Positions 1 to 43,848 of a stretch of DNA of 43,848 nt are shown piece after piece (position 1 is the first letter of the stretch; each line of letters starts with the position of its first letter). Source of the stretch: Pseudomonadota bacterium. GTDB lineage: Bacteria; Desulfobacterota; Desulfuromonadia; Geobacterales; Pseudopelobacteraceae. The notes beneath the pieces were generated by a model that ran no database searches, was not told where the DNA came from, and worked only from the letters and a program-made list of their open reading frames with translations. The position numbers and the translations under genes are program-made. The stretch lies in the NCBI GenBank assembly GCA_019352135.1, contig JABBNX010000009.1, forward strand, positions 1 to 43,848, read 5' to 3'.

Positions 1-2
1 AT

Positions 3-257
3 GGCAGTTTTGGCGCCGCGGTCATCGATCCGGGCTGGTTCTTCCGCTTTTCGTGCATGATCACCCTGGTGGGCGGGACGATGTTCCTGATGTGGGTAGG
101 TGAGCAAATCACCGCCCGGGGCATCGGCAACGGCACCAGCCTGATCATCATGGCAGGGATCGTGGCCAACCTTCCAACTGCGTTCGCTTCGATGCTGGAA
201 ATGGGACGCACGGGCGCGCTGTCGCCGTTCTTCATCCTGCTGTTTCTGGTGATCGCC
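3..257 (+). CDS. secY: SecY preprotein translocase subunit, internal fragment
   Basis: The + frame from base 3 reads an internal part of SecY, the pore subunit of the Sec translocon in the inner membrane. The stretch [20 protein letters not shown] (from about base 78) is a family signature from the middle of the roughly 435-residue protein, followed by a membrane segment ending [10 protein letters not shown]. Both ends are missing: the window opens inside the gene, and after base 257 the frame continues into sequence that is the antisense of atpA and no longer resembles SecY. None of the ribosomal-protein genes that normally flank secY are present. It is best treated as a fragment joined here by a chimeric event, not as a working gene. 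The family is certain; its physical linkage to the rest of the window is doubtful. Confidence 0.85.
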
Positions 258-761
258 GATGATCAGTTCGCGCTGGCCACGGCCGATTGGTACCATCGAG
301 TCAATAGCCTTGAGGCCTGTTGCCATCGGCTGATGAACCGATTTACGGTCAACAATTCCGGGGGCCTTGATCTCAACCTTGCTGAAGCTGCTTGTGTTGA
401 TGGCGCCTTTACCATCGATCGGCTGGCCAATGGCGTTAACAACACGACCAATCAATGCATCGCCAACCGGTACTTCGGTAATACGTCCGGTGCGCTTGAC
501 GGTGTCGCCTTCCTTGATCTCGGAGAATTCTCCGAGAATGGCAGCGCCAACATTATCTTCTTCCAGGTTGAGGACCATGCCGGTAACACCGCCGGGGAAC
601 TCAAGCAGCTCACCGGCCATGGCGCCAGCCAGGCCATGAATACGGGCAATACCGTCACCGATGGAGATAATAGTGCCGGTCTCCGACACTTCAACCTCTT
701 TGCCATACTCTTTGATCTGTTTTTTGATTATCTCGCTGATCTCTTCGGCTCTGATTTCCAT
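251..761 (-). CDS. atpA: F1Fo ATP synthase subunit alpha, N-terminal fragment
   Basis: Read from the ATG at 761 downward, this is the start of the F1 alpha subunit ([19 protein letters not shown]...). It has the beta-barrel domain and continues to GQRELIIGD, just ahead of the P-loop GDRQTGKT. About 170 of the usual ~500 residues are present. The frame stops matching at 249-251, where the expected Arg codon of GDRQ is replaced by a His codon and SecY sequence begins. A good Shine-Dalgarno (AGGAG) overlaps the stop codon of atpH, and the gap to atpH is 8 bases, as in an intact atp operon. The start is secure; the 3' two thirds and the gamma, beta and epsilon genes are missing because of the junction. 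Confidence 0.93.
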
Positions 762-769
762 GGATGCTC

Positions 770-1312
770 CTACCCCTTCTGTAATATATCTTTAATCCGT
801 TTAAGCTGAGTCTTGATACTGTTGTCGTATGCTATATCATCAATCTGCGTAATCACACCACCCAACAGGGAGTGGTCAACTATCATCTGCGGCACAACCT
901 TCTTGCCCGTCTTTTTTTCCAATGCGCTCTGAATAGCAACAACCTGGCTATCGTCCAGCGGATAAGCGGTGGTGATGACCGGACGAATTACACCGGAGAA
1001 TTCATCGGCCAGCTTTTCATAGGTATCAACTATCTGGCTCAGAAAGACGACGCGGTTCTTGTCAACCAGCAACATCAGAAAGTTTCCTACCAGTTCTGAG
1101 CAGCCAGTCTTCCCGACAAGATCCTTCATAATGTTCTTTTTCTGCTCCAGAGTTATGGCCGGGTCTGCAAATACTGCTCGCAATTCACCATTATCTCTGA
1201 ATATTTTGCTAACTACCGACAACTCACCACGGAAAAGGTCTATGATGCCACCCTCCGAGCCAAGCTGCACAAGCGCCTTGGCGTATCGTCTCGCAATTGC
1301 GTTATTGATCAC
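770..1312 (-). CDS. atpH: F1Fo ATP synthase subunit delta
   Basis: A 180-residue OSCP/delta subunit that forms the peripheral-stalk connection between F1 and the b subunits. The N-terminal [13 protein letters not shown] and the C-terminal [22 protein letters not shown] are the conserved ends of the family, and the length is normal. The start is a GTG at 1312 that overlaps the stop of atpF by four bases (GTGA), which implies translational coupling. It ends 8 bases before atpA. It is fourth in the run b', b, delta, alpha transcribed from the parB side. Confidence 0.96.
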
Positions 1313-1914
1313 TGGATCTGTACCACCTTGTCAAGATATTCGCCGACAAATCGGTCGTGGTCATTCTTTTGGACTGCACCGGTCAGCTTGCCGGTTGCAA
1401 TCTCAACGGCAAGCCTGGCCGCTTCGGCACGCAGTTCATTGCGAGCTTTTACCGTTTCCTGCTCAGCAGACAATGCAGCCTGGGCAACTATTTTTTCTGC
1501 TGCAACATTAGCTTCTGCAATAATGCGACTCTTTTCCAGCTCGCCTTCACGAATAATTGCCGCATGAAGCTCATCGATTTCTTTCGAAGCCTGATCAAGC
1601 TTGACGCCGTATTGGCGCAACTTTGCTTCAGCTGCGTCGCGAGCAGCTTCAGCATCTTTCAGGCTTTTTTCAATACCAGCCTGACGAGCTGCCAGTGACC
1701 CTTTGATATCAGCTTTTTTGAGCGCCCAGACTAAAATAGCGACCAGAACAGCAAAGTTAAACACTCGCCAGCCGAAATCCTTCATCTGTGCGCCACTGTC
1801 CGGATGATGGGCGCCACCTTCGGAAGCAAAACCGGTAGAAGCAAGGAGAACTACGGCAGAGATGTATGCCAGCGTGATTATAATTTTTTTGGAGCGATCG
1901 GATACCATATTCAT
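1309..1914 (-). CDS. atpF: F1Fo ATP synthase subunit b
   Basis: A 201-residue b subunit of the Fo peripheral stalk. The first ~30 residues are a hydrophobic, signal-like segment (IIITLAYISAVVLLASTGFA). A His-rich linker follows, then a membrane anchor (VFNFAVLVAILVWAL, about residues 51-65), then a long charged, Ala/Glu-rich coiled coil to the C terminus. The N-terminal hydrophobic extension before the real anchor is typical of delta-proteobacterial b subunits. The gene starts two bases after the stop of the b' gene. A second in-frame ATG two codons in (MVSDRSKK) cannot be excluded as the start. Confidence 0.94.
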   Translation of the reverse strand: MNMVSDRSKKIIITLAYISAVVLLASTGFASEGGAHHPDSGAQMKDFGWRVFNFAVLVAILVWALKKADIKGSLAARQAGIEKSLKDAEAARDAAEAKLRQYGVKLDQASKEIDELHAAIIREGELEKSRIIAEANVAAEKIVAQAALSAEQETVKARNELRAEAARLAVEIATGKLTGAVQKNDHDRFVGEYLDKVVQIQ

Positions 1915-1916
1915 AA

Positions 1917-2342
1917 CTACAGGTTCCTCCCGAGAATTTTCGCGCAGATATCACCGGACAGAACCTCAGCCTGCTTTTTCAGAAGCTCTCGTGCTTCACC
2001 GGCTTCCTTGGCAACTTTCTGCCGGATCGAAGCCAATGAGTCGGAGGCCTGCTTGCGAGCTTTTTCAAGCACTGCGGTCTCCTCAACCTGAGCAAGCTTC
2101 AGCGCCTCGGCACGGCGGACGCCCGCTTCAGCTTTGGCCGCATGCAGACGGGCTTCATACTGAGCCATCTTGCTCTGCACTTCAGCATCGACGGAAACAG
2201 TCTTCTCGCGTGCCGAATCGATTACGTTACGGCGGTCCGCCAACACCTTGCGGATCGGTTTATAAAGAAATGTGTTGAGAATAAAAACGAGAATGCCGAA
2301 ATTGATCAACTGGATTACGAATGACAAATTTAATTCTATCAC
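1917..2342 (-). CDS. atpF': F1Fo ATP synthase subunit b'
   Basis: A 141-residue second b-type stalk subunit. It has an N-terminal membrane anchor (FVIQLINFGILVFILNTFLY), then KPIRKVLADRR at the membrane exit and a long Ala/Glu/Lys coiled coil. Two different b subunits in tandem are typical of Geobacter relatives, cyanobacteria and plastids; they form a b/b' heterodimer. The start is a GTG at 2342 preceded by AAGGGG at six-base spacing; there is no nearby ATG in frame that keeps the anchor. It is the first gene of the atp operon in this window; genes for subunits a and c are not adjacent and must lie elsewhere, as is usual in this group. Confidence 0.93.
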   Translation of the reverse strand: MIELNLSFVIQLINFGILVFILNTFLYKPIRKVLADRRNVIDSAREKTVSVDAEVQSKMAQYEARLHAAKAEAGVRRAEALKLAQVEETAVLEKARKQASDSLASIRQKVAKEAGEARELLKKQAEVLSGDICAKILGRNL

Positions 2343-2656
2343 GTACTACCCCTTGCCAGGCATGCTGAGTTGTATACTGTATCCCAGAGATGGGTGCAAA
2401 ACAGAGATTAGCTATCACGACAATCAGACAAATGTCAAGAAAATTGCTCGCACAATGACTATATATTTATTTTTAAATTATTTATTTATTTCGGTAGACA
2501 CAGGGGCGCACAGCTAAATAAAATAGTAAATCAGGTAGTTATGTCGCGCATCAGCAGCTGTAAGATTTACTGAAATAATGAAAGACGTGTTCATACTTCT
2601 CTGTAATTATTTCTCTTTTCGCTCTTTGAATTCCGTTACAGGTTTGTCTTCGGGAC
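2343..2656. other. Intergenic region between parB and the atp operon
   Basis: This 314-base, AT-rich stretch separates parB from the ATP synthase genes and should carry the atp promoter. A perfect -35-like TTGACA on the minus strand lies at 2433-2438, but I see no convincing -10 at 16-18 bases from it. An 8-base inverted repeat AGTAAATC/GATTTACT (2525-2532 and 2564-2571) could form a weak stem with a 31-base loop. There is no T-tract terminator after parB, so read-through from parAB into atp is possible. I see no gene here. Confidence 0.5.
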
Positions 2657-3511
2657 CTATACATCCAGCAGGTCAATAATGCGGGTTAATTCATCGGAAT
2701 CACTGAAATGGATTTCAAGCCTGCCGCCCTTTGAACCGACTTTACGGATTGCAACCCGCGACTGGAACCGTTTTTGAAGCTGCTCTTCCAGCGAGGTCAT
2801 CAACAGGTCCGGCTGTTGCATCCGTTTAGTCGCACCAGGGTAAGGATTAACTTTTAATCTGCGCACGAGATCCTCTGTCGCCCGTACGCTCAATTGGCGG
2901 CGGAGTATCTCGTGACGCACCTTTTCAATCAAATCATTGCTTTCAAGTGCCAGCAAGGCACGGGCATGTCCCATACTGAGCCGATCTTCAACAATATCCC
3001 CCTGAATCTCATCCGGCAGCTTGAGTAACCGAAGCGCATTCGTAACTGTTGTACGATTTTTGCCTACTCTGCGCGCCACATCCTCCTGAGAAATACTGAA
3101 CTGTTCTACGAGTGAACGATAGGCATACGCTTCTTCTATAGCATTCAGATCCTGTCGCTGAATATTCTCAATCAGAGCCAGCTCCATAACCGCATCGGGA
3201 GTGGCATCGCGGATAACGACAGGAATTTCATGCAGCCCCGCCTTCTGAGCCGCCCGCCAGCGACGTTCGCCGGCAATGATCTCATAGCCATCCTCTTTTC
3301 TGGTGACTATCAACGGCTGGATAATTCCCTTTTCACGAATTGACGCCGCCAACTCTTCCAGTTTCTCCGGTGAGAAATGTTTACGTGGCTGATTGCGATT
3401 GGGCCGGATCTTTTCGATCGGGCAAACAAAATAGTTTTTTGACTCATCAACCGTTTCCGTCACCTGCAACAGCGCAGCCATGCCTTTGCCGAGGCCGCCG
3501 ATTCTAGCCAT
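2657..3511 (-). CDS. parB: Chromosome partitioning protein ParB (Spo0J family)
   Basis: A 284-residue CTP-dependent clamp that loads at parS sites near the origin and is acted on by ParA. Visible parts are the N-terminal MARIGGLGKGMAALL that contacts ParA, PIEKIRPNRNQPRK with the first ParB box, GERRWRAAQKAGL (the CTP-binding region), the helix-turn-helix SQEDVARRVGKNRTTVTNALRLL, and a C-terminal dimerisation domain. The frame is open for 69 codons further upstream, but the ATG at 3511 is chosen because the conserved protein begins there and it overlaps the parA stop by eight bases. parAB immediately ahead of atp genes is the arrangement known near the origin in Geobacter. Confidence 0.96.
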   Translation of the reverse strand: MARIGGLGKGMAALLQVTETVDESKNYFVCPIEKIRPNRNQPRKHFSPEKLEELAASIREKGIIQPLIVTRKEDGYEIIAGERRWRAAQKAGLHEIPVVIRDATPDAVMELALIENIQRQDLNAIEEAYAYRSLVEQFSISQEDVARRVGKNRTTVTNALRLLKLPDEIQGDIVEDRLSMGHARALLALESNDLIEKVRHEILRRQLSVRATEDLVRRLKVNPYPGATKRMQQPDLLMTSLEEQLQKRFQSRVAIRKVGSKGGRLEIHFSDSDELTRIIDLLDV

Positions 3512-4286
3512 GCATTCTCTCCCTCTCGATAATCTCACGGGCCAGTTGGAGATAGCTGGCTGCTCCGCGCGATGTAATATCGTAATAAATGATCGGCTTA
3601 CCATGGCTGGGCGCCTCCGCAAGACGAATATTGCGGGGGATAACAGACTCGAACACCTGACCGGGAAAGTGGCTGCGAATTTCCTCTGCCACATCCTTTC
3701 CCAGGTTGCTGCGGGCATCGTACATAGTCAACAGGATGCCCTCAATTTTTAACAACGGGTTTAACATTTTCTGGATCAGCTTGATTGTATGCAGAATTTG
3801 AGAAAATCCCTCCATGGCATAAAACTCACACTGAAGCGGTATCAGCACCGAATTGGCGGCTGTCATGGCATTAATGGTCAGAAGGTTCAGTGACGGAGGA
3901 CAATCAATAATGATGTAATGATAGTTTTCTGCAAGCGACGACAGAACGAATTTGAGGCGCTGCTCGCGTGCAATTTCTGCAGCCAATTCCAGCTCGGCGC
4001 CAGCCAGATCAGAGTTAGCAGGGAGGATATGCAGAAAAGGATGGCCGGTATCGACAATCAGCCCCCCTGGATCAACCTCATTGATCAATGCATCGTACAC
4101 GGTGCGCTTGAGCACGGATTTATCCACCCCGACGCCACTGGTTGCATTGCCCTGTGGGTCGATATCGATCAGCAGGGTCGGCCTTTCCGCTGCAGCCAGA
4201 CACGCGGCAAGATTGACGGCAGTCGTTGTTTTACCGACGCCGCCTTTCTGATTGGCAATGCAGATTATTTTGGCTTGTGATTTCAA
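3504..4286 (-). CDS. parA: Chromosome partitioning ATPase ParA (Soj family)
   Basis: A 260-residue Walker ATPase of the ParA/Soj type that forms a nucleoid-bound gradient pulling ParB-parS complexes. The deviant Walker A KGGVGKTT is at about residues 14-21, DIDPQGNATSG follows, and IIDCPPSLN is the Walker B segment. The start is a TTG at 4286; no ATG or GTG lies between it and the P-loop, and the ribosome site upstream (GAAAAGAG) is weak, so low initiation is plausible. The stop overlaps parB. The 270 bases upstream carry the terminator of the next gene but no parS-like palindrome that I can recognise. Confidence 0.96.
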   Translation of the reverse strand: MKSQAKIICIANQKGGVGKTTTAVNLAACLAAAERPTLLIDIDPQGNATSGVGVDKSVLKRTVYDALINEVDPGGLIVDTGHPFLHILPANSDLAGAELELAAEIAREQRLKFVLSSLAENYHYIIIDCPPSLNLLTINAMTAANSVLIPLQCEFYAMEGFSQILHTIKLIQKMLNPLLKIEGILLTMYDARSNLGKDVAEEIRSHFPGQVFESVIPRNIRLAEAPSHGKPIIYYDITSRGAASYLQLAREIIERERMHG

Positions 4287-4501
4287 GTGGATCAGGCTCT
4301 TTTCAGTGGACGCATTGTACGTGAGCAGTTATTTTCTGCATGTTACTGACAGAGAGCAACGCGGCTAACGTGCTTATTTAACAGGAATAATGTTATCCAG
4401 CAGATTCCGGAACTCTGGCAGACACAGTAAGCGCATATAAATTCCCGGATTTCGCGCCGCGAGAATGTAGCACAGCTCTCTCTAATCGTCAAAGAAAAGG
4501 C

Positions 4502-4529
4502 AAAATGGCGGGATCGCTCCCGCCATTTT
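4502..4529 (-). terminator. Rho-independent terminator after the TolB-like exported protein gene
   Basis: A perfect 12-base stem (4502-4513 with 4518-4529) closes a TCGC loop, with GC-rich core GGCGGGA/TCCCGCC. On the minus strand it is followed by a T-run, 28 bases after the stop of the gene ending at 4557. Because A-runs flank it on both sides it could also work on the plus strand. The core hairpin is identical to that at 6093-6112. Confidence 0.9.
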
Positions 4530-4556
4530 TCTTCAGATTCATTATATCAAGTTCAT

Positions 4557-6029
4557 TTACTCAACTTTTCTGATCGAAAGAGATGAGGCCCCGTTCGCGG
4601 TTATTCCGGGCCGTTGCACGGTCTGCAGGAGCAGCAGTTCATTACGCGCCTCGTCGTAGTAGTAATCGGGCATATAATTCTGGGTTTCTTGCGTGCGCCA
4701 TTTTTCATCCAGACTTGAGCCGTTCCAGAACAGGCAATAGACGGCGCCCCGTTTATAGGAACGGGCATTACCCAGCACCCAGAACCCTTCGTTTTTACCA
4801 ATCAGGATCTCTCCCGTGGATGTGACCTGAATGCATTGATTCATAAAGATCCAGCGATACTTGTCGCCGGTCACCCGAAAATTGGCGTCATCTTCTCTCT
4901 GGAAATACAGTTCCGAACCGCCGAATTTGTCATTACTGCGCCAGAGTTCCTTCAACTCCTCATCATAGACGACCAGATAGCCGTCAGGGTTGATGACCAC
5001 CGTAAGGGTTTTGCCGTCATGATCATGAAACTGGTTAAAGGTGTAGATTGTGCCATAGCGGGGCATTTTGAGCGGGTTTTTCAAGGTTATTTTAGAGCCG
5101 TTACGGGTTGCCTCGGCGACATCGCCATAATAATCAGCGTCGCGTCCCATAGCCTGGGCATAGAGTTTTTTCGGCCCGCCAGCCACGCTGACAGCACGGA
5201 AGTAGTAGGGCAGGTCAGCCGCCACCCGTACGAGCTTATCCGCTTTGATCTGCCACACCTGTGAGGCCAGTTCGCCGGCCCGGACAATGGTGACGTAAAT
5301 ATCAACGCTGTCGCTGTTTCCCTCCATGGTATCAAGGGCAATGATTTTATACCCGCTTTCGAGTTCAACCTCCGATACCAGCGTCATGTTGCTACCCTGG
5401 CGGTAGTAGGCAATACGGCGATCTCCCGCCAAAAATATTTCACGACTTCCGCCGGAAAGCAATTTTCCGACCGCCATGAGGTTTGCCGCGCCGGCCAGAC
5501 GCTTGCTCAGCCAGACGGCTGCCGTGTTTGTCACCTGCGCCTTTGGCTTGATAAAATCACTCCTAGGAACTGATCCGGCGCCAACCGGCGGGATTGTTGC
5601 GAGCGGCGGTTGTGTCGCGGCAACCGGCTGACCGGCAGGATACATCTTGATCAGCCCGGCTGAAAGCTTTTCAGCCAGTTTGCCTATGGCGGGGATAAGT
5701 TCATCCTGTGATTCTCCCTGCACAAAGGCCCGGGTAACTATTTTGCCGGCTGTGGTTTTGCCACTGGCATCAAGACTGAATATTTTGCCGATGGATACGT
5801 ACGTGCCGTTCACGACGATATCAGCTTCACCAGCGCTCCCCACGGCTATAATCTTGTCACTGTTCAGGCGTGATGCCAGGAGCGTTTGCAGGGTACTTTG
5901 CATTTCGTCGCGGTTCTGCACCCCTGTGGCGCTCATGCCCGCAACATACACCCGCATCTGGGAAGCAAAAGAGGAAACGGCGCTAAACGGGATCAACAAC
6001 ATGGTCAACAGGATAATTATTTTTTTCAT
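4557..6029 (-). CDS. Exported protein with TolB-like N-terminal and propeller-like C-terminal region
   Basis: A 490-residue exported protein of unknown function. Residues 1-22 form a signal peptide ending SSFAS. Residues ~24-135 (MRVYVAGMSATGV..., then ADIVVNGTYVSIGKIFSLDA) resemble the TolB/FlgO-type domain that often occurs in periplasmic or outer-membrane proteins. A Pro/Ala-rich linker follows at ~135-165. The remaining ~320 residues are rich in beta strands and aromatic repeats (LWRSNDKFGG, EKWRTQETQNYMPDYYYDE) resembling FG-GAP/VCBS propeller blades, as in outer-surface proteins of Geobacter relatives. It stands alone between two terminators that share the same hairpin. The export signal is clear; the domain names are my reading of the pattern and the function is unknown. 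Confidence 0.82.
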   Translation of the reverse strand: MKKIIILLTMLLIPFSAVSSFASQMRVYVAGMSATGVQNRDEMQSTLQTLLASRLNSDKIIAVGSAGEADIVVNGTYVSIGKIFSLDASGKTTAGKIVTRAFVQGESQDELIPAIGKLAEKLSAGLIKMYPAGQPVAATQPPLATIPPVGAGSVPRSDFIKPKAQVTNTAAVWLSKRLAGAANLMAVGKLLSGGSREIFLAGDRRIAYYRQGSNMTLVSEVELESGYKIIALDTMEGNSDSVDIYVTIVRAGELASQVWQIKADKLVRVAADLPYYFRAVSVAGGPKKLYAQAMGRDADYYGDVAEATRNGSKITLKNPLKMPRYGTIYTFNQFHDHDGKTLTVVINPDGYLVVYDEELKELWRSNDKFGGSELYFQREDDANFRVTGDKYRWIFMNQCIQVTSTGEILIGKNEGFWVLGNARSYKRGAVYCLFWNGSSLDEKWRTQETQNYMPDYYYDEARNELLLLQTVQRPGITANGASSLSIRKVE

Positions 6030-6084
6030 TTTTCCTCCGCTCTGATTTCAGTCAGGGGATTATTACACGATTTTGTCTACAGGT

Positions 6085-6114
6085 CAAAAAAAGGGCGGGA
6101 TCGCTCCCGCCCTT
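6085..6114 (-). terminator. Rho-independent terminator of the first porin gene
   Basis: A 10-base perfect stem (6091-6100 with 6105-6114) and TCGC loop, followed on the minus strand by a run of T (6092 down to 6086). It lies 24 bases after the stop of the porin gene at 6138-7502. It shares the 18-base core GGCGGGATCGCTCCCGCC with the terminator at 4502-4529. Confidence 0.93.
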
Positions 6115-6137
6115 CATGACATCGGGTGACGCGTTAA

Positions 6138-7502
6138 TTAGAAAGCGTAGTTAAGTGCAATGTTGGTCATAAATGGGTTATCGTATGACTTGCCAACATT
6201 TTTACCATTCAGAAGCATGACGTTTTCCTTGCCATACCCGTCGCCAAGGATAGCATAAGCACCGGTGAAGCTGGCGGACATGTTGTCATACAGTTTGTAG
6301 CCAACAGTAGCGTTCAGCTCGGTGCCGATGGAAGAACTGCTGGCGGCCTGTTTTTCGGCAACCCTGGCATAGCCAACATTGGCGTTGTAGAACATTTTCC
6401 CGGCAGTTCCTTCGTAACCGGCAAAGACACCCATGAGACCGTGTCCGCCCCTGGTAATATCGGACGAACCACCAATTTGGGTTGCTGTATTGATTTCGGC
6501 CCCGTTTCTGACGAGCAGCCACATGTTAGCAGCATTGAAATAGTTGACCCCAGTGCCGATTGACTGCCACGCATGATTGTAACCGGAAGCATCCTTATCG
6601 CCGGAAAGGTACAGTGCCGACACATCAATTTTGCCCGGCCCTGCGGCGATCTTGCCAACAACTGATCCACCAAATGCAGTTGTTCCGGTATTGGTCAACG
6701 TCGTAACACCAGACTTCCCAAACTGCAATCCAAATGATGCGGCCAGGTCGACCGGGCCAACTTTGGTTGCTGCGTTCAGGCCGACCGTGTTGTTAGCGAC
6801 TGTAGCTGTACCAACCTTGTCCAGCAGCATGTAATAGCTTGTACCGACGGTCAGATTCTTGTTAACGGCGTACTTGAGATCAATAACATTCAGGTCTTGA
6901 CTGCCTTTGTTGCTGGGAAAGTTCGTGCCGGTATCGGAAATCCCATTTGGAGTTGCCTTGTAGTCAAAAGAAGTATTGCTGTTACCAACGGTAAAATAAC
7001 CATAGGTTGCGGTAAGATCACCCGTTTTGCCGGTAAAGACGGCACCGGTGGCGTCAAAGAGGCCGAAAGTACCTTGGAAAGCATCGTTAAACGGCTGAAT
7101 ACCAACCATTGCACGAACCGGGGTTAAAGGAATTTTAAAGTCAAGGTAGACGTTCTTGGTTTCAAGCGAAATGCGGTCGGCGTCCAGGCCACCTCCATCA
7201 CCGATGGGATACTTGGTCGATGAAGAACCGCCGAATTTTGTGTCAATCTCGAACTGTGTAACCAGCTTCAGGTCGTCATTGGCCTTGGCGATGTACATCA
7301 GGCGTGCGCGCTGCTCAATAAATTTGTCAGTAGCGGAATCGGCGGCAAGATTGAACCCGCTTGCACCGGAAAATGCGTTTGTCATGAAACCAAAGGCGCG
7401 ATACATACCGTGAAACTCATTCTCCAATGCCATTGCCGGTACGGAGATCGCGGCCATGGCGCCGGCTGCCGTTACGATTGCTACTGTCTTTTTGAAATTC
7501 AT
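6138..7502 (-). CDS. Outer-membrane beta-barrel porin
   Basis: A 454-residue outer-membrane protein. A signal peptide ends at PAMALENEF (cleavage near residue 25). The mature protein is made of alternating Gly/aromatic strands and closes with TNIALNYAF; a terminal Phe is the usual recognition signal for the Bam machinery. Segments such as NVYLDFKIPLTPVRAMVGIQ resemble porins of the Geobacter type that are highly expressed. Expression signals agree: a strong sigma-70-like promoter lies about 190 bases upstream, GGAGGA precedes the ATG, and a strong terminator follows. The substrate cannot be read from sequence. It is a different family from the neighbouring porin at 8175-9449. Confidence 0.87.
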   Translation of the reverse strand: MNFKKTVAIVTAAGAMAAISVPAMALENEFHGMYRAFGFMTNAFSGASGFNLAADSATDKFIEQRARLMYIAKANDDLKLVTQFEIDTKFGGSSSTKYPIGDGGGLDADRISLETKNVYLDFKIPLTPVRAMVGIQPFNDAFQGTFGLFDATGAVFTGKTGDLTATYGYFTVGNSNTSFDYKATPNGISDTGTNFPSNKGSQDLNVIDLKYAVNKNLTVGTSYYMLLDKVGTATVANNTVGLNAATKVGPVDLAASFGLQFGKSGVTTLTNTGTTAFGGSVVGKIAAGPGKIDVSALYLSGDKDASGYNHAWQSIGTGVNYFNAANMWLLVRNGAEINTATQIGGSSDITRGGHGLMGVFAGYEGTAGKMFYNANVGYARVAEKQAASSSSIGTELNATVGYKLYDNMSASFTGAYAILGDGYGKENVMLLNGKNVGKSYDNPFMTNIALNYAF

Positions 7503-7694
7503 CTGTGTTCCTCCATTTTTTATAATTACCTAAAATAACTGCAGTTAGCGTACTTTCACCGTATGTGTGAAGCCGTTACTCACCACCTTTCGTATCAATT
7601 TAATCATTTGCATCTGCGTGGATATCAGTATCTATAATTGGGTAGCTGAATTCTGTTTCGTTTATTTCTGTTTTCGTTCTATTTGGACGGGGGG

Positions 7695-7722
7695 AATATA
7701 TAACAACTAAAACGTATGTCAA
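7695..7722 (-). promoter_or_regulatory. Sigma-70-like promoter of the porin gene
   Basis: On the minus strand TTGACA (7717-7722) and TATATT (7695-7700) are separated by 16 bases, a near-consensus pair. Transcription would start around 7687, leaving a leader of about 185 bases before the porin ATG at 7502. The start site itself is inferred. Confidence 0.65.
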
Positions 7723-7854
7723 CGCAAAATACACGCAAAAATGCCGATAAGTTATTAATTTTCCTACTTGTTTCTAAATTGTAACCAAAACGGCACAGAT
7801 CCCCCTTCAACCTTTTTTACCGGAGAGCAAGAAGCAAAATTAACCTGAAAAAAA

Positions 7855-7997
7855 CAGTTAACCGCCGATTAACGCCGATACACGCCGATAAATCAGAGTC
7901 TTAGGGAAAATACGGGTTTAACCCAAAAGGTGATTCGTCTTTTTGAAGTAAGCCCTGCTTTTATCGGCGTGTATCCGTTTTTATCGGCGGTTAACTG
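7855..7997. repeat. Inverted-repeat element of CGCCGAT units
   Basis: Two 39-base arms (7855-7893 and 7959-7997) are inverted copies of each other. The outer 15 bases match exactly and 16 of the inner 17 match; only a central block of about seven bases differs. Within the left arm the motif CGCCGAT recurs three times at a 10-base period. The 65-base centre contains a perfect small palindrome GGGTT-T-AACCC (7914-7924). The element lies wholly between genes. I recall similar CGCCGAT repeats between genes in other bacteria, but this could not be searched. Confidence 0.9.
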
Positions 7998-8100
7998 CCG
8001 TTTATAGAGATTATGGAAGTTTGAAACAGAGAGGTGCTGATGCACCTATAGATGAAAGGTGGAAGGATACTGTGCTGAAGGCATACAAAAAGAAATCGCT

Positions 8101-8137
8101 AAAAAAATGGCGGGGAGTTTAACAAACTCCCCGCCAT
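8101..8137 (-). terminator. Rho-independent terminator of the second porin gene
   Basis: A perfect 14-base stem (8107-8120 with 8124-8137) with an AAC loop, followed on the minus strand by at least seven T. It starts 37 bases after the stop of the porin gene ending at 8175. Confidence 0.95.
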
Positions 8138-8174
8138 GCCAATACTTGCGGCAACCCTTAATTAAACGGGCGTT

Positions 8175-9449
8175 TTAGAAGAAATAGAAGGCGGCTACGC
8201 GGAAGATGTTGGCAATACCTTTTGCATCTGGCGTGTTTGCCGCAGCTGTATAGGCATAGTCTGTTTCCATATTCTGATACTCAGCCATCACCCGTACTGC
8301 AGCATTCAGGTCGTATGAAGCGTTAGCATAAAATTGAGTCGTTGATTTTTGGAAACCAGGGTCAACTTGAGCTGCAGGAGCAGCAGGGAAATATGAACGG
8401 TAGTCAGAATAGTTGATAGCACCTCTTCTGCCATAACCAGCAGTGATCCCCAGTTCCTGTGTCGGGTAGAAGATGACCTGAGCGCCCACGCCGTATCCTT
8501 TGGCCTCGCTTGGATTAGCAGCCTTAGCGTCGTATAGCGTAGTGGCGGTTGCCGTATTAAAGGCCATATTGGCAGCCTCATAAACTTGACCTTCCAATGA
8601 CATGGTCATAGCGCGACTCTTGCCATCTGATGATTTCAAGACTGGTACAAAGGCATACAGACCGCCACCATACGAATCAACGGTTTTATTTGCTGCAGTC
8701 TTTGAATTACCATACAGACCAAAGACACCAACGGTCAGCGGTTTCATCGGGAGACCAAAGTAACCGGGGGCTACGCCCAGTATCTTGCTGCTGAACATGA
8801 TCTGGCCAGCGGCATTTACGGCAGCGCCATAGTTGGCTGGTGCATTGTTGTTGTTACCATCCTGGTTGGGATCCTGCAAACCAGCAACCAGAGTGATCGC
8901 ATTATCAGAATTAAGATCGATCTTCTGGGTCACGCGGACCTGCGGGACGCGCGGGTTGTTCGGGGCGCCGGTGGTGGCGCCAGAGCGGAAGTCAACCGTG
9001 GAGGCGATAAACGGTCCGAAGATATCCCAGTTCTGGCCAAAGAGCACTTGGGTGTTTTTCCAATCCAGGGCGCCATAGGCAAGGCGCATGCGCATCTGGG
9101 GGCTCTCTGATGCGAGGGCAGGGTCACCGTAGAAATCGGCCTCAATCAGCGAGCTGGTCTTGGCACCCATGAAATCTGGACCGGAGGCCTTGAACCAGAG
9201 GCGGGACTGGCGGGCGGTGAAAATGGATTGTTCCTGTTTTCCTGCGGCTGAAGAGCTCAAAGGAATTGCGCCGTTTCCCGGCGTCAAACCACCGCTGTTG
9301 CCCAAGTTTTCCGAGTTGTAGGCATAGTCAAGCTTTACAAAGCCGCCGACGGAGAGGTTGAATTTGCTGGTGACCGGTTCTGCAAAAGCCACGAGTGGTG
9401 TGGAAAGTAACAGAGCTGCAACAATGGAACTGGATATACTTTTTTTCAT
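8175..9449 (-). CDS. Outer-membrane porin, DcaP-like
   Basis: A 424-residue outer-membrane porin. The signal peptide ends PLVAFAEPV (cleavage near residue 23). The segments GGFVKLDYAYNSE, ARQSRLWFKASGPDF, SSLIEADFYGD and VLFGQNWDIFGPF are the type of strand motifs found in the DcaP trimeric porin family, and the chain ends RVAAFYFF with the terminal Phe expected of a barrel. The length (about 400 mature residues) fits a 16-18-strand porin. A strong Shine-Dalgarno (GAAGGAGA) lies seven bases before the ATG. In the upstream region three AATCTG copies (minus strand) occur. DcaP relatives take up dicarboxylates or aromatic acids in other bacteria, but the substrate here is not known. Confidence 0.85.
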   Translation of the reverse strand: MKKSISSSIVAALLLSTPLVAFAEPVTSKFNLSVGGFVKLDYAYNSENLGNSGGLTPGNGAIPLSSSAAGKQEQSIFTARQSRLWFKASGPDFMGAKTSSLIEADFYGDPALASESPQMRMRLAYGALDWKNTQVLFGQNWDIFGPFIASTVDFRSGATTGAPNNPRVPQVRVTQKIDLNSDNAITLVAGLQDPNQDGNNNNAPANYGAAVNAAGQIMFSSKILGVAPGYFGLPMKPLTVGVFGLYGNSKTAANKTVDSYGGGLYAFVPVLKSSDGKSRAMTMSLEGQVYEAANMAFNTATATTLYDAKAANPSEAKGYGVGAQVIFYPTQELGITAGYGRRGAINYSDYRSYFPAAPAAQVDPGFQKSTTQFYANASYDLNAAVRVMAEYQNMETDYAYTAAANTPDAKGIANIFRVAAFYFF

Positions 9450-9507
9450 TGGCTGTCTCCTTCATGTAGTTAATAGCAATAAAATAAGATACATTTTTAA
9501 ACTAGCC

Positions 9508-9534
9508 CAGATTGCAACACAGATTACGCAGATT
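9508..9534. repeat. Triple CAGATT repeat upstream of the DcaP-like porin
   Basis: CAGATT occurs at 9508-9513, 9520-9525 and 9529-9534, spaced 12 and 9 bases apart. The motif ACACAGATTACGCAGATT resembles a dispersed intergenic repeat type built of short units. No inverted partner is visible in this gap, so it is a single arm or a set of direct repeats in the porin leader/promoter region. Confidence 0.6.
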
Positions 9535-9598
9535 GGTGATCGTCAATCCCCTCCTTTCTTTTAAGATTCAGACAGTTTGATGAAACGCACACAGTACG

Positions 9599-10576
9599 TC
9601 ATTGCACAGTTATGATATCAGTAAGATATACCTGTGCCCCACCCTTGATTAACGCTGACGCTCCATTCGCTCCAACAAATCCGTTTACTTCTACGGTCCC
9701 TACAACCATTTCCGGAGAAAAGCCGAGCCCTTGCATGACTCTCCCTCCGCGATATACTGTTAGCTTTTGCCCAATATTTATGCCCGCCTCATGACCGGCG
9801 TTAATAAAGATTTTGTCACCTTCAACAGCCACGATCTTGGCATACCAGGGAAGCAGGGCGATCGCATCACGAGCTCTTTCAGCAAGAAGCGTCGTTGCTG
9901 AACCAAGCGCCGCGTTTTGACCGGCGGGGTCTTTTGCATCATACGGAGGAATAATCGCTTCAACCCTGCTGAGCAACCCCGCTCCCATGCCGTCATATAT
10001 TTCAGCCGAAAGGTATCTTCCCGCGGCGAGTCCGTCCGGGGCCGAGACAAAGAGCGACAGGGGGGCACCAAAATCCTGCCACGCCTTTACCGCATACGCG
10101 GCGCGCTCGTCGCGTGTCTGGATTTTATCTGCGACAGTGTCCGGGGCAATCGCCAGGACGGGGGAACGTGGCAGAACGCGGAGCTTTTCTCTGAAGGGGA
10201 TGGTCACGAGGTCGGAACCTGTGCCAAGTACGACAACCCGGTTGCGCATATCAGCGGATAGCGACGAGGCCGTATTAGTAACCGGAGACGACGCTACCGG
10301 CAGGGAAGATGACGTTTGTGGTGGGGCACTATCGGCTTGGTTTCCCTGTACCGATTTATATGCCATTTTGATGGCCTCTTTAGCACGAGGCGGCCCATTC
10401 TCAACAGAGCTCTTCGGCACCCAGATGGTGGCAGGGGCGTCACGCGACATGGTGAGGGCGGGATTACTTACCTCCACATATTCAGAAGATGAATTTTTGT
10501 CGCCTACCGCACGGGTTCCGGCACAGGCGGTCAAGGAAAACATCAGGAGAGAAAACAAACAGCTCTTTACTATCAA
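9599..10576 (-). CDS. Lipoprotein with FlgT-like C-terminal domain
   Basis: A 325-residue lipoprotein. The lipobox LTAC places the acylated Cys at residue 18. A disordered Ser/Pro-rich stretch (residues ~25-110) follows. The middle (VVVLGTGSDLVTIPFREKL...) has a nucleoside/TolB-like fold pattern. The end, WYAKIVAVEGDKIFINAGHEAGINIGQKLTVYR, matches the C-terminal domain of FlgT, an outer-membrane flagellar assembly factor. No flagellar genes lie nearby, so a flagellar role is not implied. The start is a TTG at 10576, chosen because AAAAGGAG sits at proper spacing upstream and no ATG would leave a complete signal peptide. A sigma-70-like promoter precedes it. Function unknown. Confidence 0.82.
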   Translation of the reverse strand: MIVKSCLFSLLMFSLTACAGTRAVGDKNSSSEYVEVSNPALTMSRDAPATIWVPKSSVENGPPRAKEAIKMAYKSVQGNQADSAPPQTSSSLPVASSPVTNTASSLSADMRNRVVVLGTGSDLVTIPFREKLRVLPRSPVLAIAPDTVADKIQTRDERAAYAVKAWQDFGAPLSLFVSAPDGLAAGRYLSAEIYDGMGAGLLSRVEAIIPPYDAKDPAGQNAALGSATTLLAERARDAIALLPWYAKIVAVEGDKIFINAGHEAGINIGQKLTVYRGGRVMQGLGFSPEMVVGTVEVNGFVGANGASALIKGGAQVYLTDIITVQ

Positions 10577-10626
10577 TGGACTCTCCTTTTTAAGAGTTTG
10601 TTTCAGGCATGTTTCATTTGTGTCTC

Positions 10627-10656
10627 AAAATACACAATCAAACAAACTGATGTCAA
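10627..10656 (-). promoter_or_regulatory. Sigma-70-like promoter of the FlgT-like lipoprotein gene
   Basis: On the minus strand TTGACA (10651-10656) and TATTTT (10627-10632) are 18 bases apart, about 50 bases upstream of the TTG start. The -35 is perfect, the -10 matches four of six bases. Confidence 0.55.
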
Positions 10657-10726
10657 GTAAAAAACTGTTTGTTTTTTTAATAGCAGGTTTTATGCTCCAA
10701 AATTGGTAAAAATCACTTGGTCACTT

Positions 10727-11131
10727 TCACTGCCCGATTTGGCACAATTCAGTCAACACCCCGTTGCTTCCCTTGGGGTGCACAAAGGCAATGCGCGTGC
10801 CATGGGCACCTGAGCGCGGCTGCACATCGATCATCCGCACCCCGTCAGCGGTAAGTTTAGCAATGGCCGCCACAATGTCAACAACCTCATACGCCAGATG
10901 GTGAATACCGGCGCCGTTTTTTTCAATGAACCTGGCCACCGGACTGTCGTCGGAAGTCGGTTCCAATAATTCTATTTTTGATTCGCCGACCTGCAACATG
11001 GCAACCCGCACCTTCTGCTCGGCAACTTCATCAATTCCTTTGAACTCCATGCCGAGATTGTCACGGTAAAACGGGATTGCATCATCAAGTGATTTCACGG
11101 CGATGCCAATATGGTTAATTTTTGTAAGCAT
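10727..11131 (-). CDS. mce: Methylmalonyl-CoA epimerase
   Basis: A 134-residue member of the vicinal-oxygen-chelate fold that interconverts (S)- and (R)-methylmalonyl-CoA. The opening KINHIGIAVKSLDDAIPFY contains the first metal-ligand His, GAGIHHLAYEV the second, and GVLTELCQ the terminal Glu ligand; length is normal for the family. It lies 28 bases after the mutase gene and is surely co-transcribed with it. Together they take the product of propionyl-CoA carboxylase to succinyl-CoA. The Shine-Dalgarno GAAAGG lies eight bases ahead of the ATG. Confidence 0.96.
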   Translation of the reverse strand: MLTKINHIGIAVKSLDDAIPFYRDNLGMEFKGIDEVAEQKVRVAMLQVGESKIELLEPTSDDSPVARFIEKNGAGIHHLAYEVVDIVAAIAKLTADGVRMIDVQPRSGAHGTRIAFVHPKGSNGVLTELCQIGQ

Positions 11132-11159
11132 GGTTAGAACCTTTCTTTATTAAACACGT

Positions 11160-12812
11160 CTACAGCACTACCGTCTCGGTATGCTTACCGAACACTCCGC
11201 GAAAGACATCGGCAATCTCTCCGAGAGTAGCATAGGTTTTGACCGCTGCCAGTATATGCGGCATCAGGTTGTCCGTACCTTTGGCGGCGGCTTCCAGTTG
11301 AGCCAGCGCTGCCGCTACGGCAGCGCTATCCCGCCCCGCCTTCATCTCGGCCAAAGATTTTTTCTGCGAGATCTCCACCGCTTCCTTAACCTTCAGCAGA
11401 CCGGTTGGTGGTGGCTCCTGAACGGTAAACTTGTTGACTCCGACAATAATCAGCTCGTCTTTCTCAATCGACTTCTGATAAGCATAGGCTGAATCCTGAA
11501 TTTCCTTTTGCTGGAAACCACGCGATATCGCTTCAACAGCACCACCCAGCGTGTCTATTTTCTCGATATACTCAAGTGCCGCTTTTTCAATCTGGTCGGT
11601 CAATGATTCTACCAGGAATGAACCTGCCAGGGGGTCAATGCTGTCTGCCGCACCCGATTCGTAGGCGATGACCTGCTGAGTGCGCAGGGCAATCCTGACT
11701 GAATCCTCCGTCGGAAGCGCCAGCGCCTCATCCCGGGAGTTGGTATGCAGCGACTGGGTACCTCCCAGCACCGCCGCCAGCGCCTGGATGGTAACGCGCA
11801 TGATATTGTTGTCCGGTTGCTGGGCGGTCAGGGTGCAGCCGGCTGTCTGGGTGTGAAAACGGAGCATCTGCGATTTCGGGTCTTTCGCGCCAAAGCGCTC
11901 TTTCATGATTTTTGCCCAGATACGGCGAGCGGCACGGAACTTGGCCACCTCTTCGAAGAGGTTATTGTGGGCGTTGAAGAAAAATGCCAATCGCGGGGCA
12001 AAGTCATCTACGGCCAGACCAACCTTGATGGCGGCATCAACATAAGCGATGCCATCGGCCAGGGTGAAGGCGACTTCCTGCACGGCACTGGACCCGGCTT
12101 CGCGAATATGGTAGCCGGAGATAGAGATAGTATTCCACTTTGGGACATTGTCTTTGCAGTAGGCGAAGATGTCGGTAATGATCCGCATGGATTCTCGTGG
12201 CGGATAGATATAGGTACCGCGAGCCATGTATTCCTTGAGGATGTCGTTCTGAATGGTGCCGGAGATCTTGTCGGCAGAAACCCCCTGTTTCTCGGCAACG
12301 GCAATGTACATGCAGAGCAGGATGGCAGCAGTCGAATTGATGGTCATCGAGGTAGATACCTTGTCGAGAGGTATCCCGTCAAAGAGGATCTCCATATCAG
12401 CCAGCGAGTCGATCGCCACGCCGACTTTGCCGACTTCACCAAGACTCATGCCGGCATCGGAGTCGTAGCCCATCTGGGTCGGCAGGTCAAAGGCGATCGA
12501 AAGCCCGGTCTGACCGGCGGAAAGCAGGTATTTATAGCGTTCATTTGATTCTTTGGCGGTGCCGAACCCGGCATATTGGCGCATGGTCCAGAAGCGGCAG
12601 CGATACATGGTCGGCTGCACACCACGGGTATACGGGTACTCTCCCGGCAATCCCAACTGATCTTCATAGCCCGGATAGTCGAATCCGGGAGTAAAGCAGC
12701 GCTCCAGCTCGATGTTTGAGGTCGTCAGGAACGTTTCCATCCGCTCTGGTGACTTGGCGATTCCTTTGGCAACTTTTTCATTCCATTTCAGCTTGCTGTC
12801 TTTGATGCTCAT
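11160..12812 (-). CDS. mcmA: Methylmalonyl-CoA mutase, large (catalytic) subunit
   Basis: A 550-residue catalytic TIM-barrel chain of the B12-dependent mutase that converts (R)-methylmalonyl-CoA to succinyl-CoA. [32 protein letters not shown] and [13 protein letters not shown] are strong family signatures. The chain ends [19 protein letters not shown], the length of split mutases. The C-terminal cobalamin-binding domain with DxHxxG is absent, so a separate small subunit of about 140 residues must be supplied from elsewhere; none is encoded in this window. An AAGGGG site lies eight bases upstream of the ATG. A terminator separates it from the carboxylase genes upstream, so it may have its own promoter. 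Confidence 0.95.
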
Positions 12813-12841
12813 CTATGGCCCCTTTTGCAAAATTTATTTAA

Positions 12842-12882
12842 AGAAAAAGGCCAGGGGAGAAGATACACTCCCCGCCCTGGCC
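12842..12882 (-). terminator. Rho-independent terminator after the biotin carboxylase gene
   Basis: GGCCAGGG (from 12849) pairs with CCCTGGCC (ending 12882), with GGAG/CTCC extending the stem past a small bulge. On the minus strand it is followed by TTTTTCTTT. It lies 29 bases after the stop of the carboxylase gene and just before the mutase gene. Confidence 0.8.
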
Positions 12883-12910
12883 GGATTCAGCATCACACGT
12901 GTACCCGCTG

Positions 12911-15820
12911 CTACAATACGTTATGCAGTACTGCCTTCAGATACTCACCTGTCCGCTCACGCTTTTCTTTTTCAATCGCCTTCACATCGACTTCAACAAA
13001 TTTTTCATCCGGGGTTATCTTGAAGAGCGGTTGCCCCTTCTGGACGATAGTGCCATCGCCACCCTCCATGATGATCTTGTCGACAGTCCCGGAAAATGGC
13101 GCCCGGATGGTGTTGAACATCTTCATGACTTCAATGATATAGAGCGGCTGATCTTTCTCGAAATGCATCCCTTCGCTGACAAAAGCCGGCAGCCCCGGTG
13201 CTTCTTGGCCGTAGTACATGCCGCCGCAGACTGAAACAATTTCATCAGCCTTGGTTGCCGGCGGTGGTACAAGAATTTTTTTCATTCGCGCCTGCAGATC
13301 AAGGTCGGTCAGGTAATCAGGGATAACCACTTCCAAGTCATCCAGAACCTTCATATCCCAGAAGGAGGTATGCTCGCCGATTTTAAACAGCATGCCCAAA
13401 AGTTCAAGTCCGGCCTCATAGCCGTAGTGGGCGGAACGGATCTGTTCCCAGGTTTCTGCATCAAAGCCGGCCTGGGGTTCTTCCATTTTCACCAGTTCAT
13501 TGAGCTTGAAATACTCATCCCGCTCCAATCCGAGTTTTTCCCGCAGGGTACGGTAAAAGTGCAACGCCTGCTGCAGCAGCTCGTTGTCATGCCCCCAAAT
13601 GATCTCCGCCGCCGGCTTATGAGGACGGTAATTCATATGCAGGTATTCGTAGGTCTCTTTGAGAACGCCAAACGGATTTCTCAACCAGACAACCTTGCCC
13701 TTGTCGATATGGAAGTTCTTTGTATTTATGCTCAGCCACCCTGACAGCAGGTGCGGATCATCGAGGAGGCGCTGCATGGGGCGGGTGAGCAGCGTCCCTT
13801 TACGGTCCAGCAGTGCCGACATGTTTTTCAGCTGTTTGGCACAGACGTCAGGCTGGTCGGCAAACTGTTCAGAAATGTGCTTGGCGTAGTGCTTCTTCAT
13901 CTGGAAAAAGGCATACACCACATCCAGGCGATTGGCTTCCTCTTTGAGGGTGCCGACCAGAGCCAGATACGGTACGACAAAACGGGTCGTCGGCTTGGCC
14001 ATGACATTCCTGCCCAGAAACCAATTGACCAGTCCATAGTGAAATTCAAGGTTTGTCGCCAATGCGCTACCGCGCAACGTGGTACTGCACAATACTTCGG
14101 AAAGCCGTTCATAACTCGAGAGACGATCTTCACCCTTGGTGAGGAGCAGGGCAATATTTGAATCGTAGGCTCCAGCCACTTTATATTTCATAAAGATGCC
14201 GGTATCCGGGTTGGTCATGCTGATCCCCTGATCATCGCGGATCTCGCCTTTGATCGGCTTTGACCAATAGCGGATCATCCCGCCGGCGTGGGGGGACAGA
14301 GACGCATCGGTTGCGTTCAAGCGGGCCTCGACCGAGGCATTGAAGCGGACAATGCGCTCCGGCTTGGGAAGACGCTCCTTGTGCTGCGCCAAAAGGGCCA
14401 TCGCTTCCACCAGTGATTCGACAATGAAAAAATCCTTCTCATCATTGGGGTTGGTAAACTTGAGGCTGTAGCAAAGCTCGGTGACGCGATGTTCAACCTG
14501 GATGCGGGTATTTACTTCCATAAAGAAGTGACGATCACGGTCGACAATACACTCGAATGTGGAAGCGGAATCAAGGCCGACAGCCTGACCAAAGCGGGCC
14601 GACTCCTCTTCCATCCGGCCAAGCACCTTCAGATCTGATTCAAGAGCCGCGACCTCTTCTTTTCTCCCGGCAGCTTTTGCCTTGAGAATGGCAGCGGTCA
14701 GCCCTTCCTGGGTAACGGACACCTCAAGAAGTTTCTGCTCATGCATCTGCAGGGAGCAGTCGCGGCCACCAAGAGAGATGCACCACGTGCCGTTCCCCAG
14801 CAACTGAATCTCGTTGTGGCGGGTCTGCTCAATGTTCAGCTCGATAAGGACATTCTTGTTGTCGCCAACGCCGTTGGCCTTGACCTCGTTCAGCACCTCA
14901 CGCACCATTGCCGGGGCTTCGGCAGCCGCCTTGGCAATGGCCTTGTCGTCGGCTTTTTTCATCGCCAGCAGCGAAGCGCCCAGAATTCGCTGACCCTTGC
15001 CGCCGCCGCCACCGATCGCCTTGATACGGAAACGGCTCTGCGGATACTTCTTGAACAGTTCCGTTACTTCAGCCTGCACCTGCGCGGAGAGCTCTTCAAT
15101 GGTAAACAGATCGATACCCTTGCTGTATGAGGCCATCAGAATATGATCGGCCAAGACCTCAACGGCAATTTTCTTGTCATCAAGAACCTTTTTATCGCAC
15201 GCCAGACCTTCTGCTTCTGTCAACTTGAGCAGTTTTTCGCGGGTGGGAAATTTATTGAGCAGCGTCCGGGCGGTGACATTGTCAACACCGGGGGTGACAC
15301 TGACATTCACCTGCAGGGCGGTACGCTTTGCTTCATCCTTTTTACCGGCCTTGGCCTGGGTGGCAGCGCAGGGACCGATAAATTTGAGACCCGCTTTTTC
15401 AATTGCGGCGACAAACTCTTCATCCTCAGCCATAAAACCGTAACCGGCAAAAATTGAGTCGTAACCGTTGTCCTTGGCCATCTGGATAATCTGGTTGATG
15501 CGTTCGATGCGCTCTTCCTTGCTGGCCCCACTGTAGTCAGGCACCCGGTGCACGCGGTTCGAATCCGTCAACTGGCGCAACTCCGGCGCCAAGGCATTCG
15601 GATAAATAATAGAATCTTTTTCGGAAAGAAGGATGCCGTAATGGGAAATACCCATTTCTTCATACACATCCATCGCTTCCTTGCGGATCGGCCCACGACA
15701 GACAATCAACGGCTTGAGATCTTCACAGGAAAAGGAGCGCACCCACTCGGATGTCGATTTGCTCAATTTACGGTTCCGGTGGACCAGAGGGTTATATTTG
15801 TAGTAATCGGTCTGTGGCAT
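12911..15820 (-). CDS. Acyl-CoA (propionyl-CoA) carboxylase, biotin carboxylase/biotin carrier subunit
   Basis: A 969-residue fusion of biotin carboxylase and biotin carrier. N-terminal KPLIVCRGPIRKEAMDVYEEMGI starts the biotin-carboxylase domain; IKAIGGGGGKGQRIL (about residue 270) is the glycine-rich ATP loop, and FMEVNTRIQVEHRVTEL (about residue 440) is the catalytic/ATP-binding signature. The C terminus carries YIIEVMKMFNTIRAPFSG, whose Lys in EVMKM is biotinylated. Two things are unusual against a ~670-residue PCC alpha chain: an insert of about 60 residues ahead of the ATP loop, and a helical middle region of about 250 residues before the carrier domain. The carboxyltransferase partner is 33 bases upstream. 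The substrate, propionyl-CoA, is inferred from the linked epimerase and mutase. Confidence 0.92.
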   Translation of the reverse strand: MPQTDYYKYNPLVHRNRKLSKSTSEWVRSFSCEDLKPLIVCRGPIRKEAMDVYEEMGISHYGILLSEKDSIIYPNALAPELRQLTDSNRVHRVPDYSGASKEERIERINQIIQMAKDNGYDSIFAGYGFMAEDEEFVAAIEKAGLKFIGPCAATQAKAGKKDEAKRTALQVNVSVTPGVDNVTARTLLNKFPTREKLLKLTEAEGLACDKKVLDDKKIAVEVLADHILMASYSKGIDLFTIEELSAQVQAEVTELFKKYPQSRFRIKAIGGGGGKGQRILGASLLAMKKADDKAIAKAAAEAPAMVREVLNEVKANGVGDNKNVLIELNIEQTRHNEIQLLGNGTWCISLGGRDCSLQMHEQKLLEVSVTQEGLTAAILKAKAAGRKEEVAALESDLKVLGRMEEESARFGQAVGLDSASTFECIVDRDRHFFMEVNTRIQVEHRVTELCYSLKFTNPNDEKDFFIVESLVEAMALLAQHKERLPKPERIVRFNASVEARLNATDASLSPHAGGMIRYWSKPIKGEIRDDQGISMTNPDTGIFMKYKVAGAYDSNIALLLTKGEDRLSSYERLSEVLCSTTLRGSALATNLEFHYGLVNWFLGRNVMAKPTTRFVVPYLALVGTLKEEANRLDVVYAFFQMKKHYAKHISEQFADQPDVCAKQLKNMSALLDRKGTLLTRPMQRLLDDPHLLSGWLSINTKNFHIDKGKVVWLRNPFGVLKETYEYLHMNYRPHKPAAEIIWGHDNELLQQALHFYRTLREKLGLERDEYFKLNELVKMEEPQAGFDAETWEQIRSAHYGYEAGLELLGMLFKIGEHTSFWDMKVLDDLEVVIPDYLTDLDLQARMKKILVPPPATKADEIVSVCGGMYYGQEAPGLPAFVSEGMHFEKDQPLYIIEVMKMFNTIRAPFSGTVDKIIMEGGDGTIVQKGQPLFKITPDEKFVEVDVKAIEKEKRERTGEYLKAVLHNVL

Positions 15821-15853
15821 GGTCTCTCTATCTCCAATCTGGAATGAATGAAA

Positions 15854-17578
15854 TTAATGGAACTCGCGCTGAACAGCCTGCATTGGTCCTGGCTTGTAAT
15901 GACGCAGGAAGAAATTCATATTCTCCCCCAGCACCTTGCGCAGGTCGGTCGGCATGACAAGGGAGGAGATGGAACCAAGGGCCAGTCCCTCTTTCGGGTT
16001 CATAAGTTCTTTTTCATAGCGCATGTTCAGGGCTGCGTCCTCAATTTTCAGCCACTCGGCAGCATCCCTTTCGGCATCCATTTTAGCTTCACCGGCCGCC
16101 ATCCCAGCAGCAACGCGCTCCTGTATGCCATGCTTTACGCGATCGGCAACGGCAGCACGCATCTTGCGCACTTCGTCCTTGTAGACGAACTCCTTACCGG
16201 CCGGTCCCATAACCGCTAACCGGGTGGTCGGGAGCGCCAGCACCAGATCGGCGCCGGTGGGGTAGTTGTTATACGAGGCATATGCACCGCCGTAGGCGTT
16301 GCGGATAATCAGAAGGATGCGCGGTGTCCTGATATCGACAATGGAGTCAAGCATGGCACGCCCCGCCTGGACAATACCGCGACTTTCTTGCTCACGTCCC
16401 GGCAGGAAGCCGGTAGTGTCTTCCATGAAGATCATCGGGATGTTGTAGATATTGCAAAAGCGGTTGAACCGGGCAATTTTGTAGGCGGAATCAACGGTTA
16501 TCTGACCTGAAGCAACGGCGCTGTTGTTGGCGACAAAGCCGACGACATTGCCTCCCAGACGTCCAAGAGCGGTAACGGCTTCACGGGCGCGGTCACGTTG
16601 GAGTTCAAAATAGTCGCCGTGGTCGCAGATCTGCTGGATCATGATGGAGACATCAAAGGGAGTGTTGAAGCCGGTCGGTGAGTTGAAGGCTTTTTTGAGC
16701 AGGGTGTTTATTTCCCAGGTTTTGCGGTTCAGAGGATCGCTGGTCTCCCGGTACCTGGCCATGACGCAGTTGTTGTCCGGGAGATAGGAAAGGAGTTGCA
16801 GGGCGGTGCGCAGGGCATCAACCTCGTCCTCTACCGTCATATCGGCAACCCCGGACTGGCCGTGAACCTTCGGTCCACCCAAATCTTCGGGGGTTACCTC
16901 TTCGCCGAGAACGGATTTGACCACCCCTGGTCCGGTCAAGCCGAAGAACGTATCTTGCGGCTGGATCAGAAAACTTCCCTGACGGGGAAGATAACTGCCA
17001 CCTCCGGCATTGAAGCCGAACATGCACATGATGGAAGGGACAACACCGCTGATTTTACGGAGCGCCGTAAAAGCTTCGGCATACCCATCCAGGCCACCGA
17101 CACCCGCTGGCACAAAGGCACCGGCAGAGTCGTTCATGCCGATCAGCGGGATGCCCTTCTCACCGGCCATCTGAAACAGCAACGCCAGTTTGCGGCCGTT
17201 GGTAGCATCAATGGAGCCGGCACGCACGGTAAAATCGTGGCCATAGACAGCAACATCACGACCGCCAATATTGAGAATACCGGTCACCAGTGAGGCGCCA
17301 TCCAGGTTCTTCCCCCAGTTCTGGAAGAGGATATTCGGCTCATTTTCCGTCAGGACGCGCAGGCGTTCCCAGACGGTCATCCGCTTTTTGAAGTGCTGCT
17401 TTTCAATCTGGGCAATACTGATCGACGTGGTGGGGCGCTGGATCAGGTCGTGGCCTTCCTGCATGGCCTCTTCGTAGCCCCCTTTTTTTCCCGGGATTTC
17501 ACCAGGAATAGTAAATTCGAGAGTCTCAGCTGGCGCGAACGGGTTTTTCAGTGATGGTTTAATTGCTGTTTTTGACAT
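15854..17578 (-). CDS. pccB: Acyl-CoA (propionyl-CoA) carboxylase, carboxyltransferase subunit
   Basis: A 574-residue carboxyltransferase with the two crotonase-like halves of the PCC/ACC beta family. [33 protein letters not shown] and [21 protein letters not shown] lie in the first half; [18 protein letters not shown] and [13 protein letters not shown], which form acyl-CoA/carboxybiotin oxyanion sites, in the second. It moves CO2 from biotin on the partner chain to the acyl-CoA. The ATG at 17578 (MSKTAIK) is preferred: GGAAGG is about nine bases ahead of it but directly abuts the upstream ATG at 17587. It is followed 33 bases later by the biotin-carboxylase gene. Confidence 0.94.
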
Positions 17579-17676
17579 CTTCGCCATCCTTCCAGTTTAA
17601 TGTATATCAACAACATGAATTGATGTGTGTACGATCTATATAGAAATGATGAACAGGAAATTCCGGCGTACCGACC

Positions 17677-18240
17677 TTATCGCGCAACGATGGCTAACAC
17701 CGTGACTTCTGAACCATCTTTTGAAAGCAGACGGTGTTTTAGGGAAGAGTCGAAATAAACGCAGTCTCCCTCTTCCAGCACAATCCGCTTTTCATCAAGC
17801 ACAAGCTCCGCAGTCCCCTTCATAATAAAGAGAAACTCTTCACCATCGTGACTATAGGTGTTCTCTTCGAGCGCTTTTTCAGTAATCGAGAGCAGGAATG
17901 GTTCCATTTTCTTATTTTGTTTGTGAAATGACAGTGATTCGTAGGAATAGCCCTGGCTGGTGCCGGCCTTTGAGATGACGCGGGGTATCGCTTTGCGTTC
18001 GTGGGCACGAACAACTTCAAAGCGGCATTCTTCTTCGTCTTCGGTGAAGAAAAGACCTATTTTTACATCAAAGAATTTTGCAATTCTGGAGAGAGTGGCA
18101 ATCGGAGGTGAAACGTTATTATTCTCTATCTGGGAGATAAGAGCGGGAGAAAAGCCGGTCTCCTTGGCGACAGCCTGCAGAGTCAGTTTTTTTGACAGTC
18201 GGAGCTTCTTGATTTTAGCCCCAATATTGAATTCTCGCAT
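17677..18240 (-). CDS. XRE-family regulator with C-terminal cupin domain
   Basis: A 187-residue regulator. Residues ~5-60 form an XRE helix-turn-helix (KIKKLRLSKKLTLQAVAKETGFSPALISQIENNNVSPPIATLSRIAKFF in outline), and the C-terminal ~70 residues a cupin barrel (YSHDGEEFLFIMKGTAELVLDEK, then LEEGDCVYFDSSLKHRLLS), which normally binds a small ligand or metal. Related proteins control organic-acid or amino-acid catabolism genes. It is the gene immediately upstream of the carboxylase genes, so control of propionyl-CoA metabolism is a reasonable inference. The ATG at 18240 is chosen because AGGGG is five bases ahead; a TTG six codons earlier would have no ribosome site. Its promoter carries a palindrome across the -10, suggesting self-control. 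Confidence 0.9.
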   Translation of the reverse strand: MREFNIGAKIKKLRLSKKLTLQAVAKETGFSPALISQIENNNVSPPIATLSRIAKFFDVKIGLFFTEDEEECRFEVVRAHERKAIPRVISKAGTSQGYSYESLSFHKQNKKMEPFLLSITEKALEENTYSHDGEEFLFIMKGTAELVLDEKRIVLEEGDCVYFDSSLKHRLLSKDGSEVTVLAIVAR

Positions 18241-18284
18241 CAAAACCCCTGGCTGCAAAAGTAAAACTCAGTTTCCATGCGGGT

Positions 18285-18312
18285 TTGTATACAATTTGCT
18301 TTATAATGTCAA
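18285..18312 (-). promoter_or_regulatory. Promoter with overlapping TTGTATACAA palindrome, upstream of the XRE-cupin gene
   Basis: Minus-strand TTGACA (18307-18312) and TATACA (18286-18291) are separated by 15 bases, short of the optimum. The -10 lies inside the perfect palindrome TTGTATACAA (18285-18294), a natural place for a repressor. A related TGTACA palindrome lies just upstream at 18324-18330. The operator role is inferred. Confidence 0.5.
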
Positions 18313-18362
18313 TAAAATTTCTTCTGTACACACTAAATAACAACAGCCTTAATAAAAACAGG

Positions 18363-18390
18363 TTTACTGCGAGTAAAACAATTTACTGTT
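18363..18390. repeat. Overlapping TTTACT/AGTAAA palindromes
   Basis: TTTACT-GCG-AGTAAA (18363-18377) overlaps AGTAAA-ACAA-TTTACT ending at 18387, so one half-site is shared. They sit at the 3' end of the Fe-S gene and upstream of the regulator promoter. They could be operator half-sites or a weak AT-rich terminator, as the minus strand continues into CCTGTTTTTATT. Confidence 0.4.
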
Positions 18391-19663
18391 TTATCCCGCG
18401 TGCCAGCAGTTGCAATGTATGCAAAACCTCTACATTCGAACCGTGCTGTTTGAGACCGTCTGAAAGCTGCATCATGCATCCGGGGCAACCGGTTGCAACA
18501 ACCTGTGCCTCGGTAGCAATAATTGCTTCGCTCTTGCCGGCATTGATGTCCATGGAGGAATCATAGTGATAGACATTGAAGGTCCCCCCCAATCCGCAAC
18601 ATTTGTCAGCCCCCTCCATTTCGACCAGCTCAACTCCGGGTGTACCGCACAGCAGTTCGCGCGGCTGCTTCACTATTCCGCGCGTCCGGAGATGGCACGG
18701 GTCGTGATACGTGACACGCAGTTCTTCACCGTCTCCGGTTTCAGAGGGATCAAGCCCCAGCTGCTGCAGCAACTGGGATGCATCCACGGTTTTTTTTGCC
18801 AGGGATTCCAGACGCTCGCGCAGTTCCGGATTGCGTTTTCCCACGACAAGCGGATACAGACGATGCAGGGCACCACCACAGGTGGCGCACGCTGTCATAA
18901 CATAATCCACATCGTACTTTTCAAATGCGGCAAGATTGCTTTCTGCCAGAGAGCGCACCGTTTCAATATCACCGCCCGACATACCCGGCAAGCCACAACA
19001 TTGCTGCCCTTTGGGAATTATGATCGTGCACCCGAGGTGGCGGAACAGAGCCAGCGCCGCCTCGCCGACATCGGTATAGACAAAATTGGTCATACAACCA
19101 ACAAAAAAAGCGATGCGCGGTTTGCCCGGTTCCCCCGGAATAACTTCAGGATGCTGATCGATAAAACTGTTTTTGGCAATTTCGGGTATATAGCGCTTGG
19201 AGCCGATGAACGGTACCGGAAAACGCAAACGGAGACCGGATGTTTCGGGGACTTTCTTGAAAAAGAGCGGCCCTAAAAGCGAAGCCATTTTGGCTCCCAT
19301 CTTCATCCGGCCTCTGTTCTTGATTACCTGGCCAACCGCAGCATGAAATGTTGTCAGACCACGTTTATTCGCCAGCGACTCACGGGCAGCAATAACGATC
19401 TCATCAGTCGGCACATCATTGGGGCATTTTTCTACGCAACTGCCACAAAGCAGACATTTTGACATGGCCAGATAGGTCTGGTCATCAAGATCAATATCAT
19501 CTGTCAGAATATGCTGTGCCAGCGCCACCTTGCCGCGGGCTACCGCCGGTTCACGTTGAAATGCGGCAAATGCCGGGCAGTTGGTGCGACAGGCGCCGCA
19601 CTTGACACATTTTTTTAGCTGGTCTTCAACCCTTTTGAGGGGATCGATATTTTTGTCTGACAT
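18383..19663 (-). CDS. CCG-domain iron-sulfur oxidoreductase subunit (GlcF/LldE-like)
   Basis: A 426-residue electron-transfer subunit. Two [4Fe-4S] ferredoxin motifs lie at the N terminus (CVKCGACRTNCP, Cys 19-29; CLLCGSCVEKCP, about 72-83). Two CCG domains follow: GCMTN with QQCCGLPG and ACATCGG, then DPCHL with DKCCGLGG and GCPGCMMQ. This is the layout of the Fe-S subunit of glycolate oxidase or D-lactate dehydrogenase, which passes electrons from a FAD subunit to the quinone pool. The expected FAD subunit (GlcD) is not next to it: downstream is the XRE-cupin gene and upstream a repeat element and trmFO. The 2-hydroxyacid substrate therefore cannot be assigned. Confidence 0.9.
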   Translation of the reverse strand: MSDKNIDPLKRVEDQLKKCVKCGACRTNCPAFAAFQREPAVARGKVALAQHILTDDIDLDDQTYLAMSKCLLCGSCVEKCPNDVPTDEIVIAARESLANKRGLTTFHAAVGQVIKNRGRMKMGAKMASLLGPLFFKKVPETSGLRLRFPVPFIGSKRYIPEIAKNSFIDQHPEVIPGEPGKPRIAFFVGCMTNFVYTDVGEAALALFRHLGCTIIIPKGQQCCGLPGMSGGDIETVRSLAESNLAAFEKYDVDYVMTACATCGGALHRLYPLVVGKRNPELRERLESLAKKTVDASQLLQQLGLDPSETGDGEELRVTYHDPCHLRTRGIVKQPRELLCGTPGVELVEMEGADKCCGLGGTFNVYHYDSSMDINAGKSEAIIATEAQVVATGCPGCMMQLSDGLKQHGSNVEVLHTLQLLARGIKQ

Positions 19664-19681
19664 TTGGAAACCTTTCTAACT

Positions 19682-19827
19682 AAACACAGAGACACAGAGG
19701 TCACTGAGAACTGCAAATCATTGTACCTTGTAATGGTAAACAAATTACCAACCAATTACAAACTGTTTAGTCAGGCTTTAACAGATTATTTAAAGTCTTT
19801 CTCCGTGTTCTCTGTGCCTCTGTGTTT
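19682..19827. repeat. Inverted-repeat element of CACAGAG units
   Basis: Arms at 19682-19710 and 19799-19827 are inverted copies over 29 bases with four mismatches; each carries CACAGAG-type units at an 8-9-base period. The 88-base AT-rich centre has its own smaller stem (TTGTAAT and GGTAA pairing with TTACC and ATTACAA, around 19727-19762). The right arm ends on the last base of the trmFO stop codon, and the left arm begins 18 bases before the ATG of the Fe-S gene, so the element fills nearly the whole gap. Similar ACACAGAG repeats are, as I recall, scattered in many bacterial genomes. Confidence 0.88.
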
Positions 19828-21149
19828 CATAAGCTTTGCTTCCACTCTTCCAGCGCAACCAATGCCCGCTCCGCCAGTTTCTGGCGCCGTTCTTTCTTTT
19901 TAACCCTTCCCGGCAACTCAGGGAAGAGCCCGTAGTTTACATTCATCGGCTGAAAATGACGCACGTCGGCATTGGTAATATGGTGCATCAAAGCGCCCAG
20001 GGCGGTTTCCGGCGACGGCACCGGAACAGGCTCGCCCCGAACAAAGTGTGCGGCAGCGATGCCAGCCAGAAAACCGCTGGCAGCCGACTCCACATACCCC
20101 TCCACTCCGGTTATCTGACCGGCAAAGAAAATCCGTCGGTCACTCTTCAGTTGCTGGGTCGTTTCCAAGAGTGCCGGAGAATTGATAAAGGTATTGCGAT
20201 GCATCGACCCGAGACGGACAAACTCGGCCCCTTCCAAACCCGGAATCATCTGGAAGATCCGCCGCTGCTCCGGCCAGGTCAGCTTGGTCTGAAATCCGAC
20301 CAGATTATACATGGTCTTCTCCCGATTTTCAGCGCGCAGCTGAATAACCGCGTGGGCTTCATGGCCGGTATGCGGATTAATTAATCCGACCGGCTTCATC
20401 GGCCCGAAGCGAAGCGTTTCCACACCACGTGACGCAAGCTCTTCGACCGGCATACATCCTTCAAAGTGGACAACCTTCTCAAAATCGCGCGCCGGTACTT
20501 TCTCGCCACCATTCAGTTCATCAATAAACTTCAGATACTCATCCTCATTGAGCGGACAGTTGAGATAGTCATCGCTGTCACCTTTGCCATAGCGTGACGC
20601 GGCAAAGATCTTCGTCATATCGAGTGAATCGGCGGCAACAATCGGAGCAATGGCATCGTAGAAGTAAAGCCGGTCGCCGGTCAGTTTCGTCAGGGATGCC
20701 GCCAGAGCATCACTGGTAAGCGGTCCGGAAGCTATGATAACCGCCCCTTCAGCCGGGATGCCGGTTGACTCACTCCGTTCAATCCGGATCAGCGGGTGAG
20801 ATTCTATCTTCGCGGTGACATAGTCAGAGAACAACTGGCGATCTACCGCCAGGGCGCCTCCGGCCGGGACACATGTCACCTCGGCAGCCTCCATCGTTAA
20901 AGAACCGCAGCGGCGCAGTTCCTCTTTAAGCAGCCCCACGGCGTTATCAAGCGAAATACCGCGCAGGGAATTGGAGCAGACCAGCTCAGCCAGCCCGGGC
21001 AATTCGTGGGCGGGTGAAAACTTTATCGGTTTCATTTCGTGGAGGACCACGGAGATACCGCGCTGTGCGATCTGCCAAGCGGCCTCGCACCCGGCAAGTC
21101 CGCCGCCGATGATGGTAATTTGATTTTGTGGTTCAATGCTATTAGACAA
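19827..21149 (-). CDS. trmFO: Folate/FAD-dependent tRNA (uracil-54-C5)-methyltransferase
   Basis: A 440-residue TrmFO (formerly Gid) that makes 5-methyluridine at position 54 of tRNA from methylenetetrahydrofolate and FADH2. The N-terminal [17 protein letters not shown] is the FAD dinucleotide-binding loop; [36 protein letters not shown] and [11 protein letters not shown] are family blocks; length is normal. It is normally close to topA and dprA in related genomes, but here a BRO-type gene lies between it and topA. The stop codon coincides with the edge of the CACAGAG repeat element. Confidence 0.96.
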
Positions 21150-21240
21150 AGGGTTCTCCTTGTATGGTAGTACATTTTCAACTTACGCTGGACGTCTCGT
21201 TATCGAATATGCCTTATGATGTCATGGAAAGTCCTTTGCG

Positions 21241-22080
21241 CTACTCCAGCTTCTTCGAACTTTTGTGTGCCAGACCCTTGAAGTTTTCGCTGCTCACGAC
21301 CGGAGTTTTAGACTGTTTCTCAATATCCTTCCTCGTCCTACCGGCAACCGCTCCGCCGTCCTAGGCATCTTTCCTGAGCGGTACAAATCCCTGAGAATCC
21401 CTGTCACGGTGAAGTTTTGTAGTCGTTGCCTCGGCCAACATGGTCAGGATCAACTCCATATCGGTCATATGGTCACGCAGATTCTCCCGCTCCAATCCCT
21501 TTATCTGTTTGTAGTCCTCAACCTTCAGGTCGAATGCGCCCTGCATGATTTCGTTGGTCAATATTGCGTATTCCCTGCTGTTACCTGCACCCCGGTTTTT
21601 CCATTCGTCAGTCAGATCCTGACGGACGGCAATACCGCGCAGACGCTTGTCAATCCAATCTTTGGGGTAACCCTTCTTCTCGTACAGTTCCTGCATCCTG
21701 GCCATGGCCAGCTCTGGGTTTTCGATCTCGTCAATGCGCTCCTTGCCGACGCGCGCCAGCCAGCGCTTGAGCGGCTCCACTTTTGGCGAGGGTATCGACT
21801 GGATGATGCGGAACATAGTCTCGGTGTTGGCGCAATCGGTAAGGCGTTGTTTTCCGTCCGGTGCGAGCATTTTCAACTGTCCGATTTTTTCGGACACTTC
21901 ATTATAACCTTCGGCAACCAGCTTCTTCTTCAGGTCGTTCCAGTACTTTCGCGGCCTGTCGCCCCCGACCAGAACCTCGATGACGTCGATAATGGAGAAC
22001 CACCAATCGCCTTCATGGAGTGTTTTACGGATATGTCTCCCTTCAAAAAAGGCAATCCTGTTTGTCTGATTATCGGGCAT
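21241..22080 (-). pseudogene. BRO-type phage antirepressor-like protein interrupted by an in-frame amber codon
   Basis: A BRO-N-like DNA-binding protein, a family found in phages and as solitary bacterial genes. FEGRHIRKTLHEGDWWFSIIDVIEVL is the BRO-N start; RKYWNDLKKKL and YAILTNEIMQGAFDLKVEDYK are conserved in bacterial relatives. The ATG at 22080 has GGGAG eight bases upstream. Translation meets TAG at 21361-21363 after 239 residues (...GFVPLRKDA). The same frame continues for 39 codons to another TAG at 21241, and this tail (DGGAVAGRTRKDIEK... then TPVVSSENFKGL) has the character of the family's usual C terminus. So this is one substitution in an otherwise full-length gene: a recent nonsense mutation, amber read-through or a sequence error. 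It sits between topA and trmFO, suggesting acquisition. Confidence 0.82.
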
Positions 22081-22154
22081 GGTCAGTGCTCCCAAATTTT
22101 ATCGATTCGGCTTGTGATGTTGGCTTGCGCTTCAGCGAGTGTTCTCCAACGTGC

Positions 22155-22183
22155 ACGGCCATGCTATTTGTCAGCATGGCCGT
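22155..22183. other. 11-base stem-loop downstream of topA
   Basis: ACGGCCATGCT (22155-22165) pairs perfectly with AGCATGGCCGT (22173-22183) around a seven-base loop. It lies 56 bases past the topA stop and ahead of the BRO-like gene. No T-tract follows on either strand, so it is not a classical terminator; it may stabilise a 3' end or be a boundary mark. Confidence 0.5.
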
Positions 22184-22238
22184 CTCAATCATACGTTTAT
22201 GCCAGCCGCTCAGCTGCGTTTCCAAACAACATCCGGCA

Positions 22239-24539
22239 TCACTCGCTGGTGTAATCACAACCCTCTTTGGGGCATTTCAGGAATTCGCCCTTGCGCTTGT
22301 AGATCTTTTTGACCAGCAGCGGGAAACCGCATTTCGGGCAGGGGCTTTCCACGGGGAGATCCCACAGGGCAAATTTACACTTCGGATATTGATTACATGA
22401 ATAAAACAGCTTGCCGAAGCGTGATTTCTTCTCCGTTAGCTCCCCTTCCTTGCATTCCGGGCAGACTATACCGGTGCTCACCGGCTTGATCAGAGGCTGG
22501 ATATTTTTGCAGGCCGGATAACCGGAGCACGCGAGGTATTTCCCAAAGCGGCCATCCTTGATCAGCATCGGCAGCCCGCATTTTTCGCATTTTTCTTCCG
22601 AGACGACCGGTTCTACAATTTCACCATCCTGATCGACGTTGCGGGTATACTTACACCCTTCCTGAAAGCCGGAGCAGGCGATGAATTTACCGCGTTTGCC
22701 GAGTTTCACGACCAGCGGCTTGCCGCATTCGGGGCAGACTTCGTCGGTCGCTTCCGTCGTCAGGTCGGCCTTGTTGACTTCACCCTCTTTCTGTTTCAAA
22801 AGGGCGATAAACGGCTCCCAGAATTCTTTCAAGAGCGGCTTCCACTCTTTTTCACCTCGCGAAACCTGGTCAAGCTCTTCTTCCAACCCGGCGGTAAAGT
22901 TGTAATCAACATATTTCTGAAAATGGGCTGTCAGCAGGTCGCTGACCACCATACCGACATCCTCCGGGAAGAAGCGTTTCTTGTCGAGGCGGGCGTATTT
23001 TCTCTCTACCAGTGTGTTCATGATCGAGGCAAACGTCGATGGGCGGCCGATACCGTACTCTTCCAGCGTTTTTACCAGGGTTGCCTCGGTATAGCGTGGT
23101 GGCGGCTGGGTAAAGTGCTGTTCGGGGAGAACTTCGTGCAGCTTGAGCGCGGCCCCTTCACTCATTGCCGGCAGCAACCCTTCCTTTTCTTCATCCTGAT
23201 CATCGAGGCCTTCGATGTACAGCTTCATGAAACCGGGAAAACGGATAATCGTGCCGGCAGCACGTAATCCGGCCCTGCCCGATCCGGCAAACGGACCGGT
23301 TGCCGGCGGCACCGACAGCTCTGCGCTAATATCCACCGATGTCTGATCAAGCAACGCTTCTGCCATCTGGCAGGCGACGGTTCGTTTCCAGATCAGCTCA
23401 TACAGCTTATACAGGTCAGGTGTCAGATATTTTCTCAATTCAACGGGGGTTTTGGCAATATAGGTTGGCCGGACAGCCTCATGGGCCTCCTGGGCGTTTT
23501 TGGATTTGGTTTTGAATATCCGCGGCGTGGCAAGCGCATACTCCGTGCCGTATGCAGCGGAGATAACGTCGTGGGCATCTGTCAAAGCAAGGGTTGAAAG
23601 GTTGACACTGTCGGTACGCATATAGGTAATCAGACCGACAGTCCCCTCAGTTCCGATATCAATCCCTTCATAAAGCTTCTGCGCAGTAGACATGGTCTTC
23701 TTGGCCGAAAAGCCCAGCTTGCGCGAGGCCTCCTGCTGGAGGGTAGAAGTGGTAAAGGGGGGCGAAGGATTGCGTTTTTTCTCGGTTTTAGTGATCTTGG
23801 CGACCTTGTAACTACCTGACTGCAGTGCCGCCTTAAGCGCGGTTGCAACCTCCTCACCGGGGATATCGAACTTGCCGAGCTTTTTACCGCCAACATCAAC
23901 CAGACCGGCCTTGAACTCCTGCCCCGCAGCAACACCCAGACGGGCAGCGACAGTCCAGTATTCCTGCTCATTGAAAGCCAGAATTTCCTTCTCCCGTTCA
24001 CAGACCAGACGGAGCGCTACCGACTGGACACGTCCGGCGGAAAGCCCGTAGCGGATCTTTTTCCAGAGAAACGGCGAGAGATTGAAACCGACCAGATAGT
24101 CAAGAATCGAGCGGGCCTGCTGGGCATTAACAAGATCGAGGGCAATATCGCGAGGGTTCTTGACGGCATGCAGAATCGCCTCTTTAGTAATCTCGTGGAA
24201 TTCGACCCGCTGAATTTTGATGCCGGGATTCTTTTTGTCAAGTCCGAGCGCAGCCAGCAGATGCCAGGAGATTGCTTCTCCTTCACGGTCGGGGTCAGTT
24301 GCCAGCAGCAGTCTATCCGCCCCCTTAAGTGCCTGCTTTATCTCATCAAGATGCTTTTTGCTCTCCGGCAGCACATGATACTTAGGCTCAAAGCCCTTCT
24401 CGATATCCACTGAGCCCTGTTTACTCGGAAGGGCACGTACATGCCCGAATGAAGCCAGGACTTTAAAATCAGGGCCCAGAAATTTTTCTATGGTTTTCCC
24501 CTTGGCAGGGGATTCAACAATGACAAGGTTTTTCGACAT
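22239..24539 (-). CDS. topA: DNA topoisomerase I
   Basis: A 766-residue type IA topoisomerase that relaxes negative supercoils. MSKNLVIVESPAKGKTIEKFLG opens the Toprim domain with its catalytic Glu; ATDPDREGEAISWH holds the metal-binding Asp residues; GLITYMRTDS carries the active-site Tyr near residue 306. Four C-terminal Cys4 zinc ribbons follow (CPECGKP, CEKCGLP, CPECKEG and CPKCGFP, each with a second Cys pair), ending CPKEGCDYTSE. The ATG at 24539 is chosen by the conserved N terminus; an earlier ATG at 24572 would add 11 residues and the ribosome site between them (AAGGA) is at a long distance from 24539. dprA lies 51 bases upstream and is probably co-transcribed. Confidence 0.96.
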   Translation of the reverse strand: MSKNLVIVESPAKGKTIEKFLGPDFKVLASFGHVRALPSKQGSVDIEKGFEPKYHVLPESKKHLDEIKQALKGADRLLLATDPDREGEAISWHLLAALGLDKKNPGIKIQRVEFHEITKEAILHAVKNPRDIALDLVNAQQARSILDYLVGFNLSPFLWKKIRYGLSAGRVQSVALRLVCEREKEILAFNEQEYWTVAARLGVAAGQEFKAGLVDVGGKKLGKFDIPGEEVATALKAALQSGSYKVAKITKTEKKRNPSPPFTTSTLQQEASRKLGFSAKKTMSTAQKLYEGIDIGTEGTVGLITYMRTDSVNLSTLALTDAHDVISAAYGTEYALATPRIFKTKSKNAQEAHEAVRPTYIAKTPVELRKYLTPDLYKLYELIWKRTVACQMAEALLDQTSVDISAELSVPPATGPFAGSGRAGLRAAGTIIRFPGFMKLYIEGLDDQDEEKEGLLPAMSEGAALKLHEVLPEQHFTQPPPRYTEATLVKTLEEYGIGRPSTFASIMNTLVERKYARLDKKRFFPEDVGMVVSDLLTAHFQKYVDYNFTAGLEEELDQVSRGEKEWKPLLKEFWEPFIALLKQKEGEVNKADLTTEATDEVCPECGKPLVVKLGKRGKFIACSGFQEGCKYTRNVDQDGEIVEPVVSEEKCEKCGLPMLIKDGRFGKYLACSGYPACKNIQPLIKPVSTGIVCPECKEGELTEKKSRFGKLFYSCNQYPKCKFALWDLPVESPCPKCGFPLLVKKIYKRKGEFLKCPKEGCDYTSE

Positions 24540-24590
24540 GGCAGCTCTAGGTATCCTTACGATGGATTTCAAAATTAATTATTTATACTA

Positions 24591-25682
24591 TCACGCCACG
24601 GCGTAATGTGTACCGGGCAGCGGCGTTATCGCTCCCTTGAGCTCAAGGTGCAGTAACATAGAGGAAACCTCTCCAGCTGTCAATTCAGTTTGGGTAATAA
24701 TGTCATCGATGTGCAACGGCGAACGGGCCAGCAACTCGTAAATAGCCGCTTCTTTCGGTGTCAGAGCAAAGTTGCGCGGGGGCGGGCTAAATAAGGGGGC
24801 CTCTGCAGAAGCACGGCCCCCTGCAGGAAGTTCCTCAAGTATATCTTCGACACAATCCACCAGTTTGGCGCCTTGCTTTATCAGACTATTGCAACCGCGG
24901 CTGGTGGCAAAAGAAATATTTCCCGGCACGGCGAAAACGTCGCGCCCATGTTCAAGGGCATACTGGGCGGTGATAAGCGATCCGCTTTTTTCAGCGGCCT
25001 CAACGACCAGCACGCCATGGGAAAGTCCGCTGATAATCCGGTTACGACGCGGAAAATTTTCGGCCAGCGGCAAGGTTCCCAACGGAAATTCCGACACCAG
25101 GCACCCCTTACCTGACATTTCCTCAAAAAGCGAACGGTTTTCAGGAGGATAGATCTTGTCAACGCCGCATCCCAATACGCCGATGCTCCGTCCTCCCGCC
25201 TGCAGCGCCCCTTTGTGGGCTGCCGTATCGACTCCGCGCGCCATCCCCGAGACAACACAAATGCCATGGACGGCGAGTCCCGAAGCCAGCTTTCCGGTTG
25301 TCATCAAACCGTAGGATGTCGCCCGGCGTGAGCCGACGATGGCAATGGAAAGCTCCCGGGAGTGCAACTCACCTTTAACATACAGAAACGGCGGAGGATC
25401 GGGAATCTCAAACAGTGATTTTGGGTAATCACGCGAGACATATGTTACCAGACGCGCGGCGCTTGCTTCAAGCCGGCGGCACTCCTCCTCCGCAAAACGC
25501 TGCCATTCGGCGTTTTTGATGCCATCGATTACTGCAGAATTCATCCCCTTGATGCCGGAAAGCGATGCAGGGGACGCTTTCAACACAGCCTCAGGTGTGT
25601 CAAATTGTTCCAGAAGGCGCCGGAAGGCAACGTTGCCAACCCCGGGGACCGATTTAAGTCCTATCCAGTAAAAATTTTCCAT
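24591..25682 (-). CDS. dprA: DNA-processing protein DprA
   Basis: A 363-residue DprA/Smf protein that binds incoming single-stranded DNA and loads RecA in natural transformation; it is also kept in many bacteria not known to be competent. An N-terminal helix-hairpin-helix (KSVPGVGNVAFRRLLEQF) precedes the Rossmann-like core with IAIVGSRRATSYG, VVSGMARGVDTAAHKGAL, IGVLGCGVDKIYPPEN and NFPRRNRIISGLS. A C-terminal winged helix (LTPKEAAIYELLARSPLHIDDI) ends the protein. The ATG at 25682 has AGGTG at proper spacing. An upstream ATG would place the N terminus inside the terminator of the preceding gene and is rejected. Confidence 0.95.
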   Translation of the reverse strand: MENFYWIGLKSVPGVGNVAFRRLLEQFDTPEAVLKASPASLSGIKGMNSAVIDGIKNAEWQRFAEEECRRLEASAARLVTYVSRDYPKSLFEIPDPPPFLYVKGELHSRELSIAIVGSRRATSYGLMTTGKLASGLAVHGICVVSGMARGVDTAAHKGALQAGGRSIGVLGCGVDKIYPPENRSLFEEMSGKGCLVSEFPLGTLPLAENFPRRNRIISGLSHGVLVVEAAEKSGSLITAQYALEHGRDVFAVPGNISFATSRGCNSLIKQGAKLVDCVEDILEELPAGGRASAEAPLFSPPPRNFALTPKEAAIYELLARSPLHIDDIITQTELTAGEVSSMLLHLELKGAITPLPGTHYAVA

Positions 25683-25703
25683 TTCGACACCTGATTCGGT
25701 TCG

Positions 25704-25733
25704 ACAAAAAAAGACCGGCACAGTGCCGGTCTT
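25704..25733 (-). terminator. Rho-independent terminator of the LysM protein gene
   Basis: A perfect 10-base stem (25711-25720 with 25724-25733, loop CAG) followed on the minus strand by seven T. It lies 18 bases after the LysM gene stop, so dprA-topA transcription probably starts within the ~20 bases left or relies on read-through. Confidence 0.92.
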
Positions 25734-25751
25734 GGATTAAAATCTGTCTGC

Positions 25752-26771
25752 TTATTTGGCCTGGCTGACGATCCGGTCGCCTTTATAGATCGCATCGATA
25801 CTCTTGACAACCAGGGCGGAAGATGTTTTTTTGCCGGTTTCTAGAATAACCAGCGCCCCCAGAAGTTCTTGAGGCAGTTTGTCTATGCGTCCTTCCACAT
25901 ACTTCTGGTCAATCGTCACATCCCGGACAATATAGAGCATGTTACCAGCTTCAGCCCCCTGGCTGGCCCCAAGGTCAATATACACAATATCTCCGGCGGC
26001 AATGACACTGACACCGCTTAAGCTGTCGATTATATACCCGTTAAGCTCATATTTGGTGTTCTTGAGGGAGATCTCCCGCCGGCGATTATCCTTGTAGGGA
26101 AGCAGGTAAGCACCCGGGCCAATCTCCCGGGTTGAATCGGTAATAATGGCACGCGACGATTTTCGCTCAACATCCGTCAGCTGGAGAGTCCCGAGCGGAA
26201 CCATCTTGTAGCCCATTTCTTCACTATTCTGAGGATGCTTGACCGACACATCCTTAAGAAATACGGAGAATTTATCACCATCACCGGCATGTTGATCAGT
26301 ACCGATATCAGTGTAGACGATATCATCTGCTCCCGCGATTATCCGGTCATGCTGCCCCCCGATAACCATGCCGTACGGTTTGAAATCTTTCCCCGCCAGA
26401 AAACCTTCCGTACCATACAGTGTGTAGGTCTTCTCGGCAGCAACCTCCTGAGGCGCCTCGACGATTGTTGTAACAGGTTCGGTTTTCTTCACCGAAACCG
26501 CTACGCGCTCTTGGGGAACAATCTCGAGCCGGTCCGGAAAAATCCGCACTTTTTGCCCTGGATAAATAAAATGGGGGTTAGTGACCTGGCCATTTTTAGA
26601 CCACATATTCGGCCAGTATTCCGGATCTTTAATAAAACGTTCGGAGAGCCCCCAGAGCGTATCGCCCTGTTTTATGACATAAATGGCAGGTTCGCCCTGC
26701 CCGGAGGCAAGCACAAAAGAGGGTAACAATGGCACGGCTAAAAGAGCCAACAGCAACAGCATGATTTTCAT
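25752..26771 (-). CDS. Exported LysM-domain protein
   Basis: A 339-residue periplasmic or envelope protein. Residues 1-23 are a signal peptide (LLLLALLAVPLLPSFVLAS). A LysM motif follows at about 29-78 (IYVIKQGDTLWGLSERF ... IYPGQKVRIFP), which binds the glycan strand of peptidoglycan. The remaining 250 residues contain repeated beta-rich units (GDKFSVFLKDV, AGNMLYIVRDV, AGDIVYIDLG), resembling SAF-like barrels found after LysM in Geobacter proteins. GAGGTG lies five bases ahead of the ATG. It is 73 bases downstream of cpoB and probably shares its promoter. The role is not known beyond cell-wall association. Confidence 0.87.
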   Translation of the reverse strand: MKIMLLLLALLAVPLLPSFVLASGQGEPAIYVIKQGDTLWGLSERFIKDPEYWPNMWSKNGQVTNPHFIYPGQKVRIFPDRLEIVPQERVAVSVKKTEPVTTIVEAPQEVAAEKTYTLYGTEGFLAGKDFKPYGMVIGGQHDRIIAGADDIVYTDIGTDQHAGDGDKFSVFLKDVSVKHPQNSEEMGYKMVPLGTLQLTDVERKSSRAIITDSTREIGPGAYLLPYKDNRRREISLKNTKYELNGYIIDSLSGVSVIAAGDIVYIDLGASQGAEAGNMLYIVRDVTIDQKYVEGRIDKLPQELLGALVILETGKKTSSALVVKSIDAIYKGDRIVSQAK

Positions 26772-26844
26772 AGGGACACCTCATCCACTTGTGATTTTGT
26801 ACAATAGTGCCCATCCTGGCCATTGAGGTCAGGAGAGGCCGGGC

Positions 26845-27573
26845 TCAGTGCGTGTTCAGACGTTCACGGGCTTTTATTGCAGCTGGACTGCTGGGATATG
26901 ACGTAATAATTTTCTCGAATATAACCGCTGCTTTTTCCTTTTCTTTCATAGCAGACAGGGTATAGCCAAGCTTCAGAAGTGCATCCGGGGTCTTGGAACT
27001 TTTCGGGTAGTTGTCCACGACCTTCAAAAAGGCTTCTTTTGCCCTCGGGAGATCCGAGAGAGTATAGTGACACTCACCAATCCAGTACAGGGCGTTGGCA
27101 GCATAATCGCTCCGAGGATTATTCTTGAGAAATGATTCAAACGAGGCGATGGCCGCAGAAAAATTATTGGCACTGTACAGGCCGAATGATTTGAGATATT
27201 CCGCAGGAGGGCCGGATTCACCGGCAGCTTTGGAGGACGATGGCTGATTGACGATTTCTACCTTGGGTGTTTGCAACTTCTGGGCAAGGCTTGCGACCCT
27301 GACCTTGAGTTCGTCGCGGGAAGCTTGCAGATCACTCGTTTCATTCTTGAGCTGCTTTATTTCACCACTTACAACGTGAAGCCGTTCCTCCTGAGCCTGC
27401 AGTAAACCGGCAAGTTCATTGTGCCGCTGTTCTGCTTTTTTTGACGATTGAACCAGAAACTCGATTTTGGCTTCGGACTCGGCTTGACGTTTAACCATCA
27501 GGTCATTGGCGGCGCAGCCTGACAACAAAACTGTTAACAACAGATATGGTACAATTCTGCCTTCTGATGGCAT
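26845..27573 (-). CDS. cpoB: Tol-Pal system TPR protein CpoB/YbgF
   Basis: A 242-residue envelope protein. The N terminus has a lipobox-like LLSGC at residues 16-20, so this version may be lipid-anchored, unlike soluble E. coli CpoB. Residues ~30-95 form a coiled coil (trimerisation region), a linker follows, and three tetratricopeptide units cover ~125-240 (FGLYSANNFSAAIASFESFL, ALYWIGECHYTLSDLPRAKEAF, ALLKLGYTLSAMKEKEKAAVIF). The family links Tol-Pal constriction to peptidoglycan synthesis at the septum. The tol/pal genes themselves are not in the window. A divergent promoter region separates it from the U32 peptidase. Confidence 0.9.
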   Translation of the reverse strand: MPSEGRIVPYLLLTVLLSGCAANDLMVKRQAESEAKIEFLVQSSKKAEQRHNELAGLLQAQEERLHVVSGEIKQLKNETSDLQASRDELKVRVASLAQKLQTPKVEIVNQPSSSKAAGESGPPAEYLKSFGLYSANNFSAAIASFESFLKNNPRSDYAANALYWIGECHYTLSDLPRAKEAFLKVVDNYPKSSKTPDALLKLGYTLSAMKEKEKAAVIFEKIITSYPSSPAAIKARERLNTH

Positions 27574-27601
27574 AATACCCCCATTTAACGTACTTTTTCA
27601 T

Positions 27602-27630
27602 AATTAAGGCGATATAGTTATCTTTGTCAA
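27602..27630 (-). promoter_or_regulatory. Possible promoter of cpoB
   Basis: Minus-strand TTGACA (27625-27630) is followed after 17 bases by TTAATT (27602-27607), a poor -10. It lies 29-57 bases ahead of the cpoB ATG in the divergent gap with the U32 gene. I see no equally good box for the plus-strand gene. Confidence 0.4.
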
Positions 27631-27731
27631 GTGAAAGGTGTCTTTTCAGTTTTATTGGCAAACTGATTGTGCTAGCATTCAAGCCTCGCGACTCAAATTA
27701 TTCCCTAATCCGTCATGACACTGGAACCCCC

Positions 27732-28967
27732 ATGCATACACCTGAATTACTGGCGCCAGCCGGTAATATGGAAAAACTGAAAATCGCGGTCCACTACGGC
27801 GCCGATGCCGTATATCTTGGCGGGCAGGCCTTTGGGCTTCGCAATATGGCTGACAACTTTTCCATGGATGAGATGAAATCAGCTCTGGATTTTTGCCACG
27901 TGAACGACGTTAAGGCATATCTGACGATTAACAGCTACCCGCGCAATGAAGCGCTTCCGGAATTGGAAAAGTACCTCGAGCAGATTGCTCCGCTTTCCTT
28001 TGATGCTTACATCGTCGCGGATCCGGGTGTAATCGATGCGGTGCGCCAAATCACGCCGGATCGCGAACTGCACCTTTCTACCCAGGCCAATACCATCAAC
28101 TGGCGCTCCGCCCGGTTCTGGCAGCAGCAGGGCGTCTCCCGGATTAACCTGGCGCGGGAAATGAGCCTGGATAATATCCGCGAAACGGTAAAAGCGGTCC
28201 CGGGAATGGAATTTGAAGCTTTCGTGCATGGGGCGCTTTGCATGTCCTATTCCGGCCGCTGCCTGATTTCCAGCATGCTGACCGGACGTGATGCCAATCA
28301 GGGCGAATGCACTCACCCCTGCCGCTGGAGCTATCACCTGGTGGAAGAATCGCGGCCGGGCGAATATTTTCCGGTTATGGAGGACGAAACCGGGACATTC
28401 ATCTTCAACTCGCGCGACCTCTGCCTGCTGGAACATATTCCGGCTCTTGTCGCAAGCGGGGTGCACTCGCTCAAGATAGAAGGGCGCATGAAGGGAATCA
28501 ACTACGTTGCATCGGTACTGCGGGTCTATCGCCAGGCACTGGACGAATACCTGGCAGACCCCGCCGGATGGCGCTGTCGCCCCGAATGGCTAGAGGAACT
28601 GGCCAAACTGAGCCATCGCGGCTACACAACCGGGTTCCTGTTCGGTCAACCGCGCAACGTCGCCCAGGAGTACCAGTCTGCCTACATTCGCAGCCACGAT
28701 TTTGTCGGAGTCATCGATGATGTGAAGGATGACGGAACACTCCTGATCAGCGTACGCAACCGGATCAAGGTCGGTGACCTGATCGAGTTTATCGGACCGG
28801 GAATGCGAAGCGACACTGTTACGCTGCAGCATTTTTCCACACTTTCCGAACGCGGAGCAGCCATTCCGGCGGATGTTGCCAACCCCAACCAGCGGATACT
28901 CCTGGCGGTACCGTTTGCGGTCAACGCAGGAGATCTTCTCCGCCGTGAAAAGCGTGCCACTTCTTAA
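27732..28967 (+). CDS. U32 family peptidase-like protein (RlhA/TrhP group)
   Basis: A 411-residue U32 protein. ELLAPAGNMEKLKIAVHYGADAVYLGG is the family start; LHLSTQANTINWRSARFW, FVHGALCMSYSGRCLISSMLTGRDANQGECTHPCRW (in two conserved Cys blocks) and LKIEGRMKGINYVA follow. Members once called peptidases act in E. coli as RNA hydroxylation factors (RlhA on 23S rRNA, TrhP on tRNA) and hold an Fe-S cluster through four Cys; CMSYSGRC and CTHPC supply these. I cannot decide between the two targets. The ATG at 27732 is chosen by family N terminus; the frame is open 36 codons further upstream, and the ribosome site is weak. Confidence 0.92.
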   Translation: MHTPELLAPAGNMEKLKIAVHYGADAVYLGGQAFGLRNMADNFSMDEMKSALDFCHVNDVKAYLTINSYPRNEALPELEKYLEQIAPLSFDAYIVADPGVIDAVRQITPDRELHLSTQANTINWRSARFWQQQGVSRINLAREMSLDNIRETVKAVPGMEFEAFVHGALCMSYSGRCLISSMLTGRDANQGECTHPCRWSYHLVEESRPGEYFPVMEDETGTFIFNSRDLCLLEHIPALVASGVHSLKIEGRMKGINYVASVLRVYRQALDEYLADPAGWRCRPEWLEELAKLSHRGYTTGFLFGQPRNVAQEYQSAYIRSHDFVGVIDDVKDDGTLLISVRNRIKVGDLIEFIGPGMRSDTVTLQHFSTLSERGAAIPADVANPNQRILLAVPFAVNAGDLLRREKRATS

Positions 28968-29100
28968 AGGCCCCTTCTTCAATACCAGCCGTTTCACCAG
29001 TGCCGAAGTCCATGGCAACGCCGGTAAGATCTCATTCAACCGGCCTGACGTCATCAAATAGCTTTTCTTCCGGATACGGGAGATCAATGAGGAATCAAAC

Positions 29101-32100
29101 ATGACTTTTTATGCCAACCTCAAGATTAAAAGCAAACTGACCTTCGGCTTTTCTACCGTTGTATTTATAATCATGGCAATTGTGATCTTCGGTTTTTTCC
29201 AGATCAACAAACTTGAACAGGCCGACAGCTTACTTTTTAAAAACGGGGTCAAACCGGTGGAGCAAATCGGCAATGTCTCTGCCGGCTTCCAACGCTTGAG
29301 AACCAACATCCGGGAACTTGTTCTCGCGCAAGATCAGCACACTCACGATTACTACCGGGAACGGATCGCAACGTTCCGCAAAGAAATCGACGCGAATGTT
29401 GCCAATCTTGAGGCAGCACTCCCTGATGCCGCGTCAAAAAAACTTTTTGAACGACTGGTGGAAACACGCAGCAACTTCACCCCCCATCTTAACCGCATCT
29501 TGACGTCTGCAAAAGCCAACAGAAATGAAGAGGCGGTAGCATATATAAAATCTGCTGCCGTCGCCGGCGCCGAGCATGCGGAGATTAAGGCGATTGAGGA
29601 CCTGCAGAATTATCTGGTGGAAAACGCTGAACAGATTTCCGAGCAGAATAGCGCAACTGCCAGAGAGACAGGACTGATCACGCTGATCCTGGCCGCTGGC
29701 GCTGCAATGCTGGCGGCAATAATGACCATCTTGATTACCCGCAGCATTGCCACCCCCCTGGGTCAGGTGCTTGACGCGCTACGCTTCCAACAGGAGGGAA
29801 GCAAAGAAAAAGTGCGCATTGTCGAGGCCATCGCCGGAGGCGACCTTGATCAGGAAGTGATTGTTTCCGAACCATTACGGCCGGAGACGGAGCGGTTTAA
29901 CCGGGATGAGGCGGGAATGCTGCTGCAAGCGGTCGTTGGTATGGGCGAAGTACAGTATTCGCTGGACCAGGCTTTTGTCAGGATGTCCAGATCCCTGCGC
30001 CTCAACCACAACCAGGAGGCCTTGCGTGACTGGTTCAAGAACGGCCTGAACAATCTCAATACCATCGTGCGTGGCGACAAACCCACTACGGCACTGGCAG
30101 GACAGGTTTTGGCGTTTCTGATTGAATATATTGGCGCCGGGATTGGCGTTTTCTATGTTTTTGATGAAAAGGAGTCAGCCCTGCACAGAGCCGCCAGCTA
30201 TGCCGTTACCGGAAACGATCGCCTGAACGAGCGGATTTCCCTCGGTGAAGGCCTGGCCGGGCAGGCGGCCCTGGAAAGAAAAATGATTTTCCTGGATACA
30301 GCCCCTCCCGACTATCTTCGCATCAGTTCCGGCCTGGGTGAGTCCAAACCGGCACATATTGTGGTTCTGCCCTTTCTGTACAATGATGCCCTGGTCGGCA
30401 TCATCGAGATCGGTTCCTTCAAGGCATTCAGTGACAACGATCTGGAATTTCTGAACCAGTCAAAAGAAGGAATAGCAATTGCGCTCAGCGTCAACAAATC
30501 GCGGCACATGGTTAATGAGCTTCTGGAACAGACACAGGCCCAGACAGAAGAATTGCGGGTTCAGCAGGAAGAGCTGCAACAGACCAATGAAGAGCTGGAA
30601 GAACGCACACATCTGCTGGAACAGCAACGCGAACATGTCCGCACAAAAAACCGCGAGTTGGAGAAAGCCAGCCACGAATTACAGCGCAAAGCGACTGAAC
30701 TGGAGCGGGTCAGTACCTATAAATCCGAGTTCCTTGCCAATATGTCACATGAATTGCGTACACCTCTCAACAGCCTGATGATTCTCTCCAGCCTGCTGAA
30801 GGATAACCGCGACGGGAACCTGACGATCAAGCAGGTGGAGTTTGCAGCCACGATTAACAGCGCCGGAAGGGATCTGCTGAACCTCATTAATGATATTCTG
30901 GATCTTTCCAAAATCGAATCAGGGCATATGGATTTCCATTACGAAAACCTTCCGCTCTCGGAGCTATGTGCACAGCTCAAAACCGTCTTTAATCCGATCA
31001 CCGGAGACAAGGGGATCGCATTCAGCGTCACAGAAGAAGAATCGGCCCCCGAATCCATCACTGCCGACAATCAGAGAGCCCTGCAAATCCTTAACAACCT
31101 GCTTTCCAATGCGTGTAAATTCACCAAGAGCGGTGCGGTTTCGCTTCGCGTCTACACGCCGACTGCCGAAGAAAATCCGCTCAATACGCGGGCCGTTGCT
31201 TTTACAGTAATCGACACCGGCATCGGGATTCCTGCAGAGAAACAGCAGCTTATATTCAACGCGTTCCAGCAGGCAGACGGCAGCACGAGCCGTACCTACG
31301 GCGGCACCGGACTGGGGCTTTCTATCTCACGCCAACTGGCCCGCTCGATGGGCGGGGAAATTACGCTTGCCAGTGAAGCCGGCAAGGGAAGCACCTTCAC
31401 CCTGTACCTTCCCGTCAATGGGGAGTGCCCCCTCAGGCAGCCAGTTAAACAACCGGCCGTCCCGACCGCGCCGATGGCTGGTGCAACGCCTCCGGACATA
31501 CCGGATGCACCGGTATCCAGAAGAAAATCCTTTGACTCGCTGCCGGCGCCGATCCAGGACGATCGTGAGAATATTCAGAGCGGCGACAGGAATATTTTGA
31601 TTATCGAAGACGACCTGACGTTTGCCGGCATAGTGGCCGATATGGTGCGGGAGCGTAATTTTGCCGTTCTGGTGGCGGCCGACGGAGAAAGCGGTATTGC
31701 CCTTGCCGAGAGCTATCAGCCGAGTGCAATAATTCTGGACATCATGCTTCCGCATATTGATGGCTGGGGTGTCATGCGCAGCCTGAAAGACAACCCGGTA
31801 ACACGGCATATTCCGGTACATTTCATCACCTGCCTGGAGGAGCGCCAGAAAGCGATGAGTATGGGCGCAATCGGCTTTGCCACAAAACCGGTCAGCAGCG
31901 AACAGCTGGATGCCGTTTTCGGCACGCTGGATGCCGCCATCGAAAAAACCATGAAAATGCTGCTGATTGTTGAAGATGACCAGGATCAGGCAACAGCAAT
32001 GGTTGCCCTGCTGGAGGAGAGAAATGTGACTATCACCGTAGCTGATAGTGGCGCCAGGGCCATTGTCCTGCTTTCCAGCGAACAGTTTGACTGCATCGTG

Positions 32101-32820
32101 CTTGATCTGGGCCTGGCTGATATGGGGGCATTTGAGTTATTGGAAGAACTCAAAAAGCTCGATCCTGACCGCCGCATCCCGGTAATTGTCCACACCGGAC
32201 GCGAACTGACTCACGAAGATGAAAGACGCTTGCACCACTATGCGGAGAGCATCATCATCAAGGGAGCTAAAAGTCCCGAACGGCTTTTGAACGAAGTAAC
32301 GCTTTTTCTTCACCTGGTGGAAACCTCGCTTGATCCCGGAAAACAGCGGATGATCCGCTCTGCACTTGACAAGGAAGCGATGCTGGAGGGGAAAAGAGTC
32401 CTTATCGTCGACGACGACATGCGCAACATTTTCTCACTTTCCAGCGCCTTGGCGGAAAAAAACATCACCATCTTTGAAGCGGAAAATGGTCGTGAAGCCT
32501 TGAAACTTCTGGATGAATTTCCGGATATTGATCTGGTCCTGATGGATATCATGATGCCGGTAATGGATGGGTACGAAGCGATACGGAAGATACGGGCCGA
32601 TGCCCGCTTTCACATGCTGCCGATCATCGCATTGACCGCCAAGGCGATGAAAGGTGATCGCGAAGAGTGTCTTAAAGCCGGGGCCAGCGACTATATTCCG
32701 AAGCCGGTCGACATGGAGAAACTTTTTTCACTGCTGCGGGTCTGGCTTTATTCGGCAGGCTCGCCGGACCAGACAGATATGAGGTCGATAGTGACATCAC
32801 AGACGGGAGGGGTGCAATGA
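29101..32820 (+). CDS. Transmembrane HAMP-GAF hybrid histidine kinase with three receivers
   Basis: A 1239-residue hybrid kinase, first gene of a six-gene operon. TM1 at ~15-38, periplasmic four-helix bundle to ~190, TM2 ~193-213, HAMP plus extension ~214-300, GAF ~327-463 (LGEGLAGQAALERKMIFLD), a Gln/Glu coiled coil ~470-545. HisKA follows with NMSHELRTPL (His near 550), then HATPase ~655-765 with DTGIGIPAEKQ and GGTGLGLSIS. Three receivers end the chain: phospho-acceptor Asp near 879 (ILDIMLP), 1002 (VLDLGL) and 1149 (MDIMMP). The last has a full, orthodox active site; the middle one is the most divergent. GAGGAA lies six bases upstream of the ATG. Its stop overlaps the next start (ATGA). 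It should sense through its periplasmic domain and GAF and pass phosphate along receivers; no output gene is obvious. Confidence 0.93.
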   Translation: MTFYANLKIKSKLTFGFSTVVFIIMAIVIFGFFQINKLEQADSLLFKNGVKPVEQIGNVSAGFQRLRTNIRELVLAQDQHTHDYYRERIATFRKEIDANVANLEAALPDAASKKLFERLVETRSNFTPHLNRILTSAKANRNEEAVAYIKSAAVAGAEHAEIKAIEDLQNYLVENAEQISEQNSATARETGLITLILAAGAAMLAAIMTILITRSIATPLGQVLDALRFQQEGSKEKVRIVEAIAGGDLDQEVIVSEPLRPETERFNRDEAGMLLQAVVGMGEVQYSLDQAFVRMSRSLRLNHNQEALRDWFKNGLNNLNTIVRGDKPTTALAGQVLAFLIEYIGAGIGVFYVFDEKESALHRAASYAVTGNDRLNERISLGEGLAGQAALERKMIFLDTAPPDYLRISSGLGESKPAHIVVLPFLYNDALVGIIEIGSFKAFSDNDLEFLNQSKEGIAIALSVNKSRHMVNELLEQTQAQTEELRVQQEELQQTNEELEERTHLLEQQREHVRTKNRELEKASHELQRKATELERVSTYKSEFLANMSHELRTPLNSLMILSSLLKDNRDGNLTIKQVEFAATINSAGRDLLNLINDILDLSKIESGHMDFHYENLPLSELCAQLKTVFNPITGDKGIAFSVTEEESAPESITADNQRALQILNNLLSNACKFTKSGAVSLRVYTPTAEENPLNTRAVAFTVIDTGIGIPAEKQQLIFNAFQQADGSTSRTYGGTGLGLSISRQLARSMGGEITLASEAGKGSTFTLYLPVNGECPLRQPVKQPAVPTAPMAGATPPDIPDAPVSRRKSFDSLPAPIQDDRENIQSGDRNILIIEDDLTFAGIVADMVRERNFAVLVAADGESGIALAESYQPSAIILDIMLPHIDGWGVMRSLKDNPVTRHIPVHFITCLEERQKAMSMGAIGFATKPVSSEQLDAVFGTLDAAIEKTMKMLLIVEDDQDQATAMVALLEERNVTITVADSGARAIVLLSSEQFDCIVLDLGLADMGAFELLEELKKLDPDRRIPVIVHTGRELTHEDERRLHHYAESIIIKGAKSPERLLNEVTLFLHLVETSLDPGKQRMIRSALDKEAMLEGKRVLIVDDDMRNIFSLSSALAEKNITIFEAENGREALKLLDEFPDIDLVLMDIMMPVMDGYEAIRKIRADARFHMLPIIALTAKAMKGDREECLKAGASDYIPKPVDMEKLFSLLRVWLYSAGSPDQTDMRSIVTSQTGGVQ

Positions 32821-33570
32821 GACGCATGGCACTCATTACCGGTGTTCTTTTATCGCTGTTCTGCACAGCCGTTGCCGGTGCTGACGAAGTAAAAATTGCG
32901 ACCGGGGTCACCTTTATCAAGAGAGTATTTGGTCCTGTCAAAAACTCCTTCAGGTATAAAACCGGTATCGACATTACTATTCTTTTTAACGATCCGTTAC
33001 CCGCACTGGCTGCACTTGAAAAAGGAAATGCGGATGTCACCGGAGCAAGTCTGCCGCTTGCCGAGTGGCTGAATCACACGAGGAGTGCGGGTATACCGGT
33101 GCAGGAGATCGGCTGGTATACGTCGTATGTTCCGGTTATTGAAAAAGCCATGATTGTGGTGAATGCCGGAAACAGGGTAAACGCCCTTTCAAAGGAACAA
33201 CTCAAGGGAATTTTTACCGGCAAAACGCAAAATTGGCAGGAGGTTGGCGGTGATGATGCCCCGATTTTGGTTGTCTGGCCTTCAGTCTCTTCAGGCGCCG
33301 TGATCCTTTTTAAGACCAGGATTATGGACAATGAAAGCGCTGACAGATACCGTCTATGATGTTGAATCAGTGGCTGACACACCTGACGCCATCGCCGCGA
33401 CACCTGAAGCGATCGGCATCGTGACCGGGACTGCGGCAGCACCGGGGCTGAAAGAGATTGCCCCTGCCATTGAACGGCCATTGACCCTTGTGTATAAGGG
33501 CTCCCCGACGGCTTCCCTGCAAAAACTGTTGGATTTTTTAAAGAGTGAAGGAAAAATTTATATAAAATGA
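32817..33570 (+). pseudogene. PstS-like periplasmic substrate-binding protein, frameshifted
   Basis: A single-domain periplasmic binding protein split over two frames. The first part (32817 to the stop at 33359) has a signal peptide (ALITGVLLSLFCTAVAGA) and VKIATGVTFIKRVFGPVK, then LSKEQLKGIFTGKTQNWQEVGG, the hallmark of PstS-like domains. Family-like sequence then switches frame: ALTDTVYDVESV...AATPEAIGIVTG...LTLVYKG runs to 33570 in the next frame. Removing one A from the AAA at about 33333-33335 would restore DNEALTDTV and a normal ~250-residue protein. Start overlaps the kinase stop (ATGA) and the second-frame stop overlaps the next gene (ATGA), so the reading frame was intact when the operon formed. 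A sequencing error, a recent mutation or, less likely, programmed shifting explains it. Confidence 0.82.
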
Positions 33571-35930
33571 CCAAAATGACCATCAAAACCAAACTTATAG
33601 CCAATGCGGTGGTCACAACAGGGATGATACTTTTTATCTCTCTGGCCGGCATTTCATCCATGAGTTTTCTGCAGGAGAAACTTTCCTATCTGGCAGAGAA
33701 GAGCACCCCATTCCAGATGCGGACGGTAGAATTACAGCGGGAACTCCAGGGGAGCATAACCGCCTTGATAAAGGTAAACACTGCCCGCACTATGGCTGAA
33801 TACTCGCTGTTCCGGGCAGCAGCCGAAGAAACGCTGGAGAAAGTGAGGTACGACCAAGAGCGCCTGGAGAAGATGGGGGGCGTCGCCAACCGGCTGAGTC
33901 TGTCTGCAGAGTTTACACCGGTAGCACACGATCTTTTTGCCGCTGCAGAAGGCCGCCTCACAAACAGCATCGCGGCCGGTGAGGAGAGTGCCACGGCATC
34001 ACACCAGATGAAGGAATCAACGGCCCTCCTTAAGGAGCTGGAAACCTCTATCCGTCGCCTGCAAGCCACCCGCTCCACCGCTTTTGCCACGGCAATGGAG
34101 AGTACCGGCCACCTATCGGCCCGATTACGGGATATTGAGGTGCTTCGTAATCAGGTAAAGGAATTGATCCTGGTTTCAGGTTCTGCACAGAACGCCCGGA
34201 ATAGAAGCGAGTTCCTTATCGCGAAAGGAAAATTGAACACGCTTATGGGGCAGATCATCAGGAATAAATCCGGGACATTCATCGCCTCTGATGTGAAAGC
34301 GGTTTCTGACGATATGAACGATTTTTTGCTGCGCCAGTCGGCCGCGCTATCTTCAAAGGATGAAATTTCAAAAAAAACTGTCGGAGAATCGTTACAAAAG
34401 CTGACGGGAAAAATGACTCGACTGCACTTGACGCTTAACCAGGAACTTGAACTGGCCGGCGCTCACCTGGAAGCAGAAACCGAGGCGCAGGGAAAAATCT
34501 TCCGCCAGTTGAATGATGCCAACACTATTTTACTGACAAATTCGGAATTGGTGTCACTGGGGTTGATGGTGACAGGTGATATTAACCGGTTGTTTACCCT
34601 TGAATCGGTTGCAGAAATGGAGGGCCTTGATGCGGAAATCCGGCGTATTTTCATTGAAATCAGCTCGCATGTCCACACGGAAGAAAACTCTCTTATCAAA
34701 TTAAATGCCAGAGAGGAGTTAAAGATACTCGCTGCAGCAGCAGCCTCCCTGGCCACTATTCGCACTGAAATTCATGCACCCGATGGGATTGTGACGACGC
34801 TCAAAAAGAAACTGAACTCAATCGACCTGGCAAACAGATCTGTCGAAAAATTGCACGCCATAGTCGTCAAGCAGTCGGCGCAAGGGAAAGCTAGCGTTGC
34901 TGCGGCCCAGGGGGAACAGGAAAAATCAATTATAGATGCAAAAACCATTATCCGCCAGAGCCTGTCCCGGATTGCCGTCATCGGATCTGTGGCGATTGCC
35001 ATCGGGATTCTGTTCGGCTTCTGGATCTACCGGTCGGTGTTGCTGCCACTGCGCGTGGTTCTTGAGGCCGTCAGCAGGCAACAGGAGCAGGGGGAGGAAA
35101 CGGCACATCTTGCCGAGGCTATTGCCGGCGGCGACCTGAACCGTGAGGTAATGGTCAGCTCGGCGTTGCTGCTTGACCCTGCACAGATAAAGAAAGACGA
35201 AGTTGGAATAGTACTCGCAGCGGTTGTGGAAATGAGCAGGGCCCAGGTCACTCTGGACAGGGCTTTTTCCGAAATGACCGTGTCGCTTCGCAGCAGCAGG
35301 GATGAGGCCACCCGGCGTGACCGCTTGAAGGGCGGGCTGTTTGAACTGAACAAAATCCTGCGAGTCGAAAAGAAGAACGCCGAACTGGCTGACGAAGCGC
35401 TGGCTTTTATGGTAGATTTTCTTGGCGCCGGAGTTGGTATCATCTACCTGTATGACGAAACGGGTGAGATGCTCCAAACCCTCTCCACATTCGCCATTTC
35501 CGGAGCCGGTCGCTTGAACTGGGGTTTCCGTCTCGGTGAAGGACTGCCGGGCCAGTCCGCGCTGGAACGAAAAATCATTCACCTCACTACCGTGCCGCCG
35601 GATTATCTCCCGATTACCTCGGCTCTGGGTGAGGCGGATCCACTGAATGTAGCGATACTCCCCATTATGCACAACGACATATTGGCCGGAGTTTTAGAGA
35701 TCGGCAGTTTCAAACAATTCAACGAGGACGATTTTGACTTTCTGGCCCAGTCACTGGAAGGGATCGCTATTGCATTCAACGTCAATCGTTCCCGGCAGCT
35801 GGTCAACGATCTTCTGGAGCAGACTCAAGCTCAGGCTGAAGAGCTGCAGGCCCAGCAGGAGGCGCTGCAGCAGACAAACGAGGAATGGGAAGAACGGGCA
35901 CGGATGCTGGCGGAACGGGAAACTGCATGA
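33567..35930 (+). CDS. Transmembrane HAMP-GAF sensor lacking a kinase domain
   Basis: A 787-residue membrane sensor. TM1 ~8-30; a long, mostly helical periplasmic region ~31-465; TM2 ~468-490 (IAVIGSVAIAIGILFGFWIY); HAMP plus extension ~491-590 (AEAIAGGDLNREV); GAF ~605-740 (LGEGLPGQSALERKIIHL); a coiled coil to the end (LLEQTQAQAEELQAQQEALQ). From HAMP to coil it is a clear paralogue of the kinase at 29101, which has LLEQTQAQTEELRVQQEELQ at the same place. The chain stops exactly where HisKA should start, with no sign of decayed kinase sequence: the next gene's ATG overlaps its stop. It may pair with the full kinase or be the target of the CheR/CheB that follow. Function inferred from context only. 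Confidence 0.9.
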   Translation: MTKMTIKTKLIANAVVTTGMILFISLAGISSMSFLQEKLSYLAEKSTPFQMRTVELQRELQGSITALIKVNTARTMAEYSLFRAAAEETLEKVRYDQERLEKMGGVANRLSLSAEFTPVAHDLFAAAEGRLTNSIAAGEESATASHQMKESTALLKELETSIRRLQATRSTAFATAMESTGHLSARLRDIEVLRNQVKELILVSGSAQNARNRSEFLIAKGKLNTLMGQIIRNKSGTFIASDVKAVSDDMNDFLLRQSAALSSKDEISKKTVGESLQKLTGKMTRLHLTLNQELELAGAHLEAETEAQGKIFRQLNDANTILLTNSELVSLGLMVTGDINRLFTLESVAEMEGLDAEIRRIFIEISSHVHTEENSLIKLNAREELKILAAAAASLATIRTEIHAPDGIVTTLKKKLNSIDLANRSVEKLHAIVVKQSAQGKASVAAAQGEQEKSIIDAKTIIRQSLSRIAVIGSVAIAIGILFGFWIYRSVLLPLRVVLEAVSRQQEQGEETAHLAEAIAGGDLNREVMVSSALLLDPAQIKKDEVGIVLAAVVEMSRAQVTLDRAFSEMTVSLRSSRDEATRRDRLKGGLFELNKILRVEKKNAELADEALAFMVDFLGAGVGIIYLYDETGEMLQTLSTFAISGAGRLNWGFRLGEGLPGQSALERKIIHLTTVPPDYLPITSALGEADPLNVAILPIMHNDILAGVLEIGSFKQFNEDDFDFLAQSLEGIAIAFNVNRSRQLVNDLLEQTQAQAEELQAQQEALQQTNEEWEERARMLAERETA

Positions 35931-36757
35931 CGTCTGATGAGCTCATCGATCTTGAAATAAAATTGCTGATGGAGGGGATCTACCAGGTCTACGGCTATGA
36001 CTTCAGGGAGTATTCCGAAGCGTCCCTCAGAAGGCGGCTGCTCCAATGGCTTTCCGGATCAGGCTTTGCCTCCCTGTCGCTTGCCCAGTCATCCTTGTTG
36101 CGGGATCGCGAGTTATTCGCTACCCTGCTGCGGGGGATAACGGTCAATGTATCGGAGATGTTCCGTGATCCCCCCTTCTTCAAGGCTATCAGGGAGCTGG
36201 TTGTACCGCATCTGAAAACCTACCCTTTTGTGAAGATATGGCATGCCGGCTGCGCCTCCGGTGAAGAAGCCTATTCAATGGCAATACTCCTCGAAGAAGA
36301 AGGCCTGAAAGGGCGCTTCCGGATTTATGCCACCGATATCAACGAAGAGGTGATCCGTACGGCACAGGCGGGTATCTATCCGCTGCAGGAGTTGCAACGC
36401 TTCACCAGAAGTTATCAGCAAGCGGATGGCACGGGTTCCTTCTCCGACTACTACACGGCGAGGTACGATCGAGCCATCCTGAACGCCTCGCTGCGGGAGA
36501 ATATTGTCTTTGCAGCGCATAATCTGGCCGTAGATGCCGACTTTGGCGAGATGAACCTGATTTTATGCCGCAACGTCATGATTTATTTCAAACAGCCGCT
36601 TAAGGAGCGGGTATTGGGACTTTTTGACAGCAGCCTGGTGCCGGGCGGTTTTCTGTGTCTCGGCACGAAAGAGAGCCTGCATCACCGTCGCATCTCGGAC
36701 CGGTATGAGGCGATAACACCCCGGATGCAGATCTATCGGAAACGGTATGCCAAATAG
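35927..36757 (+). CDS. cheR: CheR-type protein-glutamate methyltransferase
   Basis: A 276-residue CheR. The N-terminal helical domain (YGYDFREYSEASLRRRLLQW) is the substrate-binding part; IWHAGCASGEEAYSMAILLEE (near residue 105) is the S-adenosylmethionine motif; IYATDINEEVIRTAQAGIY and LILCRNVMIYFKQPLKERVL are core blocks, ending with GTKESL. The family methylates glutamates on MCP signalling helices, but no MCP is encoded here, so the target may be one of the adjacent sensors. The ATG at 35927 overlaps the sensor stop by four bases; an in-frame upstream ATG at 35885 is ignored. CheB begins inside its last codons. Confidence 0.95.
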   Translation: MTSDELIDLEIKLLMEGIYQVYGYDFREYSEASLRRRLLQWLSGSGFASLSLAQSSLLRDRELFATLLRGITVNVSEMFRDPPFFKAIRELVVPHLKTYPFVKIWHAGCASGEEAYSMAILLEEEGLKGRFRIYATDINEEVIRTAQAGIYPLQELQRFTRSYQQADGTGSFSDYYTARYDRAILNASLRENIVFAAHNLAVDADFGEMNLILCRNVMIYFKQPLKERVLGLFDSSLVPGGFLCLGTKESLHHRRISDRYEAITPRMQIYRKRYAK

Positions 36758-37337
36758 CCGTGGCGGACATTTTAAGGCTGTTGTCCTCGGAGTTTCGACC
36801 GGCGGTGTTGCGGCACTCAAGTTCATACTGGGGGCATTACCACCCGACTTCCCGATCCCGGTCCTCATCGTTACCCATATCACTCCGGATTCTGACGACA
36901 GTCTGGCGGTATTGCTGGACACGCTCAGTGCAATTCGGATAAAAGAAGCCGATGAGATGGAGGCCATAACGTCCGGCACAGTCTATCTGGCTCCGGCGAA
37001 TTATCACCTGCTGGTGGAGCGGGAGCATCTTTTAGCGCTCTCCATCGATCCACCGGTAAATTTTGCCCGTCCTTCGGTGGATGTACTCTTCGAGTCGGCG
37101 GCGGAAGTTTACGGCCCGGCGCTGATCGGAGTTATCATGACCGGAGCCGGAAACGACGGTAGCAACGGTCTGTTAAAAATTAAAAACCGGGGCGGCATGA
37201 CCATCGTCCAGGATCCTGCTGACGCCAAGATGGATGACATGCCAAGAAGCGCGCTGCACGTGGTGAAAGCTGACCATGTGGTATGCTTGAAGGAAATTCC
37301 AGCCCTTTTGATGAGGCTCATACAGAGGAAGCCATGA
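36747..37337 (+). CDS. cheB: CheB-type methylesterase domain, stand-alone
   Basis: A 196-residue methylesterase/deamidase domain. The catalytic triad is visible: Ser17 in GVSTGG, His44 in VTHITPD, Asp137 in MTGAGNDG. The N-terminal receiver found in chemotaxis CheB is missing, so phosphorylation by CheA cannot control it in the usual way; control must come from a partner receiver or it acts constitutively. Stand-alone CheB domains occur next to CheR in non-chemotactic kinase loci, and CheB-CheR fusions joined to PAS kinases are known. The start lies 11 bases inside cheR, and the stop overlaps the next gene (ATGA). Confidence 0.95.
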   Translation: MPNSRGGHFKAVVLGVSTGGVAALKFILGALPPDFPIPVLIVTHITPDSDDSLAVLLDTLSAIRIKEADEMEAITSGTVYLAPANYHLLVEREHLLALSIDPPVNFARPSVDVLFESAAEVYGPALIGVIMTGAGNDGSNGLLKIKNRGGMTIVQDPADAKMDDMPRSALHVVKADHVVCLKEIPALLMRLIQRKP

Positions 37338-39487
37338 ATTTTACCGCACCACCCAACACCATTCCGGTCCTGTTAGTCGATGACCGGCCGGAAAACCTCC
37401 TGTCGCTGGAAGGTCTCCTCGGCAACCAGGGTTACAAGCTCGTCAAAGCATCCTCAGGGAATGAGGCTCTTCGCCTGACGCTCAAGCATGACTTTGCCCT
37501 GGTGCTGCTGGATGTGCAGATGCCGGGAATGGATGGTTTCGAGACGGCCCAGCTGATGCGGGCAAATCCGAAAACAGGGCACATCCCGATCATCTTCGTC
37601 ACTGCCGGCATGGAGGATCTTCAGCTCCAGTTCAAAGGCTATGATGCCGGAGCTGTCGATTATCTTGCCAAGCCGATAGAACCTCTGTTTCTGCAAAGCA
37701 AGGTCAGAATTTTTGCCGAACTGTTCCGCCAGCGCCGTGAGATTGAGCTGCACAGAAATCACCTTGAGGAGCTGGTGGAGTTGAGGACGGCAGAATTACG
37801 CCACTCCGCCGAAGAACTGAAAACAAACAATGAGCAGCTTCAAAATTGGAACAACGCGCTGAAAACAACTGAGGGACTTCTGCACGCGCAGGTCGTGGAG
37901 CTTGTCGAAACGCGCGATCAGCTGGTTGCAACCGAAGAGATGCTGCGCGTACAGATCGAAGAATACAAAACCGCCCAGAAGAAGTTGAACGAATCGAATA
38001 TCAGCCTCCAGACTCTTTTTGATGTGTCACCGCTTGCCATAGTTGTTTCTTCATTTCCCGAGGGAATAATCCGCCAGATCAACCGTACCTGCAGAGATGC
38101 CTTTGGTTACAAGGATGACGTTGTTGTCGGCAAAAACGGTATTGGGCTTGGTCTCTGGGGAGATACTACAGAGAGTGAGCTCTTTTTCAAAGAACTCCAC
38201 GAAAAGCAGAGCGTTTCAGGATTTGCCACCGAAATCAAAACGTTCCAGGGAGAAAGCCGCTCTGTGCTTTTGTACAGCACACTCATGGATTTTAAAGATG
38301 AGAATTGCATGCTGACGGTGACCCTGGATGTCACCGAGCAGAAGCGGATGGAGGATCAGATCCGGCAGACGCAGAAAATGGAGGTCATCGGGCAGCTTGC
38401 CGGCGGCATTGCCCACGACTTCAACAATATGTTAACCGCAATTTTAGGCTCCGCCGAACTTATGCTGAATCATGTCCGGGATGACTCTGCCGCATTGAAA
38501 CTGCTCGGCAACATTCAACAGGCGGCGACCCGTTCGGCCGACCTGACCGGTCAACTGCTGACATTTTCCCGCAAAGGCCAAAAAAACTCGGTGCAAATCC
38601 GTGTCGATGCAATGATTCGTGAAGTTCTTTCACTGCTGGAGCGGACCGTTGACAAGAAAATTATCCTAAAAACACGGCTGACAGCCAAAAATATTTGCGT
38701 AACCGGCGATCCGACTTTGTTGCAGAATGCATTGCTCAACCTCGGTGTCAATGCGCGTGACGCCATGCCTGACGGCGGCGTCATCACCTTTTCCACCGCC
38801 AATGTTGAGCTGGATTCCGGGTACTGTGAGGCGAGTACCTTTGATATTTCTCCCGGTTCCTATATCGAAATCGGGGTATCTGATACCGGCACGGGGATAT
38901 CGAAAGAAATCCTCCAGCATATTTTTGAGCCGTTTTTTACGACAAAAGAGATTGGCAAAGGTACCGGCCTGGGGTTAGCTGTCGTCTACGGCAGCATTAC
39001 AGACCATCATGGCTGTATAAACATCTTCAGTGAACCCGGCACCGGCACGATCTTCAAATTATATCTTCCGGTCTCGTGTGAGAAAAAAGCGCTGGATATT
39101 TCCTCTGAAGAGCTGATTTGCGGTTCAGGCGGCATCTTGTTTGTGGACGATGAGGAGATACTCCGCACCTTGGGGCTGGATCTACTGGAAGGGTTGGGGT
39201 ATCGGGTCTACCTTGCAGAAGACGGCGAACAGGCGGTGGAGGTGTATGAGAGAGAAAAAAAAGATATTTCTCTGATAATTATGGATATGCTGATGCCCAG
39301 AATGGGAGGCAAAGAAACACTGGTGCGGCTTAAGAAGAGCTATCCCGATATCCGGGTATTGATTTCATCCGGTTTTCACCAGCAGGAAACTGTTGACGAA
39401 CTTATAAAACTCGGGGCAAAAGGCTTTCTGCAGAAGCCCTACCTCCGCCAGGAACTTTGCACTGCTGTTGCCGAGGCGTTGAAGTAG
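37334..39487 (+). CDS. Soluble REC-PAS histidine kinase with C-terminal receiver
   Basis: A 717-residue cytoplasmic hybrid kinase, last gene of the operon. N-terminal receiver ~8-125 with Asp near 60 ([11 protein letters not shown]); coiled coil ~135-225; PAS ~230-345; HisKA with [20 protein letters not shown] (His near 361); HATPase ~470-590 ([19 protein letters not shown]); C-terminal receiver ~600-717 with Asp near 651 ([11 protein letters not shown]). There are no membrane segments. An N-terminal receiver suits a kinase activated by another kinase, for instance by one in the same operon. The ATG at 37334 overlaps the cheB stop and has AGAGGA three to five bases ahead; an upstream ATG at 37283 inside cheB is less likely. 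Confidence 0.93.
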
Positions 39488-39578
39488 GGCAGAGAAGCAT
39501 GGTAAGGTGAATGGTTACTCTTGCCGGTGATTTACCCCTCATTTAAAATTTAACCAGGTGCACAAGGAATACAGACTA

Positions 39579-40940
39579 ATGACTGACCCGAAACTCCCCC
39601 CCCAGAATCTGGACGCAGAGATGTCTATTCTGGGCGGTATTCTCATCGACAACGATGCCATCAACCGGGTACTGGAAAGCATCGTTCCGGAAGATTTCTA
39701 TCGCGAGGTTCATCGCAAGATATTCCTGGCGATGATGCAGCTTTCAGACCGGCGCGAGCCATGCGACCTGGTGACATTGACGGAAACACTGCGAAAAAGA
39801 GGGGAACTGGATGAGGTCGGTGGCGCAGCTTACCTGCTCATGCTGGTCGATTACGTCCCGACTGCGGCGAATATCACCTATTATTGCAAAATCGTCAAAG
39901 AGAAGTCGGTAAACCGCAAGCTGATCAGCATCGCCACCGGGATCGTCACCCGCAGCTATGAAGATCAGACGGATGTCAATGAACTGTTGGACAAGGCTCA
40001 GAAGGATCTGTACGAAATCGGTGAAAACAAGCTGCGTCCGCAATACGTCCCGATCCAGCCGCTTATCAAAGAAGCCTTCAAAATCCTCAAATCACTCAAT
40101 GATCGCAAAGAACACATCACCGGCGTACCGACCGGCTATGCCGATCTCGATCAGATGACCGCCGGTTTCCAGCCGGGCAACCTGATCATCATCGCCGCCC
40201 GGCCATCCATGGGCAAAACGACCCTGGCACTCAATATCGCCCAGCACGCCAGTGCCGAGAGCAAAAAGAAAACCCCGTCGGTCATATTCTCCCTGGAGAT
40301 GGGCAAGGAAGACCTGGTCATGCGCTTTCTCGCCTCCATCGCCCGGGTTGACTTCGGACGCATGCGCACCGGGCACTTTCAGGACAGCGACTGGCCGCGC
40401 CTGACCAGGGCGGCAGGAATACTTCATGATGCCAAAATTTTTATCGACGACACCCCGGCCATCAGCGTACTCGAACTGCGCTCCAAGGCCCGCCGCCTCA
40501 AAAGCGAACATGATATCGGCCTGATTATCGTCGACTATCTGCAACTGATGAAAGCGGGCACCCGCATCGAATCACGACAGCAGGAGATCTCGGAGATTTC
40601 CCAGGCCCTTAAGGCACTGGCCAAAGAGTTGGGCGTACCAGTTGTGGCTCTCTCCCAGCTGAACCGGGAGCTGGAAAAACGCGCCGACAAGCGCCCGATG
40701 ATGAGTGACCTGCGCGAATCGGGCGCCATCGAACAGGATGCCGACGTAATCATGTTTGTCTATCGCGAGGCGGTCTATTGCGAGCAGTGCCGCAAACGGG
40801 ATAATTCATGCACCCAGGGGCATGATCGCAACGCCGAACTGATTATCGGCAAGCAGCGTAACGGCGCGATCGGCACCGTCAGCCTGGCCTTTTTTGGCGA
40901 GCATACCCGTTTTGAGAACCTGAGTGACCGCAACGAATAG
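39579..40940 (+). CDS. dnaB: Replicative DNA helicase DnaB
   Basis: A 453-residue hexameric helicase of the replisome. The N-terminal domain (LPPQNLDAEMSILGGILIDNDAI) binds primase; the RecA-like domain has ARPSMGKTTLALNIA (Walker A), FSLEMGKEDLVMR, IIVDYLQLM (Walker B) and VVALSQLNRELEKR. Near residues 400-415 the loop before AELIIGKQRNGAIG carries CEQCRKRDNSCTQGH, a small Cys/His-rich insert not present in E. coli DnaB. The ATG at 39579 is preferred, with AGGA about 12 bases upstream; a GTG at 39558 is possible. No terminator separates it from the signalling operon 91 bases upstream. Confidence 0.96.
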   Translation: MTDPKLPPQNLDAEMSILGGILIDNDAINRVLESIVPEDFYREVHRKIFLAMMQLSDRREPCDLVTLTETLRKRGELDEVGGAAYLLMLVDYVPTAANITYYCKIVKEKSVNRKLISIATGIVTRSYEDQTDVNELLDKAQKDLYEIGENKLRPQYVPIQPLIKEAFKILKSLNDRKEHITGVPTGYADLDQMTAGFQPGNLIIIAARPSMGKTTLALNIAQHASAESKKKTPSVIFSLEMGKEDLVMRFLASIARVDFGRMRTGHFQDSDWPRLTRAAGILHDAKIFIDDTPAISVLELRSKARRLKSEHDIGLIIVDYLQLMKAGTRIESRQQEISEISQALKALAKELGVPVVALSQLNRELEKRADKRPMMSDLRESGAIEQDADVIMFVYREAVYCEQCRKRDNSCTQGHDRNAELIIGKQRNGAIGTVSLAFFGEHTRFENLSDRNE

Positions 40941-40978
40941 CTTCATCACATTGATGTATCCAACTTTGGAGGCCTGAC

Positions 40979-42628
40979 ATGTCAGAACAGAAAAAGGGGT
41001 CAATGGGCGCAATCCTTTCCGCCTGTAACATCATCAGTGACAACGACATCACAGCAGCCCTTGAAGAACAGGGGAGGACCGGGGCGCGTTTCGGTGAAGC
41101 GCTGATCAGCCTTGGGGTAGTCACACAGGAGGATATTGACTGGGCTCTTTCCAATCAGCTGGACCTCCCGTATATTCGCCTCAAAGCCGACATGATCGAC
41201 CCGGATGCAGTACGGCTTGTCCCGGCCGCAACAGCGAGAAAGTTCAACCTGATTCCACTCATAAAAGCCGGAAGCGAATTGAGCATCGCCATCTCTGACC
41301 CGCTCAACAAGGCCGCCATTGCAGCTGTCGAGCAGGTATCCGGTTGCCAGGTCAATATCTCGGTAGCATTGATCCGTGAAATTCGTGAAATGATCGAGGC
41401 ATGCTACGGCAGTAACATCCATGAACAGCTGGGGTTTACTTCAAGCGCCTTTTCCGAAAAAATTCTGGAGGTCATCAACAATGACCTGAGCGGCGGTAAG
41501 CTGCTCGACTACCTGCTGATTTTTATTCTGCAAAATCGGCTTTCTTCACTCTCCCTGCAACCAATGGGAGACATCGTGACGATCAGCGGCAGACGCGGTG
41601 GTATTTCACACCCTGTCGGGTCGTTGAACGGCACCTATTACCCTGACGTCATCCGCAAGATCCGCAAAAGCATCGGCAGTATAACCTCCGGTGAACCGCA
41701 TTCCGGCGGGCTCCTGACATTCAGCTACCGCTCCCATCCGCTTACGTTCCAGGTTGCCGCACTGGCCGGATACGGCGGAGAATACATCACCATCCGACCG
41801 CATCAATCCGCCGGAGTTCCGAACCGGCTTGTTGACCTTCATCTTCCCGCCCGACAGGAAGCTGATTTTATCCAGCTGTCCCGGAGTAAACAGGGCATCA
41901 CTTTTTTTGCTTCTCGAAACACGCAGGAACGCAACCGTTTTATCGATCTTATGCTGGAAGAGATTGATACCACCGGCAAAAATGTCATTATTCTGGGAGA
42001 AGGGCCGGGGCAAACAAACAAGCGCTTTCCCCGCATTCTTCTTCCCCGCGACGAAACGGCACGGGCCGCCACCATCATGAACGCTCTCGATCATGCCCCC
42101 GATATTCTCGTAATTGAAGATGCTACCGAAGGGATGCCATTTACAGCCGCCTGCCGAGCGGCCATGCGCGGCAAACTGGTCCTGGCCGGACTGGAAATTC
42201 GTGGCACACGCAACGTCCTGCACCAGCTGTTGCTGTATCAGAAGCAGAACTACTTCCTCCCGATTTTCGTCAACGGACTCGTTTCGTTTAAAGGCATTCA
42301 GCTCCTCTGCCCGGGATGCCTGACAGTCTACGCTCCTCCAACCGAGGAACTGGCAGCGATGGACCTTCTCGAATATCCTGCATCATTTTACCGTACGACA
42401 GGATGTGATGAGTGTGGCCATAGCGGTTTCAGTTCGAGAAAATTTCTGACCGATATTCTGATCTTTACCGATGAGTTCCTGCGCATTTTCGAACAATCCA
42501 GCGATGTCTCCGCTCTGGAGAATTACCTCGGGACGATCGGCTACCACGGTCTGTCTGATGAGGGGCAGCGACTCCTGATGGCAGGCTCTGTTTCACCTGA
42601 AGAATATATCGCTTCCGTTGTTCTTTAG
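40979..42628 (+). CDS. Degenerate GspE/PilB-like protein without a working ATP-binding site
   Basis: A 549-residue protein. Residues ~1-150 are a type II secretion/pilus ATPase N-terminal (MshEN-like) region (ALISLGVVTQEDIDWALSNQLDLPYIRL; NLIPLIKAGSELSIAISDP). The C-terminal half follows the layout of PilB/GspE but has lost key residues. Where the P-loop GPTGSGKTT should be, near residue 304, it reads GITFFASRNTQERNRF; the Walker B segment reads PDILVIEDATEG. The zinc-binding Cys pairs of the family are kept (CPGC ~444, CDEC ~477). So the fold is kept and ATP hydrolysis is almost surely lost. A GGAGG site lies seven bases before the ATG. The next gene is pilT, 91 bases on, which suggests a role in type IV pilus control. 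Confidence 0.85.
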   Translation: MSEQKKGSMGAILSACNIISDNDITAALEEQGRTGARFGEALISLGVVTQEDIDWALSNQLDLPYIRLKADMIDPDAVRLVPAATARKFNLIPLIKAGSELSIAISDPLNKAAIAAVEQVSGCQVNISVALIREIREMIEACYGSNIHEQLGFTSSAFSEKILEVINNDLSGGKLLDYLLIFILQNRLSSLSLQPMGDIVTISGRRGGISHPVGSLNGTYYPDVIRKIRKSIGSITSGEPHSGGLLTFSYRSHPLTFQVAALAGYGGEYITIRPHQSAGVPNRLVDLHLPARQEADFIQLSRSKQGITFFASRNTQERNRFIDLMLEEIDTTGKNVIILGEGPGQTNKRFPRILLPRDETARAATIMNALDHAPDILVIEDATEGMPFTAACRAAMRGKLVLAGLEIRGTRNVLHQLLLYQKQNYFLPIFVNGLVSFKGIQLLCPGCLTVYAPPTEELAAMDLLEYPASFYRTTGCDECGHSGFSSRKFLTDILIFTDEFLRIFEQSSDVSALENYLGTIGYHGLSDEGQRLLMAGSVSPEEYIASVVL

Positions 42629-42719
42629 TACGATGGGAATCGATGACTGATTCATTTTTGCTGAAATAGATTCGTGAGCGCACGTATCCTGTTTGCACGG
42701 GGTAACAGAGGAGGACTTC

Positions 42720-43781
42720 ATGGCACGCATCGATGCACTTTTTACTATGATGAAGGAACAGGGAGCGTCCGACCTGCACCTTTCCAGCGGTAATCCGCCA
42801 ATTTTCCGACAGCGGGGCGAGATGGTTCGTCTTAATTTCAAATCATTGGGACACGATGAGCTGAAAGCGATCCTGTTCGAGATTCTCAATGAAAAGCAGA
42901 AGGCGCACTTCGAAGAAGCCAAGGATCTCGATTTTGCCTATGAAGTTCCCGGGCTGGCACGCTTCCGCGGCAATATCATGATGCAGTACCGCGGGATTGC
43001 CGCCGTATTCCGCATCATCCCGACAAAAATACTTACGGCTGACGAACTGGGGCTGCCTGAAGGCGTGCGGCGTATGACCAACTTCAAGAAAGGAATGGTG
43101 CTGGTGACCGGACCGACCGGATCCGGCAAATCGACAACGCTCGCCGGCATGATCGACCTGATCAACTCCACCCGTAAGGAGCATATCCTGACCTTTGAAG
43201 ACCCGCTTGAATTCATTCATGAAAACAAGCTGTCACTCATGAATCAGCGTCAGATCGGCGAGCATACGGAAAGCTTTGCTTCGGCCCTGCGGGCAGCCCT
43301 GCGCGAGGATCCGGATGTCATCCTCGTGGGTGAAATGCGCGATTTGATTACCATTCAGCTTGCGATGAGCGCAGCCGAAACCGGGCATCTGGTCTTCGGC
43401 ACCCTGCACACCAGCACCGCTGCCAAAACAGTCGACCGCATTATCGACGTATTCCCGACCGATCAGCAGGAGCAGGTCCGTGCCATGCTGTCCGAGTCGT
43501 TAAAAGGGGTTATCTGCCAGCAGCTTTTAAAAACGGCCGACGGCACCGGACGCGTTCCGGCTCTGGAAATCATGCTCGGCACCCCCGCCATCGCCAATCT
43601 CATCCGCGAGGGGAAAACATTCCAGATCCCCTCCATCATGCAGACCGCCAAAAAGGACGGCATGCAGCTGATGGATCAGCACCTGCTTGATCTGCTGAAG
43701 ACAAAAAAAGTAAATCCGGAAGAGGCGTATCGCTGTGCGGTCGACAAGAAACAGTTTGAACAGTATCTGACACCGGCTTGA
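42720..43781 (+). CDS. pilT: Type IV pilus retraction ATPase PilT
   Basis: A 353-residue PilT-type hexameric ATPase that powers pilus retraction at the inner membrane. GASDLHLSSGNPPIFRQRGE is the family start; TGPTGSGKSTTLAGMID (Lys near 137) is the Walker A, LTFEDPLEFIH the Asp box, DPDVILVGEMRDLITI the Walker B, GHLVFGTLHT the His box, and TPAIANLIREGK corresponds to the PilT signature AIRNLIRE. The ATG at 42720 has a near-perfect AGAGGAGG five bases ahead; an upstream TTG at 42693 is rejected. Length and motifs are complete. No pilB, pilC or pilin gene lies in the window, so this may be one of several pilT paralogues. Confidence 0.95.
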   Translation: MARIDALFTMMKEQGASDLHLSSGNPPIFRQRGEMVRLNFKSLGHDELKAILFEILNEKQKAHFEEAKDLDFAYEVPGLARFRGNIMMQYRGIAAVFRIIPTKILTADELGLPEGVRRMTNFKKGMVLVTGPTGSGKSTTLAGMIDLINSTRKEHILTFEDPLEFIHENKLSLMNQRQIGEHTESFASALRAALREDPDVILVGEMRDLITIQLAMSAAETGHLVFGTLHTSTAAKTVDRIIDVFPTDQQEQVRAMLSESLKGVICQQLLKTADGTGRVPALEIMLGTPAIANLIREGKTFQIPSIMQTAKKDGMQLMDQHLLDLLKTKKVNPEEAYRCAVDKKQFEQYLTPA

Positions 43782-43848
43782 GTCTCACCTTACAGCCTCA
43801 CCGTCTGGTCTACAAACCTTGGAATAGTGATCAAACATTATCAATTGA
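43782..43848. other. End of window, no feature seen
   Basis: The last 67 bases after pilT hold no hairpin terminator, repeat or reading frame that I can support. Confidence 0.5.

Follow-up and report, generated by a model that had tools for sequence, protein, structure and literature searches.

A PilB/MshE-like protein without ATPase motifs encoded beside pilT3 in Geobacterales, a candidate cyclic-di-GMP-responsive pseudo-motor

The window, by which is meant the whole stretch of 43,848 nucleotides that was analysed, carries a PilB/MshE-like gene encoding 549 aa at 40979..42628 of the forward strand, on which its flanking genes dnaB and pilT and all protein motifs located below also lie. The reading frame opens at ATG 40979, with the ribosome-binding sequence GGAGG shortly 5' of it, and its stop codon ends at 42628. 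The dnaB gene (39558..40940) ends 38 bp upstream, an adjacency limited to part of the order, and downstream lies an intact gene for a PilT3-type retraction ATPase (42720..43781; TIGR01420, 473 bits against a cut-off of 319), which probably starts at ATG 42720, itself preceded by GGAGG, and not at TTG 42693. With dnaB and pilT3 as its neighbours, the PilB/MshE-like gene has no msh genes near it in the window. Promoter and terminator scans gave results at, or nearly at, chance level, and an Rfam search of the window returned no riboswitch. Upstream of dnaB, 32817-39487 encodes a 180-aa PBP_like_2 protein, a 787-aa protein with a C-terminal GAF domain, CheR, a CheB methylesterase and a hybrid histidine kinase with receiver domains; close homologues of the kinase (>70% identity) are found near the pair in only a few relatives (loci L043, L044, L049, L056, L080, and L092). 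A 1239-aa open reading frame occupies 29101-32820.

Two Pfam domains are recognized in the 549-aa product. MshEN (PF05157) scores 64.1 bits against a cut-off of 23.1 over residues 61-145, corresponding to the C-terminal MshEN subdomain (codons 61-145, 41159..41413), and T2SSE scores 45.9 bits against 24.9 over residues 246-543. The NCBIfam equivalog models for PilB (93.4 against a cut-off of 675.65) and GspE (78.3 against 630.25) are matched only far below their thresholds. Thermus PilF and PilB proteins are the closest solved chains by sequence, and an AlphaFold model built from 36 orthologues (mean pLDDT 85) resembles GspE/PilB structures, both Geobacter PilBs included, in Foldseek comparisons (E ~1e-25); its pTM of 0.61 renders the placement of the domains relative to each other uncertain. 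Taken with its orthologues across the order, the gene is almost certainly that of a pseudo-ATPase whose ancestor was a pilus-assembly motor of the PilB/MshE type. As judged from its sequence, the protein is homologous to the PilB/MshE ATPases and carries an MshEN-family domain, and functionally it is not one of them.

Seven intact PilB/GspE proteins from the same genome served as reference for an alignment of 74 distinct Geobacterales orthologues, with residue roles (E357, E395, H413, H420, R271, and R286 of PilB) assigned after PMC5424180. The P-loop TGPTGSGKT of the intact proteins is replaced by ASRNTQERN within a degenerate Walker A region (codons 306-319, GITFFASRNTQERN, 41894..41935), in which the Walker lysine has become Arg318 in 73 of the 74 orthologues. 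The Asp box EDPVE reads GEGPG (codons 340-344, 41996..42010), the Mg-binding glutamate (E357) being glycine here and in 71 of 74. In Walker B (codons 373-384, APDILVIEDATE, 42095..42130) GEIRD has given way to EDATE; the catalytic glutamate (E395) is now Asp381 and across the family is either Asp (67) or Asn (7). The His box (AGLEIRG, codons 403-409, 42185..42205), located through the same alignment, has Glu406 in place of its histidine in the window protein, and across the orthologues the H413 equivalent is lysine in 67/74 and the H420 equivalent is gone. One arginine finger, R271, has been replaced by glutamine in 62/74, and the position of the other, R286, is held by Arg or Lys in 68/74 (R273 in the window protein). 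Walker A, the Asp-box glutamate, the Walker B glutamate and the His box are absent from all 74 sequences. A sequence-only reading of this DNA had reported a P-loop lacking Gly-Lys-Thr and an altered Walker B; alignment upholds both and extends the loss to every catalytic site, including the Asp and His boxes, which it had left unmentioned. An orthologue with an intact P-loop would have spoken against it, and a search for G....GK[ST] through 81 family sequences, the most divergent family (~30% identity) included, found none.

Because the same losses recur in 74 distinct Geobacterales sequences, chance or a sequencing artefact can be ruled out, and a pseudogene is likewise rejected by the intact reading frames in about 100 genomes and by a low dN/dS. 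Normal ATPase activity is, to near certainty, impossible for a protein in which the catalytic boxes are all lost order-wide. The remainder of the molecule shows both retention and replacement. Both zinc cysteine pairs, CPGC (codons 444-447, 42308..42319) and CDEC (codons 476-479, 42404..42415), are present in 74/74 orthologues with all four cysteines (444/447/476/479), which together with the above-threshold MshEN match agrees with the earlier claim that the N-terminal domain and zinc site had been kept. The fold and an acidic pore-loop-1 residue are retained as well. The intact ATPases have 71 invariant positions. At 44 of them fewer than 20% of the pseudo-ATPases retain the residue; at 17, which include the four zinc cysteines, at least 80% do. 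New residues, namely Arg318, Gly340, Gly404, and His372, have become fixed where old ones stood, indicating that the motor body is not merely decaying.

Comparison with seven relatives gave a dN/dS of ~0.08-0.11 for the whole gene (~0.05-0.08 for MshEN and ~0.09-0.12 for the motor body) and 0.03-0.04 for PilT3, some synonymous rates being near saturation; on these estimates the pseudo-ATPase gene evolves under purifying selection. Conservation along its product runs opposite to that in true PilB. Across 16 genomes, mean identity of PilB is 95% in the RecA-like body and 73-77% at the N-terminus, whereas in the same genomes the pseudo-ATPase averages 71-73% in MshEN and 53-58% in the remainder, with 58% for its RecA-like body, so that the MshEN region is held and the motor body drifts. 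In one metagenome assembly (G045) a 166-aa MshEN-only protein (L122:3251-3751) directly 5' of pilT3 replaces the full pseudo-ATPase, which could be an assembly fault. Frameshifted copies at three loci (L192, L114, and L115) represent decay or sequencing errors; a programmed frameshift in codons 111-122 of the split copies L114 and L115 was considered and rejected, since the sites differ and resemble independent small deletions.

The conserved N-terminal region contains two tandem 24-residue MshEN c-di-GMP motifs (codons 8-31 and 37-60, 41000..41158). The 53-residue MshE-type motif model NF053729 matches residues 9-60 of the window protein with 45.0 bits against a cut-off of 38, and also matches all 36 family members tested. 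With pocket positions and the consensus RLG..LxxxLxxQ defined after PMC5013675, Q31, Q60, R37, and G39 are invariant across the 74 orthologues, and G10, L13, L28, L42, G46, I53, and L57 nearly so. Motif I has lost its turn glycine, and its first arginine is Ser, Thr, or Ala in nearly all pseudo-ATPases. Motif II is near intact, with R37 present and, at position 38, usually Phe instead of the consensus Leu; across the motifs both glutamines and both glycines are retained. Precedents exist on either side, for GSPII-B of Thermus PilF binds c-di-GMP with a Kd of 6 nM although both motif arginines are replaced, by Lys and Leu (PMC11731258), and in XpsE, where many pocket positions have changed, binding has been lost. 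The genome itself has 26 GGDEF-domain matches. On balance, the MshEN domain of the pseudo-ATPase probably binds c-di-GMP, possibly with low affinity because motif I is without its first arginine and turn glycine. The MshEN region of relatives also contacts platform proteins, so its conservation need not signify ligand binding. Of the three roles that the sequence-only reading had guessed at, ligand sensing through MshEN is nevertheless the best supported, this being the most conserved part of the protein and its c-di-GMP motif lying above the NCBIfam cut-off.

Linkage to pilT3 is the second constant of the locus. Upstream neighbours vary, but pilT3 lies immediately 3' of the pseudo-ATPase gene in 74 of 76 loci, the remaining two of which end at contig ends. 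Among 141 Geobacterales genomes the pseudo-ATPase gene is present in 112 (six partial or split) and PilT3 (E <1e-130) in 121; 110 have both, 18 neither, 11 pilT3 alone, and two the pseudo-ATPase alone, counts that are not independent events because the genomes are related. One of these last two runs off its contig and the other has a frameshifted pilT adjacent. The earlier description of a dead enzyme beside an intact PilT therefore holds across the order, as 110 of the 112 gene-bearing genomes have PilT3. Since 11 genomes carry pilT3 without the pseudo-ATPase gene, PilT3 does not need it. These genomes are spread over several places in a PilT3 tree whose base lacks resolution, so that gene losses look scattered, and where their upstream DNA is readable no remnant of the gene was detected, dnaB directly preceding pilT3 in most. 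Outside the class, a single genome among 345 of the phylum (G240, locus L194, contig G240:C11) has a P-loop-less member adjoining a PilT3 of 81% identity. This suggests that the two genes may have moved together, possibly by joint horizontal transfer; a misplaced contig is a possible alternative, and the position of G240 in the PilT3 tree is not firm. Several other candidates were discarded: remote matches in other classes (217-268 bits) had an intact P-loop in all 15 of 26 examined, the G152 protein (218 bits), which comes from a different order in the class and was considered as an ancestor, is no orthologue but an active MshE encoded within an msh-like cluster, and a second divergent copy in G211 is an active ATPase.

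Gene order and the uniformity of the family point to GSU0435 ('mshE') as the probable counterpart in Geobacter sulfurreducens. There the pair has already been described as mshE (GSU0435) and pilT3 (GSU0436), with mshE directly 5' of pilT3 as in the window, and GSU0435 is reported to have 26% identity to PilB and to be conserved in G. metallireducens and G. uraniireducens (PMC5065972; PMC8557921). In the available portions of these papers the protein figures as an MSHA-type polymerisation ATPase or a 'PilB/PulE/GspE family ATPase', without remark on lost ATPase motifs, and the later one lists it as a potential PilB substitute (PMC8557921). According to the earlier paper, PilT3 of G. sulfurreducens can retract Pseudomonas pili, a pilT3 mutant attaches to electrodes and Fe(III) oxide only after a delay, PilT3 and MshE are cited as highly co-expressed on Fe(III) oxide, and mshE and pilT3 are apparently not co-transcribed by RT-PCR (PMC5065972). 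A pilB mutant and a pilB mshE double mutant could not be told apart, mshE being matched to GSU0435 here by the same group and gene name (PMC4974642); this unchanged phenotype would be explained simply by an MshE without catalytic residues. In the literature found, coverage of which is incomplete, no pseudo-ATPase of the PilB/PilT motor superfamily has been described.

The best explanation of these observations, to which we give an even chance of being right, is a nucleotide-free, c-di-GMP-responsive pseudo-motor that modulates pilus or PilT3 function. Its MshEN domain would bind c-di-GMP, and its motor-shaped body, presumed unable to bind nucleotide, would be locked in the nucleotide-free state and switched only through the sensor domain. 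That body would dock on the type IV pilus machine, either at the PilM/PilC platform or on PilT3, or on a signalling partner, and the c-di-GMP level would set whether PilT3-driven pili retract and hence whether cells attach to surfaces. Whether the protein acts on PilT3 or the pilus machine at all is a separate judgement, on which the present evidence is about evenly poised. The closest precedent is Myxococcus xanthus PilB, the ATPase-deficient form of which still signals for exopolysaccharide (EPS) production and the nucleotide-free form of which has been proposed as signalling-active (PMC5544727). If the pseudo-motor explanation is right, a gene treated as a spare PilB in Geobacter studies is a signalling component, the null effect of mshE deletion in a pilB mutant is accounted for, and c-di-GMP is connected, by a testable route, to the attachment that depends on retraction in metal-reducing bacteria growing on electrodes. 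An extension of this idea is highly speculative: the dead motors might form an order-wide receptor family through which a cyclic dinucleotide acts directly on retraction by PilT3, with asymmetric half-sites that could favour 3',3'-cGAMP, the Geobacter signal for metal-particle attachment. The paper on cGAMP signalling names riboswitches and leaves MshEN unmentioned, and VcMshEN binds cGAMP weakly (Kd 330 uM).

Four alternatives may be weighed against a c-di-GMP-responsive pseudo-motor. The foremost, which we consider unlikely, is that a dead ring acts as a decoy or brake by filling the PilM/PilC docking site, thereby blocking PilB and favouring PilT3 retraction without any ligand sensing. The retained fold, zinc site, MshEN C-subdomain and acidic pore-loop-1 residue would suit such a role, as would the constant proximity of a retraction motor gene; however, conservation is highest in the MshEN domain, where the c-di-GMP pocket lies, and not in the motor body, and a pure decoy leaves the invariant Q31, Q60, and G39 unexplained. 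Rather improbable, too, is a signalling protein for another output, such as EPS synthesis or type II secretion, that shares with pilT3 only a transcription unit or expression timing. Regulation of EPS by catalytically dead M. xanthus PilB (PMC5544727) lends this some weight, and EPS or a type II system was also what the pilT3 authors suspected (PMC5065972). Strict co-inheritance with pilT3, extending to one genome outside the class, argues instead for a shared function. A mixed-ring partner, inserting into PilT3 or PilB hexamers and regulating them through the second arginine finger R273 (PilB R286), is very doubtful. The Arg or Lys found at this position in most orthologues and the strict linkage to pilT3 favour such a ring partner, which the sequence-only reading had envisaged; as a catalytic partner it is weakened by the loss of the Asp box, the His box and the R271 finger. 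The residues aligned with the interface-contacting T327 and T411 also differ, PilT has neither the MshEN nor the zinc part, and separate homohexamers have been reported for PilT and PilU (PMC6821130). Finally, a still-active ATPase with a non-canonical site is extremely improbable. The near-universal Arg318 in place of lysine and the prevalent Asp for Glu in Walker B would favour it, but the protein has no Gly-rich loop, Mg-binding glutamate or histidine, and a helix start occupies the place of the P-loop in the AlphaFold model.

Among known systems, the MSHA pilus extension ATPase MshE of Vibrio cholerae shares the MshEN c-di-GMP domain and the T2SSE fold with its Cys4 site, but has all the catalytic boxes of which the pseudo-ATPase, with no msh genes nearby, has none. 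Of the active ATPases scored by full-length profile, an MshE beside msh-type genes also came out highest, just ahead of PilB (218 bits vs 207). In V. cholerae c-di-GMP acts via MshE on extension, opposing PilT-driven retraction (PMC7096442). PilB of G. metallireducens (5TSG/5TSH) and G. sulfurreducens (5ZFR) has the same fold and zinc cysteines at ~17% identity; the equivalents of its E357, E395, H413, H420, and R271 are lost in the pseudo-ATPase. GSPII-B of Thermus PilF resembles the pseudo-ATPase in being an MshEN-like c-di-GMP domain without the canonical arginines, but it sits in an active ATPase and its affinity is measured, whereas ligand binding by the pseudo-ATPase is predicted (PMC11731258). 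FimX, like the pseudo-ATPase, is built of degenerate enzyme domains and is a type IV pilus regulator; it consists of GGDEF-EAL domains, whereas the protein described here derives from a motor (PMC11656802).
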